Shown: piece after piece, positions 1-64,000 of the stretch
Layout of the letters: the number at the start of each line of letters is the position of its first letter
Numbering within the stretch: position 1 is the first letter of the stretch
From: Flavivirga algicola
GTDB lineage: Bacteria > Bacteroidota > Bacteroidia > Flavobacteriales > Flavobacteriaceae
NCBI RefSeq assembly: GCF_012910715.1
Contig: NZ_JABBHF010000010.1
Span: 62,001-126,000, forward strand
DNA: 64,000 bases
Direction of reading: 5' to 3'
Position numbers and translations under genes: made by a program
The notes under the pieces: model-generated
The model's database searches: none
Told to the model about the DNA's origin: nothing
The model's input: only the letters and a program-made list of their open reading frames with translations

Positions 1-48
1 TCATTACTTTTATAGTTCTTTACGTTGGTTATTAATTTAATCACGCTT

Positions 49-90
49 TAAACCGGTAAAATGTTCCAGCATTTTCCGGTTTTTTTTATT
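49..90 (+). terminator. Rho-independent terminator of a gene outside the window
   Basis: A 12-13 bp stem (AACCGGTAAAATG paired with CATTTTCCGGTT) with a short loop is followed by a run of eight T. It probably ends a plus-strand gene left of the window, convergent with the fecR-like gene. Nothing else is visible in bases 1-176. Confidence 0.8.
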
Positions 91-176
91 TACAATTGCA
101 AACAAAAACGTAATCAAGTAGAATAATAGATGTGTTGTGTACTGAGAGAGGTTCTTATGTCATATTTAGTTTGATT

Positions 177-1325
177 TTAAGGTTTGATAGTTATAGTTTT
201 ATTTGGTTTATTTTCAATGGTATATTTTATGTCGTAATTATTCCTGAAAGTTTTAAGAATATATTCCAATGAAGCGTTATCGAACCTAGCGGTAAAAGAT
301 GTTTCATTTAGGTCTTTACTTTCACATTTTATAACTACGTTGTATTGTCTTTCCAATTTCTTCAAAATATTCTTGAAAGGCTCATGCTTAAAGCTAATAG
401 AACCGTTTATCCAAGAAGTATGCAAAGAGACATCGACCTTCTCTAAGCTTATTGCATTATTCGATTTATTTAAATATGCCAGATGTCCAGGGGTTAATAG
501 TGTTGCTTTTTTAGGCTTATATGTCTCTTCTTGATAGAGGCTTACAGAACCTTCAACTAACACCGTTTTCGTGTTGAGGTCTTCTGGATAAGAGGATACA
601 TTAAATTTTGTTCCCAATACCCTGATATTTAAGTCTGAAGATTTTACGACAAATGGATGTGCTTTATCCTTTGTAACATCAAAGAAAGCCTCACCGTTAA
701 TAAATACTTCTCGGTTGTGGCCTTTTATAAATTTTACAGGATATTTCATAGATGTTCCTGCATTTAGAGTTACTTGAGTGTTGTCTGATAATACAATATT
801 AAACCGTTTTCCATAAGGAACGGTTAATGTATTATAGACGAGCTTCTCTTCGTTGGAAATATTACTATTGTTATAATTAAGCTTATTTCCTTTTTGTGTT
901 GTTATTGTGTTACCTTTAGAATCTACAAATTGAGCATTTCCATCGTCCTGTATTATTTTAATATCACCATTTTCTAATTCTAAAGTAATCGTGTCTTCTG
1001 GTATCTCAAGCTTGTTTTCTGTGAAGAATAAATAGGAGGTTCCTATAGCGATTATAAATATAGCTGCATATTTTAATATAGATTGTTTTAAGTTTTTTGA
1101 TTTGTTTTTTGAGCTTTTTTCAATATTGGTTTTATATCTAAAAAGCCCTTGGTTTGTATCTGCCGAATTTATAGTGTCATCGAAAGTAGATGCTATATGC
1201 TTAGCTTTTAAAAGATTGAATTTTTTAGCATGGTCTTGTGAAGCGTTTATCCATGCTTCTACTTCCCTTGCTTCTTCCTTAGAAGCAGTCTCATTAATGT
1301 ATTTTAAGATTTTTTTGACCTCCAT
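177..1325 (-). CDS. FecR family anti-sigma factor
   Basis: This is a transmembrane anti-sigma regulator of the FecR type. It holds its cognate ECF sigma factor at the inner membrane and relays a signal from an outer-membrane TonB-dependent transporter. Residues 1-80 form a charged cytoplasmic N-terminus, residues 84-101 a single membrane helix, about 170-270 the periplasmic FecR domain (VPYGKRFNIVLSDNTQV, then GEAFFDV and VLGTKFNV), and the last 75 residues the DUF4974 domain usual in Bacteroidota. The length of 382 residues is normal. The ECF sigma gene lies 46 bp upstream on the same strand. In most Bacteroidota such a pair precedes susC/susD, but here only a terminator facing the other way follows, so the target transporter is not adjacent. 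Confidence 0.93.
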   Translation of the reverse strand: MEVKKILKYINETASKEEAREVEAWINASQDHAKKFNLLKAKHIASTFDDTINSADTNQGLFRYKTNIEKSSKNKSKNLKQSILKYAAIFIIAIGTSYLFFTENKLEIPEDTITLELENGDIKIIQDDGNAQFVDSKGNTITTQKGNKLNYNNSNISNEEKLVYNTLTVPYGKRFNIVLSDNTQVTLNAGTSMKYPVKFIKGHNREVFINGEAFFDVTKDKAHPFVVKSSDLNIRVLGTKFNVSSYPEDLNTKTVLVEGSVSLYQEETYKPKKATLLTPGHLAYLNKSNNAISLEKVDVSLHTSWINGSISFKHEPFKNILKKLERQYNVVIKCESKDLNETSFTARFDNASLEYILKTFRNNYDIKYTIENKPNKTITIKP

Positions 1326-1371
1326 ATTTAGCTAGCTAACTATATATAGACGATTCAAATCTAAATGATAC

Positions 1372-1911
1372 CTAAAAATTTTTTAAAAAAATTATAAAAA
1401 GGGTCAGATATTCTTTTAAATGAAGCTTCATATGCTGCAGAGCATTAGAAATATGATTGTCAACGGTTCTTTTGGAAATATGCATGATATCTGCTATTTC
1501 TGAGTGCTTAAGCCCTTCAAATCTACTTTTTAAAAATACGCGTTTGCATTTTTCTGGCAGGGTATCAATAGCCCTTGTGATTCTTTCTTCTAATTCGGTT
1601 TCTATGACTAAAGAAGCAGCTTCATCTTTTATAAACTGGTTTCTAATAGCGATTCTTTCTTCATAGTAATTGTTAGAGAAATTAGTTTTAACCCTTTGGT
1701 GTTTTAATAAATCCAGACAGGCATTTTTTGTCATGGTGTGAAGGTAGCTGCCTAGGTTATTTACTTTTTCTAAGTTTTTTTTCTTTTCCCAAATTTTTAG
1801 AAAAACATTTTGAACAACACCTTCAGCATCTTCAATGATTCCTAAATACCCTTTTGCTATGTGTAAAAGTTTGTCATAATAGAGGCGAAATAATGCTTCG
1901 TGAGCAGTCAT
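1372..1911 (-). CDS. ECF-type RNA polymerase sigma factor
   Basis: This 179-residue extracytoplasmic-function sigma factor has region 2 at about residues 5-72 and region 4 at about 110-165. The recognition helix-turn-helix is visible in HSEIADIMHISKRTVDNHIS. It would direct polymerase to a small regulon when released by the FecR-like protein encoded 46 bp downstream, and the two genes probably form an operon. No protein-coding gene is visible in the 180 bp upstream. Family assignment is secure; the regulon is unknown because no susC/D genes follow. Confidence 0.93.
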   Translation of the reverse strand: MTAHEALFRLYYDKLLHIAKGYLGIIEDAEGVVQNVFLKIWEKKKNLEKVNNLGSYLHTMTKNACLDLLKHQRVKTNFSNNYYEERIAIRNQFIKDEAASLVIETELEERITRAIDTLPEKCKRVFLKSRFEGLKHSEIADIMHISKRTVDNHISNALQHMKLHLKEYLTLFIIFLKNF

Positions 1912-2094
1912 GTCGCCTTTTTGTAAAAGAGAAATAAAAGAATTGGATTCAATATTTTTGCTATATTTTTTCAGAGAACGTATGTCTAAGTGTGATGATT
2001 ATTAAATGTTTAGAGGTTAAAACTATCTCATTTTTAATCTTAGTCCATACCTTGAATGTTTAAAAAAATACAACAAATGGTTTTAGCTGTAATT

Positions 2095-2580
2095 TTATTC
2101 TAGCTTGATTGAATAAACAATAGTCTCTAAAGATCCTATTTTTAAGGCACTTATTCCAGAACTTATATCTATTTCTACCAAGTTTATTCCAGAGTCCAAA
2201 TCTTTTCCTTTAATTTCTGTAACAATCTGGTCTCCATTTAGTGTTTGGATATCTAAGCATGATCTACAGTTATTGAATAACGAAATTGAAATTTTGGAAA
2301 TACCGGTCGAATTTCTTAAATCCAACTCTAAAAAACTGAAATCGTTATTTGTATTAGGATAAGCTAAAGCAATCCCGTTTGCCTCAGATTTACTTCGTGT
2401 TGCTTTAAATTGGTAACCATTGGCAGTAAAGGAAGTGTCATCGGTATCAATATTTAACCCATCAAGGTTAATTGTAACAGGCTCAAAGGCTTTTTCTTTA
2501 TCATCACTTGAACAAAAGGCCAAAGTAAATGATATTAGGAACAGAAATAGAAATCTGTAGTTAAATAAAAGTGTTTTCAT
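2095..2580 (-). CDS. Predicted lipoprotein of unknown function
   Basis: The 161-residue product begins with a lipoprotein signal peptide (FLISFTLAFCSSDDKE, with Cys23 as the likely lipidated residue and an SDDKE tail that favours surface export in Bacteroidota). The mature part is predicted beta-rich and contains a CRSC pair (NNCRSCLDIQ) that could form a disulfide. I do not recognise the family. It lies upstream of the sigma/FecR pair on the same strand with a gap of about 180 bp, so it may be separately transcribed. Confidence 0.75.
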   Translation of the reverse strand: MKTLLFNYRFLFLFLISFTLAFCSSDDKEKAFEPVTINLDGLNIDTDDTSFTANGYQFKATRSKSEANGIALAYPNTNNDFSFLELDLRNSTGISKISISLFNNCRSCLDIQTLNGDQIVTEIKGKDLDSGINLVEIDISSGISALKIGSLETIVYSIKLE

Positions 2581-2792
2581 AGCATGATTTAGGTTTTATA
2601 AATTAAAAGTTAAGTCTCTTGATTCTTGTCATGTTTTTTAATTGAACTTTTTTGTTGATATCGCTTTTGGTAGCCGAACTTATTATCGGGGCTTTTTCTC
2701 ATAAATAAATTCCATTTAAGCACTAAAAACAAATTCCAAATATAAATAAAAACATAGAAAATTCTGACTTAAAAATGCATATTTAAGAGAAA

Positions 2793-2857
2793 CCTTATTG
2801 CTAGTAGAGAAGATGGGATTATAATTTGTGATCTCTTGACAGCCAACCAAGTCACCT
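2793..2857 (-). pseudogene. Decayed tRNA-Ala 3' part
   Basis: These 65 bases align without gaps to bases 5268-5332, which are the 3' flank and 3' half of the intact tRNA-Ala, with about 50 of 65 identical by eye. The first 13 bases (CCTTATTGCTAGT), just beyond the tRNA 3' end, are identical. The anticodon and T-loop bases are mutated, so it cannot work as a tRNA. The copy has the same orientation as the intact gene and lies 2.4 kb away. It is either a remnant of a second tRNA gene or the far attachment repeat of an old insertion. I see no gene elsewhere in the 410 bp between the lipoprotein and the peptide gene. Confidence 0.75.
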
Positions 2858-2913
2858 ATAACTGTTTTTTATTAAATGCAACAAAGTTGTGTTTGAGTAG
2901 GAGACTTTTTATA

Positions 2914-2930
2914 TTGCAATACTATTGCAA
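2914..2930. promoter_or_regulatory. Perfect 8-1-8 inverted repeat, candidate operator
   Basis: The sequence TTGCAATACTATTGCAA is a perfect palindrome around a single centre base, 61 bp upstream of the small peptide gene. This size and symmetry are typical of operators for Fur-superfamily repressors, and a Fur-family gene lies at 4587-5015. Binding is inferred, not shown. Confidence 0.55.
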
Positions 2931-2990
2931 CAAAAAGAGCAAGCTGAAAGCCTTAAAATAGAGTAGGTATAATATTTAATTTATGTAATT

Positions 2991-3098
2991 ATGAAAAATC
3001 AAAAAGAAGTATCAATCTCACAAATTTTAGCCGAAAAATCGAATGTGGCAGGAAGCGTACACTGTAGTAATTGTGGACATTGTTCTGCTTCATTTTAA
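2991..3098 (+). CDS. Short Cys/His-rich peptide, possible RiPP precursor or metal-binding peptide
   Basis: This 35-codon gene starts with ATG and ends with TAA. The product has a polar, leader-like N-terminal half (MKNQKEVSISQILAEKS), a small-residue stretch (NVAGSV), and a C-terminal HCSNCGHCSASF. The Cys-x2-Cys-x2-Cys plus two His packs five potential metal ligands or modification sites into eight residues. The arrangement of leader, Gly-containing junction and Cys-rich tail resembles a ribosomally made, modified peptide, but no standard modification enzyme (radical SAM, LanB, YcaO, DUF692) is encoded next to it. A strong terminator hairpin lies 10 bp downstream and three genes follow, so this message should exceed that of its neighbours. 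I do not recognise the family. Confidence 0.7.
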   Translation: MKNQKEVSISQILAEKSNVAGSVHCSNCGHCSASF

Positions 3099-3107
3099 AT
3101 ATGTGTT

Positions 3108-3141
3108 ATGGTAGTACGATTTATCGTACTACCATTTTTTA
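3108..3141 (+). terminator. Terminator or attenuator between the peptide gene and downstream genes
   Basis: A perfect stem of about 12 bp (ATGGTAGTACGA with TCGTACTACCAT) and a tiny loop are followed by a T-rich run. It lies between the peptide gene and the next gene 16 bp further on the same strand. Such placement is common where a short precursor must be made in excess over the proteins that act on it. Confidence 0.85.
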
Positions 3142-3156
3142 TGTAGATATTTCAAG

Positions 3157-3573
3157 ATGCAAAGATTAGATAAAAATCAGTTGACAAATCTTCTTCAATT
3201 TAAAAACGAAGATATTATTTCGAGATTTACAGATATGTACAAGATAGAAGCTGAAGAGATTAATGATATTTTCACCGAAACACTCAAGTTCTTATATATA
3301 AGCCAGGTTCCAGGAGTTTTTATACCCGATGATCTTTTAATTATAGATAAAATGTGGCACAATATGATTCTTTTTACCCCAGAATATCACGCTTTTAGTA
3401 AAGCATATTTTAATACCCCATATTTTCATCATGTTCCAGCCTCAAAAAAGGAAAAAGAAGATCGAATGATTAGTGCAAAAAAGGATTCTAAAAAAGCCAA
3501 GGAAGATTATTTACAAAAATTAGAGTTCCTAATTATCCGTAACCTACGATTATTTAGGAGCAGAAACCGTTGA
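3157..3573 (+). CDS. GRDP-like (DUF1399-type) protein with probable 3' frameshift
   Basis: The 138-residue product carries the pattern DKMWHNMILFTPEYHAF followed by YFHHVP, which resembles the W-H ... HH-P signature of glycine-rich-domain-protein-like (GRDP/DUF1399) sequences. The conserved His residues suggest metal binding, but no reaction is known. After KLEFLIIRN the annotated frame ends in an atypical RLFRSRNR. The +1 frame, from about base 3559 to a stop at 3626-3628, reads TYDYLGAETVEKWFKVYAKK, a much more natural continuation. A single indel near 3530-3560, real or a sequencing error, would give a protein of about 156 residues ending 10 bp before the next gene. It is the first gene after the attenuator of the peptide locus. 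Confidence 0.7.
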   Translation: MQRLDKNQLTNLLQFKNEDIISRFTDMYKIEAEEINDIFTETLKFLYISQVPGVFIPDDLLIIDKMWHNMILFTPEYHAFSKAYFNTPYFHHVPASKKEKEDRMISAKKDSKKAKEDYLQKLEFLIIRNLRLFRSRNR

Positions 3574-3638
3574 AAAATGGTTCAAGGTTTATGCAAAAAA
3601 AACAGCAAAGAACAACTTAAAGCATTAAGAAAATAATC

Positions 3639-4136
3639 ATGAGTATTTTTCCAAAAAGAGCTATTCCTGGTAAAACTGTAACAATTCATTGGAATTTTAA
3701 TATCTCCTCATTAAAAAATGTGCACATATTTCCTCGGGTTCGAATTGGGGTTAAAGATCCTAACGGAAATGTTACAATGCTTTTTGAAGAATACGTTTTG
3801 GGCTTGCCTAATTCGGAAGATGAGATAACGCCACAGAAGGAACGAACATTTAAATACCTGAAGAAAAATGTTCCGCTACTATTGCTGGCAGATTATTTTG
3901 ACGGAATTTCTAAGAGAGAACAGTTAATAGAAAGACTTAAGAACATTCAATCAGGAAGGCATTATTATTTCACATATACACTTCCCAATGACGCTCCCTT
4001 AGGGAAATATACGTTGGTTTCTGAAGTACATAGTTCTGGAGAAATAAAATATTCTAAAACAGCAGCCGACGACTTCTTTTTTGTTGAAAAAAAACACTGG
4101 ATAAGATTGAGGAAGGAGAAAAAAGAAAGGCTGTGA
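3639..4136 (+). CDS. Unknown beta-rich cytoplasmic protein of the peptide locus
   Basis: I do not recognise this 165-residue protein. It has no signal peptide or membrane helix. The first 70 residues (PGKTVTIHWNFNISSLKN, then VRIGVKDPNGNV) and the last third (TYTLPNDAPLGKYTLVSEV, then DDFFFVEK) look like strands of one Ig- or macroglobulin-like beta sandwich, interrupted by a Leu-rich helical insert (LLLLADYFDGISKREQL). The C-terminus is highly basic (RLRKEKKERL). It follows the GRDP-like gene and overlaps the next gene by 4 bp, so translational coupling is likely. Confidence 0.75.
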   Translation: MSIFPKRAIPGKTVTIHWNFNISSLKNVHIFPRVRIGVKDPNGNVTMLFEEYVLGLPNSEDEITPQKERTFKYLKKNVPLLLLADYFDGISKREQLIERLKNIQSGRHYYFTYTLPNDAPLGKYTLVSEVHSSGEIKYSKTAADDFFFVEKKHWIRLRKEKKERL

Positions 4137-4579
4137 TTATGAACTATTCACCAGAAAAGACACCTATAAAAATTGTTGCATGTCATCAAAATGAGAAAAA
4201 AGAGCTTAAAACTAAAGCTTGCGTTTTTGAGATTGAACCCCAACAAAAAACCGAAATAGAACTTACTTCAGATAAGGAGTTTTTATTATATAATGAAGAA
4301 AGGGAAGTTGTCTCTCTGACAAGCTTATCATCGTCTTATTTGCTCCGAAATCAACAAATACTGGAAATAGATAAAAAGAATGGCCCTACTTTTTTATTAA
4401 AAAAGGATAAAGCTGAAGCTTATCAATTAACAGCAGAAACAAAAACGCTGTGGAATAAATCGGATGGGCTTTTTCAAAAAGATCAAATATCAGGAAGTGA
4501 AATGGATATTTTTGAAGAAATGACTTCTGAAGAGCTGATCAAAGAAATGATAATGGGTGTTCCAGGAATTATTCATTAA
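4133..4579 (+). CDS. Unknown protein, last gene of the peptide locus
   Basis: This 148-residue protein has no signal peptide, membrane helix or recognised domain. The start is either GTG at 4133, overlapping the upstream stop as GTGA, or ATG two codons later at 4139. The N-terminal half has strand-like segments and two Cys residues (KIVACHQNEKK, TKACVFEIE). The C-terminus is acidic, then hydrophobic (EELIKEMIMGVPGIIH). Its end lies only 7 bp from the end of the convergent Fur-family gene. Its role is presumably tied to the upstream Cys-rich peptide, by context only. Confidence 0.7.
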   Translation: MIMNYSPEKTPIKIVACHQNEKKELKTKACVFEIEPQQKTEIELTSDKEFLLYNEEREVVSLTSLSSSYLLRNQQILEIDKKNGPTFLLKKDKAEAYQLTAETKTLWNKSDGLFQKDQISGSEMDIFEEMTSEELIKEMIMGVPGIIH

Positions 4580-4586
4580 TTAGTTT

Positions 4587-5015
4587 TTAACTGGAAAGAC
4601 AGGCGTGACAAATACCGTTGATGGTATAGCTTATTTTTTGTACCAAAAACTTTTCTAAAACTTGAATTTTTGGGATTTTAACATCGTCCAAACAGTAAGT
4701 TTGTGAGCATTTATCACAGATAATATGAACGTGTTCATCTGTATGTGTTTCTTCTGGGCACTCGTGGCTGCATAAGGCATACCTTATGCCATGACTATCC
4801 TCAGAAGCTTTATGCAATATACCATGCTCTTCAAAAGAACTTAAAGTTCTGTATATTGTTACTCGGTCATGGGTTATTTTCATATGAGAGATGACTTCTT
4901 TTGCCGATAATGCATAATCATAATCCATAAATATTTTAAGCATTTCTATACGCGCAGAAGTTTTTTTTAACCCATGAGACTCAAGTAGTTCTTCTATATG
5001 TTTTTGTATGTTCAT
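4587..5015 (-). CDS. Fur-family transcriptional repressor
   Basis: This is a metal-dependent repressor of the Fur/Zur/PerR superfamily, 142 residues long. The winged helix lies in residues 1-75 (recognition part HDRVTIYRTLSSFEEHGIL). The dimerisation part has a structural zinc site formed by C100-x2-C103 and C136-x2-C139, and a His-rich sensing segment (HTDEHVHIICDKC). Which metal it senses cannot be decided from sequence alone; Zur is plausible. It is convergent with the peptide locus and may bind the 17-bp palindrome at 2914-2930. tRNA-Ala lies upstream. Confidence 0.92.
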   Translation of the reverse strand: MNIQKHIEELLESHGLKKTSARIEMLKIFMDYDYALSAKEVISHMKITHDRVTIYRTLSSFEEHGILHKASEDSHGIRYALCSHECPEETHTDEHVHIICDKCSQTYCLDDVKIPKIQVLEKFLVQKISYTINGICHACLSS

Positions 5016-5240
5016 GAATTATTAGAATTTGAAAAACTTAAAAAAAGATAAAGGGTACAATTTTCTTTGATTTTTAGTAGTTTCGTTTGGTTTATCCGTA
5101 TTTCAAAGATACTTATTTTATAAAAAATGTAATGTTAAAGCTTTAATTATTATGCTATCTTTCGACGTTTACAGTTATTTCATGAAACACCAATCTTAAT
5201 GATATGAAAGGATAATTACAAAAAAAAGCTTATTAAATAA

Positions 5241-5273
5241 ATAAGGCAGTTATAAAAATTGTAACTGCCTTAT
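5241..5273 (-). terminator. Terminator after tRNA-Ala
   Basis: A perfect 12-bp stem (TAAGGCAGTTA with TAACTGCCTTA plus one more pair) with a 9-nt loop begins 7 bp beyond the tRNA 3' end. On the minus strand it is followed by a T-rich tract. Confidence 0.75.
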
Positions 5274-5279
5274 TGCTAG

Positions 5280-5353
5280 TGGAGAAGACGGGATTCGAAC
5301 CCGTGACCTCTTGACTGCCAGTCAAGCACTCTAGCCAACTGAGCTACATCCCC
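5280..5353 (-). tRNA. tRNA-Ala(GGC)
   Basis: Read on the minus strand, the gene folds as a complete cloverleaf: acceptor GGGGATG, D arm with AGCTCAGTTGGCTAGAGT, anticodon stem CTTGA/TCAAG with loop CTGGCAG (anticodon GGC), and a T arm with GGTTCGAACC. The acceptor has one T-T mismatch and one G-T pair. CCA is not encoded. A decayed copy of its 3' half lies at 2793-2857. Confidence 0.95.
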
Positions 5354-5554
5354 ATTTTTTTAATAGAGATACAAATGTATACATTTTAATGTAAAACCCA
5401 TCATTAAATTCTATGGCCGTTTTAATTTTAATATCACGTATTTCAAACTTTAATAGTAAATAAATTATAGGGCTTTAAATAATAATATATTAAAATCACT
5501 ACTTTTAGCTTAACAAATATGAGTTACTTTGTTTGCATGCATTCAAATTAAATA

Positions 5555-6493
5555 ATGAATAAAATACTTCTCTTTATATTCTTGGCTATAATAAGTATTG
5601 AGTTTAATGCTCAAACAAATATATCAGGATATACACCACTAGATAAGGGTTCAACAGAAAAGCAACAGGTTTTTTTATCCATAAAAAACACCAGCCCTTT
5701 TAAGGAGTCAAATATTATTGCCAGTGTTCAAGTAAACAACAACGGGTTTTTTAATATTGATTGTAAACTTTCAAATGAAGAAAAATTATACACTCTTTTT
5801 ATAAATAAGAATAAGGCTTCTAAGAGCTTTATTTTATCAAATAATGATTCCTTAATTTTTCAGAAAAGCGGTACTCCTTTTACTGTATTTACAAACACTA
5901 ACCATATAGACAAGGAGTTTCAAAAGTTTAAAAAATTCATAGAAAAACAAGATTCCAGATCAAATAACCAAACTATTTATTTAAACGAAGTTCGCAATTA
6001 CACAAAGGATTCTCTTAAAATTTTAGCAATAAAATTATTAAGTATTAAAGAACTCAAAAATAAGAACTTGCTTAAAAAAGATATTTCTCTTAACCCAGAA
6101 TACTACTCAAGTCTGCTTGAGGAATTGAAACGAAGTGATATTAATGTCAGCGAATATGCATTTCTTGAAAAAGATTTGGCATTTTATAATTTGAAAACTA
6201 TAGAAAGTAAATATTCTTTCAGTAAGTTAATGAATACCATTTTGGTATTCCTATTATTAATATTAACAATCTATATTTTTTCATTTAAAGTTACGCATAA
6301 GAAAAAAGGAACTTACGAATTAAGCAAACAGGAATTAAATGTTAAAAAGCTTATACTTGAGGGAAAAAGTAATAAAGATATTGCTGACAACTTATTTATT
6401 AGCTTAAGTACCGTTAAAACTCATATTACCAATATTTATAGCAAACTCAATGTTTCAAACAGGACTGAATTAATCTCTAAATTCAAAAATTAA
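5555..6493 (+). CDS. Membrane-anchored LuxR-type regulator
   Basis: The 312-residue protein has a signal peptide (residues 1-19), a periplasmic region of about 205 residues of unknown fold, one transmembrane helix (MNTILVFLLLILTIYIF, about 227-245) and a cytoplasmic LuxR/NarL helix-turn-helix at the C-terminus (GKSNKDIADNLFISLSTVKTH). It could read an extracytoplasmic signal and act on DNA while tethered to the membrane, a one-component design without phosphotransfer. The N-terminal part may resemble the DUF4369-type segment of TlpA-like proteins, but this is weak. It has no obvious operon partner; the DinB-like gene follows after 100 bp. Confidence 0.85.
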   Translation: MNKILLFIFLAIISIEFNAQTNISGYTPLDKGSTEKQQVFLSIKNTSPFKESNIIASVQVNNNGFFNIDCKLSNEEKLYTLFINKNKASKSFILSNNDSLIFQKSGTPFTVFTNTNHIDKEFQKFKKFIEKQDSRSNNQTIYLNEVRNYTKDSLKILAIKLLSIKELKNKNLLKKDISLNPEYYSSLLEELKRSDINVSEYAFLEKDLAFYNLKTIESKYSFSKLMNTILVFLLLILTIYIFSFKVTHKKKGTYELSKQELNVKKLILEGKSNKDIADNLFISLSTVKTHITNIYSKLNVSNRTELISKFKN

Positions 6494-6595
6494 TACGGGT
6501 ACTAGCACCTTAATCCTACCCTGTTAAGGCCATACTTCTCTAATGATTTATATTCTTTTGTAGAAGTTTACTACTTAAAAAGAAACAACATCATT

Positions 6596-7138
6596 ATGAA
6601 AAGAACATTTGTAATAGCAATTGCTATAATGGTTAACTCCATGATATCTTCACTGTCTGCGCAAGAAGGTAATTTTATTAAGGACTATTTAGAACGATTG
6701 GAAAATTCTCGAAAGTATTTAATTAAAGTGGCTGAAATTGTGCCAGAGGACAAATATGATTTTAAGGCATCCTTAGAATCAAAAACCTTTGCAGAAAATT
6801 TAATGCATATTGGAGCTGCGATGGACTGGCACTGTCAGTCATTATTAGGAGGAAGAAACCCCAGAGATTTTAGCACCGATACTACGTTCCATATTGAAAA
6901 TAAATCCAAAGAAGAAATGATTGCAATTATTAATAAAACATTTGATGACACTACAGAGTGGATTAAACAATTTGATACCTCTCAACTTGATGACAAGCTG
7001 GATTATTTCGGATTGAATAGGTCAAAGCGACAAATACTATTATTGCTTGCAGACCATATAACTCATCATAGAGGTCAAATGCTAGTTTATTTGAGATTAA
7101 ATGGGCTTGTTCCGCCTGATTATACTAAGTTTCAATAG
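6596..7138 (+). CDS. Exported DinB-family protein
   Basis: This is a DinB/YfiT-like four-helix-bundle protein, a family that includes metal-dependent thiol transferases. The likely metal triad is His71 (LMHIGAAMDWH) and the HITHHRGQ motif near residues 154-158. Residues 1-22 form a Sec signal peptide (SSLSAQ), so it acts in the periplasm, unlike the bacillithiol-dependent cytoplasmic members. Substrate unknown. It stands alone between a LuxR-type regulator and an AraC regulator of opposite strand. Confidence 0.88.
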   Translation: MKRTFVIAIAIMVNSMISSLSAQEGNFIKDYLERLENSRKYLIKVAEIVPEDKYDFKASLESKTFAENLMHIGAAMDWHCQSLLGGRNPRDFSTDTTFHIENKSKEEMIAIINKTFDDTTEWIKQFDTSQLDDKLDYFGLNRSKRQILLLLADHITHHRGQMLVYLRLNGLVPPDYTKFQ

Positions 7139-7289
7139 CTCAAGTAGATTGAATTTTAGATTTAGGAATACATTATTTAAAATGTTTGAGATCTAGATCG
7201 TTGAACAAAAACTATTCGAAGAATACAACAAACAAAAATGGACAGAGTTAAAAAAACTTATTTATGCAATATTTAGCTAAATAGTATAA

Positions 7290-8375
7290 TTATTTACCAA
7301 AATATTCGGTAGGTGTTTTACCCGTTATGTCCCGAAAGGCTTTGTAAAATGTTGATTTAGAACCAAACCCCGATTCCTGGGCAACACCATAAAGTGTAAG
7401 GTTTGAATTGAGTTTACTTTCAACCCGTTCCATAAAATCCTTTACACGATAATAGTTTACCCACTCAAAAAAATTGTATCCAAACCCTTCGTTGACAATT
7501 CGTGATACATCGGGTTCCGAAATTTGAGTCATTTTGGCAATGTCTTTACGTGTTAGCTTGGTATTTAAATAAGGTCTTTGTTCTAGCATTAAAAGCTCAA
7601 GTTGCTTTTTAAGTCTAGAGATATCAGCCTTTTTAAGTTTTGAAGAGCTATATTTTTCTAGCGTTTCCTCTAGATAAAATTGATTCGGATTTTGTAATAA
7701 GCTGTAGGCAATAAAACAAATTGTTAATGAAAGAGCTCCCCAAAACATACCATAGTCCAATATAGAGGCATAGTTGAAGAAAACACCTCTTATGTAATAA
7801 TAAATCCAAAATAGATATCCTAAACCCAAAAGAGTTAAAAACCTGACATAATATTTATTCTCTACTTGAAAACTTAACCTATTGGTGATTTTTCCAAAGA
7901 ACTTTTTGGTTAAAATTATAGAACTAACATAGTATACCAAATGATATAAAATACCTATGGCCATAAAAATCCTAAAAAGACGCTGAGCATCTTCAGTTTG
8001 AAAAGATGCCCTAATATTCTCGTTAGGATTTAAAAGACCAAGAACAATAAACCCACCTTGAACCAATGCAGGAATAAAATGAAGCAGATTAATAAGCTTA
8101 AGTTTATTATTAAATTGATCTTTTAGGTATAAAAAATAAGTTACAGGAAGTGTATAAATAACAATATCTGCAATTCCCATCCAAGTAGGATTACCACCAT
8201 TTAAAAACTCAACATAACTAAATCGACCCGTTTGCCCAATAGTTAAGAAGAGAATCATCCATATTAAATATCGATTTTTTCTATGTCGAAGTTTATGATT
8301 ACTAAGTATTATAAGTAGTAAAAATACACCTTGAAGAATTCCGAAAATTATTAACCACTCAAAGACTTTAGCCAT
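7290..8375 (-). CDS. AraC-family regulator with membrane N-terminus
   Basis: The 361-residue protein has about seven hydrophobic helices in residues 1-230 and a C-terminal AraC DNA-binding domain. Two HTH motifs are visible: TRKDIAKMTQISEPDVSRIV and YGVAQESGFGSKSTFYKAF followed by TGKTPTEYF. Such 7TM-AraC proteins are common in Flavobacteriia and probably sense small molecules at the membrane. The SRPBCC gene upstream on the same strand, 80 bp away, may be its target or partner. A similar protein is encoded at 15351-16463. Confidence 0.93.
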   Translation of the reverse strand: MAKVFEWLIIFGILQGVFLLLIILSNHKLRHRKNRYLIWMILFLTIGQTGRFSYVEFLNGGNPTWMGIADIVIYTLPVTYFLYLKDQFNNKLKLINLLHFIPALVQGGFIVLGLLNPNENIRASFQTEDAQRLFRIFMAIGILYHLVYYVSSIILTKKFFGKITNRLSFQVENKYYVRFLTLLGLGYLFWIYYYIRGVFFNYASILDYGMFWGALSLTICFIAYSLLQNPNQFYLEETLEKYSSSKLKKADISRLKKQLELLMLEQRPYLNTKLTRKDIAKMTQISEPDVSRIVNEGFGYNFFEWVNYYRVKDFMERVESKLNSNLTLYGVAQESGFGSKSTFYKAFRDITGKTPTEYFGK

Positions 8376-8455
8376 GATTTTAGTTGATTTTTTTCAAATA
8401 AAAGAATAATAATTGAGGCTAGCATATTTTTTTACTAGCCTCAACAGATAAATTA

Positions 8456-8971
8456 CTACTTATTGGCAGTCATAGCGACTTGGCCAATGAAATCGTTAAA
8501 ACCATATTCGGTGGCTCCACGAAACTGCTCTTCGGTAAACCGTGGGTTTTGAATAAAAGATGTGTATGATGTAGACCAAACCACCTTAGATTTATTGTCT
8601 CCTAAATCAACCACTTTAAATGTGTTAACCATATCCTTTGCTGGAGCACCTTCAACAACTGCATAACTATATGTGCGTTTTACATCATCAAATTTCACTA
8701 TTTTTTCCTTAACATAAAATCTATTTTCATTTCCATAGCATACACGCTCACCACCTACGCCGTGCTCGCCAGTCCAAACAACTTTATCTATTTGAGGTGA
8801 GAACTTGTCAACATTGTCCATTTGTCTTAAAACTTTCCACATTTTATCGGCTGAGACACTTACAACCTTACTCACCGATATTTTAGAGTCTGAGTCTTGT
8901 GCACTTAATGCATTAGTAAATAAAACTAAAAATAAAGTCATTATTACTAAATTGATACTTTTTGTTTTCAT
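8456..8971 (-). CDS. Exported SRPBCC (START-like) protein
   Basis: This is a ligand-binding SRPBCC fold protein of the polyketide cyclase/START-like superfamily, with a signal peptide at residues 1-24 (LFTNALSAQDS). The typical start of the fold is visible in ISVSKVVSVSADKMWKVLRQMDN, and the long C-terminal helix in EEQFRGATEYGFNDFIGQV. The ligand is unknown. It is followed on the same strand by a 7TM-AraC regulator. Confidence 0.88.
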   Translation of the reverse strand: MKTKSINLVIMTLFLVLFTNALSAQDSDSKISVSKVVSVSADKMWKVLRQMDNVDKFSPQIDKVVWTGEHGVGGERVCYGNENRFYVKEKIVKFDDVKRTYSYAVVEGAPAKDMVNTFKVVDLGDNKSKVVWSTSYTSFIQNPRFTEEQFRGATEYGFNDFIGQVAMTANK

Positions 8972-9445
8972 TGTTTTTCAATTTTAAATTTATAAAAGAT
9001 TATCGAAGAATTAACTTCGAAACAAACCTATACATGAAGATTGATGCTAGCAAGAAATCAGAGTCTATACAGGTTCGAATTCTGAAATCGAACAGGTTTA
9101 GACCTAAAAACACAATATTTTTTATATTTAAGTCCCTGTTATTTTTATTTCTAACAAGTTTAAAATATGGTGTTACTTTAATTTCATAATTTTGTACAGT
9201 TATTAAATTTATGCAAAAAACACTTTATATATTCTTATTGGATATTGTTAAATAGATAGTCAATAATTTATTGGCTATCATCTTCAACTCGAATAATCTT
9301 TCGAGACACACTTTTATTACCCAATTTTAATAAATACGCAGACTTTGTAATTAAAGCATATAGATGTATTCATTACAATAACATGAATATAAGCTTTCTT
9401 TACGTGTACGGTTTGTGATTAACAATACCAATAAATACAAAGAAA
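8972..9445. other. Gene-free stretch with a 25-bp palindrome
   Basis: No convincing gene is seen between the divergent SRPBCC and rsgA genes; a 75-codon open frame here has no supporting features. The stretch holds a near-perfect palindrome at 9255-9279 (arms GATAGTCAATAA and TTATTGGCTATC around one T, with one G-T pair). It lacks a T run, so an operator is more likely than a terminator. Confidence 0.5.
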
Positions 9446-10513
9446 ATGAAATTAGAAGACTTAGGATATAATAATAATTTTGAAACATTGAGAGTGAAGC
9501 AAAAACTAGATGATTTTGAAATTGGAAGAATAAGATCTGAACATAAAGAAAGATACATTGTAATGACCCAGAAAGGCGATTTTGAAGCAGAAATTACGGG
9601 AAATATGCAATATACAGCGAAGAGTAGGGAAGATTTCCCTGCAGTAGGAGATTGGGTTGCATTAGCAACTTACGGTTCTAATCTTGGAATAATTCATAAA
9701 GTATTGCCAAGGTTCTCAGTTATTAAAAGACAAGCTGTAGGCCATGTTGGAGAAGTCCAAATAATCGCTACAAATATTGATTATGCATTCTTAATCCAAT
9801 CTGTCGATAGAGATTTTAACATAAACAGACTTGAAAGGTACTTAACAATTTGTAACTCATCTCATGTTACCCCAATAATAGTATTGACAAAAACCGATTT
9901 AGTAGATGAAAAACATATTTCTGAAATAAAGAATAATCCTAGACTTAGTATAAAAAAAGTTTTGGTGCTTGCCCTAAGTAACGAAACCAAATACGGATAT
10001 GAAACGCTGATAAGTACAATTAAAAAAGGTAAAACATATTGTATGCTAGGATCTTCAGGAGTTGGAAAGTCTACCCTGCTAAATAATCTTTCGGGAAGGA
10101 ATATCATGGAAACTGGCTCAATTAGTCAAAGTTCAAATAGAGGAAAACATGTTTCGAGTCATCGAGAATTGATCGTTCTTAAAAATGGCGGCATATTGAT
10201 TGATACCCCAGGAATGCGGGAAATTGGAATTACGGATGCAGTAGCGGGAATAGAAACGACATTCGATGAGATTATGAGTCTTTCTGAAAAATGTAAATTT
10301 AGAGATTGCACGCATACAACTGAAATCGGTTGTTCAGTTCTTAAGGCCTTAGAGGAAGGTAGACTAGAAATAAAATCCTATGAAAATTACCTAAAACTGC
10401 AAAGAGAACAAACGCATTTCGAATCAGCCGTTGCAAAGAAACGCAAAGCAGATAAAGCGTTTGGTAAAATGATAAAAATTCATAAAAAAATGAAAAACAG
10501 AAATAAATACTAA
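9446..10513 (+). CDS. rsgA: Ribosome small-subunit-dependent GTPase A
   Basis: RsgA is a circularly permuted GTPase that checks late 30S ribosome maturation. The 355-residue protein has an N-terminal OB-fold, then the permuted G motifs in order G4-G1-G3: TKTD at 148-151, GSSGVGKS at 202-209 and DTPG at 253-256. The C-terminal zinc knuckle is C283-x4-C288-x-H290-x5-C296. A Lys-rich tail (KIHKKMKNRNK) probably binds rRNA. The gene is single, with no operon partner. Confidence 0.97.
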   Translation: MKLEDLGYNNNFETLRVKQKLDDFEIGRIRSEHKERYIVMTQKGDFEAEITGNMQYTAKSREDFPAVGDWVALATYGSNLGIIHKVLPRFSVIKRQAVGHVGEVQIIATNIDYAFLIQSVDRDFNINRLERYLTICNSSHVTPIIVLTKTDLVDEKHISEIKNNPRLSIKKVLVLALSNETKYGYETLISTIKKGKTYCMLGSSGVGKSTLLNNLSGRNIMETGSISQSSNRGKHVSSHRELIVLKNGGILIDTPGMREIGITDAVAGIETTFDEIMSLSEKCKFRDCTHTTEIGCSVLKALEEGRLEIKSYENYLKLQREQTHFESAVAKKRKADKAFGKMIKIHKKMKNRNKY

Positions 10514-10715
10514 ACAAAATTGTCAAATAAAGATTTATGAGCATTTCAATGTTTCATTTAATACCTCTAAGAATTCATTATGAAAATTAATTTATAGGGT
10601 TTATTTTTAATCCTTGTTAAACAAATTGTATGTGTCTCATTTCGATAAACGTTCTTTTAAGGGAGTATTAAAAAACAAAACATCCCTACTAAGATCTTAA
10701 ATTAAATTGAAATAA

Positions 10716-11543
10716 ATGAACCGAAACTATCTAGATGAACAGTTCAATAGCTTTAAAAATGAGCTATCCTCTTATGTCTTTAGGCTAGTAACAAGCAAAG
10801 AACTTACCGAAGATATTGTCCATGATACCTATTTGAAGGTCATTGATAAAATGGAATCTTTTGGAGAGCGATCATCATTTAAAACCTGGGTTTTTACCAT
10901 AGCAACCAATCATTCGAAAAACATTCTAAAACGTCAAAACAAATGGGTTGAAAATGCTCAGGATTATGGGGCGATGTTGCATGTGAAATCTAAAGAACAT
11001 TGGGATGCTTTTCAAAATGTATTTAGCGCCACGCCCGACCAGTTATACGAAATAAAAGAGCATCTCAATTATTGCTTTAATTGTATGAACAAAACCTTGG
11101 AAATTGAACAACAAGTCTGTTTGCTTTTAAAAGAAGTTTATAGTTTTAAGGTTTCGGAAATTATAGAAATTACAGGATTAACAGAAGGAAAAGTCAAACA
11201 TGCTATAGCCAATGCACGTAAGGTTTTGATAAACATTTTTGAACATCGTTGTGCATTTGTGAACCAAAAAGGAACGTGTCACCAATGTAGTGAGCTTACT
11301 GGTATGTTAAACCCAAAGCAAGATGTACACATGAAAGCTAAAGCACTAAAACTATCAAAAGCTAAAAATAAAGAGAACAAGGAGCGCCTTCTCGATTTAA
11401 GATTGGAGCTGGTAAGTGTTATAGATCCTTTAAACTCTAAGAATTCGTTGGTAACGACTTACTTTTTAGAAAACTCAGAAAAGTGGGTAAAAGAAGGAAA
11501 ACAAAAAAAAGTACTGGAAAATCCGTCCGAAACAAAAAGCTAA
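10716..11543 (+). CDS. ECF-type sigma factor with Cys-rich C-terminal extension
   Basis: Residues 1-75 match sigma region 2 (ELTEDIVHDTYLKVIDKM, then SSFKTWVFTIATNHSKN) and about 125-175 match region 4. A further 95 residues follow, beginning with HRCAFVNQKGTCHQCSEL (C179, C188, C191; two more Cys at 120 and 123). The Cys/His cluster suggests a zinc or redox-responsive domain attached to the sigma factor, as is known for some metal-responsive ECF groups with Cys-rich tails. No anti-sigma gene is adjacent. The next gene is an SRPBCC protein 52 bp downstream, then a second sigma factor. Confidence 0.85.
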   Translation: MNRNYLDEQFNSFKNELSSYVFRLVTSKELTEDIVHDTYLKVIDKMESFGERSSFKTWVFTIATNHSKNILKRQNKWVENAQDYGAMLHVKSKEHWDAFQNVFSATPDQLYEIKEHLNYCFNCMNKTLEIEQQVCLLLKEVYSFKVSEIIEITGLTEGKVKHAIANARKVLINIFEHRCAFVNQKGTCHQCSELTGMLNPKQDVHMKAKALKLSKAKNKENKERLLDLRLELVSVIDPLNSKNSLVTTYFLENSEKWVKEGKQKKVLENPSETKS

Positions 11544-11595
11544 TTTGTCTAAAGCTATATGAGTTTAAATCACTACGTAAACAACATTTATAGTT

Positions 11596-12102
11596 ATGAC
11601 AAAATTAACAGCACCATTACAATTAGATCAACAGATTATTATCAATGCAACCCCAGAAAAAGTATGGACGGTATTTAACGACCAATCGTTGCTTACAAAA
11701 TGGACACAGGATGTTCAGTATTCCCAATTTGAACAAAAAATGGCTGCTCCCGGTCAGCTTAGAAAAAATGAATGTATAGTAAACGGAAAAAAGGGAACCA
11801 TAGAAACCAGATGTGTTTCTATGACGGGGCAAGAAAGAGCAGAATTTATTGTGGAAAAAGATACTTTTGGGATGACTAAAATGCTTCAAAACATGTCCTT
11901 TGCTGCCGAATTTCATAGTCTTGATAGCAATAAAACGAAGTTTGTTATGAAATCCCATTACAAACCAAAAAACTTTTTACTTAATTTGATGAATGGTTTT
12001 ATTAAAAAGAAAATGGGTAAGGAAGTTGATATTATGCTTATCGGTCTTAAAAATTATATTGAAAAAGGAGCCGTTAATAAACTAAATCCGATAAATCAAT
12101 AA
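11596..12102 (+). CDS. SRPBCC family protein
   Basis: A 168-residue cytoplasmic START/Bet v1-like protein (IIINATPEKVWTVFNDQSLL at the N-terminus is the typical opening). It probably binds a hydrophobic ligand or modulates a partner. It sits between two sigma factor genes on the same strand, 52 bp after the first and 38 bp before the second, suggesting one transcription unit. Substrate unknown. Confidence 0.87.
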   Translation: MTKLTAPLQLDQQIIINATPEKVWTVFNDQSLLTKWTQDVQYSQFEQKMAAPGQLRKNECIVNGKKGTIETRCVSMTGQERAEFIVEKDTFGMTKMLQNMSFAAEFHSLDSNKTKFVMKSHYKPKNFLLNLMNGFIKKKMGKEVDIMLIGLKNYIEKGAVNKLNPINQ

Positions 12103-12140
12103 CTATTTATATAGCTTGCCTTACGATGTCTATAGAGTAA

Positions 12141-13400
12141 ATGAACAAAAAAAATCAAGAGGACAGTAAAACGCTTACCGAACATTTTTTCAGAACAGAA
12201 TATGGGAAAATGGTTTCTGTGATAACCAAATACCTTGGAACCGAAAACATTGAAACGGCCGAAGATATTGTACAGGAAACACTTTTAAAAGCTGTAGATT
12301 ATTGGCAGCATCATGGTATTCCAGATCACCCAAAAGCCTGGCTGTATACTACAGCTAAAAATTTGACAATAAATATTTTAAAACGAAGAAAGCAGCATTG
12401 GAAATTTAAAACCATTCAGCAAAATAAAATACAGATTGAGAATTTAGAAATTTCGGAATCGTTGATTTCTGATGAACAGTTAAAAATGATGTTTGTTTGC
12501 TGCCATCCATCAATTTCAAAAAAATCGCAGATTACATTAATCTTAAAAATTTTGTGTGGCTTTAGTATTTCAGAAATAGCCAGTGCTTTTTTTACTTCGA
12601 ACGAAACCATTAACAAACGGCTTGTAAGGGGGAGAAGGCAACTTCGAGAAAATTATATAGATTTTTATTCTCCTCAACATATCAATGATAATTTACCAGT
12701 AGTTTTAAAAATCATCTATTTAATTTTTAATGAAGGATATAGTCCTACTCAAAAAAATGAACTTATACGTTATGATCTCTGTCTGGAATCTATTCGTCTG
12801 TGCAAAATTTTGGTAAGCAGCTCAATAATTGATAATAAATTTGACTGTTATGCACTTTTAGCTTTGATGTATTTAAATGCCTCTCGTTTTAATTCACGTA
12901 TGAATTCTGCCAATGAGATTGTTGAAATGGACATGCAAGATCGAAGTCGTTGGGATCAAGAACTTATTAACTCTGGTATTTACTATTTAAATAAAGCAAC
13001 AGAAAAAAAGCAACTTTCAGAGTATCTTATTTTGGCCACTATTTCTGCTAATCATTGTATAGCCCCTAGCTTTGACAAAACCAATTGGAAAGAGATTTTA
13101 TCGTTATATAATGCCTTAATAGAACTCAATAAAACCCCGGTTGCATTGCTTAACCGAAGTATCGCGCTATCTAAAGTAAAAGGAAGCAATAGTGCTATTT
13201 TAGAATTGGAAAAACTTGCAAGCCAAACAGATATTGCCAAAAACCATTTGTTTCATGCCACACTTTCAGAGTTTTACAAAAAAGAAAACTTAATACAAAA
13301 AGCTATAATTAGTTTAAGAGAAGCCATTAAGCTTTCAAAAAATAAGCGAGATACTGCTCTTTTGGAAAAAAAACTTAAAGGACTTGTCCCTATTTCTTAA
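12141..13400 (+). CDS. ECF42-like RNA polymerase sigma factor
   Basis: The 419-residue sigma factor has ECF region 2 (residues 20-80), region 4 (about 115-170, ISEIASAFFTSNETINKRLVRGRRQ), and a long helical C-terminal domain of about 240 residues with TPR-like repeats. This is the layout of the ECF42 group (DUF6596), which in many bacteria is encoded next to YCII/DGPF-domain proteins. That holds here: two YCII genes follow, after 46 bp. In this group the C-terminal extension is thought to regulate the sigma factor instead of a separate anti-sigma. Confidence 0.92.
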   Translation: MNKKNQEDSKTLTEHFFRTEYGKMVSVITKYLGTENIETAEDIVQETLLKAVDYWQHHGIPDHPKAWLYTTAKNLTINILKRRKQHWKFKTIQQNKIQIENLEISESLISDEQLKMMFVCCHPSISKKSQITLILKILCGFSISEIASAFFTSNETINKRLVRGRRQLRENYIDFYSPQHINDNLPVVLKIIYLIFNEGYSPTQKNELIRYDLCLESIRLCKILVSSSIIDNKFDCYALLALMYLNASRFNSRMNSANEIVEMDMQDRSRWDQELINSGIYYLNKATEKKQLSEYLILATISANHCIAPSFDKTNWKEILSLYNALIELNKTPVALLNRSIALSKVKGSNSAILELEKLASQTDIAKNHLFHATLSEFYKKENLIQKAIISLREAIKLSKNKRDTALLEKKLKGLVPIS

Positions 13401-13446
13401 ACTCAATTGTTATAAGCATAGTTATTAATTTAAAAACACAAATTTT

Positions 13447-13884
13447 ATGAAAAATTTAATGCTATGCGTTTTAAGCCTACTGTTTGCTTTAAATGCTTTT
13501 TCTCAAACAGACAAACAGAAGAATAACGAAAATGAATTTATGTTTTTTGTGTATTCAGATGGCAATAGGGTGGCCGATCTACCGTCTGAAAAACAACAAA
13601 TACACATTGAAAAAATTGGAGCATACATCCATAACCTGGCACAATCGGGAAAACTTAAGGGTGCGCAGCCATTAGAAATGGAAGGCCTCCTTATTGAAGG
13701 CAAAAAAGGATCCTTCAAAACCGAAAACTTGAATAAAAAAGGGAAGATTATAGCAGGATATTATCATATTTTGGCAAAAGATATGCACGAAGCAATAACT
13801 ATAGCAAAAAAAGACCCAAGGTTTGAAGAAGATGGTTGGCAAATTGTTGTTCGACCTATTAAAAAAATTACAGGAATTAATTAA
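13447..13884 (+). CDS. Exported YCII-domain protein
   Basis: This 145-residue YCII/DGPF-like protein has the family pattern FMFFVYSDGN, LKGAQPLE, GYYHILAKDMHEAITIAKKDPRF and a final WQIVVRPI. Unlike most family members it begins with a clear signal peptide (residues 1-19, LFALNAFSQ), so it should act outside the cytoplasm. It is a paralogue of the next gene, which lacks the signal. Both follow an ECF42-type sigma factor. Confidence 0.88.
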   Translation: MKNLMLCVLSLLFALNAFSQTDKQKNNENEFMFFVYSDGNRVADLPSEKQQIHIEKIGAYIHNLAQSGKLKGAQPLEMEGLLIEGKKGSFKTENLNKKGKIIAGYYHILAKDMHEAITIAKKDPRFEEDGWQIVVRPIKKITGIN

Positions 13885-13891
13885 ATATACT

Positions 13892-14248
13892 ATGAAAGAG
13901 TTTATGTTATTTATTAGAAATGAAGGGAATCCAGTAGTAAAATTATCTCCCGAGCAATTGCAAGAACATGTGCAAAAAGTAGGTGGTTTTATAAAGAAAA
14001 TGGTTGAAGATGGAAAAATGAAATCCGCACAACCTTTGGAAATGGAGGGTCGTATAGTATCTTTTGAAAGTGGCAGTTTTACCGATGGACCGTTTAACGA
14101 AACCAAAGAGGTAATTTCAGGTTATTATCACATATTTGCAAAAGACTTGGATGAAGCCATAACTATTGCGAAATCTGACCCAAGATTTGAAGATGGCCAA
14201 TGGCGTATAGAAATTCGTCCCATCATGAAGGTTGATGAGATCAATTAA
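13892..14248 (+). CDS. YciI family protein
   Basis: A cytoplasmic YCII-domain protein of 118 residues when started at the ATG at 13892 (MKEFMLFIRNEGNP). An upstream in-frame ATG at 13823 lies inside the preceding gene and would add an unlike extension. It resembles its upstream neighbour strongly (MKSAQPLEMEG, GYYHIFAKDLDEAITIAKSD, RIEIRPIMKV), so the two arose by tandem duplication. It is the typical cytoplasmic partner of ECF42 sigma factors; the exact reaction is unknown. Confidence 0.9.
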   Translation: MKEFMLFIRNEGNPVVKLSPEQLQEHVQKVGGFIKKMVEDGKMKSAQPLEMEGRIVSFESGSFTDGPFNETKEVISGYYHIFAKDLDEAITIAKSDPRFEDGQWRIEIRPIMKVDEIN

Positions 14249-14260
14249 TATTGAATTTTT

Positions 14261-14291
14261 AAAGCGATTTGAACTAAAATCAAATCGCTTT
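14261..14291 (+). terminator. Terminator after the YCII genes
   Basis: An 11-bp stem (AAAGCGATTTG with CAAATCGCTTT) and a 9-nt loop lie 12 bp after the stop codon. Its core and loop closely match a second hairpin at 20704-20737. Confidence 0.75.
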
Positions 14292-14358
14292 GCAACATTC
14301 AAAACCAAATGTCGTCTTTAGGTTTAAGTATATTCATTAATTAATAGAAAAACTTAAA

Positions 14359-15192
14359 ATGAGACACATTCAATTAAAGCTAATAGTATCTTTAATTTTT
14401 ATTTCAAACTTTTGTAATGGCCAGCACCCTGGGAAACCTGGAGAAGATGCCCCGGGAGGTGAAGTTGTAAAAATAAAATCACTTGATGTTAAAATACATG
14501 GGGTGCTTTACAAGCCAGATTCAATGCCAAAATTGGAAAAAACACCAGCCATTATTGTTATTCATGGGTGGGCTCCCTATCACCTAAGAGGTGGTGAAGG
14601 GCATACCTATTTTGCTAAAGACATATCAAAAAAAGGATTTATTACGCTAGGTGTTACCCTTAGAGGATGGCAAGATACAGGTGGAAGCGACGATTGTGGT
14701 TATAAACAAACAACAGATATTTTAAATGTTATAGATTGGTTGTCAAAACATCCCGATGTAGATGCCAATAACATTGGTATATTAGGACAATCTTTGGGTG
14801 GGCAGGTTGCTTTAACAACAGCAGCAAAAACCAACAAAGTAAAGGCTGTGGCAGCTTACTTTCCAGTAACTGATTTTAAACTGTGGGGAGAAACAACAAA
14901 TTTAGACCTAGACGACTATATATATAACCAATGCGCGCAAGAAGGGTCCCCAATGGATCGATCACCTAGATTTATGACCAATAAAATTACCGCTTCTGTT
15001 TTATTCATGCATGGTGATAAGGATAAAAACACCATCATCGATCATTCGGTGTTGATGTATCTAGATATGCTAAAACAAGATAAAGATGTGGAATTGTTTA
15101 TTGCAAAAAATGGTGGGCATGGCTCTTATGGGCCTGGCTGGGAAAATCACTTTAGTCATATGGTAGGTTTTTTCAGCAGCAAACTTCAATAG
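14359..15192 (+). CDS. Exported alpha/beta hydrolase (dienelactone hydrolase-like)
   Basis: The 277-residue protein has a signal peptide (residues 1-21) and an alpha/beta-hydrolase fold. The nucleophile elbow is GQSLGG, the oxyanion region is IVIHGWAP, and the late motif MHGDKDKN followed by NGGHGSYG provides the likely Asp and His. The DLH-type layout suggests an esterase or peptidase in the periplasm. It follows the ECF42/YCII cluster after a terminator, so it is probably transcribed separately. Confidence 0.87.
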   Translation: MRHIQLKLIVSLIFISNFCNGQHPGKPGEDAPGGEVVKIKSLDVKIHGVLYKPDSMPKLEKTPAIIVIHGWAPYHLRGGEGHTYFAKDISKKGFITLGVTLRGWQDTGGSDDCGYKQTTDILNVIDWLSKHPDVDANNIGILGQSLGGQVALTTAAKTNKVKAVAAYFPVTDFKLWGETTNLDLDDYIYNQCAQEGSPMDRSPRFMTNKITASVLFMHGDKDKNTIIDHSVLMYLDMLKQDKDVELFIAKNGGHGSYGPGWENHFSHMVGFFSSKLQ

Positions 15193-15233
15193 GTTTTATG
15201 CCCTGAAATAATAAAACACCATATTAATCTTAA

Positions 15234-15271
15234 AACAGCTCTTGTCTTATTTTTCACAAGAGCTGTTGTGT
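15234..15271 (+). terminator. Terminator after the hydrolase gene
   Basis: A perfect 12-bp stem (AACAGCTCTTGT with ACAAGAGCTGTT) and a 10-nt loop are followed by a short T-rich run. Confidence 0.8.
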
Positions 15272-15350
15272 TTTTAGATTTTAGAGAAATAACTTTGAGT
15301 TAAGTTATAAATATCTTTTGTAGGTTTGCTTTAAACCACGTATCAATAGC

Positions 15351-16463
15351 ATGAAACTTATAATAGACTTTATAATAATAACGGGACTCGTTTTAAATAT
15401 ATTTGTTTTATTAGGGCTATTAAAAATTAAAGGAAAACAAGCCCCACATAAAATTCTTATCATTATGTGGGGCTTTATTTTTCTATCCTTGATTCATTTT
15501 TATGCAAAATTACATGGCATGGATTTACTTTACATTATGACTTTCATATTTGCTAATGGTGTAAGGATATTTTTGGCGCCTCTAATTTTTGTTTATATAA
15601 AATCTATTTTTCAACCTTATAAATCGCTAATCAAAAAAAACCTAGTTCATTTCACCCCGTTTTTAATTTATCTAATCATTTATATACTGCCATCAGTGGT
15701 AAATCATTTGGCAGAGAAAGAAGTATTTCAGCATGTAAAATTAATTGATGCAACCATGAACCAAGGACTGGTTCTAGATTTAATTAGCCTTGTTTACTTG
15801 ATATTGTCGGCTCGCCTGTTTTTGGTCTCAAAGCAACATTTAAAACATCAGTATTCAAACATTAATGCAAAAGATTTTCTATGGATTAGAAATTTTCTAT
15901 TTTGTTTTATTATCATCATTATTCTAGATTTAATTCTGGTATTCTTAGCCCTGTGGTTTAACCTAAATCCAGCCGAACTTGGATACATAACCATTGTTTT
16001 TTTGGTTGCTTCAATGATTTATTTGGGGTACTATGGTTTAACGCAATCAACCATATTCCTTCCTGATTTTCTTGTCGATAAACGCGCAAAACCTAGAGAG
16101 ATAAATATTTCAGAATTAAGTGGTTTCCAAGAAAAATTAGAGTATAGTTTAAATACAGATAAACCATATTTGCAACCAGGTTTAACATTAAGTGTATTGG
16201 CAGAGCATTTAGGCATATCGGACAGAAAACTTTCCATGGTTATTAATGATATAATGAAAACGTCCTTCTATGATTTGATAAATAAATACCGAATTGAAGA
16301 GGCAAAAAAAAAATTGGCGTCAAGCGACTACGATAAGTATTCTATTACTGGAATTGCTGAAATATGTGGCTTCAACTCTAAAAGTAGTTTTTATAGAATT
16401 TTTAAAAAAGAAACTGGCATGACCCCAACCCAATATAAGAATAGTATTGATAAAGTGTCTTAA
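15351..16463 (+). CDS. AraC-family regulator with membrane N-terminus
   Basis: This 370-residue 7TM-AraC protein has hydrophobic helices through residue 235 and two C-terminal HTH motifs (LSVLAEHLGISDRKLSMVI and ITGIAEICGFNSKSSFYRIF, then TGMTPTQYK). It has the same layout as the protein at 7290-8375. The M61/amidohydrolase fusion follows 99 bp downstream on the same strand and may be its target. Confidence 0.93.
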   Translation: MKLIIDFIIITGLVLNIFVLLGLLKIKGKQAPHKILIIMWGFIFLSLIHFYAKLHGMDLLYIMTFIFANGVRIFLAPLIFVYIKSIFQPYKSLIKKNLVHFTPFLIYLIIYILPSVVNHLAEKEVFQHVKLIDATMNQGLVLDLISLVYLILSARLFLVSKQHLKHQYSNINAKDFLWIRNFLFCFIIIIILDLILVFLALWFNLNPAELGYITIVFLVASMIYLGYYGLTQSTIFLPDFLVDKRAKPREINISELSGFQEKLEYSLNTDKPYLQPGLTLSVLAEHLGISDRKLSMVINDIMKTSFYDLINKYRIEEAKKKLASSDYDKYSITGIAEICGFNSKSSFYRIFKKETGMTPTQYKNSIDKVS

Positions 16464-16562
16464 TGCACGTATTGGGACTCATTAATTCATTACTAATACC
16501 GCTGAATTTGTAATAAAATCCAATTTTTGTAATCAATAAGACAACATTAAACTAAAATTACA

Positions 16563-19469
16563 GTGAAACATCTTTTCCAAATAGTTCTCTTCATAACAAT
16601 CTTTAAAAGTTTTAGTGCTACTAAGCATTTAAACCAGAATCTAGAGAGTAATCTTGACATTTCATGTACTATCGATTTAACTCAGGTGGTTGATGATATG
16701 GTTCCTGTAACTATAAACGTCAATGATATTAAGGGTAACTCTATTACATACAGGTTCCCAAAAGTGGTCCAGGGCACTTATGCTATTAGTGATTTTGGAA
16801 GATTTGTTCATAATTTTAAAGCATTTGATAAAAAAGGGAAAGAACTTAAGGTTTCTCAAACTGACACGAACTCCTGGGAAATAAACAAAGCAAAAAAACT
16901 GTCTAAAATCACCTATTTTATTCAGGATACTTACGACCTAAAAGAAGGAGAAATCAATAATATTCCACAGTTTCCTGCAGGAACAAACATAGACCCCGAC
17001 AATTACATTTTAAATCTTCATGGTTTTATAGGCTACTTTAACGGTTTAGAAAATAGTAACTATAATATAACAATTAGTGCGCCAGAAAGCTATAAATATG
17101 CTACTGCATTGTCATTAAAGTCCAGTTCAAAGAACCTTGAAAAGCAAGCAATAATTAATAATTTCTATGCATCACGATATTTTGATGTAATAGATAATCC
17201 TATTATATATGGTCATATTGATATTGAAACATTCAATATTGATGATATTGAAATTGTAATAAGCACCTATTCACCAAACAAAATTTATACTGCGAAAGAG
17301 ATAAAAGGCGTGGTGCAGAATACCATGAAATCTCAAGTAAACTATTTGAAAAACTATGGTACTACAACATCCAGGTACGATATTCAAATTTACTTTTTTG
17401 ATGGGGAAAAAATCAATCCAAAAGATTATGGTGCCTTAGAACATCATTCTTCTACAGTAATGGTAATGCCTGAAAACACTCCCAAAAAAGAGTTATATGC
17501 CGATTTAAAATACTTTATCTCTCATGAATTTTTTCATACTATAACGCCGCTTAGTATTCATTCAGAAGACATCCATGACTTTGATTATCATAACCCCAGT
17601 TTTTCAAAACATTTATGGTTATATGAAGGTGTGACAGAATATTTTTCTAAGCTGTTTCAAATAGATCAAGGGCTCATCACAGACCAAGAGTTTTATAATA
17701 TAATATCCAATAAAATTAAACGCTCTAAAAGGTATGATGATGCTATGAGTTCTACTGTAATGAGTGAAAATATTCTCAATGAGCCTTACAGTAAAAACTA
17801 TCCTAATGTATATCAAAAAGGGGCTTTAATAGGCATGTGTTTAGATATTTTAATCAGAAAAGAAAGTAACGGTAAAAAAAGCCTGTTGACTTTAATGAAA
17901 ACACTTTCTGAAATATACGGTAAAAACACACCTTTTAAAGATGATGATTTATTAGAAGAAATTACTAAGCTAACTTATCCGTCGGTAGGAACATTTTTTA
18001 AAAATCATGTTGAAGGAAACGCGCCTATAAATTACCAAACCTATCTTGATATGGTTGGGCTGAATTTAGTCGACGGCAAACTCTTAGTGAAAGGAAACAG
18101 TACAGATAGTCAACTAAAAACTAAAAAACACTGGTTGAACAAGCAAACGCATATGGTGATATTTGAACACGTTAATGTCATACCAATGACTAAACATATC
18201 GTATTAAGAGACCAAACGGTTGTAATAGTAGATGGAAAAATTATCAGTATAACCTCAACCAAATCGTCACCAAAATATGATGCGGATACTGTAATAGACG
18301 GAACTGGAAAATATCTAATTCCTGGTTTATCTGAAATGCACTACCATTGGCGAGACAATAAAAGTCCTATAGAAAATGAATTCAAATTACTTATAGCTAA
18401 TGGCATTACAACCGCTAGAAATATGGCTGAGTATGACGGACAAGACCATATAGCCATAAGAGAAAAAACAAAAAAAGGAGGTATTTTAGGTCCAAACTAT
18501 TTTACCACAGGGCCGTATTTGGGTTATGACCAATTAAAGACATTTGAAGATATAGAGCGTATAGTAAAAGAACATGAAGAGAAAAAGTACGACTTTTTAA
18601 AAATTGGTGATGGAGTAGATATTCCAAAAGAAAACTACTTGAAACTGCTTGATGAGGCATATAAACATAATGTTATAGTGATTGGTCATGGGCAACACAA
18701 CTTGCCGTTAGAGTATTCGCTAAGAATGAAATCTATTGAACATGTTGAAGAGTTCATCTACATTTTTCAAGAAGGTAATGTATATGAAAAAGTAGATAAT
18801 TTTGAAGACTCTAAAATTCTGATTAATGATATAGAATATCTGAACAATGCTGCTAAAGAAATAAAAGAAAGTGGTTTATATGTGGCTCCTACCTTAGTCA
18901 TTTTTGAAATGATTTTACAGTATTTTGATGAGGCAAAATTTGCAGAATTACAAAAGCATCTGGAATCTAATTATTTGACACGTGGTGAATATGAAAAATA
19001 TTTAACTGAAAAGAATCATTATCGAGCAGAGCTTTTAGGTAAAAAGATAGTTGGTATAGATTCTGATGAATTTTTTGAAAACTTTTTTGTGTGGATGAAA
19101 AAATTCACTAAAATATTAAATGAACATCAAGTGCCACTGCTTACGGGAAGTGATACATTTGGTATGGTTGTTCCTGGCTTTTCAATTCATAAAGAATTCG
19201 AGTTTTTACAAGAATCAGGTTTAACACCTTACGAAATATTGAAAGCGAGTACTGTAAACGCCTCTAGATACTTAGGTGTTATTTCTATGGAAGGTACAAT
19301 ATCTGAAGGCAAAAATGCTAACCTGGTGTTGTTAAACAAAAATCCTTTAGAAAATATTAAAAACACACAAACTATTGAAGGCGTTATGCTTAAAGGGACT
19401 TGGCTTGATAGGGTGCAATTAGACGAAATGTTAGAAGAAGTAGCTAGTTACAATGCTATAAAACGATAG
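16563..19469 (+). CDS. M61 peptidase-amidohydrolase fusion protein
   Basis: The 968-residue exported protein joins two enzymes. After a signal peptide, residues 30 to about 500 form an M61 (glycyl aminopeptidase-like) metalloprotease: zinc motif HEFFH at 321-325 and third ligand region WLYEG with Glu355. From about residue 540 to the end is an amidohydrolase of the imidazolonepropionase/prolidase-like type: VIDGTGKYLIPGLSEMHYHW holds the metal H-x-H, followed by VIGHGQHN, SIEHVEEF and a late LLTGSDTFG with the catalytic Asp. Typical M61 proteins carry a C-terminal PDZ domain, which the second enzyme seems to replace. The start is GTG; no closer ATG fits the signal peptide. A peptide cleaved by the first domain may be a substrate for the second. 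Confidence 0.88.
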   Translation: MKHLFQIVLFITIFKSFSATKHLNQNLESNLDISCTIDLTQVVDDMVPVTINVNDIKGNSITYRFPKVVQGTYAISDFGRFVHNFKAFDKKGKELKVSQTDTNSWEINKAKKLSKITYFIQDTYDLKEGEINNIPQFPAGTNIDPDNYILNLHGFIGYFNGLENSNYNITISAPESYKYATALSLKSSSKNLEKQAIINNFYASRYFDVIDNPIIYGHIDIETFNIDDIEIVISTYSPNKIYTAKEIKGVVQNTMKSQVNYLKNYGTTTSRYDIQIYFFDGEKINPKDYGALEHHSSTVMVMPENTPKKELYADLKYFISHEFFHTITPLSIHSEDIHDFDYHNPSFSKHLWLYEGVTEYFSKLFQIDQGLITDQEFYNIISNKIKRSKRYDDAMSSTVMSENILNEPYSKNYPNVYQKGALIGMCLDILIRKESNGKKSLLTLMKTLSEIYGKNTPFKDDDLLEEITKLTYPSVGTFFKNHVEGNAPINYQTYLDMVGLNLVDGKLLVKGNSTDSQLKTKKHWLNKQTHMVIFEHVNVIPMTKHIVLRDQTVVIVDGKIISITSTKSSPKYDADTVIDGTGKYLIPGLSEMHYHWRDNKSPIENEFKLLIANGITTARNMAEYDGQDHIAIREKTKKGGILGPNYFTTGPYLGYDQLKTFEDIERIVKEHEEKKYDFLKIGDGVDIPKENYLKLLDEAYKHNVIVIGHGQHNLPLEYSLRMKSIEHVEEFIYIFQEGNVYEKVDNFEDSKILINDIEYLNNAAKEIKESGLYVAPTLVIFEMILQYFDEAKFAELQKHLESNYLTRGEYEKYLTEKNHYRAELLGKKIVGIDSDEFFENFFVWMKKFTKILNEHQVPLLTGSDTFGMVVPGFSIHKEFEFLQESGLTPYEILKASTVNASRYLGVISMEGTISEGKNANLVLLNKNPLENIKNTQTIEGVMLKGTWLDRVQLDEMLEEVASYNAIKR

Positions 19470-19491
19470 TTCAAAGTAAATTTTGAAGCAT

Positions 19492-19520
19492 AAAAAATAA
19501 CCCATTAGTGGTTATTTTTT
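19492..19520. terminator. Bidirectional terminator
   Basis: An 11-bp stem (AAAAAATAACC with GGTTATTTTTT) and a 7-nt loop sit between two convergent genes. It offers a T run on both strands. Confidence 0.75.
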
Positions 19521-19566
19521 AAATATTTTGAGTGGTTGTTGTGTCGAATCAAAAACCTAACGTCCT

Positions 19567-19980
19567 TTATTTTATAAAATGTTCTCTTTCAATTTTCCTC
19601 CTAATTGACGAAATAAGTTGATCTCTATTTTTAGTGGCCTGCTCTAAAAAATCTTTACCCGCCTCGGTCTTATCATCATTAAATCCGCCCCATGTAATCA
19701 TTTCAATAAGTATAGGCAGCATCTCCAAGCTTTTTTTTGTGAGACTGTATTTTATACGTGATTTTTTCACGTTGTCTCGTCCCTTAGAGACCATACCGTT
19801 TTCTTCAAGCATTTTTAATCTGTCACCAAGAACACTGGTGGAAACTTTCTCATCAGATTCTAAAAATTCGTTGTAATGTCGTTTTTCTTTGAACATAAGA
19901 TCCCTTAAAATAAGCAGAGACCACTTGTCTCCAATATGTTCTAAAGTAAAGTTGATAGGGCAATGTGAGCGTATTTTCAT
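19567..19980 (-). CDS. HxlR-family transcriptional regulator
   Basis: A MarR-like winged-helix regulator of the HxlR type with the family hallmarks near the N-terminus: CPINFTLEHIGDKWSLLILRDL, including the conserved Cys. Started at the ATG at 19980 (MKIRSHCPIN) it has 137 residues; an upstream ATG at 20019 would add 13 unlike residues. It is divergent from the NTF2-like gene across 107 bp and probably controls it and itself. Confidence 0.93.
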   Translation of the reverse strand: MKIRSHCPINFTLEHIGDKWSLLILRDLMFKEKRHYNEFLESDEKVSTSVLGDRLKMLEENGMVSKGRDNVKKSRIKYSLTKKSLEMLPILIEMITWGGFNDDKTEAGKDFLEQATKNRDQLISSIRRKIEREHFIK

Positions 19981-20087
19981 ATTACAAAGATAAAAAAACG
20001 GATATTTTTTAACTTGCAATTTAAAAGTTAATTTGTATTTTAGCTTTGAAAAAGCAAGTTAATTTTATAATATTAAAACAAAAAACA

Positions 20088-20450
20088 ATGGAAAAAACAC
20101 CAATGGAAGTATTTCAAGCCTTCGGGCAAGGTTTAATGTCTGGGACAGATGTATGGAAAGATGTCGTATCTCAAGATGTTACATTTACTGGTCCTGTAGA
20201 CCAAGTTAACGGTCTTGAGGCTTTTGCAAAACTAAATGAAGGGTTTATGCCCATGATGCGCGGTATGGAAATGCAAAAAGCAGTAGAGTCTGGAAACTTT
20301 GTAATTACCCAAGTCATTATAAAAGTAGCCATGCCATCTGGGAAAACAATTGAATTAGACATGAACGAATGGTATGAAATTGTGGATGGAAAAATTCAGG
20401 ATATAAAAATTTACTACGATGCAGAGGAGTTCAGGAAAGAACTAAACTAA
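20088..20450 (+). CDS. NTF2/SnoaL-like protein
   Basis: The 120-residue product has a cone-shaped NTF2-like fold (MEVFQAFGQGLMSGTDVWKD at the N-terminus, then DVTFTGPVDQVNGLEAF and a C-terminal EWYEIVDGKIQDIKIYYD). Such proteins bind or isomerise small hydrophobic molecules. The ATG at 20088 is chosen because the upstream 14 codons are unlike the family. It is divergent from an HxlR regulator, which suggests induction by a small molecule or electrophile. Confidence 0.88.
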   Translation: MEKTPMEVFQAFGQGLMSGTDVWKDVVSQDVTFTGPVDQVNGLEAFAKLNEGFMPMMRGMEMQKAVESGNFVITQVIIKVAMPSGKTIELDMNEWYEIVDGKIQDIKIYYDAEEFRKELN

Positions 20451-20535
20451 TCATTAAAAGTACTTGTAATTATGGCGATATTAAACAATGAAATCCTTTG
20501 AAAACCAATGGGATAAAGTAAAGGTGAAATAGGTG

Positions 20536-20664
20536 ATGAATTATACGGTTAAATTCGGGTTTTTAGGTGAAATCTTAGATATTCTAATGATAAAAAGGCA
20601 GTCTAAAAAGGGGTTAGCTTTTTTAAGCGGATTTAAATCATATGCTGAAAACAAATCTTTTTAA
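20536..20664 (+). pseudogene. C-terminal remnant of an SRPBCC protein
   Basis: A 42-codon open frame encodes NYTVKFGFLGEILDILMIKR followed by a helix that ends in FLSGFKSYAENKSF. This resembles the last beta strand and long C-terminal helix of polyketide-cyclase/START-like proteins, but there is no N-terminal part. It is probably a decayed gene. The rest of bases 20451-20850 holds only the hairpin at 20704-20737. Confidence 0.45.
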
Positions 20665-20703
20665 TTTGTGAAATTTTCTAATATTTACAAGTTAATGTTA
20701 GCG

Positions 20704-20737
20704 AAGCGATTTGGACTAAATTCCAAATCGCTTTTTT
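20704..20737 (+). terminator. Hairpin terminator related to the one at 14261
   Basis: A 12-bp stem (AAGCGATTTGGA with TCCAAATCGCTT), a 6-nt loop and a T run. The shared GCGATTTG-ACTAAA-CAAATCGC core with the hairpin at 14261-14291 suggests a common origin. Confidence 0.75.
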
Positions 20738-20850
20738 AAGTATTGTCAAAAAAATAAAACGCTATTGCAATTTTAGCTTATTGACGATTTAGTGTTAAAA
20801 CTCTTTAAGTATTGTGGATTGTTTAAGTGTTTTTATAAGAAATAAATTCA

Positions 20851-21816
20851 TCAATTATTGCTATAAAGATATATGGCAGCAGCTTGAGCCATTTTTCTTT
20901 GATTATGACCTATACTAGGAATAACTTTTAATTTCCAATTGAATTTGTGTTTGCTGTTTTTTGCCACCTTTAGACCAAAATGGTAAAAGTACTTTCCACG
21001 TGCTAGCCGATGTGTCCCTTGCTTATCGGTTGTTTTAGACCTAAGAAGTAACCCGCCATTTCCATTGGCATTATCCAATGCGCCTAAAAATAATACTAAG
21101 CGCTTTTTAAATGATTTTTTTAAATCTATTGGCTTTACATTTTTAATGCCGTAAGGATAATTAAGTTCTGTATTTGGCAGGGTATACGAACCAGCATTAG
21201 ATGCTAAAATACGGTCTGCTTTAGAATCTGGAAACATTAAAACAAAGCGATGCAGTATTTGCCCACCAGCCGAATGTCCAAAAACATCATATTTTTTTTG
21301 TTTCGATTGAACTAGGTTTTTTGCAAGTTTAAAAAGGCGATCAAAATCAGAATAAATCCATTGTTCTTTATCAGTGTTATATTCAAAAATCGCTTTTTTT
21401 TCATCCATGATAACTCGATTTGAGTTTTTTACAAAAGTAAAAGCATGTCTAATGTCTCGTTCTTTAACAACACCTCCTAACTGGTATCCTAAATATGAAT
21501 AATCTTTTTTAGGGTAAGAAGGCGATAGAATTAAAACACTATGTTTTTCAGAGGTTTCTACCCAAGAGTCTCTATAGCTATCTCCATTTCTTCCAGATCC
21601 AGGAATAACCATTAATACCTTAGATTTTGGAGTGAAGTTTTTTGGCTTGTGGTAATAAACGGTGATAGTATTATTTTCATGACCAATACCTCCTTGTATA
21701 TGAAAATAGCCAGAACCTTCATTAATTTTAATTGTTTTAAATGATTTGTTTTGTGCTGTTATTAAATTAAAAGTGATACTTATTAGTGCAGTAAGTAGTA
21801 ATGATATTTTATCCAT
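20851..21816 (-). CDS. Exported alpha/beta hydrolase, esterase-like
   Basis: The 321-residue protein has a signal peptide (residues 1-21) and an alpha/beta-hydrolase fold with MVIPGSGRNGDSYRDSW (oxyanion loop), nucleophile elbow FGHSAGGQ and a late VIPSIGHNQ that supplies the His. It looks related to PHB-depolymerase/LpqC-type esterases. The substrate is unknown. It is divergent from the sensor kinase gene across 250 bp in which I see no other gene. Confidence 0.83.
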   Translation of the reverse strand: MDKISLLLTALISITFNLITAQNKSFKTIKINEGSGYFHIQGGIGHENNTITVYYHKPKNFTPKSKVLMVIPGSGRNGDSYRDSWVETSEKHSVLILSPSYPKKDYSYLGYQLGGVVKERDIRHAFTFVKNSNRVIMDEKKAIFEYNTDKEQWIYSDFDRLFKLAKNLVQSKQKKYDVFGHSAGGQILHRFVLMFPDSKADRILASNAGSYTLPNTELNYPYGIKNVKPIDLKKSFKKRLVLFLGALDNANGNGGLLLRSKTTDKQGTHRLARGKYFYHFGLKVAKNSKHKFNWKLKVIPSIGHNQRKMAQAAAIYLYSNN

Positions 21817-22068
21817 TTTTATGTTTTTTAGACTTCAAAATTCATGTTAAAACCATGACACTTTTAAAATTATAGACCAAAATAAAATTGTTCCATATCA
21901 GTAATGTCTATTGTGGGCTAATTTTAATTCATCTTGTTAAAACTCAAATTCGTAATGTTTTAATTCGAATTGGGCTATATTTATAAGATAAGGTTTCAAT
22001 TCTGAGTATTTTTAGAACCAAAAAATGCCTCGATCAATTAAGTTCACCTTAATCATGAGAATAAATAA

Positions 22069-23151
22069 ATGAAAGATTACTTCTTACGCATAATAGATTT
22101 TATCCAAAAAAGAAGATGGTTAGTACATGTTCTATTTTGGATAAGTATTTATACATTACTTGTCCTAGGTTTTGATTCTGATTACGAGCATTCTACAGAA
22201 AAACTTTTGCATCAGTTCATTAAAATGAGTACTAAAATTGTAGCTGCTTATCTGTTTGTTTACTATCAAGTACCTAAATTATTATATAAGAAAAAGTACC
22301 TCTTATTTATAATCTCGGTTATAATTTTTAGTTATATTTTTTGCGTTCTCGAAAGATTATTGGTGGTTCATGTTATTGAGCCTTTATTGAGAAAAGGAAG
22401 TTTTGAGCAGGAATCTATCTTTGAAATATTAACCGATATTGAAAAGCTCCATTCAACATATCTTCTTAGTTTATACTTCCCTACCTTGATGTTTTTTGTT
22501 TTAAAATTAGTAAAGGAGAAGTTTGTTGAAATAAGCCAAATAGAAACACTAAAAAAAGAAAAGTCATTAGCAGAGTTAAGCTTTTTAAAAGCTCAAATAC
22601 ATCCTCATTTTTTATTTAATACTTTAAACAATTTATATATATTATCTCTTCAAAAATCAAATAAAGCTCCCGAAACTGTTTTGAAACTTTCCCAAATTTT
22701 AGATTATATGTTATATCAATGCAACGATAAACATGTCAATATTGAAAAAGAATTAGAACTTATAGAAAATTATATTCATTTAGAGCAATTGCGCTATGGT
22801 AATAGATTAGAAATAAAATTGGAAAGTAATATTGGTAATCTTCAAACCAAAATAGCGCCACTTATTTTAATATCGATTATAGAAAATGCTTTTAAACACG
22901 GTATTGGAGAGACCATCAACAAAGCAGAAATTAAAATTGATATTAAGGAGGAGAAAAGTGTACTGGATTTCAGTGTATTTAATACAAAAGCAAAATTATT
23001 GCAAAAAGATAAGACACAGTATAGAGAAGGTATTGGCCAAAAAAATATTGAGAAACAGTTGAAATTAATTTATCCAAATAAATATCAATTTCAAATTGAT
23101 GAAAAAGATATGTCGTATCATGTAAAACTTAAAATAGATTTGAGCTCATGA
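22069..23151 (+). CDS. LytS/YehU-type sensor histidine kinase
   Basis: The 360-residue kinase has four membrane helices in residues 18-150, a coiled linker, and the HisKA_7TM/His_kinase domain with HPHFLFNTLNNLY (phospho-His near residue 178). The ATPase part shows IENAFKHGI (N box) and REGIGQKNIEKQL (G box). The gene overlaps its response regulator by 4 bp (ATGA), so the two form a translationally coupled pair. The signal is unknown. Confidence 0.95.
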   Translation: MKDYFLRIIDFIQKRRWLVHVLFWISIYTLLVLGFDSDYEHSTEKLLHQFIKMSTKIVAAYLFVYYQVPKLLYKKKYLLFIISVIIFSYIFCVLERLLVVHVIEPLLRKGSFEQESIFEILTDIEKLHSTYLLSLYFPTLMFFVLKLVKEKFVEISQIETLKKEKSLAELSFLKAQIHPHFLFNTLNNLYILSLQKSNKAPETVLKLSQILDYMLYQCNDKHVNIEKELELIENYIHLEQLRYGNRLEIKLESNIGNLQTKIAPLILISIIENAFKHGIGETINKAEIKIDIKEEKSVLDFSVFNTKAKLLQKDKTQYREGIGQKNIEKQLKLIYPNKYQFQIDEKDMSYHVKLKIDLSS

Positions 23152-23864
23152 AAACACAATGCCTTATTATAGATGATGAGCCTTTGGCATGTACTTTAAT
23201 AGCCGATTATATTTCTAAAATTCCTCAATTAGAAGTTTTGGCAATATGTCATAATGCACTTGAAGCTTTTGAGACTTTAAAAAACAAACAGGTAGATTTA
23301 TTGTTTTTGGATATTCAAATGCCAACACTTACAGGTATCGATTTTTTAAAGTCATTAAGTAATCCGCCAAAAGTTATTTTTACAACTGCTTATAGAGAAT
23401 ATGCTATTGAGAGCTATGAACTGGAAGTTCTGGACTATTTATTAAAACCTATCCCTTTTGAGCGTTTTTTTAAAGCTGTTGATAAATATTTTAAATCAGT
23501 TTGCTCTATAGATGCTCAAGTATTCCCTTCCAAATCAGTATTAGTTGAAACGTTTCCCGACTATATACAAATAAACATGAATAAAAAACATCACAGGGTT
23601 TTGTTTGAGGATATCATTTATGCAGAAAGTTTAAAGGATTATGTTAGGGTTCATACACAAAATACAAGTATAACAACAAAAGAAAAGATAAGTGATTTTG
23701 AAAATAAGCTCCCCGCTTTTTTTATTCGTACACATCGTTCGTATATCGTAAATGCTAAAAAAATAACAGCATTTACAAGTCAAGATGTAGAATTGGGAGA
23801 TAGGGAGATTCCCATAGGTATTAGCTATAAACAGCAGGTGTTTGAAATTTTAAAAAAGATATGA
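23148..23864 (+). CDS. LytTR-family response regulator
   Basis: The 238-residue regulator has a receiver domain (residues 1-120; acidic pair IIDDEP at 9-10, phospho-Asp55 in LLFLDIQMP, Lys in LLKPIPFERF) and a C-terminal LytTR DNA-binding domain (about 135-238; DIIYAESLKDYVRVHT, then FIRTHRSYIVN). It is the partner of the overlapping LytS-type kinase. LytTR proteins bind pairs of direct repeats in target promoters; none was identified here. Confidence 0.95.
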   Translation: MKTQCLIIDDEPLACTLIADYISKIPQLEVLAICHNALEAFETLKNKQVDLLFLDIQMPTLTGIDFLKSLSNPPKVIFTTAYREYAIESYELEVLDYLLKPIPFERFFKAVDKYFKSVCSIDAQVFPSKSVLVETFPDYIQINMNKKHHRVLFEDIIYAESLKDYVRVHTQNTSITTKEKISDFENKLPAFFIRTHRSYIVNAKKITAFTSQDVELGDREIPIGISYKQQVFEILKKI

Positions 23865-23892
23865 ACACGTATTAGAGATAATGCGCCATTAA

Positions 23893-24687
23893 CTATTTCA
23901 ACCCTCTTAAAACTAAAACAGGTATTGCACTTGAAAAGTCTTTTTTCAAAATAACATTCTTCTCCCATTTTTTAGTAAAAAAACCTCTTTTGCGTCTAAC
24001 AACACAAAGCATATCCGGATTATAAGATTGTAAATGTTGTAAAACACCATGGAAAGTAGTGGCATTCTCTGTTTGGGTTATATTGTTTGCAGTATCTGAT
24101 AATTTCTGATCTACATCAAAATCACCTTCATTATAGTAAGGCGTTTTTACTAATAATAGATTTACCGAAGCTTTAAAATTGTTTTTAATGCTTAACAAGG
24201 GGGTTAAGGCATCATTCTTTTTTATTATTGCAGATTTTATAGCGAGTAAAATATTGCTAAATGGTTTAAACTTATAGCCTTCGGGAACAATCAATGCTGG
24301 TATTTGGGTTTGCTTTATGATTTTTCCTGAAGTTTTTCCCAAAAACACCTCTTCTCTAATGGAATTGGTTCTGGGTTCAATTAAAATTAAATCAATGTCG
24401 GCTGCCTTACTTGCTAACTCAAGAGTATTGACCAACTTTCCTTTTAAAGTTTTTACAACAACCTCGACACTTTTAGTATCAATTTTAGAGACCAAATCAT
24501 CCAAAAAGGCCTTGCTTTCCCGTTCGATTATAGGATCTATTTTAATCATAGTACCTGCCTTGGTATAGACATTGTAGATCTGTACAATAAAAAGTTTCGC
24601 TCCAAAAGCTTCTGCAAAATCTACAGCATATTGCAAATGGCTTAAAGCATTTTTGGACGAACCGACAGGTACTAAAATATTCTTCAT
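23893..24687 (-). CDS. Universal stress protein with two Usp domains
   Basis: The 264-residue protein opens with MKNILVPVGSSKNALSHLQYAVDFAEAF, the typical Usp start. A first Usp domain spans about 1-140 and a second, more diverged one about 145-264 (FSNILLAIKSA, VLVLRGLK). Tandem Usp proteins are common in Flavobacteriia. The usual ATP-binding G-x2-G-x9-G-S/T is only partly kept in the first half (GKTSGKIIKQTQIPALIV). It is convergent with the LytTR gene. Confidence 0.9.
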   Translation of the reverse strand: MKNILVPVGSSKNALSHLQYAVDFAEAFGAKLFIVQIYNVYTKAGTMIKIDPIIERESKAFLDDLVSKIDTKSVEVVVKTLKGKLVNTLELASKAADIDLILIEPRTNSIREEVFLGKTSGKIIKQTQIPALIVPEGYKFKPFSNILLAIKSAIIKKNDALTPLLSIKNNFKASVNLLLVKTPYYNEGDFDVDQKLSDTANNITQTENATTFHGVLQHLQSYNPDMLCVVRRKRGFFTKKWEKNVILKKDFSSAIPVLVLRGLK

Positions 24688-24861
24688 GATAATTATAGTT
24701 TACTAGACTAAATTTTAACGATATTTATGCAAAAATATAACATTTAAAATGATTCGTAAAGGACGTATTCGGATATTATAAACTTATTAAATCTCTAGTT
24801 GTAAAAAACAATTGTATTTCTATAAGATAAAAATACACTTCCTTTTGTTAGAATTGATACT

Positions 24862-26196
24862 GTGAGCACAGATATTAGCCTAAAACATATAAACAAATTA
24901 GCCATACCAGCCTTAATCTCTGGTATATCAGAGCCTATCTTATCGTTAACCGATGCAGCCATAGTAGGGAACATAGATTTAAATGCGACCGAATCTTTAG
25001 CTGCCGTTGGTATTGTTACGACCTTTTTATCTATGCTAATTTGGGTATTGGGTCAAACACGAAGTGCTATATCGTCTATCGTGTCTCAATATGTTGGAGC
25101 TAATCAACTGGATAAAGTAAAAAACCTGCCAGCTCAAGCTATTTTCATTATTACCTCCCTAAGTGTGTTGATTATAATTGGCACATATCCTTTTGCTCAA
25201 AACATTTTTAAACTGTATAATGCCTCTGGTCTTATTTTGGACTACAGTGTCGATTATTATAAAATTCGTGTTTTTGGGTTTCCTTTTACATTATTCACCA
25301 TAGCCGTTTTTGGTGCTTTTCGGGGGCTACAAAACACCTATTATCCTATGATTATTGCAATTATAGGTGCTTTTGCTAATATCGTATTGGATGTTATTTT
25401 GGTTTATGGTGTTTCAGATATTATTCCTGCCATGAATATAAAAGGGGCCGCCTATGCCAGTGTTATTGCACAATTAATAATGGCTGCTTTTTCAACATAT
25501 TATCTACTTAAAAAAACACCAATTCCATTAAAAATAAGCTTTCCTTTTAACAAAGAAATCAATAAGTTTATTATCATGATTCTTAACTTGTTTGTTAGAA
25601 CACTGGCATTAAATACAACACTTTATTTTGCGACCCGTTTTGCTACAGGTTATGGTGCGGCCTATATTGCAACTTATACCATAGCCATAAATTTATGGTT
25701 TTTTGCAGCCTTTTTTATAGATGGTTATGCAAGTGCAGGTAACATTTTATCAGGGAAATTGTTTGGCGGCAAGGCATATGATTTACTTCTTAAACTAAGC
25801 AATAAATTAATTAAATATGCCATAATTATTGGTATTGTATTGGCTTTAATAGGTGCTATATTTTATTATCCCATAGGAAAACTTTTTTCTAAAGACCCAG
25901 AAGTATTGGCGCTTTTCTACAATTCTTTTTGGATTATACTAATCATGCAGCCACTATGTTCATTGGCATTTATTTTCGATGGGATGTTTAAAGGCCTAGG
26001 AAAAATGAGATCTTTAAGAAATGTATTACTGTTTTCAACTTTTGTTATTTTTATACCAATGCTCTTTTGGTTAGACAGTTTAGGTTATAAACTTCATGGC
26101 ATATTTGTTGCGCTTACATTTTGGATTTTGGCCAGAGGCATTCCTTTAATTGTAAAATTTAGAAAAATATTTATTCCGCTTTCCCAAAACAATTAA
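24862..26196 (+). CDS. MATE family efflux transporter (DinF-like)
   Basis: This 444-residue, 12-helix exporter of the MATE/DinF type begins at GTG. The N-terminal signature ISGISEPILSLTDAAIVGNI and the pseudo-repeat in the second half are visible. It would export cationic or toxic compounds using a Na+ or H+ gradient. The substrate cannot be told from sequence. It is followed within 25 bp by two very small membrane-protein genes and queD on the same strand. Confidence 0.94.
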   Translation: MSTDISLKHINKLAIPALISGISEPILSLTDAAIVGNIDLNATESLAAVGIVTTFLSMLIWVLGQTRSAISSIVSQYVGANQLDKVKNLPAQAIFIITSLSVLIIIGTYPFAQNIFKLYNASGLILDYSVDYYKIRVFGFPFTLFTIAVFGAFRGLQNTYYPMIIAIIGAFANIVLDVILVYGVSDIIPAMNIKGAAYASVIAQLIMAAFSTYYLLKKTPIPLKISFPFNKEINKFIIMILNLFVRTLALNTTLYFATRFATGYGAAYIATYTIAINLWFFAAFFIDGYASAGNILSGKLFGGKAYDLLLKLSNKLIKYAIIIGIVLALIGAIFYYPIGKLFSKDPEVLALFYNSFWIILIMQPLCSLAFIFDGMFKGLGKMRSLRNVLLFSTFVIFIPMLFWLDSLGYKLHGIFVALTFWILARGIPLIVKFRKIFIPLSQNN

Positions 26197-26221
26197 CTTT
26201 GCCCTAAAGTATAAAATAGAT

Positions 26222-26392
26222 ATGCTATTGCTAACGTCTTTTCTTCAACAGATAAATATAGAAGAGAAAATACAAAATGCACCAGATAAGGGTTACGAAA
26301 TAGGTGTTTTTATTGGCTCCATGTTACCGTTTGTTGCCCTTGTGCTGATTGCATATTCAATTTATATTTATAATAAAAAGAAAAATCAATAA
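26222..26392 (+). CDS. Small single-helix membrane protein, 56 residues
   Basis: The product has an amphipathic N-terminus (MLLLTSFLQQINIEEKIQNA), one hydrophobic helix (IGSMLPFVALVLIAYSIYIY) and a basic end (NKKKNQ). I do not recognise it. It lies between the MATE gene and another micro-ORF with tight spacing, consistent with an operon. Its size and spacing support a real gene; function unknown. Confidence 0.55.
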   Translation: MLLLTSFLQQINIEEKIQNAPDKGYEIGVFIGSMLPFVALVLIAYSIYIYNKKKNQ

Positions 26393-26402
26393 AAAATAGT
26401 TT

Positions 26403-26501
26403 ATGGACATCATGTCATTTTTAAGTGGAAACGGATTATTTCTGCTATTAGCTTTAGTTTTAATCATTGTATACCTTGTAAATAGAAGAAAAAGAAGATA
26501 A
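26403..26501 (+). CDS. Small single-helix membrane protein, 32 residues
   Basis: The 32-residue product has one hydrophobic helix (GLFLLLALVLIIVYLV) and a basic tail (NRRKRR). Its TAA overlaps the ATG of queD by one base (TAATG), which suggests translational coupling. Unknown function; it could be a regulator or subunit of the nearby transporter. Confidence 0.5.
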   Translation: MDIMSFLSGNGLFLLLALVLIIVYLVNRRKRR

Positions 26502-26953
26502 TGGATCATAAAATTCGCATCACGAAACAGTTTTCTTTTGAAACGGGGCATGCACTTTACGGGTACGATGGCAAGTGTAAAAATGTGCATGGTCACAGCT
26601 ATAAACTTTCGGTCACAGTTATAGGAAAACCCATTACAGATAATACCAATGTAAAATTTGGAATGGTCATCGATTTTGGAGATTTAAAAAAAATAGTCAA
26701 AGAAGAAATTGTTAATGTATTCGATCATGCTACCGTATTTAATAAAAATACGCCACATGTAGAACTTGCCAAAGAATTAGAAGATAGAGGACATAATGTA
26801 CTATTGGTAGATTATCAGCCCACTAGTGAGATGATGGTTATCGATTTTTCAAAAAAAATAAAAAAGCGTTTACCAAGTCATATTTCGTTACATTCTTTAA
26901 AACTTCAAGAAACAGATACCTCTTTTGCAGAGTGGTATGCTAGTGATAATTAA
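26501..26953 (+). CDS. queD: 6-carboxytetrahydropterin synthase
   Basis: QueD turns dihydroneopterin triphosphate into 6-carboxytetrahydropterin in queuosine synthesis. The 150-residue protein keeps the zinc ligands His17, His30 and His32 (FETGHAL, NVHGHSY), catalytic Cys26 (GKCKNVHGH), the DHATVF His and a C-terminal Glu in LQETDTSFAEW. No other queuosine gene is adjacent. Confidence 0.95.
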   Translation: MDHKIRITKQFSFETGHALYGYDGKCKNVHGHSYKLSVTVIGKPITDNTNVKFGMVIDFGDLKKIVKEEIVNVFDHATVFNKNTPHVELAKELEDRGHNVLLVDYQPTSEMMVIDFSKKIKKRLPSHISLHSLKLQETDTSFAEWYASDN

Positions 26954-26973
26954 TTTATTAGACGAATGAACAC

Positions 26974-27855
26974 TTATTGAGGTTTCGTTTTAATAAACCC
27001 TTCGCTTTCACCCCATTCATAAAACCGATCTAACCAATTGTCGCTGGGAAAACCTCGTTTCCAAGTGCCAAAACCGTGTCCGCCTTTGGTATACATATGC
27101 ATGCCTGTTTTTACACCCGCTTTATGCCATTTGTTATATAAATCTGTAAAAACAGTCGCATCAATTAATTGGTCATTAGCAGCGGCAATAAACAATGTAG
27201 GAGGGGTGTCTTTGTTTGGTTTGGGGATAATTAAATCTGTTCCTGGATAAACGGGGACTAAAAAGTTAGGTTTGTTTGCCTCTTTGCATTCGTTCACCAC
27301 TCCAAAGGCAACAACTCCCCCAGCAGAAAAGCCCATAAAGCCAATTTTTTCTGGATCAACACCCAAAGTTTTGGCATTTTCGCGAACATAAGAAATAGCA
27401 TTTAAGCCATCATTCACAGAATAGGGTAATACTTCTTTGGTAATACGAATTCTTTCTTCGTTACTTTGCTCTATAATATCATATAAATCCTGAGCAGCAT
27501 CATCACCGGTAGGCACCAATCTATATTTTAAGATAAAAGCAGTAATTCCTTTTTCTGCTAACCATTTAGCTACGTTATAACCCTCGCTCTTTATACTTAA
27601 AAGGTACATCCCACCTCCGGGAGATACAATAACCGAAGTGCCATTTTTCTTTTTGGGGTCTGGTTCATAAACAATCAATGAAGGTGATGAAATATTTGCT
27701 ATGATTTCAGAATTTGCTCGTTTAGAAAAATATTCTTTTTCAGGATTTTCCCATTTGGTTTTTTCGGGTTTCTCATGAGGAAGTTCAATAATTTGTTGTG
27801 AAAAAATAATTTGTGCTCCTAAAAAAGTAATAATTAATAGTATTCTTTTCTTCAT
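26974..27855 (-). CDS. Exported alpha/beta hydrolase (xylan-esterase/BD-FAE-like)
   Basis: The 293-residue protein has a signal peptide and an alpha/beta-hydrolase fold with VSPGGGMYLLSIKSEG (oxyanion motif), GFSAGG (nucleophile) and GGHGFGTWKRG (catalytic His). It resembles acetyl-xylan-esterase or BD-FAE-type carbohydrate esterases. The cyclase gene lies 18 bp upstream on the same strand, so the two are probably co-transcribed. Confidence 0.85.
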   Translation of the reverse strand: MKKRILLIITFLGAQIIFSQQIIELPHEKPEKTKWENPEKEYFSKRANSEIIANISSPSLIVYEPDPKKKNGTSVIVSPGGGMYLLSIKSEGYNVAKWLAEKGITAFILKYRLVPTGDDAAQDLYDIIEQSNEERIRITKEVLPYSVNDGLNAISYVRENAKTLGVDPEKIGFMGFSAGGVVAFGVVNECKEANKPNFLVPVYPGTDLIIPKPNKDTPPTLFIAAANDQLIDATVFTDLYNKWHKAGVKTGMHMYTKGGHGFGTWKRGFPSDNWLDRFYEWGESEGFIKTKPQ

Positions 27856-27873
27856 AATAATATATTATTAAAT

Positions 27874-28860
27874 TTAAAATGTTGCAATGGGGTTAATAGG
27901 AGAACCCGTTCCTCCAGGAATACGTAAAGGTGCAGCTACAAAAAGAAATTCCCATCTATTTAAACTTGCCGCCTTGGCTGCTAATGCTTCCAATTGTAAA
28001 TTATCTAAAAGTGGCATTCCAAGAGCTACCAATAATAATTGATGAATGGGTGCGCCAAGTCCTTCTATTCCCGACGGATATTTATCACTAACGCCGTCTG
28101 ATCCAATGACCGCAACATCACGTTCTTTTAGCCACTTTACCATGGTAGGATGTAGACCAACTGCGTCTTCTCCAAAATTCCAAACACCTTCTTCTTTACT
28201 TCTAGACCATCTACCTGTTCTAATTAAAAGTACGTCCCCGCGCTTTATTTTAATCCCTGTCTTTTTTTCCCAAGCCACCATATGTTCTGGTTTAATGATA
28301 TCTTCCTTTTTTAGATAAGTTACATTTTTAAGCAGAGGCATATCTACCAGAATCCCTCTTGTAAAAATTCCTGTATTCATTTTTTGAATATCTAACTTTT
28401 CTGCCCCATTTTTTTTAACCAAGTTTTGCGAAAAACCATTGTACATGTTCCCTTTATAAAAAATATGGCACAGAGCATCTATATGAGAATAGTCATTACC
28501 ATGATACCGCATTGTATAAGTATCACTTGCCCAATTATGTCCAGCCCAGGCTTCAAGTGTTATGCTTTGCTTAAGAGGGTGTGGGTTATTACGTGTGGCT
28601 TTTTTAGAAATATCGCGAGCCAGTGATATCGAAATGCCTTCGGTGACAAGGCTTGCGGCTTCCTTTCTTTTTTTAGGGGTTATTAAGTTTAGAGTTCCTA
28701 GTTCATCGTCTTTTCCCCATCTACCCCAATTGGAAAGCTCGTTCATCCATTCACTAATCACCTCTTTTGTAATTGGGTTTTCTTTATTTGGTTCCTGGGC
28801 TATAGTACCCATTGAGGAAAAAATAAGCAAAAGAAATATTATATGTTTTGTGATAACCAT
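27874..28860 (-). CDS. Exported cyclase-family metal hydrolase
   Basis: This is a Cyclase/kynurenine-formamidase-like (PF04199-type) protein of 328 residues. The metal motif is SHIDALCH (the H-x-D-x3-H pattern of the family), followed by KRGDVLLIRTGRW and the late VIGSDGVSD. It begins with a signal peptide (residues 1-21). The substrate is not clear; members hydrolyse N-formylkynurenine, isatin or cyclic amides. It is followed 18 bp downstream by an esterase gene. Confidence 0.9.
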   Translation of the reverse strand: MVITKHIIFLLLIFSSMGTIAQEPNKENPITKEVISEWMNELSNWGRWGKDDELGTLNLITPKKRKEAASLVTEGISISLARDISKKATRNNPHPLKQSITLEAWAGHNWASDTYTMRYHGNDYSHIDALCHIFYKGNMYNGFSQNLVKKNGAEKLDIQKMNTGIFTRGILVDMPLLKNVTYLKKEDIIKPEHMVAWEKKTGIKIKRGDVLLIRTGRWSRSKEEGVWNFGEDAVGLHPTMVKWLKERDVAVIGSDGVSDKYPSGIEGLGAPIHQLLLVALGMPLLDNLQLEALAAKAASLNRWEFLFVAAPLRIPGGTGSPINPIATF

Positions 28861-28959
28861 AAATTAACCCTATAGATTAGAAACTAAAAGTACTTAATTT
28901 TTATTTACATCTATTTTTATGAATTCTAGAAAAAGGACTTTCCTTATATTTACAACCAG

Positions 28960-29721
28960 ATGAAAAACATAAATATTCCAGAAGGAAAGAAAATATATTT
29001 TGCCTCCGATAATCATTTAGGAGCACCAACAAGAGAAGCGTCCCTGCCTCGTGAAAAAAAGTTTGTGGCCTGGTTAGATGAAGTAAAACAAGATGCTGCG
29101 GCTATTTTTCTTTTAGGTGATTTATTTGATTTTTGGATGGACTATAAAAAAGTAGTTCCAAAAGGATTTACAAGAACTTTGGGTAAACTGGCGGAAATCT
29201 CAGATTCTGGAATTCCGATTTATTACTTTGTCGGGAACCATGATTTATGGATGAATGGTTATTTTGAAGAAGAGCTTAATATTCCCGTTTACCATAAGCC
29301 AAAAGAGTTTGCGTTTAATGATAAAACATTCTTTATAGGTCATGGGGATGGTTTAGGACCAGGGGACAAGGGGTATAAACGTATGAAAAAGGTATTTACA
29401 AATTCATTTTGTAAATGGCTGTTTAGGTGGTTGCATCCAGACTTAGGCGTAAAAATGGCGCAATATTTATCGGTAAAAAATAAACTCATTTCTGGTGAAG
29501 AAGATGCTAAGTTTTTGGGAGAGGATAACGAATGGCTGGTACAATATTGCAAGCGAAAGTTAGAAGATAAACACCGCGATTATTTTGTATTCGGGCACAG
29601 GCACTTGCCTCTTAATATAGATCTTAATGAGAAATCAAAATACATTAACCTTGGTGATTGGATAAAGTATTATACTTATGGTGTTTTTGATGGTGAACAT
29701 TTTGAATTAAAAGAATATTAA
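28960..29721 (+). CDS. lpxH: UDP-2,3-diacylglucosamine diphosphatase
   Basis: LpxH removes UMP to give lipid X in lipid A synthesis. The 253-residue calcineurin-like phosphoesterase keeps the metal motifs SDNHLG, GDLFDFW, GNHDLW, GHGDG and GHRHLP. The first motif is D-x-H with Asn between, as in the family. It acts at the inner face of the inner membrane. It is divergent from the cyclase gene. Confidence 0.93.
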   Translation: MKNINIPEGKKIYFASDNHLGAPTREASLPREKKFVAWLDEVKQDAAAIFLLGDLFDFWMDYKKVVPKGFTRTLGKLAEISDSGIPIYYFVGNHDLWMNGYFEEELNIPVYHKPKEFAFNDKTFFIGHGDGLGPGDKGYKRMKKVFTNSFCKWLFRWLHPDLGVKMAQYLSVKNKLISGEEDAKFLGEDNEWLVQYCKRKLEDKHRDYFVFGHRHLPLNIDLNEKSKYINLGDWIKYYTYGVFDGEHFELKEY

Positions 29722-29759
29722 TTTATATCTTCAATTAAAAACCGAATAAATATAAACAC

Positions 29760-30623
29760 ATGAAAAAAGCAGTTTTCTCGCTTCTATGTTTCATAACATT
29801 TTTGGTATCTGCTCAAGAAACAGTGAGTGGTACTATGCTACATGATGATACGGAACGTATTCATAAAATCTATATTCCAAGCTCATATACTATAGAGAAA
29901 CCAGCACCTTTGTTATTACTTATTCACGGTTACAGTGAACCTGCTGGGTGGATTTTAGAATACACCAAGTTTCAACCTCTGGCCGAAAAATACGGTTTTA
30001 TTATAGCGTGCCCGGAGGGAAAAATTAATAGAGCAAAAGTACCTGCATGGGATTTTTCCAGTACCAATGAAAAGGGAGAAATTAAAGATGTAGATTATAT
30101 AAATTCATTTATGGATAAGTTAATAAATGACTATTCAATAGATAAAAAAAGAATTTATATCACAGGTTTTTCTCAAGGCGGGTATATGAGTTTTATAGCT
30201 GGTTGTCACTTAAATAATAGAATTGCAGCAATTGCTCCCGTATCTGGTGCTATGCCTGTTTCAAGTTTATTTAAATGTGCTCCAGTGCACAGTACACCTG
30301 CTATAGTAATTAATGGTGATAATGATAATGCTGTTCCTTATAATGGCAATCGGTTTGGGAAATCAGTAAAGGAATCCTTAAACTTTTGGATTGATTATAA
30401 TAAATGCGATAAAATACCTGTAATTACTTCTGTAGAAGACCAAAATCCTGCCGATGAACAAACCGTAGAAAAACATGAATTCCTTAATGGCGAAAACCAT
30501 TCAAAGATAGTGCACTACAAAGTTGTTGGAGGTACACATTTATGGCCTGGCCGAGAAGGAAATACAAGTTTTGAGGCTACACCAATAATTTGGAAGTTTT
30601 TCTCTCAATTTAAATTAGAGTAA
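29760..30623 (+). CDS. Exported PHB-depolymerase/feruloyl-esterase-like hydrolase
   Basis: The 287-residue protein has a signal peptide (residues 1-18) and the LpqC/PHB depolymerase pattern: LLLLIHGYSEPAGWI, nucleophile in GFSQGGYM, Asp in GDNDNAVPY and His in GGTHLWPG. These are periplasmic or surface esterases acting on polymers or feruloylated sugars. It lies 38 bp after lpxH. Its substrate is unknown. Confidence 0.88.
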   Translation: MKKAVFSLLCFITFLVSAQETVSGTMLHDDTERIHKIYIPSSYTIEKPAPLLLLIHGYSEPAGWILEYTKFQPLAEKYGFIIACPEGKINRAKVPAWDFSSTNEKGEIKDVDYINSFMDKLINDYSIDKKRIYITGFSQGGYMSFIAGCHLNNRIAAIAPVSGAMPVSSLFKCAPVHSTPAIVINGDNDNAVPYNGNRFGKSVKESLNFWIDYNKCDKIPVITSVEDQNPADEQTVEKHEFLNGENHSKIVHYKVVGGTHLWPGREGNTSFEATPIIWKFFSQFKLE

Positions 30624-30651
30624 TGTTCTAATTAAAAATAATTTTTAAATA

Positions 30652-31449
30652 ATGATAAACAGCAAAAAAAATAAATTTGGCTTAGTACTAATAGTAGTCA
30701 TCTCTCTTATCAACTTAAAAGCTATATCTCAAGAAAAACAAAATAACATAATTGAAAAGGCAAATAAAACCTTAAAACTCCAAAAGAAATCTCCTTTATA
30801 TATCCTTAATGATAAAATAGTTTCTAAAAGAATGATTATGCTAATACAAAAAGAAAGCATAGATTCTGTTAGTATTATTCGACCTAAAAATGCTTTTGAA
30901 AAATATGGAGAGAAAGGGAGAAATGGTGTAGTTGAAGTTTATAGTAAAAAAATGTTACGGTTAATAGAAAATAAGCATGTATCTGAAATAGAAAAACACA
31001 CTTTAAAAGCTTTTTTACTAAAAACTAGCTCTAAAGAAGAAATTCCGAACTATAATAAAGCACTTATTATAATAGATAATAAACAACGAGATAAAACAAT
31101 ATTAGATTCTATTATCATGCCTAATGTAGCTTCGATTGCATTTAGAACAGGTAAAGAAATAGAAGTTAAAAAAAAATATGGGAAGGCTTCAAAAAATGGT
31201 GTTATACTTGTAAAGACTATAGATAGAGAGTCTTCTCTTAGGAAATATCATGAATTTCTATTGAAAAATAAATCAATGATTTTTGTTATTGATGGCATTC
31301 CTTCAACTTTTAATGTAGCTAAAAGCTTAAATCCATTAAAAATTCAATCTGTTAACATTCTTAAAGGAGAAGCCGCTACTAAAATTTACAAAGAAAGAGG
31401 TAAGAATGGAGCTGTTTTAATTTTTCTTAAAAAGCCTAAGAAAAATTAG
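30652..31449 (+). CDS. Exported protein with three TonB-plug-like repeats
   Basis: The 265-residue protein has a signal peptide (residues 1-26) and three copies of a unit of roughly 80 residues. Each unit ends in a hairpin of the type used in TonB-dependent receptor plugs: FEKYGEKGRNGVVEVYSKK, KKYGKASKNGVILVKT and KIYKERGKNGAVLIFLKK. Two of the units also open with a short display motif (PLYILNDKIV, MIFVIDGIPS). There is no beta-barrel. It may interact with TonB or an outer membrane partner, or be a peptidase-associated plug such as those in M56-type sensors. Function unknown. Its end overlaps the convergent MFS gene by 4 bp. Confidence 0.75.
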   Translation: MINSKKNKFGLVLIVVISLINLKAISQEKQNNIIEKANKTLKLQKKSPLYILNDKIVSKRMIMLIQKESIDSVSIIRPKNAFEKYGEKGRNGVVEVYSKKMLRLIENKHVSEIEKHTLKAFLLKTSSKEEIPNYNKALIIIDNKQRDKTILDSIIMPNVASIAFRTGKEIEVKKKYGKASKNGVILVKTIDRESSLRKYHEFLLKNKSMIFVIDGIPSTFNVAKSLNPLKIQSVNILKGEAATKIYKERGKNGAVLIFLKKPKKN

Positions 31450-32717
31450 TCTTCAATCTCGTGTGCCTCAACATCTTCTGTCAAATCTAATTCTCTTAGC
31501 ACAGGGTTTTTTATACCAATGGCAAATACGGTAAGCAAGGTCATGGAACCACCAAAAACCACAGCAGCTACAGGTCCTATTAATTTAGCAGCCAAACCAC
31601 TCTCGAAAGCACCTAGTTCGTTAGATGAACCAACAAACATAGAGTTAACAGATGACACACGACCGCGCATATCGTCAGGTGTTTTTAATTGAAGTATCGT
31701 TTGACGAATGACCATTGATATACCATCTGCGGCACCACTTATAAAAAGCATTAAAACACTTACCCAAAAAATGGACGACAGGCCAAAACCAATGATGCTT
31801 AAACCAAAAATAAACACAGCAACGAGTAACTTCTTACCAGTATTTTTACTAATGGGCAAATAAGTTGTTGCAAACATGGTAACGATACTGCCCAAAGATA
31901 TAGAAGCATTTAGGATACCAAACCCTTCACTTCCAACTTCTAATACATCCTGTGCGAAAACAGAAAGAATGGCAACCGTACCACCAAATAAGACTGCAAT
32001 CATATCTAAGGTCAATGCACCTAAAACAGCTTTGTTTTGAAAGACAAAACGAATACCAACCTTTAAGCTTTCTTTTATTGGCTCACCAATTTTCTTGTTT
32101 AAAATAGGTTTCTGTTTTATTTGAAATACTAGTAAAAACGATAGCAACACCAGAAGAAAAACGACACATAAGGTATTATCCACACCAATCCAACTTATAG
32201 AAAACCCGCCAAAAAGGGCACCTAAAACAGCAGCTGCCTTCCAGGTACTTGTACTCCAAGTAGCAGCATTAGGATATATTTTTTTAGGGACAATCAATGC
32301 TACCAGAGAAAATATTGTAGGGCCAAAAAAGGATCGTAAAAATCCACCAAAAAACACAAGGGCATAAATAGAATATAAAATAGCTTTTGTAGACCAATCT
32401 CCAACAAATTTATCCGAGGTCAACAAAAACAATCCTAAACTTATTAGCGAAAAAGCTGCTATGCAAACGGCTAGTAAATTTCGTTTCTCTCTTTGGTCTA
32501 CAATATGGCCTGCAAATAAAGCCATTGTAAAAGCAGGGATAATTTCCATAAGCCCTATAATTCCTAATGATAAAGGATCCTTGGTCAATGAATATACCTG
32601 CCATTCTATCACAATAAATTGCATGGACCAGCCAAACACAAGTAAAAAACGCATTAATAAAAAAATGTTGAATTCCTTAATCCTTAATGCCGCATAGGGG
32701 TCGTTTTTTCGTATCAA
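31446..32717 (-). CDS. MFS transporter, EntS-like
   Basis: The 423-residue protein has 12 predicted membrane helices and the MFS loop motif GHIVDQREKR between helices 2 and 3. Overall it resembles the DHA3/enterobactin-exporter (EntS) group (AALRIKEFNIFLLMRFLLVFGWS at the N-terminus). The substrate is unknown. Single gene; it ends in an overlap with the convergent gene. Confidence 0.92.
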   Translation of the reverse strand: MIRKNDPYAALRIKEFNIFLLMRFLLVFGWSMQFIVIEWQVYSLTKDPLSLGIIGLMEIIPAFTMALFAGHIVDQREKRNLLAVCIAAFSLISLGLFLLTSDKFVGDWSTKAILYSIYALVFFGGFLRSFFGPTIFSLVALIVPKKIYPNAATWSTSTWKAAAVLGALFGGFSISWIGVDNTLCVVFLLVLLSFLLVFQIKQKPILNKKIGEPIKESLKVGIRFVFQNKAVLGALTLDMIAVLFGGTVAILSVFAQDVLEVGSEGFGILNASISLGSIVTMFATTYLPISKNTGKKLLVAVFIFGLSIIGFGLSSIFWVSVLMLFISGAADGISMVIRQTILQLKTPDDMRGRVSSVNSMFVGSSNELGAFESGLAAKLIGPVAAVVFGGSMTLLTVFAIGIKNPVLRELDLTEDVEAHEIED

Positions 32718-32834
32718 AAAATCTAATTTTTATTAGTAAATCTAAATAAATGCTAAAATAGCACCTGCCCTTATTTTAGTTTTTTGTTAAAAAATAAAAT
32801 AGCTAATCGTTTTATTTTAGTTTCTAACCATAAA

Positions 32835-34526
32835 CTATTCTTTAATATCCCTTAATTTAAGCTGCAACGATACGTTTCCCTGCCACTCATTTTCATCAAT
32901 AGAGTAGACAGCTTTAAATGGTTTTTTTTCAGAAATCAAATCGTATTTGTCTCCCATACTAAAACCAATGCACACTATACTGTTCGACCCAGGTTGCGTA
33001 ACTGTTAATCGTAAATGCGTTTTATCTTCTCCCACACATTTACCATACCCCGTATCTGTTAAATTTTCAGTCATAAAAATAGGAGTCATATTATTAGGAC
33101 CAAAAGGTGCAAATTGTTTTAAGACCCTATAGAACTTTGGAGTAATATGGTTTAAATCAATTTGAACATCTGCTTTTATCTCGGGAATTAATAAGTTTTT
33201 ATCAATGGTTCTGGCAACAACATCTTCAAAAGCTTGTTTAAAAGCTTCGTAGTTTTCTTTTTTCAGAGTTAACCCAGCAGCATATTTATGGCCTCCAAAT
33301 TGCTCAATATGTTCACTACAAGCGCTTAAAGCATTATAAACATCAAAATCTTTAACCGAACGTGCCGAAGCGGCTAATTTTTCACCACTTTTTGTAAACA
33401 CGAGCGTTGGTCTATAATAGGTTTCGGTTAATCTAGAAGCCACAATACCAATAACACCTTTATGCCAAGTTTCATCGTAAACAACAGTAGTAAAGCGTTC
33501 CTGTTCTTTTTGTTCTTCAATTTGTTTAAGAGCTTCTTCTGTAATTCGTTTATCTGTTTCACGTCTGTCCAGATTATAATCGTTAATTTCCGAAGCATAT
33601 TTTGCGGCTAACGCTTCTTCGGTTTCGGTTAATAATGCGACTGCATAATTGCCATGCTTCATGCGACCAGCTGCATTTATTCTTGGCGCGACAATAAATA
33701 CCACATCTGTAATTGTCAATTCTGTTTTTTTTACTTGACTTAAAATAGCTTTAATACCTGGTCGTGGATTGCTGTTAATTACCAATAACCCAAAATAGGC
33801 CAGTATTCTGTTTTCTCCTGTTATGGGAACAATATCGGCACCAATAGCTGTTGCTACTAAATCTAAATATACTGTTAGGTCATTTACAGTTTTCCCTTCT
33901 TTTTCTGCTAATGCCTGTATCAATTTAAAACCTACGCCACAACCGCATAGCTCTTTATATGGATATTTGCAATCTTCTCGTTTGGGATCTAAAACAGCAG
34001 AAGCTTCAGGAATACTGTCGCCAGGTCTATGATGATCACAAATAATGAAGTCGATCCCTTTCTCTTTGGCAAATGCTACTTTCTCGACAGATTTAATACC
34101 GCAATCTAAAGCGATAATAAGTGTAAAGTCATTTTCTAAAGCAAAATTGATACCTTTATAAGATATGCCATAGCCTTCATCATATCTATTTGGAATATAG
34201 GTGTGAACTAAACCATATCGTGTTTTTAAGTATGTGGCCATTAAAGCAACCGAAGTTGTGCCGTCTACATCATAATCACCATAAACCAAAATATTTTCGT
34301 TATTGGCTATTGCTTTTTCTATACGGGCAACAGCTTTATCCATATCCTTCATTAAATAAGGATCGTGCAAACCGTTAAGGCTTGGCCTGAAAAAGGCTTT
34401 GGCCTGATCGTACGTTTCAATACCACGTTGTAATAACAAGGTTGCCAACACAGAATCTATCTGAAGTGCTTCTTGCAATGCTTCTATTTTCGATGTTTCT
34501 GGCTTAGGTTTTAATGTCCAACGCAT
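32835..34526 (-). CDS. recJ: Single-stranded-DNA exonuclease
   Basis: RecJ is a 5'-3' exonuclease for recombination and mismatch repair. The 563-residue protein has the DHH-family motifs VYGDYDVDGTTSVAL (D84, D86, D88) and FIICDHHRPGD, then the DHHA1 domain (GHKYAAGL) and the C-terminal OB-fold. Length is normal for the Bacteroidota form. Confidence 0.96.
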   Translation of the reverse strand: MRWTLKPKPETSKIEALQEALQIDSVLATLLLQRGIETYDQAKAFFRPSLNGLHDPYLMKDMDKAVARIEKAIANNENILVYGDYDVDGTTSVALMATYLKTRYGLVHTYIPNRYDEGYGISYKGINFALENDFTLIIALDCGIKSVEKVAFAKEKGIDFIICDHHRPGDSIPEASAVLDPKREDCKYPYKELCGCGVGFKLIQALAEKEGKTVNDLTVYLDLVATAIGADIVPITGENRILAYFGLLVINSNPRPGIKAILSQVKKTELTITDVVFIVAPRINAAGRMKHGNYAVALLTETEEALAAKYASEINDYNLDRRETDKRITEEALKQIEEQKEQERFTTVVYDETWHKGVIGIVASRLTETYYRPTLVFTKSGEKLAASARSVKDFDVYNALSACSEHIEQFGGHKYAAGLTLKKENYEAFKQAFEDVVARTIDKNLLIPEIKADVQIDLNHITPKFYRVLKQFAPFGPNNMTPIFMTENLTDTGYGKCVGEDKTHLRLTVTQPGSNSIVCIGFSMGDKYDLISEKKPFKAVYSIDENEWQGNVSLQLKLRDIKE

Positions 34527-34577
34527 GGATTAATTGAAATTATATGATTTAAAGCTAAACAAATTTGTTTTCAACTT

Positions 34578-35000
34578 TTATTTCTTATGAAAATGAGTTT
34601 CTATGGTTAATTCTGAAAATTGACGAAACATTTCCATCACACCGCAATACTTTTCAATGGACAAATCCACGGCACGTTGTAATTTCTTTTCATGTAAATC
34701 ATCACCGTAAAAATGGAAATGCATAGCTACTTTATCGTAATACTTTGGGTGCTCTTCTGTTAAGTTAGCTTCAATGTCAATTTTAAAATCGTCAACATTA
34801 AGCTTCATTTTTTTTATTAAGGCTGCCACATCTAAACCAGAACAACCCGCTAAACTAGATAACATTAAAGCTTTAGGGCGATAGCCTTCACTTTTTCCAC
34901 CATTTTCCTCACCAGCATCGATAAATAAATTATGCCCAGATGGATTTGTACTTTCAAACTTCATATCTCCCAGCCAGGTTGTTGTAATATGATTTGTCAT
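34578..35000 (-). CDS. OsmC family peroxiredoxin-like protein
   Basis: A 140-residue OsmC/Ohr-type protein that reduces organic hydroperoxides. The two reactive Cys are Cys53 (SSLAGCSGLD) and Cys119 (EKYCGVMEMF). It is divergent from the AhpD-like gene with 58 bp between the starts, so the two oxidative-stress genes may share a control region. Confidence 0.92.
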   Translation of the reverse strand: MTNHITTTWLGDMKFESTNPSGHNLFIDAGEENGGKSEGYRPKALMLSSLAGCSGLDVAALIKKMKLNVDDFKIDIEANLTEEHPKYYDKVAMHFHFYGDDLHEKKLQRAVDLSIEKYCGVMEMFRQFSELTIETHFHKK

Positions 35001-35058
35001 GTCTCTGAATTATTTTTTGTTACTTGTAGCTTCAAAAATACTATTAAAAAACAAAAAT

Positions 35059-35649
35059 ATGCCTTTAGTTACACCATTATCTGCTAATCATGATTTAGAG
35101 ACTCAAAAACTTGCCGAATTCTTTAATGAAACTTTGGGTTTTTGTCCAAACTCTGTACTTACCATGCAGCACCGACCAGCAATAAGTAAAGCATTTATAA
35201 ACCTGAATAAAGCAGTTATGGCTAATGAAGGACGAGTAACTTCTGCTTTAAAAAGAATGATCGCTTGGGTAAGTAGTAATTCAACAGGTTGCCGATATTG
35301 CCAAGCACATGCTATTCGGGCTGCCGAACGCTATGGTGCAGAGCAAGAACAGTTAGACAATATTTGGGATTATCGTACCCATCCTGCTTTTAGTGAGGCA
35401 GAACGTGCTGCTTTAGATTTCTCCTTACAAGCCTCTCAGGTACCAAATGGTGTCGATGAAAATATTAAAAAACGTTTATACGAACATTGGAATGAAGGTG
35501 AAATTGTTGAAATGTTAGGTGTTATTTCCCTATTTGGATATTTGAACCGTTGGAACGACTCTATGGGTACTTCTATTGAAAAAGGAGCCGTTGAAAGTGG
35601 GGTAAAATATCTTGAGAAGCACGGTTGGGAAAAGGGAAAACACAAATAG
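35059..35649 (+). CDS. AhpD-like carboxymuconolactone-decarboxylase-family protein
   Basis: The 196-residue protein started at ATG 35059 (MPLVTPLSANHDL) has the AhpD-type redox motif GCRYCQAH (C78-x2-C81 and His83). The family includes alkylhydroperoxidases. An upstream in-frame ATG at 34999 overlaps the divergent osmC start and gives an unlike extension. Placement next to an OsmC gene supports a role in peroxide defence. Confidence 0.9.
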   Translation: MPLVTPLSANHDLETQKLAEFFNETLGFCPNSVLTMQHRPAISKAFINLNKAVMANEGRVTSALKRMIAWVSSNSTGCRYCQAHAIRAAERYGAEQEQLDNIWDYRTHPAFSEAERAALDFSLQASQVPNGVDENIKKRLYEHWNEGEIVEMLGVISLFGYLNRWNDSMGTSIEKGAVESGVKYLEKHGWEKGKHK

Positions 35650-35802
35650 TTTTATATTTTTTATTAAGCATTTGATTTTTAGTTCTTTGTGATTATTTAC
35701 TAAAAGGCTTTATTGTAAGAAATGTAAATATTTTATGACTAAATAGTTGGCGATTAAGTAATTATTGCCTATGTTAGCCTCAACTATTATAACCCCAAAA
35801 TA

Positions 35803-36585
35803 ATGAATTTACCTACAAAAAATGCTTATGTGCTGCTTTTTTGTGTGCTCTTAAGTCTATTTAGTTGCAACAATAAAGATAGTGAAAATACCAATGAACC
35901 TATTTATATTCCAAGAAACTCATACTTTGTAGATTCTTACGATGGGATAAAAGTTTACAGAGATAATATTTATAGAAAACCTATGAATGGTCATTTTATC
36001 GTTGGTGATAAAACAATCAAATGGGAAGAGTTTTATATAAAGGAGGGGCTTTTATATGGCGATTATATTTTCTATCATCAAAGTGGAGAAAAATTTATGC
36101 ATTCTATGTATAATAAAGGTAAACTTCATGGGGAGGAAAAGACATATTTTCTTTCTGGGAAATTGAAAAAAGTTAGTAACTATAAGCATGGTTTGCTTCA
36201 TGGGAAAACGATTTCTTATTTTGAGGATGGTCAAATACTAGCAGAATCTGAATTTAAAGACGATCAACGTATAGCTTCTATAACGTATAATCATACTGGA
36301 GACATTGAATCTAAAATGTTTATAGAAGATGGAAAAAGCATAACACAATCTATTAAAAACGGTCAGGTATTTAAAGAACAAATATCGTCTAATTATGATG
36401 ACTTTCAAGGCGTAAAATTTTTTAACGATGACAATACTATGAAAGTTTATTTGCAGATGATAGACGAGGGTGATGATACTTTTTTAGTAGAGCTTAATGA
36501 AGAAGGTAAAGAGATAAAGCGAATTAATTTTGCTACGAGCCCTAGAGAAATCTCAAAATATAGAAAATATATTAGTAGTCTTTAA
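35803..36585 (+). CDS. MORN-repeat (YwqK-like) lipoprotein
   Basis: A 260-residue lipoprotein (lipobox LLSLFSC) with at least four MORN-type repeats of the YwqK kind: KEGLLYGDYIFYHQSGEK, NKGKLHGEEKTYFLSGK, KHGLLHGKTISYFEDGQ and more diverged units. Such proteins are widespread in Bacteroidota; their role is unknown and the antitoxin name used for YwqK should not be read as evidence. It ends just before a terminator. Confidence 0.85.
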   Translation: MNLPTKNAYVLLFCVLLSLFSCNNKDSENTNEPIYIPRNSYFVDSYDGIKVYRDNIYRKPMNGHFIVGDKTIKWEEFYIKEGLLYGDYIFYHQSGEKFMHSMYNKGKLHGEEKTYFLSGKLKKVSNYKHGLLHGKTISYFEDGQILAESEFKDDQRIASITYNHTGDIESKMFIEDGKSITQSIKNGQVFKEQISSNYDDFQGVKFFNDDNTMKVYLQMIDEGDDTFLVELNEEGKEIKRINFATSPREISKYRKYISSL

Positions 36586-36610
36586 TATTCTAACTTTTAT
36601 ATAAATTTTA

Positions 36611-36636
36611 AACCTCACTTTTAGGTGGGGTTATTT
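36611..36636 (+). terminator. Terminator after the MORN lipoprotein
   Basis: An 8-bp stem (AACCTCAC with GTGGGGTT, one G-T pair) and a 6-nt loop are followed by a short T-rich stretch, between two convergent genes. Confidence 0.6.
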
Positions 36637-36637
36637 G

Positions 36638-37213
36638 TTATAAAATTAATTGTTTTACTCTAACTTGTAATTCGGGTAATACCTCAATATCAAACCAAGG
36701 ATTTTTTGTTAGCCAAAACCGATTTCTGGGAGATGGATGTGGTAAGGGTAAATATTTTTTTGGTAAGTAATCTTTATAATTCGCTACCGTCTCTGTTAAT
36801 GTTTTCTTAGCCTCACTTCTTAAATAGTATTTTTGAGAATACATACCTATTAAAATAACCAATTCAATATTTGGTAACTTGTTCAATAACGGTTCGTGCC
36901 ATTGGGGGGCACATTCAAGGCGTGGCGGTAAGTCGCCTGTTTTTCCTTTTCCAGGATAACAAAACCCCATAGGAATTAAAGCAATTTTAGTTTCATCATA
37001 AAACTGCTTATCTGTAACACCTAACCATTTTCGTAATTGCCTACCACTTGGGTCATCCCAAGGAATCCCTGTTTTATGGACACTCGTTCCTGGCGCCTGA
37101 CCTATAATAACAATCTTTGCATTTGGATGTGCTGTTACAATAGGGCGAGGGCCTAATGGCAAATGTTCTGAACATATTGTACACTGCCTAATATTGTAAA
37201 GTAAATCATCCAT
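36638..37213 (-). CDS. Uracil-DNA glycosylase family protein, probable Fe-S type
   Basis: The 191-residue protein has the UDG-superfamily motifs IIGQAPGTSVHKTG and the late PLPHPSPRNRFW. Four Cys at 11, 14, 85 and 101 match the spacing of the 4Fe-4S site of family 4 enzymes, so an iron-sulfur UDG is likely. It should remove uracil or a similar base from DNA. It is the last gene of a run with the HopJ-like gene 11 bp upstream and rsmI. Confidence 0.88.
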   Translation of the reverse strand: MDDLLYNIRQCTICSEHLPLGPRPIVTAHPNAKIVIIGQAPGTSVHKTGIPWDDPSGRQLRKWLGVTDKQFYDETKIALIPMGFCYPGKGKTGDLPPRLECAPQWHEPLLNKLPNIELVILIGMYSQKYYLRSEAKKTLTETVANYKDYLPKKYLPLPHPSPRNRFWLTKNPWFDIEVLPELQVRVKQLIL

Positions 37214-37224
37214 TAAATAAGTGC

Positions 37225-37569
37225 CTATTTTTTATTTAGAGGTTCTTCATTAAAAGAAAGGCCCTTAAAGCCTGTTTTTATAAAATTCCTGATGTTTTGA
37301 TGCCCCGTACCATTAGGGTCATTCAATACGTCATCAAAATAAAACTTGCCAAAACATGCTAAAGTTTCTTCTTTTGTTAAGCCTTGCGCTTTTGCGAAAG
37401 CAAATAATTTACAGGAACCAGAGTTCTCTCCGCTTTTGTTTTGTAAAGTACCATTTGTAAAGGCAGTTGGAGAGAAATGATAGTTTGTTTCTATAATATC
37501 CATCGTTTCAGAAAACGCGATAGATTCGGGTGCGTTTTTAAGCTTATCTTTAAATAGTTCAATAGTCAT
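37225..37569 (-). CDS. HopJ-type small protein
   Basis: A 114-residue protein of the family named after the HopJ type III effector (FSETMDIIETNYHFSPTAFTNG, then NKSGENSGSCKLFAFAKAQGL). In free-living bacteria without type III secretion it is a conserved cytoplasmic protein of unknown role. Its start codon shares a base with the stop of rsmI, suggesting an operon with rsmI and the UDG gene. Confidence 0.9.
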   Translation of the reverse strand: MTIELFKDKLKNAPESIAFSETMDIIETNYHFSPTAFTNGTLQNKSGENSGSCKLFAFAKAQGLTKEETLACFGKFYFDDVLNDPNGTGHQNIRNFIKTGFKGLSFNEEPLNKK

Positions 37570-38246
37570 TAATTCTTGTTTTTTCCACCAACAACAATCA
37601 CAATTTCTCCTTTTGGTGGTTTGTTAGTATAATATTCTAAAACTTCTTTTGTTGTTCCTCTAATAGTCTCTTCGTACAGTTTTGTAAGTTCCCGAGATAC
37701 AGATACTAGTCTTTCTTCTCCAAAATACTCACAGAAATGACCAAGCGTTTTTACTAATTTATGAGGGCTTTCATAAAAAACAATGGTTCTGGTTTCTTCG
37801 GCTAGTAACAATAACCGTGTTTGTCGTCCTTTTTTAACGGGTAAAAAACCTTCAAATACAAACTTGTCATTAGGTAATCCAGAGTTGACTAAAGCGGGAA
37901 CAAAAGCAGTGGCGCCTGGAAGGCAATCCACATCGATACTGTTTTCTATACATGCACGGGTTAGTAAAAAACCTGGGTCTGAAATGGCAGGTGTTCCTGC
38001 ATCACTAATCAATGCTATGGTTGTTCCACTTTTTAATTTCTGAATAAGATGGTTAATCGTTTTATGCTCATTGTGCATATGATGCGATTGCATAGGTGTT
38101 GTTATTTCAAAATGTTTTAAAAGTTTTCCTGAAGTACGTGTGTCTTCGGCAAGGATTAAATCGACTTCTTTTAAAACTTCAATAGCTCTAAAAGTAATAT
38201 CTTTTAAGTTTCCAATGGGTGTTGGCACAATAAAGAGTTTGCTCAT
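37569..38246 (-). CDS. rsmI: 16S rRNA (cytidine1402-2'-O)-methyltransferase
   Basis: RsmI methylates the ribose of C1402 in the 30S P site. The 225-residue tetrapyrrole-methylase-fold protein opens with FIVPTPIGNLKDITFRAI, followed by ILAEDTRTSGKLLKHF, ALISDAGTPAISDPG and CLPGATAFVPAL. It lacks the C-terminal HTH extension of some longer homologues. It overlaps the DoxX and HopJ genes by one base on each side, so it is operonic. Confidence 0.95.
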   Translation of the reverse strand: MSKLFIVPTPIGNLKDITFRAIEVLKEVDLILAEDTRTSGKLLKHFEITTPMQSHHMHNEHKTINHLIQKLKSGTTIALISDAGTPAISDPGFLLTRACIENSIDVDCLPGATAFVPALVNSGLPNDKFVFEGFLPVKKGRQTRLLLLAEETRTIVFYESPHKLVKTLGHFCEYFGEERLVSVSRELTKLYEETIRGTTKEVLEYYTNKPPKGEIVIVVGGKNKN

Positions 38247-38602
38247 TAATCTCTAATTTGTTTTCCTAAAAAATAAGATGGAAAAATTAACAGTAATCCA
38301 TAAAGAGAAAAACCTACTATGCCATGTCCGGCATAATAGTGTGCAGCTGTAGCCAGTACCAAATCAAAGAAGAACCCCGCATAGGCCCATTCTGTTAACC
38401 AAGTGCTTTTTCGCCATAAAATCATAACAATACCTAATACTTTTAATATGGCCAATGGGATCACTATGTAAGTTGGATAATTAAGATTTTCAAAAAACCC
38501 TTTAACCGTTTCCGTATTTGTAAAGTACATAGAAGCAGAATATGCCATTAGCAAACATAAAAGTACCGTGCTTGCCCAATATATAATTTTATTTAGTTTC
38601 AT
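38246..38602 (-). CDS. DoxX family membrane protein
   Basis: A 118-residue four-helix membrane protein of the DoxX type (AILKVLGIVMILWRK in the middle, FFFDLVLATAAHYYAGHG at the third helix). Function uncertain; some members partner with quinone or thiosulfate oxidation. It shares one base with rsmI at its end. Confidence 0.85.
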   Translation of the reverse strand: MKLNKIIYWASTVLLCLLMAYSASMYFTNTETVKGFFENLNYPTYIVIPLAILKVLGIVMILWRKSTWLTEWAYAGFFFDLVLATAAHYYAGHGIVGFSLYGLLLIFPSYFLGKQIRD

Positions 38603-38623
38603 TAAATTAAAAGTCGAGAGCTA

Positions 38624-39364
38624 TTATTGAAACTTACTTTCAATAATTTCCATAAATCGCGTTTCAAACTCTTCTTTATCAGCCCAGTTATTATAATCTG
38701 GCTTTATAATGTCTTCTACTAAACGTTTTGCATCGTTAAAGCTAGCAGAAGTATTTAGCTGAGAAATAACACGATCATAGTCTTCACTTTTACCATCAAA
38801 TAGATGTTTTATAAAAGCAATCTTGTCATTAAGCCCAATATTAAATCCGCCTGTTTTTAATTTGTCATTCAACGATTTTTTCTCATCTGCTTGTCCATTC
38901 TGTACTTTAGAAACAGGTTCGAAAATGGGAGTGTTCTCAAATCCAGCTGTAATATCTTCTAAATCTGCCTTGCGATATTGTTTGGGAATGGCTTCTTCAA
39001 AAATGGTATCAATTTCTTGGGTTTCATGGGGCATTTGTGCTACCATGTCTTTAATTTTTTCTATAACAGGCTCCATAATATCATCATCTTCAACTTCATC
39101 AAGATTAATATAAATTTTGTCTTCAATCTCAATATTATCACTAACCTTGTTATTAAATGCCTTATCTAGCATGCCAAAAAAGGACGAGTCGCTCCCAATA
39201 GTTGGTATACCATCTTCAAAATTCTCATGCGCAAACTTTAATACCGACAGCTTTTCGTAAAGAGCTGATACTTCAGCATGCATCTTTATAACATCTTCTT
39301 TCCCTTTTAATTTGAGAATTCTATGAGCTATACTAATGAGTTCCGACTCTAGCTTCTTTTTCAT
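38624..39364 (-). CDS. Conserved acidic cytoplasmic protein of unknown function
   Basis: The 246-residue protein has no signal, membrane helix or recognised catalytic motif. Residues 1-45 form a likely coiled coil, the middle is very acidic (INLDEVEDDDIMEPVIEK), and the C-terminal 80 residues are helical (LNDKIAFIKHLFDGKSEDYD). It looks like a family shared among Flavobacteriia that I cannot assign a role. It is divergent from tdk, with 107 bp between. Confidence 0.75.
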   Translation of the reverse strand: MKKKLESELISIAHRILKLKGKEDVIKMHAEVSALYEKLSVLKFAHENFEDGIPTIGSDSSFFGMLDKAFNNKVSDNIEIEDKIYINLDEVEDDDIMEPVIEKIKDMVAQMPHETQEIDTIFEEAIPKQYRKADLEDITAGFENTPIFEPVSKVQNGQADEKKSLNDKLKTGGFNIGLNDKIAFIKHLFDGKSEDYDRVISQLNTSASFNDAKRLVEDIIKPDYNNWADKEEFETRFMEIIESKFQ

Positions 39365-39471
39365 TATTTATAATTTTTAAATTATTGCTATTTAGACTTT
39401 TGATTTTTAATAAATTTACGCCACCTTTATACAAACGAATAATCGCTTTGTTTTAGTGCTAAAATTACGAA

Positions 39472-40119
39472 ATGTTTCTTGAAAATACAGTAAATCATAA
39501 AGAACAATTTGGATGGATTGAAGTTATCTGCGGTTCCATGTTTTCTGGAAAAACAGAAGAATTAATCCGCAGACTCAAACGTGCCCAATTTGCAAGACAA
39601 AAAGTTGAGATTTTTAAGCCAGCAGTTGATGTGCGTTACAATGAGGAAATGGTTGTGTCTCATGATGACAATGAAATTCGCTCAACGCCTGTGCCTGCTG
39701 CTGCCAATATCCCTATTTTAGCAGATGGTTGTGATGTTATCGGGATTGACGAAGCTCAGTTTTTTGATGATGAAATTGTGCGGGTTTGTAACGATTTGGC
39801 TAATAAAGGAGTTCGGGTAATTGTTGCAGGACTTGATATGGATTTTAAAGGGAATCCTTTTGGCCCTATGCCTTTTCTTATGGCAACCGCAGATTATGTT
39901 ACAAAAGTACATGCCGTTTGTACCAGAACGGGTAATTTAGCACAATACAGTTACCGTAAAGCTAAAAGTGATAGTTTGGTGCTTCTGGGTGAAGTCGATG
40001 AATACGAACCTTTAAGTAGGGCTGCTTATTACAAAGCTATGATGCGCGATAAAGTTAGAAATATGAAAGTAAACGATGCCGAAGAAGTGACGCCTAAACC
40101 TAAAGATTCCAATGCCTAA
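39472..40119 (+). CDS. tdk: Thymidine kinase
   Basis: Type II thymidine kinase (215 residues) of the pyrimidine salvage pathway. The P-loop [19 protein letters not shown], the [12 protein letters not shown] switch and the lasso region [16 protein letters not shown] are present. It overlaps alr by 8 bp, indicating an operon of two housekeeping genes. Confidence 0.97.
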
Positions 40120-41218
40120 AGCGCAAGAAACTGTACTTGAAATTGATTTAAAAGCACTTAAACATAATTTTGAGCATCTAAAATCGAAACTCCAAAACAA
40201 CACCAAGTTTTTAGCTGTAGTCAAGGCTTTTGGCTATGGAAGCGATTCTTGTGAAGTAGCGAGTTATCTGCAAGAATTAGGAGCAGATTATTTTGCTGTA
40301 GCATATGTTGGTGAAGGTGTAGCATTACGCAAAGCAGGTATTAAGGTGCCTATTTTGGTTTTGCATCCCCAAGCTGTGAATTTAAAAACTTTGATTGCAT
40401 ATTCTCTAGAACCTAACTTGTATAATGCGAAAATCTTTAAGGAATTTATTGATCTAGCTTCATCAGAAGAATTAAATAATTATCCCATTCATATAAAATT
40501 CAATACAGGTTTAAACCGACTTGGTTTTTGCGAAAATGATGTAGAGCATGTGGTCTCGGAAATTAAAAAAACAGATGCTGTAAAACTAACATCAATCTTT
40601 TCTCATTTAGCTGCCAGTGAAGATTTAAATGAAAAAACATTTACTTTAAACCAAATTACAAGTTTTAATACTATTTCCAAAAAGATTATAGATAGGTTGT
40701 CTTACAAGCCTATAATTCACATGTGCAATACATCAGGAATATTAAACTATCCTGAGGCACATTTTGATATGGTTAGAACTGGGATAGGGCTTTATGGTTT
40801 TGGAAATTCTGAAAAGGAGAACAAGAACTTAGTACCTATTGCTACTTTAAAAACGATTATTTCTCAAATTCATAACATTGAAAAAGGAGAATCTGTTGGT
40901 TATAACAGAGCTTTTAAGTCTAACGCCTTTTTAAAAACAGCAACACTTCCTATAGGACATGCAGATGGCATTGGTAGACAATATGGAAACGGAAAAGGCT
41001 TTGTAACTATAAAAGGGGAACGGGCTCCTATTGTTGGAAATGTGTGCATGGATATGATTATGGTTAATGTTACAGACATTGATTGTAAAGAAGGGGATGA
41101 AGTTATTGTATTTGGGCAAGATACTACAGCAGAACAACTAGCAGAAACTACGAATACGATTTCTTACGAATTGGTAACATCTGTATCTCAGAGAGTTAAA
41201 CGCATTTTTGTAAAATAA
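40112..41218 (+). CDS. alr: Alanine racemase
   Basis: A PLP-dependent enzyme that makes D-alanine for peptidoglycan. The 368-residue protein keeps the lysine for PLP in AVVKAFGYG (Lys38), the catalytic tyrosine in ESVGYNRAF, and [16 protein letters not shown]. The start overlaps the end of tdk. Confidence 0.96.
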
Positions 41219-41291
41219 GATATTTAACAAATGTTAATTTTTTAACTATTTTTATCTATTTTAGTAATCGCTAACTAAAAATTTAAAGATT

Positions 41292-41693
41292 ATGCTTAAA
41301 GAGTTTAAAGATTTTGCCATGAAAGGAAACCTGGTCGATATTGCTGTCGGCTTTGTAATGGGTGCTGCTTTTAATAAAGTAGTGGCTTCATTTACAGGAG
41401 GTATAGTATCACCATTAATTGGATTAATTTTCAATGCTGATTTTAAGGATTTAAAATATGTTATACAAGAAGGTGTTGCGAATGCAGATGGGGTTATTGA
41501 AGGTGAGGTTTCTGTACTTTGGGGCGCTTTCTTAACCAATGTTATTGATTTTATTATCGTGGCTTTCGTGATGTTCATGATTGTTAAAGGTGTAAACAAA
41601 ATGAAGAAAAAAGAAGAACCAGCTCCTGAGGCTCCAAAAGGACCATCACAAGAAGAATTACTAGCAGAAATAAGAGATTTATTGAAAAAATAA
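41292..41693 (+). CDS. mscL: Large-conductance mechanosensitive channel
   Basis: MscL opens on hypo-osmotic shock. The 133-residue protein has the N-terminal FKDFAMKGNLVDIAVGFVMGAAFNKVVASF helix, a periplasmic loop of about 25 residues, the second helix (NVIDFIIVAFVMFMIV) and a C-terminal cytoplasmic bundle rich in Lys and Glu. Length is normal. Confidence 0.97.
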   Translation: MLKEFKDFAMKGNLVDIAVGFVMGAAFNKVVASFTGGIVSPLIGLIFNADFKDLKYVIQEGVANADGVIEGEVSVLWGAFLTNVIDFIIVAFVMFMIVKGVNKMKKKEEPAPEAPKGPSQEELLAEIRDLLKK

Positions 41694-41731
41694 CTAATTG
41701 TTAAATAAATAACACTGTGTTATTTGTTGTT

Positions 41732-41768
41732 AAAAAGACCTCGTTTTCTAATAATGAGGTCTTTTTTT
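41732..41768 (+). terminator. Terminator after mscL
   Basis: An 11-bp stem (AAAAAGACCTC with GAGGTCTTTTT), a loop of about 13 nt and a T run. Confidence 0.9.
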
Positions 41769-41831
41769 AGATTTTAAAATAGAATTAATACTTAATTTTG
41801 CGCTCTAAGAATTTATTAAAAATTAAAAAAA

Positions 41832-42821
41832 ATGAAAGTAGCAGTTGTTGGTGCCACTGGTATGGTTGGCGAAGTGATGCTTAAAGTATTAGAAGAACGT
41901 AATTTTCCTGTCACAGAGTTATTGCTTGTAGCATCTGAACGTTCTGTTGGAAAAAAATTAACTTTTAAAGATAAAGAATATACCGTAATTGGTTTAGCTG
42001 ATGCTGTGGCAGCAAAACCTCAAATTGCTATTTTTTCTGCGGGAGGAGATACTTCTGTAGAGTGGGCTCCTAAATTTGCAGAAGCAGGTACGACAGTAGT
42101 CGATAATTCTTCAGCTTGGAGAATGGATCCTACTAAAAAATTGGTTGTTCCTGAAATTAATGCGAGTGAGCTAACCAAAGAAGATAAAATTATTGCAAAC
42201 CCTAATTGTTCTACCATACAAATGGTTATGGCATTAGCACCTTTACATGAAAAATATAAAATGAAACGTGTTATAGTTTCTACATACCAATCGGTTTCAG
42301 GAACTGGTGTAAAAGCTGTAAAACAATTGGAAAATGAAATAGCGGGCATCGATGGCGAAATGGCTTACCCTTATCCTATTGGAAGAAATGCATTACCACA
42401 TTGTGATGTGTTTTTAGAAAACGGGTATACAAAAGAGGAAATGAAATTAGCTAGAGAGCCTCAAAAAATATTTAATGACAAAACATTTTCTGTAACAGCT
42501 ACTGCTGTTCGTATTCCAACTGCTGGTGGACATTCGGAATCTGTAAATGTGGAGTTTGAAAATGATTTTGATTTAGCCGATGTTCGTAAAATGCTTCATG
42601 AAACGTCTGGTGTTGTTGTACAGGATAATACAGATACAAATACCTATCCAATGCCTATTTATGCGCATGATAAAGATGAGGTTTTTGTTGGTAGAATTCG
42701 TAGAGACGAAACGCAACCAAACACATTAAACATGTGGATAGTTGCCGATAACTTACGTAAAGGAGCAGCAACCAATACGATTCAAATAGCAGAGTATTTA
42801 GTTGAAAATAATTTAGTGTAG
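41832..42821 (+). CDS. asd: Aspartate-semialdehyde dehydrogenase
   Basis: Asd makes aspartate semialdehyde for the lysine, threonine, methionine and diaminopimelate pathways. The 329-residue protein has the NADP motif VVGATGMVGEVML, catalytic Cys126 (NPNCSTIQ) and the late RIPTAGGHSESV. It is monocistronic, between two terminators. Aspartate kinase is encoded at 47172-48422. Confidence 0.97.
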   Translation: MKVAVVGATGMVGEVMLKVLEERNFPVTELLLVASERSVGKKLTFKDKEYTVIGLADAVAAKPQIAIFSAGGDTSVEWAPKFAEAGTTVVDNSSAWRMDPTKKLVVPEINASELTKEDKIIANPNCSTIQMVMALAPLHEKYKMKRVIVSTYQSVSGTGVKAVKQLENEIAGIDGEMAYPYPIGRNALPHCDVFLENGYTKEEMKLAREPQKIFNDKTFSVTATAVRIPTAGGHSESVNVEFENDFDLADVRKMLHETSGVVVQDNTDTNTYPMPIYAHDKDEVFVGRIRRDETQPNTLNMWIVADNLRKGAATNTIQIAEYLVENNLV

Positions 42822-42846
42822 GTCTTAATTTTTTACAGACCATTTG

Positions 42847-42875
42847 AGCCTCTGTTTTTGCAGGGGCTTTTTGTT
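42847..42875 (+). terminator. Terminator after asd
   Basis: An 8-bp stem (AGCCTCTG with CAGGGGCT) with a 6-nt loop is followed by a T run. Confidence 0.8.
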
Positions 42876-42907
42876 TTAGTGTTTTATAAAACGAATCACT
42901 TCTACAC

Positions 42908-42942
42908 AATAAAAAACCAGAGAAATGAAAATTTCTCTGGTT
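42908..42942 (-). terminator. Terminator of the DUF805 gene
   Basis: A perfect 12-bp stem (AACCAGAGAAAT with ATTTCTCTGGTT) and a 4-nt loop. On the minus strand a T run follows the stem. It ends the DUF805 gene. Confidence 0.85.
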
Positions 42943-42995
42943 AGATTTTATTAAAAACTGTCAACGGGATTAAAGCCGACACATTTTAAATATAA

Positions 42996-43358
42996 TTATT
43001 CTTGACCTATTAGGTCTATTTCCTCTGCATCAGACTTTGGGTTGGGGCCCCATTTGTTAGAACCTGCTTCACTATCTGTACATGCCAGAATTAAGCTGTA
43101 AATAGGGATTAGTAAATACCAGCCACTTTTACCCACATCATGCATTCTTCTTACGCCAACGGCAAGTGAAGGAATTAAAACTGCAAAAGAGTAAATAGTA
43201 CTGGCCATAGCTAAAGATGGCATCTCTAGCCCTATAGAAATAAAAATAATTCCATAAGAGATAATGATACTAATTAAGAAAAACATCCAGTATTCTTTTC
43301 TTCTGGCTCGTCCAGAAAAGTCAGCATACTGTTTTAATACTTTTAGGTACCAATTCAT
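42996..43358 (-). CDS. DUF805 membrane protein
   Basis: Started at the ATG at 43358 (MNWYLKVLKQYADFSGRARRKEYWMF) the protein has 120 residues, three or four membrane helices and the DUF805 pattern GRARRKEYW and VRRMHDVGKSGWYLLIP. An upstream ATG at 43391 adds 11 unlike residues. Role unknown. Confidence 0.92.
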   Translation of the reverse strand: MNWYLKVLKQYADFSGRARRKEYWMFFLISIIISYGIIFISIGLEMPSLAMASTIYSFAVLIPSLAVGVRRMHDVGKSGWYLLIPIYSLILACTDSEAGSNKWGPNPKSDAEEIDLIGQE

Positions 43359-43423
43359 AATAATAGTTGATTTTGGGGTTAATAAGTTCAAATATAGTTT
43401 TTTTATTTAAACTTATTATCGTA

Positions 43424-43435
43424 ATATTGCAATAT
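43424..43435. promoter_or_regulatory. Perfect palindrome in the arsR promoter, candidate ArsR operator
   Basis: ATATTGCAATAT lies 13 bp upstream of the arsR-like start codon. The wider region ATCGTAATATTGCAATATA fits the size of SmtB/ArsR sites. Autoregulation is inferred. Confidence 0.5.
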
Positions 43436-43448
43436 ATAAATTAAAGTA

Positions 43449-43772
43449 ATGGGAATCACGAAAACTCAAATATTTACAGAAAGGCAAAATGACCTCGCCC
43501 AGTTTTTTAAAGTTTTAGGTCATCCTGCAAGAGTCGCTATCTTACAGTACATTAGTAACCAAAATGCATGTATCTGCAATGATTTGGTTGAAGAAATCGG
43601 ACTGGCACAAGCTACGATTTCTCAGCATTTAAAAGAACTTAAAAGCATTGGGTTGTTAAATGGTGAGATAGAAGGCAAAAGCATGAACTATTGTATTAAT
43701 GTTGAGCGTTGGACTGCCATTCAAAATGAATTAAACTTATTTTTTAATACAACAAAATCAAATTGCTGTTAA
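43449..43772 (+). CDS. arsR: ArsR-family metalloregulator
   Basis: A 107-residue winged-helix repressor with LGHPARVAILQYI, then ACICNDLVEEIGLAQATISQHLKELKSIGLL. Cys41 and Cys43 sit where ArsR of Escherichia coli binds arsenite (the CVC motif), and the protein ends in NCC (Cys106-Cys107), giving further thiolate ligands. It leads a run with DUF6428, GNAT and arsenate reductase genes and probably represses them. Confidence 0.9.
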   Translation: MGITKTQIFTERQNDLAQFFKVLGHPARVAILQYISNQNACICNDLVEEIGLAQATISQHLKELKSIGLLNGEIEGKSMNYCINVERWTAIQNELNLFFNTTKSNCC

Positions 43773-43876
43773 TTGGAAATAATAACACCCCGTTTGGTTA
43801 CTATGTGACTTGTGTGGGACCTTTCGGTTCTGAAACTAAAGTTTGAGTGAAAACGGAAATTTAAAACCTTAAAAAA

Positions 43877-44377
43877 ATGAAAACACAAGAGTTATTTAAA
43901 GTGCTTGAAGAAAATCAAGACAAATCATTATTATTTGAATATGCACCAAATTTATTAGTTGGGGCTAATTATCATATTACGGAGGTAAAGCATTTAGCTA
44001 TTGATTCTATCGATTGTGGGTCTCAGGCAGACGCTTGGAAAGAAACCATTATTCAGCTTTGGGAAAGTCCAAACGAATTGGGAAAAACAGAATACATGTC
44101 TGTTTATAAAGCTTTAGCTATTTTAAACAAGGTTGGAAAAATGAAGGCTTACGATTTGGGTGCAGAGGTAAAGTTTGAATACAGTAACGCAACGTTTCAT
44201 ACAGCACAACTATTTGTTAACGATTTTGAAACAAAAGACGACAAATTAATAATTAAATTAGCCGTCGAAAAAACGGATTGCAAAGCAAAGGATCTTTGTG
44301 GCGTACCAGAATCGCTTGAAGCAGTGTCGACAAGTAGTGCTGAACCTTGCTGTTCTCCTGGTGGAAACTGCTGTTAG
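43877..44377 (+). CDS. DUF6428 family protein with Cys-rich tail
   Basis: The 166-residue protein is the usual neighbour of arsR in Bacteroidota, with no known activity. The body has a clear beta-rich pattern (NYHITEVKHLAIDSIDCGSQ). The last 12 residues (AEPCCSPGGNCC) contain four Cys in two pairs, plus nearby CKAKDLCG. Such a tail could bind arsenite or pass it to a partner; this is inference. It overlaps the GNAT gene by 17 bp. Confidence 0.8.
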   Translation: MKTQELFKVLEENQDKSLLFEYAPNLLVGANYHITEVKHLAIDSIDCGSQADAWKETIIQLWESPNELGKTEYMSVYKALAILNKVGKMKAYDLGAEVKFEYSNATFHTAQLFVNDFETKDDKLIIKLAVEKTDCKAKDLCGVPESLEAVSTSSAEPCCSPGGNCC

Positions 44378-44852
44378 GTCATTTCTAAAAGAAGATTGGC
44401 ATGCGGTTTCAAGAATTTACAAAGAAGGGCTTGAAACAGGAATAGCAACATTCGAAACTGCATGCCCAAATTGGAAAACGTGGGATGCGAAGTATATTTC
44501 TAGATGCCGTTTAGTGGCAGTTAAGGATCATCAAATTGTGGGGTTTGCTGTATTGTCGCAAGTTTCAAAACGAGATGTTTACAAAGGTGTTGCCGAAGTG
44601 AGTGTGTATGTATCTAAAAATTTTAGAGGAAAGCAGGTTGGAGAAAGTTTGTTGAGACATTTAATTAAAGCGAGCGAAGACCATGGTTTTTGGACCTTAC
44701 AGGCCAATATTTTTACCGAAAATGAGGCGAGTATTAAAATGCATTTAAAATGCGGCTTTAGAGTTGTTGGGGTAAGAGAAAAGATAGGAATGCTAAAAGG
44801 CAGGTGGCACGATAACCAATTGCTTGAAAGACGAAGCTTAAAAATAAAATAG
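44361..44852 (+). CDS. ArsN-like GNAT N-acetyltransferase
   Basis: The protein is of the phosphinothricin/arsinothricin acetyltransferase type: FLKEDWHAVSRIYKEGLETG, TFETACPNWKTWD, VAEVSVYVSKNFRGKQVGESLL (acetyl-CoA loop) and KCGFRVVGVREKIG. I place the start at GTG 44361 (163 residues). A longer frame from 44298 overlaps the upstream gene more and is unlike the family N-terminus. Its place in an ars operon fits detoxification of arsinothricin or a related compound. Confidence 0.85.
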   Translation: METAVRSFLKEDWHAVSRIYKEGLETGIATFETACPNWKTWDAKYISRCRLVAVKDHQIVGFAVLSQVSKRDVYKGVAEVSVYVSKNFRGKQVGESLLRHLIKASEDHGFWTLQANIFTENEASIKMHLKCGFRVVGVREKIGMLKGRWHDNQLLERRSLKIK

Positions 44853-44894
44853 AATTTTAATTCCGCAAAAGCGAAAATTATAACTTAATAATTA

Positions 44895-45320
44895 ATGAAG
44901 AATATATTAGTATTATGTACAGGGAATTCCTGTAGAAGCCAAATGGCACATGGTTATTTAAACCACTTTTTAGATAATAGAAAAGTAAATGTTTATAGTG
45001 CAGGCATAGAAACTCACGGAATAAACCCAGGAGCTGCTGCTATTATGAAAGAAGATGGGTTGAATATCGATCATCATACCTCAAATCATGTAGATGAATA
45101 TGCAGATGTTGATTTTGATTATATCATTACAGTATGCGATCATGCCAATGAAAACTGTCCGTTTATTCCAAGTAAGAATGCGTTGCGTTTACATCATAAT
45201 TTTTACGACCCTTCTAAGTTAGAAGGAACGGATGAAGAAAAACATGCGGCATTTTTGAAGGCACGTGAAGAAATCAAAGCTTATTTTAAGGACTTTGTGG
45301 AGCAATATAACTTAGTTTAA
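44895..45320 (+). CDS. arsC: Thioredoxin-coupled arsenate reductase
   Basis: A low-molecular-weight phosphatase-fold enzyme that reduces arsenate to arsenite. The 141-residue protein has the CX5R loop LCTGNSCRSQMAHG (Cys8 to Arg14) and the two further redox Cys at 81 and 88 (ITVCDHANENCPF), matching the triad of the pI258-type reductase. It is the last gene of the ars-type run. No arsenite efflux gene (acr3 or arsB) follows; the next gene is convergent and shares its stop codon region. Confidence 0.93.
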   Translation: MKNILVLCTGNSCRSQMAHGYLNHFLDNRKVNVYSAGIETHGINPGAAAIMKEDGLNIDHHTSNHVDEYADVDFDYIITVCDHANENCPFIPSKNALRLHHNFYDPSKLEGTDEEKHAAFLKAREEIKAYFKDFVEQYNLV

Positions 45321-47149
45321 GCATCTCCTCCATTATCCATAAACTTGCTTTCCAACTCAGCCTGAAATTCTTCCATAACGGGACGCACTGTGCTATCAGG
45401 CAAATCGGCAATCCTAATGTACATCAAACCATCAACAGCATTGTTGAATAGTGGGTCGACATTAAAGGCAACCAATCGGGCGTTTTGCTTTATGTACTTT
45501 TTTAATAGTACAGGTAAACGTAAAGCGCCTGGTTCTACCTCGTCTATAATTTTATCGAATTTATTTAAATCGGCTTCGGTGGCATCAAAAACAAAATCCT
45601 TATCAGCATCTTTAAGGATCACTTTAAATTCCTTTTTAGGATGTACGTATTGCGCTATATATGGGTCGTAGTAATGCGATTTCATAAACTCAATCATTAA
45701 TGATTTTGAGAAGTTGGAAAACTGATTACTAATACTAACCCCGCCTATTAAAAATTTATGTTCTGGAAAACGTAAAGTGGTATGTACAATACCTTTCCAG
45801 AGTAAAAACAAAGGCATTGGTTTTTGTTGGTATTCTTTAATGATAAAAGCACGTCCCATTTCAATAGACTGACTCATCATTTTGTGCAGCTCTGGTTCAA
45901 ACCTAAAGAGGTCCTGCAAGTAGAAACCATCAATACCGTAACGCTCATATATTTTAGCTCCTAAGCCCATTCTGTAGGCACCTGCTATGAGTTTCTTTTC
46001 ATTGTCCCAAAGGAACATATGGTGATAATAAGTGTCAAATGTATCTAAATCGATAGCCTCGTTGGTTCCTTCGCCAACTTCCCTAAAAGTAATTTCACGT
46101 AAACGTCCAATTTCACGTAAAATATTAGGAATGCTGTTGGGCTCAGCTAAAAACACTTCGTAATTTTTACTTTGTAACAACCTGGAGTTGTTTTTAACAA
46201 GGGCTTCAACCTCTTTGGTCATCAACGTATTATCAACGGGAGTGACAATGCGTTTAGGGATTTTGGGAGTCTTTAATGTTGACGAAAGATTATCTAAAAT
46301 CTTTGATTTCTCCTCAAAAGCATTCGATAACATATAGGTCTTTCGTCTTAAAAAACCAGAAAAGCTATCAAGGGTTGTATGTTCCTTTTGGTCGGCAACC
46401 GAGATTGGTTTCCCTATTCTAACCTTTATGACACGCCGTTTTTGAGTTAATAATTCAGAGGGTAATTTAGCCGTTCTAAACGTATCGCTAATTTTAGAAA
46501 GCTTATAAAATAATTTACTGTTTTTAGCATGGAAATAAATGGGAACGACTGGGACTTCTGCTTTTTTAACAAGTTTCATAGCAGCTTCTTCCCAGGGTTT
46601 ATCGACCACTAATTTCCCATCACGATACGTAGATACTTCTCCAGCCGGGAAAATACCTAGCGGATGTCCATTCCTTAAATGCAAAATAGAATTTTTAAAT
46701 CCAGATATACTGGATTTTACATCTTTTCTGTCTTCAAAAGGATTAACAGGCATGATGTAAGGTTTTAAAGGCTCAATTCTGTGCAATAAAAAATTAGCTA
46801 TTATTTTGAAGTCCTTTCGCTGTTCAAGCATGAGTTTTAAAAGCAGAATCCCATCTATACCACCAAGTGGATGGTTAGAAATGGTAATATAGGCACCGTC
46901 TTTTGGTAAACGCTTCAAATCTTCTTCGGGGATTTCGAATTTAATTTGAAAATCATCTAAAATACCATCTAGAAAGGCCAACTCACTAAGGTGCTTGTTA
47001 CGCTTATATATTTTATTTAGCGTAGATATTTTAAGTACTTTCATCAATACCCAACCAATAAAAGTACCTAAAAAACCATATCTATCTAGTTGTATCGCTT
47101 TAGCGACTTCTTTGGCAGTTACCAATCCCGTATTTTGTTGTTTGGTCAT
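45317..47149 (-). CDS. olsF: Bifunctional ornithine lipid synthase (PlsC + GNAT), OlsF-like
   Basis: The 610-residue protein joins an acyltransferase of the PlsC/LPLAT type (residues 30-280; ISNHPLGGIDG, with an HX5D spacing, and GIFPAGEVSTYRDG) to a hemolysin/OlsB-like GNAT N-acyltransferase (about 330-520; REITFREVGEGTNEAIDLDTFD, then LIAGAYRMGLG and FIKEYQQKPMPLFLLWKG). This is the layout of OlsF, which makes ornithine lipids from ornithine and two acyl chains in Flavobacteriia. The gene overlaps arsC at its end. Confidence 0.85.
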   Translation of the reverse strand: MTKQQNTGLVTAKEVAKAIQLDRYGFLGTFIGWVLMKVLKISTLNKIYKRNKHLSELAFLDGILDDFQIKFEIPEEDLKRLPKDGAYITISNHPLGGIDGILLLKLMLEQRKDFKIIANFLLHRIEPLKPYIMPVNPFEDRKDVKSSISGFKNSILHLRNGHPLGIFPAGEVSTYRDGKLVVDKPWEEAAMKLVKKAEVPVVPIYFHAKNSKLFYKLSKISDTFRTAKLPSELLTQKRRVIKVRIGKPISVADQKEHTTLDSFSGFLRRKTYMLSNAFEEKSKILDNLSSTLKTPKIPKRIVTPVDNTLMTKEVEALVKNNSRLLQSKNYEVFLAEPNSIPNILREIGRLREITFREVGEGTNEAIDLDTFDTYYHHMFLWDNEKKLIAGAYRMGLGAKIYERYGIDGFYLQDLFRFEPELHKMMSQSIEMGRAFIIKEYQQKPMPLFLLWKGIVHTTLRFPEHKFLIGGVSISNQFSNFSKSLMIEFMKSHYYDPYIAQYVHPKKEFKVILKDADKDFVFDATEADLNKFDKIIDEVEPGALRLPVLLKKYIKQNARLVAFNVDPLFNNAVDGLMYIRIADLPDSTVRPVMEEFQAELESKFMDNGGDA

Positions 47150-47171
47150 GAGTGTAAATGTACTAAATTGT

Positions 47172-48422
47172 TTATTTAGTTACTACTTGAACGGTTTCTT
47201 GAGTTAATTGTTTTAGTAACACGGTTTTATCTTTTTCAATCTGACTAATAGCATTTTTATTATAATGTCGAACGGTATAAAGTGATACATTTTCGTTACA
47301 AGTTACTTTAAATTTTGCTTTTAAATGATGTAAAAGTGTATCGAGATTATTAAAAATATTATCTACACAAACAGAAAAACTAATCGCTGAATTTTGAATA
47401 ACATCTACTTTCATTTTATATTGATGCAACAAATTGAAAATGTCGCTAATATTTTCTTCGACAATGTACGAGAAATCCAAAGACGATATAGAAATTAAAA
47501 CCTGATTTTTCTTTACTATAAAGCAAGGAACCATAGGTTCTAAAGTAACATTTTTACCAATTTTGGTTCCTGGTGCTTCAGGGTTTAAAAATGATTTTAC
47601 GTATAATGGAATTTCTTTCCCTTGTAAAGGCTGTAATGTTTTTGGATGAATAACCGATGCCCCATAGAAAGCCAATTCTATGGCTTCTCTGTAAGAAATT
47701 TTATTAAGCAATTGGGCATTTTCAAAATAACGAGGATCTGCATTTAAAACGCCAGGGACGTCTTTCCAAATGGTAACACTTTCTGCATTTAAGCAGTATC
47801 CATAAATGGCTGCTGTATAATCACTTCCTTCTCTACCCAGCGTTGTTGTAAAATTATTGGAATCGCTGCCCAAAAAACCCTGCGTAATATTTAAAACACC
47901 TTTGTTAAAGGTTGAAGTTATCAAGCTTTGTGTCGCTTCCCAATTAACATTAGCACGCCTATAATAATTATCTGTTTTTATTTGGGTTCTTACATCAATC
48001 CAGTTATTTTTAATATTTATGATGTTTAAATATTCGCTTATTATTGTTGTTGAAATTAATTCACCAAAACCTATAACCTGATCGTAAACAAAGTTATAAT
48101 TGGGCGATTTATTTGTTGTAAAAAAGTTGCTTAACTCATCAAAGAGTGCTGCTACTTTTTTAAAGGCAGGATGATTTTCATTTTCAAATAAATCCAATAA
48201 AATGACTTGGTGATATTTTTTTACATCTTGAAGTGTACTTTGTAGTTGGGGCTTATTTTCGAAATAACTTTTAATGACAATTTCCAAGGCATTGGTTGTT
48301 TTTCCCATAGCAGAAACAATAATGAGGGTATTTGTGTAACCCACTTTTTGCAACACAGAAGCTATGTTTTTTACACCTACTGCGTCTTTTACAGATGCAC
48401 CACCAAACTTGAATACTTGCAT
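47172..48422 (-). CDS. Monofunctional aspartate kinase
   Basis: A 416-residue kinase that starts the aspartate amino-acid pathway. MQVFKFGGASVKDAVG (Lys5, GGAS) and the LGREGSDYTAAIYG nucleotide site are present. Two ACT-like stretches follow about residue 300, suggesting feedback control by lysine or threonine. It lies 22 bp upstream of olsF and 1 bp after a GNAT gene on the same strand, so the three are probably one transcript. Confidence 0.93.
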   Translation of the reverse strand: MQVFKFGGASVKDAVGVKNIASVLQKVGYTNTLIIVSAMGKTTNALEIVIKSYFENKPQLQSTLQDVKKYHQVILLDLFENENHPAFKKVAALFDELSNFFTTNKSPNYNFVYDQVIGFGELISTTIISEYLNIINIKNNWIDVRTQIKTDNYYRRANVNWEATQSLITSTFNKGVLNITQGFLGSDSNNFTTTLGREGSDYTAAIYGYCLNAESVTIWKDVPGVLNADPRYFENAQLLNKISYREAIELAFYGASVIHPKTLQPLQGKEIPLYVKSFLNPEAPGTKIGKNVTLEPMVPCFIVKKNQVLISISSLDFSYIVEENISDIFNLLHQYKMKVDVIQNSAISFSVCVDNIFNNLDTLLHHLKAKFKVTCNENVSLYTVRHYNKNAISQIEKDKTVLLKQLTQETVQVVTK

Positions 48423-48423
48423 G

Positions 48424-48903
48424 CTATAATTTTGCTATATAGTCTTTAATACCTTGTTCACTTAAGTGTACAACATCCCAATCGCGTTTTACCTGCGCGC
48501 CCTTTTTTTCATAAAAGGCGATGGCAGGCTCGTTCCAGTCGAGTACTTCCCAATTAATACGCTTTACTCCTAAATCATGTCCGTATTTAATAACTTCATC
48601 TAAAAGTGCTGTTCCCAAACCAGAACCTCTCATAGATTCACTCACAATTAAATCTTCTAAATGTAGTGATTTCCCCTTCCATGTCGAGTACCGATTGTAA
48701 ACCAGTGCAATCCCTTCAATGGCGTGGTTTACCTCTGCTACAAAACATTGAAACATAGGGTGTGGGCCAAAGCCATCGGCTTGTAAATCTTCAATAGTCA
48801 CTTCAACAGCATGAGGCTCTTTTTCAAAACTGGCCAATTCTTTTATTAAGTCGAGTACCTGAGGCATATCGCTCTTGATCGCTTTTCGTATAGAATAATT
48901 CAT
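48424..48903 (-). CDS. GNAT family N-acetyltransferase (diamine acetyltransferase-like)
   Basis: The 159-residue acetyltransferase has the GNAT core IVSESMRGSGLGTALLDEVIKYG and LDWNEPAIAFYEKKGA. It resembles spermidine/diamine acetyltransferases (DMPQVLDLIKELASFEK, then DGFGPHPMFQCFVAE). It precedes the aspartate kinase gene by 1 bp. Confidence 0.9.
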   Translation of the reverse strand: MNYSIRKAIKSDMPQVLDLIKELASFEKEPHAVEVTIEDLQADGFGPHPMFQCFVAEVNHAIEGIALVYNRYSTWKGKSLHLEDLIVSESMRGSGLGTALLDEVIKYGHDLGVKRINWEVLDWNEPAIAFYEKKGAQVKRDWDVVHLSEQGIKDYIAKL

Positions 48904-49028
48904 AGGAATCTTATAATTATTTCAAATATAGTTTAAAGTTCACTATTAACAAGCTATTAATCTTTAACGAAAACGTTGTAGTTCATTAAAAAATAATTGA
49001 TATTTGCACAAACAAAACCAACGCTTTT

Positions 49029-50033
49029 ATGTCTCATAAAAAACAAACTCTAGGAGAATTTATTATTGAAAATCAATCTTCTTTTAAATACTCTTCAGGG
49101 GAATTATCCAGTCTTATAAACTCCATTAGGCTGGCTGCAAAAGTAGTGAATCATGAAGTTAATAAAGCAGGTTTAGTTGATATTATTGGGGCTGCTGGCG
49201 ATATGAATATTCAGGGAGAAGACCAGCAGAAATTGGATGTATATGCGAATGATAAATTTATTCAAACCTTAACCAATAGAAACATTGTTTGTGGCATTGC
49301 CAGTGAAGAAGAAGATGATTTTATTTCGATTAATAGCCAAGATGAAAATCATCAAAACAAATATGTGGTTTTAATCGATCCTTTAGATGGGTCTTCAAAT
49401 ATAGATGTGAACGTGTCTGTAGGGACTATTTTTTCCATTTACAGACGGGTTACGCCAGTAGGAACTCCTGTGAAGTTAGAAGATTTTTTACAAAAAGGAA
49501 GTGAGCAAGTTGCGGCTGGTTATGTCGTTTACGGCACATCGACCATGTTGGTTTATACAACAGGTGATGGTGTTAATGGGTTTACATTAAACCCAGCAAT
49601 AGGCTCCTTTTATTTATCGCACCCCGAGATGCAATTTCCTGTAGATGGTACTATTTATTCTGTGAACGAAGGAAACTATATTCATTTCCCTCAAGGCATT
49701 AAGAATTATATTAAGTATTGTCAAGAAGAGGAAGGGGATAGGCCGTATACTTCCAGATATATTGGATCCTTGGTTTCCGATTTCCATAGAAATATGATTA
49801 AAGGCGGTGTTTACCTATACCCACAGAGTTCAAAAAACCCAAATGGAAAGTTACGTTTGCTCTATGAATGCAATCCCATGGCATTTTTGGCAGAACAGGC
49901 TAATGGTAAGGCTAGTGATGGGTTTACCAGAATTATGGACATTGAGCCTGCCGAATTGCACCAGCGTGTACCGTTTATATGTGGTAGCAAGAACATGGTC
50001 GAAAAAGCTGAAGCGTTTATGCGGAAGGCATAA
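49029..50033 (+). CDS. fbp: Class 1 fructose-1,6-bisphosphatase
   Basis: A gluconeogenic phosphatase of 334 residues with the metal and substrate motif [20 protein letters not shown] and [10 protein letters not shown]. The gene is complete. Its 3' end is duplicated 2.2 kb downstream as a diverged tail (52187-52258), with a 24-bp identical core at the stop codon (50014-50037). The gene is divergent from the GNAT/aspartate kinase/olsF group. Confidence 0.97.
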
Positions 50034-50037
50034 AATA
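50014..50037 (+). repeat. 24-bp direct repeat at the fbp 3' end, left copy
   Basis: These 24 bases span the last seven codons, the stop and 4 bases past it, and are identical to bases 52239-52262. Sequence on both sides differs. The position at a gene's 3' end fits an integration site or recombination join. Confidence 0.75.
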
Positions 50038-50052
50038 TAATCACCTAAATAA

Positions 50053-50127
50053 CTGAGACTATTTGATAGAGATGATGATTATTTTTATGTTCAAATAATT
50101 GCTCTAATCGTAGGGTTTTTTTCTTGA
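50053..50127 (+). pseudogene. Truncated, inverted copy of the small membrane protein at 52286
   Basis: The plus strand encodes LRLFDRDDDYFYVQIIALIV then stop, without a start codon. It matches residues 17-36 of the 50-residue protein on the minus strand at 52286-52438 (QLFDKDDDYFYVQIIALIVG). The nucleotide match is clear over about 60 bases in inverted orientation. It is a fragment from duplication and inversion. Confidence 0.75.
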
Positions 50128-50508
50128 CTATTTAATTTTATATCTAAACCTTTGTCAACTGCAATCTTCCATATTTCAGAAATGGTAAGTGGCATTTCGG
50201 AGTCTTTAGAACTATTTCTACTAATTTATGGAATGTCATTTGTTAAATTTTTAAGGTTTTACCCTTATGTTATAAGGTGTGCGTATGATTTTCTGCGGTT
50301 AAAAGTGCGATGTGCTTTCCGCCGTAGCGGAAAGACAATAAATTCGCATGAATTTCCAAAGTGGAAATTCCGTAGCAATTAATTATACATGGTGTTGCGA
50401 ACCGTAGCGACACATTCGAGTAAGTATGCCTTGATTCCTCTTTTTTTTCATCTGAGTGTGAGACACACCAGAACAACAGTTTTTATAGGTATTATTAACA
50501 CGTTGATT
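50128..50508. other. Gene-free stretch with short inverted repeats
   Basis: No supported gene. Between 50270 and 50425 there are several small hairpins (TTTCCGCCGTAGCGGAAA; AATTTCC-AAAGT-GGAAATT; GTTGCGAACCGTAGCGAC) within an outer imperfect match of TTATAAGGTGTGCG and TTATACATGGTGTTGCG. Such compound structures occur between accessory genes in Flavobacteriaceae and here mark the start of the variable region. Confidence 0.45.
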
Positions 50509-51000
50509 TTAGTTAAAAGTGTTTTTTTGTTCAATACCATACATCTTTAATAGATCAACAAACCCTTTTTTTATTTTATTCACTTCAGACTGTGGTGTAT
50601 TCTTTTCTAGAAAAATTTTTATACTAGATGCGTTTTCCCCATTAAAATGTTCTTCGGTTTTTATATTAATCTTTTTAGTTTCAATGGAATTATTAGGGAA
50701 AAATATTTCAATGTACTTGCTTTCATTTTTTTCCTTAACTGCTATTTCTGAATACTTATTTGCGTCCAAATAATAGGCGGTAGAACAAAGCTTGAAAGCG
50801 GTACAGAATTGTATAAATTTAATGGTTTTGTTATGTTCAATATCAACTTCCTCAAGTAAATAGTTATAATTTTTTTCGACATCATTAAGCTTATAAATAT
50901 CTATTTTTTCGTTCAGCTCTTTCATCTTTTCCGCTTTAGTTTGACTTGAACATTCTGTGTAGATAAAAAATAAAACTAATGCAATAAATAAATTTTTCAT
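50509..51000 (-). CDS. Exported protein of unknown function
   Basis: The 163-residue product has a signal peptide (LVLFFIYTECSSQ, with a possible lipobox TEC) and a largely helical, highly charged mature part with one Cys (FCTAFKLCSTAYYLDANKY has two). No domain is recognised. It follows the carboxypeptidase-regulatory-like gene on the same strand, within the accessory region. Confidence 0.6.
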   Translation of the reverse strand: MKNLFIALVLFFIYTECSSQTKAEKMKELNEKIDIYKLNDVEKNYNYLLEEVDIEHNKTIKFIQFCTAFKLCSTAYYLDANKYSEIAVKEKNESKYIEIFFPNNSIETKKINIKTEEHFNGENASSIKIFLEKNTPQSEVNKIKKGFVDLLKMYGIEQKNTFN

Positions 51001-51049
51001 AATTGGATAATATTTTTTAGTTATGGTTAAACGGTATTGTAAGTAGTTG

Positions 51050-51919
51050 TTATTCGCACATTGCGTTTAAATAAAAGCTCAAATTCTGTCCACCTTTATT
51101 CCAACTATCCATTGCTTTTTCTCTAAAAAAGGCTGTGTGTGTTGGCGAACTTGCTGTTGAAATTGCAAAATATTTACTCTTTTCATTTGATTTTACACTT
51201 TCAAGCCATTGTATTGTTACCGCAATTTCTTCAACTTTTTCTGCAAGATAAATTTCGTAGGGTTCTAAATTGACAGTAAACCATCCTAAAAAATTATCTT
51301 TTATTTCGAATATAATATTCTCTTGAATTATTAAATCGGTAGGAAGCCCATCTTTAATTTTATAAAAGTTTACCCTGAATTTTAAAGATTTGAAGTCATT
51401 AGAAGTTATATTAAAATTCAAATCTTTGATATGGCAATTCCGTCTTATTTTGAATTTCATTCCTTTTTCCTTACTCAATCTATCATCGACACCTTTTTCA
51501 TTGTATGTGTAAAAGTTTGAGTGCATCAGCCCAAGTCCTTTTGACGTTCTTCCGATTTTTTTAGATTTAAGTTTTATTTTTTTTGTACTCAAAACAACTT
51601 CATCTAATTCCATATTTTTAGGTTGAAGTACAATCGCGTCGATTAATTTATTTAATTCCGAAATTAAATACTTTTTAGTTTTAAAACCAACGTATGAAAA
51701 AACAACGGTGTCCTTTGAGGTCACTTTGTCATTTAATATAAGTTTGAATAGACCATTTTTATCAGAAACGGTTCCAACGGTTTTGTTTTTAATTCCAATA
51801 TTAACATAGGCAAGAGGCTCACTATTCTCTAAGTTCAATACCTTTCCAGATAATGTTTCTTGTTGGGAGTAAGCTATTACACTTATAAGTCCGATTATTA
51901 TTGATAAGAAATTTTTCAT
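51050..51919 (-). CDS. Exported carboxypeptidase-regulatory-like domain protein
   Basis: With the start at ATG 51919 (MKNFLSIIIGLISVIAYSQQ) the protein has 289 residues: a signal peptide, then a CarboxypepD_reg-like Ig domain (LSGKVLNLENSEPLAYVNIG, then GTVSDKNGLFKL), then a C-terminal beta-rich part of unknown fold. In Bacteroidota such N-terminal domains usually precede TonB receptors, but here there is no barrel. An upstream ATG at 51970 gives an unlike extension. A sigma factor remnant lies upstream. Confidence 0.78.
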   Translation of the reverse strand: MKNFLSIIIGLISVIAYSQQETLSGKVLNLENSEPLAYVNIGIKNKTVGTVSDKNGLFKLILNDKVTSKDTVVFSYVGFKTKKYLISELNKLIDAIVLQPKNMELDEVVLSTKKIKLKSKKIGRTSKGLGLMHSNFYTYNEKGVDDRLSKEKGMKFKIRRNCHIKDLNFNITSNDFKSLKFRVNFYKIKDGLPTDLIIQENIIFEIKDNFLGWFTVNLEPYEIYLAEKVEEIAVTIQWLESVKSNEKSKYFAISTASSPTHTAFFREKAMDSWNKGGQNLSFYLNAMCE

Positions 51920-52010
51920 TATAGTTGTTGGTTTTTGTTTAGTTGTCAATACTAAAAAATCAAAAAACAACTTTTAGTTAAGAATTTAATAATTGGGAAA
52001 ATCTTAAGAT

Positions 52011-52187
52011 TTAGATGATGAATTTGTTGCTTTCAAGGATGTTCTTAAGAGTTAAACAGATATTTAACGATAATCTATAAACCCAAGTTGACCACTTGGA
52101 ATCGCCGCGAAACTTATCTTTACTTCTCCAGATCTGCAGACAGACTTCCTGATAATAATCCTTAAGATCTTCTTGATGGGCTAAACC
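52011..52187 (-). pseudogene. Truncated ECF sigma factor (region 2 fragment)
   Basis: The minus strand encodes GLAHQEDLKDYYQEVCLQIW, a run of charged residues and STWVYRLSLNICLTLKN before a stop. This is the core of sigma region 2. The N-terminus is cut exactly where the duplicated fbp tail begins (52187) and region 4 is absent. It is a remnant, probably of a sigma gene that served the exported protein downstream. Confidence 0.8.
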
Positions 52188-52258
52188 AACGCGAACCATT
52201 TATTTGTGGAAGTAAAAATATGGTTGAAAAGGCGGAAACGTTTATGCGGAAGGCATAA
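52187..52258 (+). pseudogene. Diverged duplicate of the fbp 3' end
   Basis: Twenty-three codons and a stop match the end of fbp (bases 49962-50033): 21 of 23 residues are identical, while 13 of 72 bases differ, mostly at third positions. That pattern points to a copy from another lineage or an old duplication under selection, not a recent one. It is fused to a truncated sigma factor on the other strand. Confidence 0.85.
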
Positions 52259-52262
52259 AATA
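52239..52262 (+). repeat. 24-bp direct repeat, right copy
   Basis: Identical to 50014-50037. Together the copies bracket about 2.2 kb that holds two exported-protein genes and remnants. Confidence 0.75.
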
Positions 52263-52285
52263 CACTCACTTAATATAATCGATAA

Positions 52286-52438
52286 CTATCTTTTATATTT
52301 TTGATATAAGTGTATGATAACAAATAAAACCCCAACGATTAAAGCTATTATTTGAACATAAAAATAATCATCATCTTTATCAAAGAGTTGTATAGTGATA
52401 ATCACTAATAGTGGAAGAAATCCAAGGTATTTTTTCAT
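52286..52438 (-). CDS. Small two-helix membrane protein, 50 residues
   Basis: The product has two hydrophobic helices (YLGFLPLLVIITIQLF and VQIIALIVGVLFVIIHLY) around an acidic DKDDD turn, and a basic end (QKYKR). It lies 10 bp downstream of the lipoprotein gene at 52449 on the same strand and is likely co-expressed with it. A truncated, inverted copy is found next to fbp at 50053-50127. Unknown family. Confidence 0.65.
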   Translation of the reverse strand: MKKYLGFLPLLVIITIQLFDKDDDYFYVQIIALIVGVLFVIIHLYQKYKR

Positions 52439-52448
52439 GGTAATTCTT

Positions 52449-53192
52449 TTATGGGGTAATATCTAAAATTGAATCATTTTTTGGAGGGTCGATAGGTATA
52501 GGAGCTTCATCTTGCAAAAGTTGATAACATGCATTGTAGTCAGCTAGAGCATCATTAGAACATTTTACAGCTAATCCAGATACAAAACCAGCACCGACCA
52601 CAGTGCCTAATCCAAAAGAAAAAAATCCTGAAATTGCTAACCCAGCAATGCCTATAGCAAAATTTGTTTTACATCTGCCTTTGGCTGTTTCAAATCTAGA
52701 TTGACAATCTGACTTGGAATATTTACTTTCTGCTAGTTTTGCCAATTTATTAAACTTCAATTGTTTGTCAATTTCAATAGTTAAAGTATCTTCGATTTCA
52801 TTTTCACTAAATTTTGTTAAGGTTGGATTATTTTGAATGAACTTAGAAGTATTATTTGATATTTTAATTAATAAATCTGAGATAATTTCAGTTTCTTTAA
52901 AACCAGCTTCTTTTAGTGTTTTAATATTCTCTTTTGATGTACTATACCTTTTTGACTCTCGTAATATGTCTTGAGATACATTTTTTTCATTATTGATTAT
53001 ATCAAATAGTTTTGATGTTAAATTAATATGGTTATTCACATAATCCTCTAAGCTTAAGTGTTCTGTTATTTGACTTGTTATAGTTATGTTTTCATCTATG
53101 TCATTAGCATATTGGGTACAAGACGTAAACAGTAATAGTGTTGCTAAGAATAATGAGAAATAAGTTTTTTTTATAATTTTATAAAAAAGCAT
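52449..53192 (-). CDS. Lipoprotein with Gly-rich hydrophobic C-terminal segment
   Basis: The 247-residue product begins with a lipoprotein signal (LATLLLFTSCTQYAND). Residues 40-165 are helical and charged. Then comes GRCKTNFAIGIAGLAISGFF followed by SFGLGTVVGAGFVSGLAV, a Gly/Ala-rich hydrophobic stretch flanked by Cys residues (SDCQSRF, GRCK, VKCSND, NACYQ). A Pro-rich end follows. The Gly-rich segment resembles those in pore-forming or bacteriocin-like proteins, but this is only suggestive. I do not recognise the family. Confidence 0.65.
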   Translation of the reverse strand: MLFYKIIKKTYFSLFLATLLLFTSCTQYANDIDENITITSQITEHLSLEDYVNNHINLTSKLFDIINNEKNVSQDILRESKRYSTSKENIKTLKEAGFKETEIISDLLIKISNNTSKFIQNNPTLTKFSENEIEDTLTIEIDKQLKFNKLAKLAESKYSKSDCQSRFETAKGRCKTNFAIGIAGLAISGFFSFGLGTVVGAGFVSGLAVKCSNDALADYNACYQLLQDEAPIPIDPPKNDSILDITP

Positions 53193-53339
53193 AGTTCATG
53201 GTTTTGAAGGAGAACTCTTTATTTTTTGTTCCCTCGATTAATATTGATTTTCTACTCTTTCGATTTTAAATGGCCAATTTATTTTCAATCGTTTTACTAT
53301 CCATAATTACAAAGTATATGTATAACAGTAAATACACTC

Positions 53340-53410
53340 AGCAAGCACGCAATATAGCAATTTTATTTTAAAAATAAGAATTTACTTACTTTTTAAATAA
53401 TATAAAAATT
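53340..53410. repeat. Intergenic repeat, copy A
   Basis: Bases around CACGCAATATAG and the following A/T-rich part up to TTTAAATAAT are related to 58480-58550. Both copies lie upstream of minus-strand genes. Outside this repeat no gene is seen in 53193-53503. Confidence 0.45.
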
Positions 53411-53503
53411 AGGGCTACGGTTGTATGTCTCGATTTATAAAACCTATGATTCATAAGTATAGTGAGCTAAGTTTTAAAATTCACAGTAGAGTGTAGTGGA
53501 TTG

Positions 53504-54018
53504 TTATATATATTTTCTTTTTTCAGTATTAGTTTCAATCCATTCTTTAAAAGAGTAAGAAAAGAAATCTTTTTTTTCTAAAACGAACATTTTTTGATAC
53601 AAAAAATCTGCATTATTTTCATTACTCAAATCTTTTAAATGTTTTTTTAGATCAACTCCATTAATCGATAGAAACCTTCCCAATGATTCACTTAAATAAC
53701 ATATAAGATATATCTTTCCAATTTCTAAAGAATCCTATAAATTCGGTATGTCAATAGTGTTAAATGATTTCTTATTACAGTTCAAATTTTCGATTGTTTG
53801 AAAACACCTTTTGGCCTCTCTTTTTCTATCATCTAAAGGAGGTTCTTTTATTGAATAATCATAATAAGCAGTATGGATATTGTTTACCCTTTGGATTTTA
53901 ATATCTTTGCTATTTTTATTGATGCATTGATGGCTTCTTCTGTTAATTTATCTTCGCAAGGAATTCCAAACTTGTCTCTTTCAATATCACCATGTCTTAT
54001 AAAAATTACATTAGCCAT
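53504..54018 (-). pseudogene. Broken histidine-phosphatase-like gene
   Basis: The frame opens with MANVIFIRHGDIERDKFGIP, whose RHG motif marks the histidine phosphatase (phosphoglycerate-mutase-like) superfamily. It runs to LKSKG, where a frameshift near 53885 is needed to continue as NNIHTAYYDYSIKEPPLDDR. A TAG at 53735-53737 then interrupts a frame that goes on to KEWIETNTEKRKYI. One frameshift plus one nonsense codon mean it is inactive. Together the pieces encode about 170 residues. Confidence 0.8.
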
Positions 54019-54045
54019 ATTTAATTTAAAATTATGTTGTTATTT

Positions 54046-54426
54046 TTAATTTTTCGCTACAAATTTAATATCTCGAATAACACCATTTTCAACGTGTTTA
54101 AATTCCCAATTTTGACCAACTTTAGCTTTGTCGGATTTAGGTATTGGAGCATCTAGTTCAACTATATAATGTCCTTTTTCTTTATTTATAAAGATGACTT
54201 CAGTAATATTTCCAGGCGAGTTTGTCGATACCAAAGTAACATCAGATATGTCATTTGTAAAATCGTTGTAAAATGATGATAATTTAGAGTTTTTATAATC
54301 AGTTAACAGTTTTTTTCTGGTTTCAGTTTTTTCTATAATTTCTTTTTTGTCAACTTTTTCATGCTTCTGCGCACAGGAAAATGTAAATAATAGAAGAGCA
54401 ATGATTGTTATAGTAATTTGTTTCAT
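54046..54426 (-). CDS. Small lipoprotein of unknown function
   Basis: A 126-residue lipoprotein (lipobox LFTFSCAQ). The mature part is charged at first (HEKVDKKEIIEKTETRKK) and then beta-rich (DVTLVSTNSPGNITEVIFIN). I do not recognise it. It lies upstream of the histidine-phosphatase pseudogene. Confidence 0.6.
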   Translation of the reverse strand: MKQITITIIALLLFTFSCAQKHEKVDKKEIIEKTETRKKLLTDYKNSKLSSFYNDFTNDISDVTLVSTNSPGNITEVIFINKEKGHYIVELDAPIPKSDKAKVGQNWEFKHVENGVIRDIKFVAKN

Positions 54427-54488
54427 GATTTTTGTGATAATTAGTGGTCATTAATGATCCATGTAAAATGCATTTTTACATAACTTTG

Positions 54489-55352
54489 TCAGTCAGCGTT
54501 ATTTATTTCGATTACCATTCTTTTTGGTTCTATTTGAGAATGATTAAAATAACACTTCCATTTTTGGTTTTCCTCAACTCCTTCAATAGTATTTCCATGT
54601 TCAATTACACTTCCATTTTCAAATATATAATGTCCATAATTGAATAATAAGCCAGCAATTTGTTGAGGGTCATAATTTGCAAATCGAAACTCAAAATCGG
54701 GAAGACCTAAAGAATTTAAACCCAATGTGTCCATTATTATTTCGTCCTTTGTTTCTTGAATATTAAACAAACGAACATTCATAAAAACATTTATATTTTG
54801 ATAGTTGTTCAGACTGCTTTTTTCTAAAAAATCACTAGGTTTTAAAACAACTTCGCTATTATGAACCCAAACAGCACTTGGATTCATCGCAGATATTATA
54901 CTTGATACAAATTTTTGAAAATATTCAATTCTCTCTTTATAGTCTAAATTTCTTGACATCAAATCAGTAATCAAAATTTCGTAGAAACATTTCTTAACAG
55001 TTTCTTCTGCTAGTGGCCAACTCCAAGATTGTCTAAAAGAATTATCTAGTTCAGAATAGTTAATTTTATTTTTATCAGGAATAAATATTGTAGCTTGGGC
55101 GGGTATATTTCCTTCATCAAATTTAACTTCATAATCTTTAAATAAATAATGCCTTGAATTAGTTGGCTTCTCGGAATTTTCGAAAAATTCTATTTGACTA
55201 AATCGTTTTTTTAATTCCTGTTCTATTTTTTCATCGTTAAAGGTTGGTTCGTTTTTAAAGAACAGTTTTACCATTAATAATTCGGTAGGATTTTCGAGTT
55301 GTTCGACTACTTTTTTTTCTTTCTTTTTTCGATTGAAGTTAAATAATCCCAT
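54489..55352 (-). CDS. DUF4261 domain protein
   Basis: The 287-residue cytoplasmic protein matches the DUF4261 pattern: ELLMVKLFFKNEPTF near the N-terminus, then AVWVHNSEVVLKPSDFLEKS in the middle and VRLFNIQETKDEIIMDTLGL followed by LGLPDFEFRF toward the end. The N-terminal NFNRKKKEKK is basic. DUF4261 proteins often occur near polymorphic toxins, which suggests but does not prove an immunity-type role. It lies in the accessory run of minus-strand genes. Confidence 0.75.
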   Translation of the reverse strand: MGLFNFNRKKKEKKVVEQLENPTELLMVKLFFKNEPTFNDEKIEQELKKRFSQIEFFENSEKPTNSRHYLFKDYEVKFDEGNIPAQATIFIPDKNKINYSELDNSFRQSWSWPLAEETVKKCFYEILITDLMSRNLDYKERIEYFQKFVSSIISAMNPSAVWVHNSEVVLKPSDFLEKSSLNNYQNINVFMNVRLFNIQETKDEIIMDTLGLNSLGLPDFEFRFANYDPQQIAGLLFNYGHYIFENGSVIEHGNTIEGVEENQKWKCYFNHSQIEPKRMVIEINNAD

Positions 55353-55422
55353 TGGTAGTTCTTCTATTTTTGATAAGTGTGTTTACACTAGCAATTAGCA
55401 CTGTTTTGGTATTAGTGTTTTT

Positions 55423-55959
55423 TTATTTCCATTTCCAATTCAGTTCATCAATATATTCAGCTCCTAATTCAGTTACATGTTTTTTAAATTCTGTTTTATT
55501 TTCAATCGAGAGCTTTGGTACAACCAGAGATAAATCAGTTGCCAATTTTATAAAGAAATGGTCTTTTGTTTCAATCAGTTGTTTGAGTTCTGTTCCATTT
55601 ATTTTGCTTTCAGTTGTAAAGTCCTTAGCATTTACTGAATTTTTATCAAAGTCAAGTTCCACTGGTTTGTTAATACGGTTTTTATAATTTTCCTCAACGT
55701 GTTTCTTAAAATGATTTTTATATCTCCATTTGGAATATTTTGGATAGAAAATAAACCATACACTTGCTACAATTCCAAAAAGTACTATTCCAATGAAGTT
55801 CTGATCTCTTTTTGTTAAGTATAAACCATACAACAAAAAAAGAATGGGTATCATAATTCTACTATTCCGACGTCTCTTTTTATGCAATTCAGATTTAGAA
55901 GAAGTATAGAGTTGATATTCTAAAAAATCTTCATTTGTAAGTTTGTAGTTTATCTTCAT
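55423..55959 (-). CDS. YcxB-like membrane protein
   Basis: The 178-residue protein starts like the YcxB family (NYKLTNEDFLEYQLYTSSK), has two membrane helices at about residues 33-70 (ILFLLYGLYL and IGIVLFGIVASVWFIFY), and a C-terminal cytoplasmic beta domain (GTELKQLIETKDHFFIKL, then LVVPKLSIENKTE). Function unknown. It lies 70 bp upstream of the DUF4261 gene. Confidence 0.78.
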   Translation of the reverse strand: MKINYKLTNEDFLEYQLYTSSKSELHKKRRRNSRIMIPILFLLYGLYLTKRDQNFIGIVLFGIVASVWFIFYPKYSKWRYKNHFKKHVEENYKNRINKPVELDFDKNSVNAKDFTTESKINGTELKQLIETKDHFFIKLATDLSLVVPKLSIENKTEFKKHVTELGAEYIDELNWKWK

Positions 55960-56111
55960 TCTGTATGTTCGTAAAGGGGCATGGTTTATAAAAGTTAAAG
56001 GTATGTTTTAAGCATCTAATTTAACGAATACAAACTGAATAGAAAATCTATTAGGATTTTCATAAGCAGGCTAGGGGTTTTCATAGGACACCGTGTTGTG
56101 TGTAGCTTTTT

Positions 56112-56639
56112 TTAATCAATAAATATTTTATCAAATCGCTCATAGCTATATTCTTCTGGCTTAAGTTCAAGTAGATGATTTAATATGTCATTTATAGAAT
56201 TTGCAAAAGAATAACGGCTTTTAATTCCATCATTATTTGATTTGTACTCAATTGCTTTAAAATCGTTTTTAAACCTTTCAATTTCGGTTTCGTTCAGAAT
56301 TGCATAACCTAGATGTTTAGATTTGTATTCGTATAAATAATATGGATGTTCTATATCACTTAATTCTCCTGTTAAGCACTCCCAAATTATTATATCATTA
56401 AGGGTATAACATAAACTATCTTTTTTAAAATCAAGTTTACTTAATAACTTTTCCGAAATCCAGATATTTCGATAACCATAAGTATCTAATTGATAATTAT
56501 AGATATTAATCTCTTTATCGGTCAGAATAGAAAGAGCTAAATATCCGTCTTGAGTTTTATTCAATATTCTTACTGGGAAATAATTATTTCTTAAAGGATT
56601 ATATAATTCTATATATTGATTTGTTTTTATTTCTGTCAT
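56112..56639 (-). CDS. Unknown cytoplasmic protein, possibly immunity-like
   Basis: The 175-residue product is rich in Tyr, Asn and acidic residues and has no signal or membrane helix. I do not recognise a domain. Its composition and its place in a run of orphan genes resemble immunity proteins, which is weak evidence. An inverted-repeat structure lies between it and the methyltransferase gene. Confidence 0.6.
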   Translation of the reverse strand: MTEIKTNQYIELYNPLRNNYFPVRILNKTQDGYLALSILTDKEINIYNYQLDTYGYRNIWISEKLLSKLDFKKDSLCYTLNDIIIWECLTGELSDIEHPYYLYEYKSKHLGYAILNETEIERFKNDFKAIEYKSNNDGIKSRYSFANSINDILNHLLELKPEEYSYERFDKIFID

Positions 56640-56650
56640 AGTTTGGTTAA

Positions 56651-56790
56651 GTTACACACAACGGCTCGAATATGCGTAGTGCGGGATTTCAAGGCACTTC
56701 ACTGTCAAACCGACACTTTGTTTATTAAATGCCTTAATGTTTAAATTTACTAAATCACCCCGCATTACATATATTATTGTTATGCTTCGT
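56651..56790. repeat. Imperfect inverted repeat between accessory genes
   Basis: The arms AATATGCGTAGTGCGGG (56669-56685) and CCCGCATTACATATATT (56759-56775) pair with three mismatches, with a second inner pair AAGGCA/TGCCTT. On one side lies GTTACACACAACGG and on the other GTTATGCTTCG; GAAGCATAAC also recurs, inverted, near 57470 on the far side of the methyltransferase gene. The structure resembles a cassette boundary but lacks the exact attC consensus. Confidence 0.5.
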
Positions 56791-56803
56791 TATTTTTCAT
56801 TCG

Positions 56804-57442
56804 TCATTCTTTTTTTGCTGCCATAAAATAGCTAGATACTCCTTTATAAATTTTTTCGGTATCAACAGTCTGAAAATTCCCATTTACAATTAAATCATCT
56901 AATTCAGAACTTTTAACCCTTCTTATAGGAACTGGGATTATTCCAATTTTGCACATTATCTGAACTAACCGAATTTGCAAACCAATTAGAAAAGACATTT
57001 TATCTCCTAAACAGGGAGTAATAGATATAAACAATCCATCAGGTTTTAGTAATTCATTTATTCTTTGCGCAGTCTTCTCGGGATTAGGAATAGTATGCAA
57101 CATATTAAAAGCTAGAATCCTATCAAAAGATTCTTTTTTTAGCTTTTCATCAAAAATATCTCCTTCAACAAAGGTTACATTTTCGATATTTTTTTCGGTT
57201 GCCTTTCCTTTGGAAATTTCAATCATTTTCGGGGATATGTCAATAGCGTAAATCTCTTTAACATTATTGGCAATCTCACAAGCTGTTGTACCTGTTCCAC
57301 ATCCGTAATCTAATACAACATTAGAACTTTCGAGATGCTTTTTAGCGTTTTCCCTTGACTTATGGTGGATGTACTCAAAGCGCTCCTCCGTTTTGTCATA
57401 ATTTTTTGAAGCACTATCCCAAAATTTTTTCGATTTACTCAT
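56804..57442 (-). CDS. Class I SAM-dependent methyltransferase
   Basis: The 212-residue protein has motif I VLDYGCGTGTTACEIAN, then YAIDISPKMIEISKGKA and FDRILAFNMLHTIPNPEK, as in UbiE/Methyltransf_11-type enzymes. The substrate is unknown. It is bracketed by inverted copies of GAAGCATAAC (near 56780 and 57470), suggesting it arrived as a unit. Confidence 0.88.
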   Translation of the reverse strand: MSKSKKFWDSASKNYDKTEERFEYIHHKSRENAKKHLESSNVVLDYGCGTGTTACEIANNVKEIYAIDISPKMIEISKGKATEKNIENVTFVEGDIFDEKLKKESFDRILAFNMLHTIPNPEKTAQRINELLKPDGLFISITPCLGDKMSFLIGLQIRLVQIMCKIGIIPVPIRRVKSSELDDLIVNGNFQTVDTEKIYKGVSSYFMAAKKE

Positions 57443-57526
57443 TTATCTCACTTTATTTCCTTTTTTCGATGAAGCATAACGGTAAAGTCCCTTAAAAAGG
57501 AGCTTTTGAGTTAGTATATATGTTTT

Positions 57527-58411
57527 TTAGTGCTTTGTGCAACGATTACTGTTGTTATGGGGTCGTTTTTTTGAATGTCTAACTTTTACAGGGAGTGTTT
57601 TGGAAATCATTTGCTTTAATTTATTGAAATTTACATTTTCTCTATTATTCTCGGACAATAACACTCCAAAGAAAATAAAATCTGGGTATTCAATCGCACA
57701 GGCATATTCAGGAGATACGTAATTTTCAATTATGGTCTTACGTGTTGTTAATTTCTTTCCATTAACTACCACATTCTCAATATTGGACTCTAAAACATTT
57801 GAACTTTCTGAAAGCAATTCTATTTGATTTTCAAATAATTTTTCAACTGTTAACTTATCTTCTTCGGTATTCCATATGTTAAAGTAGATGAATTCTTTTT
57901 CGGCAAATGCTTTGTCGAAATCAAACCCTTTTCTGTAACTTAAAGCCAAACTACCAAACATCTGTCTTGCATCAATCACCCAACCAAAAGCAGGAGATAA
58001 TAATACCGCGTGGTTACCAGCATAAGGAATAGCACAATATCCTTGATAGTTTTTTAATTGCTCTAATGTCAATATGTCAAGTAAAATTTGACTTGGGTCA
58101 TTTTCGGCTCGATTATATGCAAGTTTAGTATATCCGTGTGGTGTTACGAGAATACCCTCATCTGCGTTTACATCATTTGACATTCCAATAAAATCTTCTA
58201 CACTTTTTACATCAATTTTTTTTGAATAATATTTAGCGTCAATTAAAATCAGATATTCTTTACCGTTTATATTTTGTTTCACAAGGACGTCACATTGTCT
58301 GGTGCCTTCAGAATACTTTCCTAATATTTTACTGTTAAATGTACAAACAGCATTTGGAAAACTATCTTTTATATTTTCAAATACATATTTTTCATATTCT
58401 TGCCAATTCAT
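57527..58411 (-). CDS. Mrr-like restriction endonuclease
   Basis: Started at ATG 58411 (MNWQEYEKYVFENI) the protein has 294 residues. The PD-(D/E)xK core is visible: EGTRQCDVLV (Asp), LIDAKYY (Asp-x-Lys) and GMSNDVNADEGILVTPHGYT, the typical end of the Mrr fold. Residues beyond about 150 form an unknown C-terminal domain. An upstream frame from 58486 is unlike the family. No DNA methylase is adjacent (the neighbouring methyltransferase is of the small-molecule type), so it may act as a stand-alone or modification-dependent nuclease. Confidence 0.82.
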   Translation of the reverse strand: MNWQEYEKYVFENIKDSFPNAVCTFNSKILGKYSEGTRQCDVLVKQNINGKEYLILIDAKYYSKKIDVKSVEDFIGMSNDVNADEGILVTPHGYTKLAYNRAENDPSQILLDILTLEQLKNYQGYCAIPYAGNHAVLLSPAFGWVIDARQMFGSLALSYRKGFDFDKAFAEKEFIYFNIWNTEEDKLTVEKLFENQIELLSESSNVLESNIENVVVNGKKLTTRKTIIENYVSPEYACAIEYPDFIFFGVLLSENNRENVNFNKLKQMISKTLPVKVRHSKKRPHNNSNRCTKH

Positions 58412-58479
58412 TTTCTGTAGAAATTTTTTAATGCCCCATAACAAAAAAATATATGTACCAGTACACATATACCATTCAT

Positions 58480-58550
58480 TACACACGCAATATAGTAAGT
58501 TTACTTCAAAGAATGGAGAATTGACCTACTTTCCCTTAAATAATTATAAC
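58480..58550. repeat. Intergenic repeat, copy B
   Basis: Related to 53340-53410: both contain CACGCAATATAG and then an A/T-rich stretch ending near TTAAATAAT. It lies upstream of the Mrr-like gene, at the right edge of the accessory region. Confidence 0.45.
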
Positions 58551-58656
58551 CCAGAATCATAAAAATAATATCAATTTATAAAGCCCCTCGATTTTACTTG
58601 AGGTAACCTAATAAAGAATTAGAGAAATAAACAATAAATTCTAGACCCAAACCACA

Positions 58657-60456
58657 TTATTTAATCGCTTCTAAAAGAGATATATAGGTGTAATAAACAC
58701 CATATTTTTCATCACCTTCAATAAAATCGTTAATCAAAAAGGTTTTTCCTTTTTCCAGATAGACTTCAAATACTACTTCTGTGTCGTTGGGCTTAATAGG
58801 CTTTTCAAAAATTTGGTTTGCAATTTGAATCCTTACTTTTTCGGGAGTAATGGGTTTATAATTGAACCAATTTTTTGGGTTTTCTTTTGGCACTCCAAGT
58901 ATGGGACCAGGGCATTCTTTTGGCCATCTTCTGCAGGAGATTCGGTATCTGCCCTTTTTCTCTATTTTAAGTGCATGGGTGTTGTTTTTGTTTTTTAAGC
59001 CTTCTGCTACTTGCTCGCTTTTCCAAATGGGTAGATCGTCTCCTATAGCGTGTTGAATGGTGAGTTTTATTTCGTTTTGGGACGAATTACCAATTATAAA
59101 TGGCGGAAACTCGTTGTATTCGTGGTTCTTTTTAGCAGTTTTTAAAAACGTGGCATTGTTATCTAACATGCGTTGTACAAGTTCTGGATATTGATTTGCC
59201 AGATTGTGCTTTTGCATGTTGTCCTTTTCAATATCGTATAACTCATTACCATTTACCAATCGCCATTTATCAATGATGATACAGGTTTCGTCAATATCTT
59301 TTGGTCTGCGCCAGTCTTGACGGTGGTGCACAAAAATAGTGCGATCCTTAAGTTTTTTGGCTTTTTTAAGTAATAACGGTGACATATCCATACCGTCTAA
59401 TTTCATGTTTTTTGGCATGGTGATATTACATAAATTGGCCAGTGTAGGTATTAAATCGACATGCGCTGTGGTTTGGTCTATGTCCCAACCGCCTTTAATT
59501 TTTCCGTCTTTCCATCTAATAAAAAATGGCACGCGGTGTCCGCCTTCAACTTTGTCTCCCTTACGACCTCTTAGTCCCATATTATAGCCTAGTTTCCCAT
59601 CCTTGCTTATACCATCTATGGTGCCATTATCGGTCATAAAGATTAAAATCGTGTTGTCGGCAAGGTTGTTGTCTTTTAGAAAATTGTCAAGCTTTCCAAA
59701 ATTTTCATCAATATTGACAAGCATTCCAAAATATTTGGCATTCAGGATTTGAGATCCTTCCAAATGATTGTAAGGCGCCGCATATTTGTCATCTACATAA
59801 TGTGGGCTATGGGGTGTATTGGTTGGTAGATAGACAAAAAAAGGTTCATCTTTGTTGGCCTTGATAAAGGACATGGCTTCTTGAAACCAGATGTCGGTGC
59901 AGTACCCTTTAAATTGTTGAGGTTTATTGTTTACATAATACACGTCGTTAAAATAATTGTTGCCCCAATAATCTGAGAGTTCGCCAACACCGCCAGCCAT
60001 GTGCTGAACTGCAATATCAAAGCCACAATCGGTTGGACGTACAGGGTAATTATCGCCTAAGTGCCATTTTCCGAAAATACCAGTTTTATAGCCGTTTTTC
60101 TGAAACAGGTCAGCCAATGTTGTTGTTCCTTCAGATAAAGCATCCCGCCCCTTATAGGTGGCCCATGCGCCATTTTTAATGGGGTAACGCCCTGTCATAA
60201 TAGCTGCTCGTGTTGGTGTGCACACGGGACTTACATGAAAATCGGTCATTCTTACGGCTTCTTTATAAAAAGCATCAATGTTAGGGGTTCTTAACCAGGG
60301 GTTTCCATGACAGCTAAGGTCTCCAATACCTTGATCGTCGGTTAAAACCAAGATAACATTAGGCCGTTTTTTATTTTCGTTTTGTGAAAATCCTATAAGG
60401 CAAAACAGTCCACATAAAAATGTTACGAATACTTTCATTTTAGAACTAATCATCAT
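58657..60456 (-). CDS. Type I sulfatase (arylsulfatase family)
   Basis: A formylglycine-dependent exported sulfatase of 599 residues. After the signal peptide, PNVILVLTDDQGIGDLSCHG has the metal Asp pair, and CTPTRAAIMTGRYP holds the modified Cys79 (C-x-P-x-R). GKWHLGD and FLIFMTDNGT-type motifs follow. The start may instead be the seventh codon (ATG at 60438), which leaves 7 bp after the GH117 gene; with the longer start the two overlap by 11 bp. It probably removes sulfate from an algal galactan oligosaccharide. Confidence 0.93.
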   Translation of the reverse strand: MMISSKMKVFVTFLCGLFCLIGFSQNENKKRPNVILVLTDDQGIGDLSCHGNPWLRTPNIDAFYKEAVRMTDFHVSPVCTPTRAAIMTGRYPIKNGAWATYKGRDALSEGTTTLADLFQKNGYKTGIFGKWHLGDNYPVRPTDCGFDIAVQHMAGGVGELSDYWGNNYFNDVYYVNNKPQQFKGYCTDIWFQEAMSFIKANKDEPFFVYLPTNTPHSPHYVDDKYAAPYNHLEGSQILNAKYFGMLVNIDENFGKLDNFLKDNNLADNTILIFMTDNGTIDGISKDGKLGYNMGLRGRKGDKVEGGHRVPFFIRWKDGKIKGGWDIDQTTAHVDLIPTLANLCNITMPKNMKLDGMDMSPLLLKKAKKLKDRTIFVHHRQDWRRPKDIDETCIIIDKWRLVNGNELYDIEKDNMQKHNLANQYPELVQRMLDNNATFLKTAKKNHEYNEFPPFIIGNSSQNEIKLTIQHAIGDDLPIWKSEQVAEGLKNKNNTHALKIEKKGRYRISCRRWPKECPGPILGVPKENPKNWFNYKPITPEKVRIQIANQIFEKPIKPNDTEVVFEVYLEKGKTFLINDFIEGDEKYGVYYTYISLLEAIK

Positions 60457-61735
60457 GTGTTAGCTTACTGTTTGCTTCTTTAATACGCTCTATTTGCTTG
60501 CGACTCAAACCTTGTTTAAAATGTACTGTGGTATCGTGTTTAACCCGATGTTTTTTCATTTCTGGGTCATGTAGGTCCTGGCTTAGATCGCAATCAAAGC
60601 GTACCAGCATAGCGTGAAATTTATCCCTGCCACCAAGGTTTATAAAATGAGATAAGCCCCAGGTAATCCCTCTGCCATCTTTTGTATCGGTAAAAGCATC
60701 TGCAACGTATGGCGCTGCAGCGTAAGGCATGAGTTCTGTTATCGAAGCAATTTCAAAATTCACGCCGTCTTTGGCAAATTGAATGGTGTTGTGCTCATTA
60801 CCATCTTTATATACCAAGGCAGCGATACCGTTTTTGAAAGGAAACAGAGAGGTTTCATGTCCAGATGAAATCACTGGATTTAAAGCATGTTTTGTAAATG
60901 GCCCTAAAGGATTATCGGCAATAGCCAGACCTTGCATACGAACCCAGTTAGGAGCTACTCCAGTATCTGATTTATAGTATAAATATATCTTTCCTTTGTA
61001 TACTAACGGATAGGGGTCGTGAATGGAATACTGGTCCCAGGCTCCCTTTTCTCCATTGGGAATCACTATTTTGTTGTATGGGATCCAAGGGCCATCAGGT
61101 GAATCGGCATAGGATACCGCAACAGGGCAGTCGTCACCTCTTTTTCCACTGGCTTCCATAAAACCTTGGTAATACAGGTAATATTTGTCTTTCCATTTAA
61201 GAATATCTGTTGTTGTAACCGATCGCCAACCTACTATGGGCTTATCAGGTCTTTTAATGGCTACACCTTGTTCTTTCCAGGTAAATCCATCGGTACTTGT
61301 GGCATACCAGATTTCGGCCAGATCCCAGTCTGATGACGGTATGGTGTCATTAGATTTAGCGGCACCTTGTGGCGGTGTTGGTGTATGTCTGTAGGTGTAC
61401 CAAACATAATAGGTTCCATTATGTAAAATGACTTTTGAAGGATCGCGACGGCTTATGGTACCATCATGATTGCTATAGTCAAAACCTTTTAAGGGCGTGT
61501 ATTTAAATTGAGAAAAAAGCTCATTATCTTCTGGTTTAGGTGCAGGGTAATCATCATACAATCGTTCTATGGCCGAGCTTAGTGGTCTGAGGGGTTTTTC
61601 GTCTGGCAGCATAAAAGGGAAGCTTCCCTGATTATTAGAAGGCAAAGGTTCCTGTTCTTGTTTACAAGAAAAGCATATGGTTAATAATACCAATACAAAA
61701 GGCACTTTGCTTAAGAGGGAACGGAGTTTGTCCAT
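60446..61735 (-). CDS. GH117 family glycoside hydrolase (lipoprotein)
   Basis: The 429-residue lipoprotein (LLTICFSCKQEQ) has the GH117 pattern: GFDYSNHDGTISRRDPSKVI, NGTYYVWYTYRHTPTPPQG, DWDLAEIWYATSTDGFTWKE, VGWRSVTTTDILKWKDKYYL and YSIHDPYPLVYKGKIYLYYK. GH117 enzymes are five-bladed propellers that release 3,6-anhydro-galactose from the non-reducing end of agaro- or related oligosaccharides. It is operonic with the sulfatase. Specificity for agar, porphyran or carrageenan cannot be told here. Confidence 0.93.
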   Translation of the reverse strand: MDKLRSLLSKVPFVLVLLTICFSCKQEQEPLPSNNQGSFPFMLPDEKPLRPLSSAIERLYDDYPAPKPEDNELFSQFKYTPLKGFDYSNHDGTISRRDPSKVILHNGTYYVWYTYRHTPTPPQGAAKSNDTIPSSDWDLAEIWYATSTDGFTWKEQGVAIKRPDKPIVGWRSVTTTDILKWKDKYYLYYQGFMEASGKRGDDCPVAVSYADSPDGPWIPYNKIVIPNGEKGAWDQYSIHDPYPLVYKGKIYLYYKSDTGVAPNWVRMQGLAIADNPLGPFTKHALNPVISSGHETSLFPFKNGIAALVYKDGNEHNTIQFAKDGVNFEIASITELMPYAAAPYVADAFTDTKDGRGITWGLSHFINLGGRDKFHAMLVRFDCDLSQDLHDPEMKKHRVKHDTTVHFKQGLSRKQIERIKEANSKLTHDD

Positions 61736-61843
61736 AATGACATGTTTATTCCCATAAGATATGATTTTATTTAATTCGAACGAAAAAAATATAGTCTATG
61801 AAAACTATGATCAAGCCCTATTAAATCCCTTCAAAAACAAAAA

Positions 61844-61997
61844 AGGGTGTCTAAAAAGTATGTTCAATGTCATATTGAGCTTGTCGAAATATTTTTAAAA
61901 TACTGATACTCAATGTTGGTTTCGACAGGTTGAATGCTGAGCGTAGTCGAAGTGCTCAACCTGACAAATCAAATTACAAAGACTTTTTAGACACCCT
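61844..61997. repeat. MITE-like element with 16-bp terminal inverted repeats
   Basis: The ends are AGGGTGTCTAAAAAGT (61844-61859) and its exact complement at 61982-61997. The 122 bp between hold a second inverted pair around GAGCTTGTCGAAA and TTTCGACAGGTTG and no gene. It could be a small non-autonomous mobile element or, read toward lower coordinates, serve as the gltD terminator. Clear target duplications were not seen. Confidence 0.6.
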
Positions 61998-62025
61998 CTT
62001 GTATTCAAAAATCAATCAGGATATT

Positions 62026-63489
62026 TTAAAGCGCAACCAGATCACCACTCATATTCTTAGATGGTAAGTTCGATTTACCCATTAAATATATATCTACTTG
62101 GCGCGCAGCTTCTCTACCTTCGGAAATGGCCCAAACAATAAGTGATTGTCCGCGGCGCATATCTCCAGCAGTAAAGATATTTGGAATATTGGTTTGGTAC
62201 TTTCCATACTCTGCTTTGTAATTAGAACGCGCATCTTTTTCAATGCCTAATTTATCGGCCAGAGTACTTTCAGGACCCGTAAATCCAAGTGCTAATAATG
62301 CTAAATCGCAAGGCCATATCTTTTCGGTACCTTCAATCTCTATAAGTTGAGGGCGCTCACCTGGAACCATTTTCCATTCTACATTCACCGTTTTTAAAGC
62401 GGTTAATTTACCGTTTTCATCTTTTATGAATTCTTTGGTATTGATTAACCAGTTTCTTTCAACACCTTCTTCGTGCGAAGAGGATGTTTTTAACTGTAAT
62501 GGCCAAAATGGCCAAGGTGTTGTTGGTGAACGGTGCCCTGGAGGCTTTGGCATAATTTCGAAGTTTACTACCGATTTTGCACCTTGACGATTCGAGGTTC
62601 CTACACAATCTGACCCTGTATCACCACCACCTATCACAATAACATTTTTATCGGTTGCCAATACCTGATCTTTCACCTCTTTGCCAAATACAACTTTAGT
62701 CTGTTGTGTTAAGAAATCCATAGCTTGTACCACACCATCGGCATCAATACCAGGTGTTGGTAAGCTTCTTCTTTCTGTTGCACCTCCACAGAGAACAACC
62801 GAGTCGAACGCTTTCAATTCCTTAACATCATAATTAACACCAACGTTTACATTCGTTTTAAAAGTGATGCCTTCGGCTTCTAAAATGGCGATACGACGGT
62901 CTATAATTTCTTTTTCCATCTTAAAGTTAGGAATACCATAACGCAATAACCCGCCTATTTCATCATCTCTTTCAAAAACGGTTACGATATGTCCTGCTCT
63001 GTTTAGTTGTTGGGCAGCTGCCAAACCAGCAGGCCCAGAACCTACAATAGCAATGGTTTTTTCTGTACGTTTTTTAGGTGGCTGTGGTTTAATCCAACCC
63101 TCTTTAAAGGCACGTTCTACAATATTCTTTTCTATATTTTCAATAGACACTGGGTCTTCAATAATACCTAGCACGCATGATTTTTCGCATGGTGCTGGAC
63201 ATAGCCTGCCCGTAAATTCAGGGAAGTTATTGGTGGAGTGCAATAACCAAGAGGCTTTTTGCCATTCTCCCTGGTGTACCATGTGATTAAAATCCGGTAT
63301 TAAGTTTCCTAGTGGGCAACCACTATGACAAAATGGGATGCCACAATCCATACAACGTGATCCTTGTTTTGTCAACTCAGACTCGCTTAAAGGCACTGTA
63401 AATTCTTTATAATGTTTTACACGCTCTTCTACAGGTGTGTATTTTTCATCTTGTCTTTCAAATTCTTTAAATCCTGTTACTTTTCCCAT
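62026..63489 (-). CDS. gltD: Glutamate synthase small subunit
   Basis: A 487-residue NADPH- and FAD-binding partner of GltB. The N-terminal 4Fe-4S Cys (CMDCGIPFCHSGCPLGNLIP, then LCPAPCEKSCVLG), the FAD motif IVGSGPAGLAAAQQL and the NADPH motif IGGGDTGSDCVG are present. It lies 4 bp after gltB, so the two are one operon for ammonia assimilation. Confidence 0.97.
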   Translation of the reverse strand: MGKVTGFKEFERQDEKYTPVEERVKHYKEFTVPLSESELTKQGSRCMDCGIPFCHSGCPLGNLIPDFNHMVHQGEWQKASWLLHSTNNFPEFTGRLCPAPCEKSCVLGIIEDPVSIENIEKNIVERAFKEGWIKPQPPKKRTEKTIAIVGSGPAGLAAAQQLNRAGHIVTVFERDDEIGGLLRYGIPNFKMEKEIIDRRIAILEAEGITFKTNVNVGVNYDVKELKAFDSVVLCGGATERRSLPTPGIDADGVVQAMDFLTQQTKVVFGKEVKDQVLATDKNVIVIGGGDTGSDCVGTSNRQGAKSVVNFEIMPKPPGHRSPTTPWPFWPLQLKTSSSHEEGVERNWLINTKEFIKDENGKLTALKTVNVEWKMVPGERPQLIEIEGTEKIWPCDLALLALGFTGPESTLADKLGIEKDARSNYKAEYGKYQTNIPNIFTAGDMRRGQSLIVWAISEGREAARQVDIYLMGKSNLPSKNMSGDLVAL

Positions 63490-63493
63490 GACA

Positions 63494-64000
63494 CTATGCT
63501 GTTGTTAGTTCTTCTACCATTTGTTCTTCAGTCTCTAAACGTATTAAGGCACGTTTGTATTCTATTGGCATAACTTTTACAAAGTTACCCAGACTGGTAT
63601 CCCAATCTGCCAATAGATCTTTACCCCGCTTACTATTCGTATAAAGGACGTGTTTTTCTATGGATGCTTTTAAATCTGCTGCATCTTCTGCCGAAATATC
63701 TTCAAATTCAATAGTCTCTGTATTGCATAAACCATTTACGAATTTATTTTCAGGATCATAAACATAAGCAATACCACCACTCATACCAGCGGCAAAGTTT
63801 CTTCCAGTATTACCTAAAACAATGACTTGTCCTCCAGTCATATATTCACAACAATGATCACCTACGCCTTCTACAACTGCTTTTGCCCCAGAATTACGCA
63901 CGGCAAAACGTTCACCAGCAATTCCGTTAATATACGCTTCACCTTCTACGGCACCGAACAAGCAGACATTACCAACTATAATATTATTTTCTGCTATGAA
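63494..64000 (-). CDS. gltB: Glutamate synthase large subunit, C-terminal part (runs off the window)
   Basis: Only the last 168 or so codons lie in the window. The glutamate-synthase C-terminal beta-helix is evident: [20 protein letters not shown], then [20 protein letters not shown] and [17 protein letters not shown]. The frame stays open to base 64000, so the gene continues to the right. It is followed after 4 bp by gltD. Confidence 0.93.

Follow-up and report, generated by a model that had tools for sequence, protein, structure and literature searches.

Methanobactin is made from an operon (mbnA-BC-M-T) in which a tiny ribosomal precursor with a Cys core, a MATE exporter and a TonB receptor are encoded together under metal-starvation control. 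Zincophores of the pseudopaline type are small molecules that enzymes synthesise. Among gene-encoded zinc scavengers the nearest is, to our knowledge, ZepA. In the available text of PMC10957091, ZepA of Anabaena is described as a Zur-controlled exoprotein for zinc uptake. The Zur targets listed for other phyla in the available text of PMC6103462 are COG0523 GTPases, TonB receptors, metallophores and zur itself, and the Zur-controlled metallophores described there are small molecules. DUF4374 lipoproteins are described, in the available text of PMC13142918, as binding siderophores beside TonB transporters and PepSY proteins.

The operon analysed here is present as a remnant in the window, the whole stretch of 64,000 nucleotides from Flavivirga algicola under study, and in intact form in relatives. 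It resembles the methanobactin operon in carrying both a TonB receptor and a MATE gene at all seven loci viewed over a wide range (the MATE gene is not listed on the Aureibacter plasmid pAT2). In contrast to methanobactin, no DUF692/MNIO enzyme (MbnB, with MbnC) was matched among the operon proteins scanned, the operon MATE protein is not MbnM (22.3 vs 285 bits), a DUF4374-type lipoprotein and an ABC-2 transporter are added, and zinc instead of copper would be the metal. Membership in the methanobactin family was rejected, as its defining DUF692 enzyme was not seen in the operon proteins scanned. With ZepA, as described in the available text of PMC10957091, the operon would share gene-encoded and secreted zinc acquisition under the control of Zur, but that description sets ZepA apart as a whole protein, against a predicted peptide of about 13 residues here. 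Metallophore genes with a TonB receptor under Zur are a likeness to the pseudopaline-type zincophores (PMC6103462, available text), whereas the ligand here would be gene-encoded. The DUF4374-type lipoprotein beside the TonB receptor is shared with XusA-XusB xenosiderophore uptake as described in the available text of PMC13142918; the present operon differs in having an ABC-2 transporter and its own peptide gene, and no PepSY gene was seen among the proteins scanned at one locus (L030) or among those listed on pAT2. On that ground the Xus system was rejected. The absence of a PepSY gene is allowed by a metal that needs no reduction. One cluster of grasp-with-spasm graspetides (L108; TIGR04192/TIGR04193) also has a GRDP-like gene; the ATP-grasp/SPASM enzyme is not seen in the present operon, and a graspetide was rejected because no ATP-grasp ligase was found among the operon proteins scanned or those listed for pAT2. 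Two further likenesses lie in the upstream region: the DUF805b RNA (RF02914), and a palindromic Fur-family box which, as in a Zur regulon, is common to zur-like and zinc-chaperone genes (absent in 2 of 16 loci).

Peptide gene and operon organization

The features of the window copy are listed below with coordinates, strand (where assigned) and basis.

2793..2851: left edge of a 2,475-bp interval, formed by a degenerate repeat of the tRNA-Ala 3' part (positions 5268-5326)
2877..2891: Fur-family box, weakly kept, 3 mismatches to TGCAAYANTRTTGCA (box scan)
2915..2929: Fur/Zur-type box TGCAATACTATTGCA, a perfect 7-1-7 palindrome spaced 38 bp from the preceding box (box scan)
2934..2969, plus strand: DUF805b RNA (RF02914), 26.3 bits, under the gathering score of 35.6 (Rfam model)
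2991..3098, plus strand: Cys/His peptide, putative precursor, 35 aa, leader plus HCSNCGHCSASF (ORF list, relatives, pN/pS)
3108..3135, plus strand: 12-bp hairpin after the peptide stop, with compensatory changes (folding, covariation across loci)
3157..3633, plus strand: remnant of the GRDP-like gene; open frame 3157-3573, part of the C-terminus out of frame (ORFs, relatives, profile)
3639..4136, plus strand: N-terminal half of c1, whose frame breaks off near 4091 (ORF, relatives)
4133..4579, plus strand: C-terminal half of c1 in another frame, last residues from beyond the deletion (relatives, junction alignment)
4535..4548: deletion junction, about 11.4 kb absent (left side, c1 3' end; right side, Aquimarina methyltransferase/Fur stretch)
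4587..5015, minus strand: Fur-family regulator, 142 aa, PF01475 50.5 bits (Pfam; relatives)
5279..5353, minus strand: tRNA-Ala (GGC), right edge of the interval (tRNA search)

The 35-codon gene of the original prediction was confirmed: the ORF at 2991-3098 ends in HCSNCGHCSASF, and the peptide is encoded at all 17 distinct loci with c1. These are 14 loci from contigs of relatives plus the window, L003 and L147 (the Aureibacter plasmid pAT2); G008 and L017 (Flavivirga jejuensis) are one locus counted once, for which L002 stands in the DUF805b count, and the relatives within the genus are G008 and G010. At every one of the 17 loci the frame is kept and precedes the GRDP-like gene and c1, and on sequence grounds its occurrence is beyond chance. 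The peptide frame proved conserved in relatives and c1 is always accompanied by the peptide (17/17); homologues of the GRDP-like gene also occur with partners other than the peptide and c1.

The core HCSNCGHC was found in 16 of the 17 loci, including the window. The remaining locus (L019, 3362-3472) has HCGGGGHC, in which the middle Cys is missing and both His-Cys pairs are kept, and this variant points to a site of two His and two Cys. The core residues H, C, G, H and C do not vary as protein, although their codons do; pN/pS, determined with 11 of the 17 loci, was 0.19 in the core and 0.65 in the leader. At the level of sequence, a gene-encoded precursor with leader and conserved core, as in a RiPP, is present at 17/17 loci. 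The Cys-rich peptide model TIGR04165 gave 18.7 bits for the window and 16.0 bits for L006 against a cut-off of 60 bits. In word searches of the literature, with most subscription journals lying outside, the peptide was undescribed, as were DUF805b and bacterial GRDP in connection with RiPPs.

A hairpin had been predicted directly downstream of the peptide gene as a terminator or attenuator. The hairpin itself was found in all 16 loci examined, 8-10 nt past the peptide stop with a stem of 10-14 bp, and at several positions both members of a pair have changed. In most loci a short T-run comes next, but L003/L017, L016, L018 and L019 lack a clear one, so that the terminator or attenuator role is supported only in part. 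The DUF805b RNA reached or exceeded the gathering score in 14 of 17 loci (8 of 11 sources, five more from a further 7, and L147 with 53.4 bits), located directly after the boxes and directly before the peptide; it was not found in L016 and L018. Elsewhere in the genome of the window, two strong matches to DUF805b were detected (44.7 bits). In that genome, two strong DUF805b RNAs precede two function-unassigned small proteins with signal-like N-termini, as judged by eye (L047 and L048; G000:C34:158359 and 158895).

Intact operons were found in Aquimarina, Flavivirga, Marinoscillum, Cyclobacteriaceae and one Aureibacter plasmid. Downstream from c1, all seven wide loci carry a TonB receptor (Plug, CarbopepD_reg_2), a DUF4374-type lipoprotein, an ABC ATPase, two DUF3526/ABC-2 permeases and MATE, and five carry a DUF5916 protein; gene content was counted by sequence clustering, and family names were assigned on example loci. 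The Aquimarina operon ends with a convergent methyltransferase gene followed by the Fur gene. On pAT2 (L147) the order is box, DUF805b, peptide, GRDP, c1, TonB, DUF4374 and ABC genes, and MATE is not among the genes given in the incomplete gene table of this stretch. The DUF4374 model scored 29.9 bits at L017 (cut-off 25) and remained below the cut-off at L030 (24.9) and L016 (18.3); the family is annotated on pAT2. The four TonB receptors tested were nearest to the MxcH siderophore receptor model (493-542 bits, cut-off 925). Directly before the operon on pAT2 (L147 2918-12693) are genes for a TonB receptor, an HmuY-like protein, CobN, an ExbB-type protein and DUF2149, a second metal-type system on the plasmid.

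In agreement with the original prediction, which noted the absence of known RiPP enzymes, no recognised peptide-modifying enzyme was detected by Pfam and NCBIfam among the operon proteins of the window, L006, L017 and L030, and no leader peptidase was recognised in the operon. The c1 protein has no Pfam match, PqqD-type domain included. Its C-terminus gave a weak, RRE-like match to 30 PqqD sequences (hhalign probability 12.9%, P 0.0022), against controls of 0.1-0.3% with one side reversed, 6.5% with both sides reversed and 2.7% with whole c1.

Decay of the window copy

The two coupled genes described earlier for the window turned out to be halves of one gene of about 306 aa, c1, which the 16 other loci all encode as one ORF of 304-310 aa. 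The GRDP-like gene, about 159 aa in relatives (ORFs of 158-192 aa, with upstream starts in some), is represented by the predicted ORF at 3157-3573 but is frame-disrupted: the C-terminus shifts out of the first frame for a part and returns to it in the final residues. It has no direct Pfam match. The proposed system of a peptide with three companions is thus a remnant with two disrupted genes, from which the transport genes are gone.

Two Aquimarina genomes have 11,426 and 11,428 positions between the end of c1 and the end of the Fur gene, whereas the window has 8. In an alignment of positions 4450-4700, the left side is 73-75% identical to the c1 3' end and the right side 81% identical to the methyltransferase/Fur stretch, the two overlapping at 4535-4548. 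Because both sides of the junction align in this way, the transport cassette of about 11.4 kb is lost from the window in one deletion. The frame losses, taken alone, might be sequence errors; a deletion of about 11.4 kb is hard to explain as such. A close replacement for the cassette is absent from the genome, the best TonB match being 32% identical and the best permease match 27% and partial.

The first half of the window c1 is 76-83% identical to three Aquimarina loci and 65-67% to the Flavivirga-type loci. The remnant is flanked by a direct repeat of 59 nt (2793-2851 and 5268-5326, 81% identical) derived from tRNA-Ala. Since c1 is nearer to Aquimarina than to its own genus and the interval is bounded by a degenerate fragment of tRNA-Ala and the tRNA itself, the interval was probably acquired horizontally. 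The repeat of the tRNA 3' part resembles the pattern left by elements integrating at tRNA genes; no integrase-like long ORF is present between the two copies. With the cassette deleted and the frames of c1 and GRDP lost, the window copy, which belongs with the Aquimarina version of the operon, is in our reading dead. The window is then a clear example of operon death, in which the peptide and the regulator remain and the transport cassette is gone.

Fur-family boxes and the candidate metal

The convergent Fur-family gene predicted to end 7 bp from the last ORF is indeed present, and its product is 85% and 82% identical to the Fur proteins closing two Aquimarina operons. The box consensus is the palindrome TGCAAYANTRTTGCA (7-1-7). 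Upstream of the peptide, at least one box with no more than two mismatches was found in 14 of 16 loci, against 0-0.03 per region in shuffled sequences, and two boxes spaced by 37-39 bp were found in 12 of the 16. Both Flavivirga-type loci among the 16 examined have no Fur-family box.

Over five genomes, 41 box sites were detected versus 10 for the pattern read backwards (forward/backward: G486, 14/3; G490, 5/0; G491, 10/0; G000, 6/2; G008, 6/5); G008 thus shows no excess. Among 28 sites viewed in 26 stretches, 13 are inside long ORFs and look like chance matches. The 15 others include ten with a telling neighbour and five with none. The telling neighbours are two Fur-family genes (L086, L075), a ZigA-like zinc GTPase (554.8 bits, cut-off 600), a TonB receptor with a lipoprotein after it, a DUF6660 protein, two secreted S8 peptidases (see below), the operon itself and, in L092, a paralogue of the operon ABC ATPase (52% identical). 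An additional box precedes a Fur-family gene in G488 (L041), and a MerC-like protein, recognised by eye, is encoded 399 bp from the box of L087, counted among those without a telling neighbour. In Flavivirga, a ZigA-like gene (558 bits) is located two genes past the methyltransferase closing the operon.

Because the neighbours of the boxes match the listed Zur targets (COG0523, TonB, metallophores, zur; PMC6103462, available text), zinc is our best guess for the metal of the operon. Against this, none of the Fur-family proteins exceeded the cut-off of the Zur model (window Fur, 34.7 vs 167 bits; others lower or alike), and they score about equally against the iron Fur model.

Genes for secreted S8 peptidases lie 208 and 404 bp from a box in an Aquimarina and a Cyclobacteriaceae genome (L068 1739-2956, by Pfam; L089 1-1137, by eye), and are candidates for a leader peptidase or a zinc-starvation protease.

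Proposed function and GRDP-like partners

For the intact operon we propose, with confidence about evenly divided, a zinc-starvation operon controlled by Zur that encodes a ribosomally made zinc metallophore. Conservation, operon content, the boxes with their other genes, the RNA element, the covarying hairpin and the deletion were computed; from these we infer zinc as the metal, the repressor, cleavage, modification, export and re-uptake. Under low zinc, the Fur-family repressor (Zur) would be released from the boxes, and the DUF805b RNA would form a short leader ahead of the precursor peptide. The hairpin may keep the peptide message abundant, leaving less transcript for the companions. Neither the GRDP-like protein nor c1 shows a signal peptide by eye; the two would bind and prepare the precursor of about 36 aa, which would be cut, probably near GG/GS before the core THC(SNC/GGG)GHC, to a predicted product of about 13 residues of the THCSNCGHCSSTL type. 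This product could be exported by MATE and/or the ABC-2 transporter, bind zinc through His and Cys, be captured by the DUF4374-type lipoprotein and then be re-imported by the TonB receptor. The reading as a gene-encoded metallophore is based on the fit between a Cys/His product, an exporter, a capture lipoprotein, a TonB receptor and a metal-starvation promoter. A metal role is likely. The original prediction of a RiPP or metal-handling system is supported in this, as in the conserved peptide and the lack of a known RiPP enzyme among the proteins scanned; the window, however, is not a working three-companion system. The functional argument comes from the transport genes and box targets, both outside the view of that prediction.

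The GRDP-like protein has no direct match to PF07173 and is linked to it by way of L099, which profile A2 matches (E 1e-8) and which scores 21.5 bits against PF07173 (cut-off 22.7). Cys-rich tails are carried by 17 of 20 GRDP-like homologues elsewhere, compared with 23 of 297 control ORFs, and for this reason GRDP seems to partner Cys-rich peptides in general. A possible extension, offered tentatively, is a peptide zincophore for which the GRDP-like domain serves as a handler of Cys-rich peptides across phyla: the peptide would be a former C-terminal tail, now a separate gene, whose product is prepared in trans and, after export, brought back with zinc. The Cys-rich peptide would then usually be the tail of GRDP itself, as in Bacteroidota, Bacillota, Actinomycetota, Rhizobiaceae and E. 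coli plasmids.

These tails in cis would also fit a cytosolic carrier. The peptide could be an intracellular zinc carrier or buffer, metallothionein-like, acting with GRDP and c1 without export or modification, the TonB/DUF4374/ABC genes importing a foreign zincophore. This is rather unlikely in our estimate; it gains from the absence of a known RiPP enzyme domain in GRDP and c1, and from the paralogous ABC ATPase behind a box in L092, on a 3.1-kb stretch without an HC...GHC peptide, but a leader-like N-terminus and a short core behind GG/GS suit a secreted product better, and the separate tiny gene with its own hairpin, together with MATE in 7/7 wide loci, favours secretion. Another metal with the same architecture, that is, a ribosomal iron siderophore or copper chalkophore under Fur instead of Zur, we regard as unlikely. 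Cys/His cores bind copper too, and the TonB receptor is nearest to a myxochelin siderophore receptor model; against this stand the box shared by the ZigA-like GTPase and small Fur-family genes, the ZigA-like gene near the Flavivirga operon, and the operon without a PepSY gene seen (L030 proteins, pAT2 list). The DUF4374 proteins studied to date, according to the available text of PMC13142918, bind ferric siderophores, in favour of iron.

An antimicrobial RiPP taken up by the TonB receptor as a Trojan horse, with the transporters for export or immunity, is very doubtful: one GRDP-like protein does occur inside a grasp-with-spasm RiPP cluster, and another has an ABC transporter and a JmjC protein as neighbours on E. 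coli plasmids, but most bacteriocins have neither Fur-family boxes nor a near-invariant core such as that kept over the 17 loci. A working split version in the window, made up of three small proteins and the peptide, is hardly credible. Its ORFs are open for 138, 165 and 148 aa, the peptide and one box are intact, and the frame losses alone might be errors; but c1 is one gene in 16 other loci, the DUF805b RNA of the window is degenerate (26.3 bits), and the junction, where about 11.4 kb is gone and c1 has acquired a foreign 3' end, strongly disfavours it.

If the zinc metallophore reading is true, the ligand would be readable from the sequence and directly testable, c1 would gain a function, the orphan DUF805b RNA a context and the GRDP-like domains a suggested role; their Cys-rich tails extend over several phyla and mobilizable E. 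coli plasmids.

Several further arrangements of GRDP-like genes were observed. In the cluster of L108, the gene lies with TIGR04192 (342 bits) and TIGR04193 (306 bits), both over the cut-off. On small mobilizable plasmids (L149 3106-6331, E. coli plasmid pLAU-OXA6, and L148), a GRDP-like domain fused to a Cys-rich tail is encoded ahead of an ABC transporter and a JmjC_2/cupin protein, which looks like an undescribed peptide-modification cluster; the gene is present in 36 of 5426 E. coli genomes. In two distant Bacteroidota (L107 10066-11169, L109 10105-11229), a protein of about 370 aa with SSCSSCSSC-type end repeats is encoded downstream from the GRDP-like gene. GRDP-like proteins with Cys-rich C-termini were also found in Agrobacterium (L153 3827-5063), arranged in tandem, in Rhizobium (L154 3920-4510) and in Streptomyces (L155 3875-4330), where a radical SAM gene is located close upstream.
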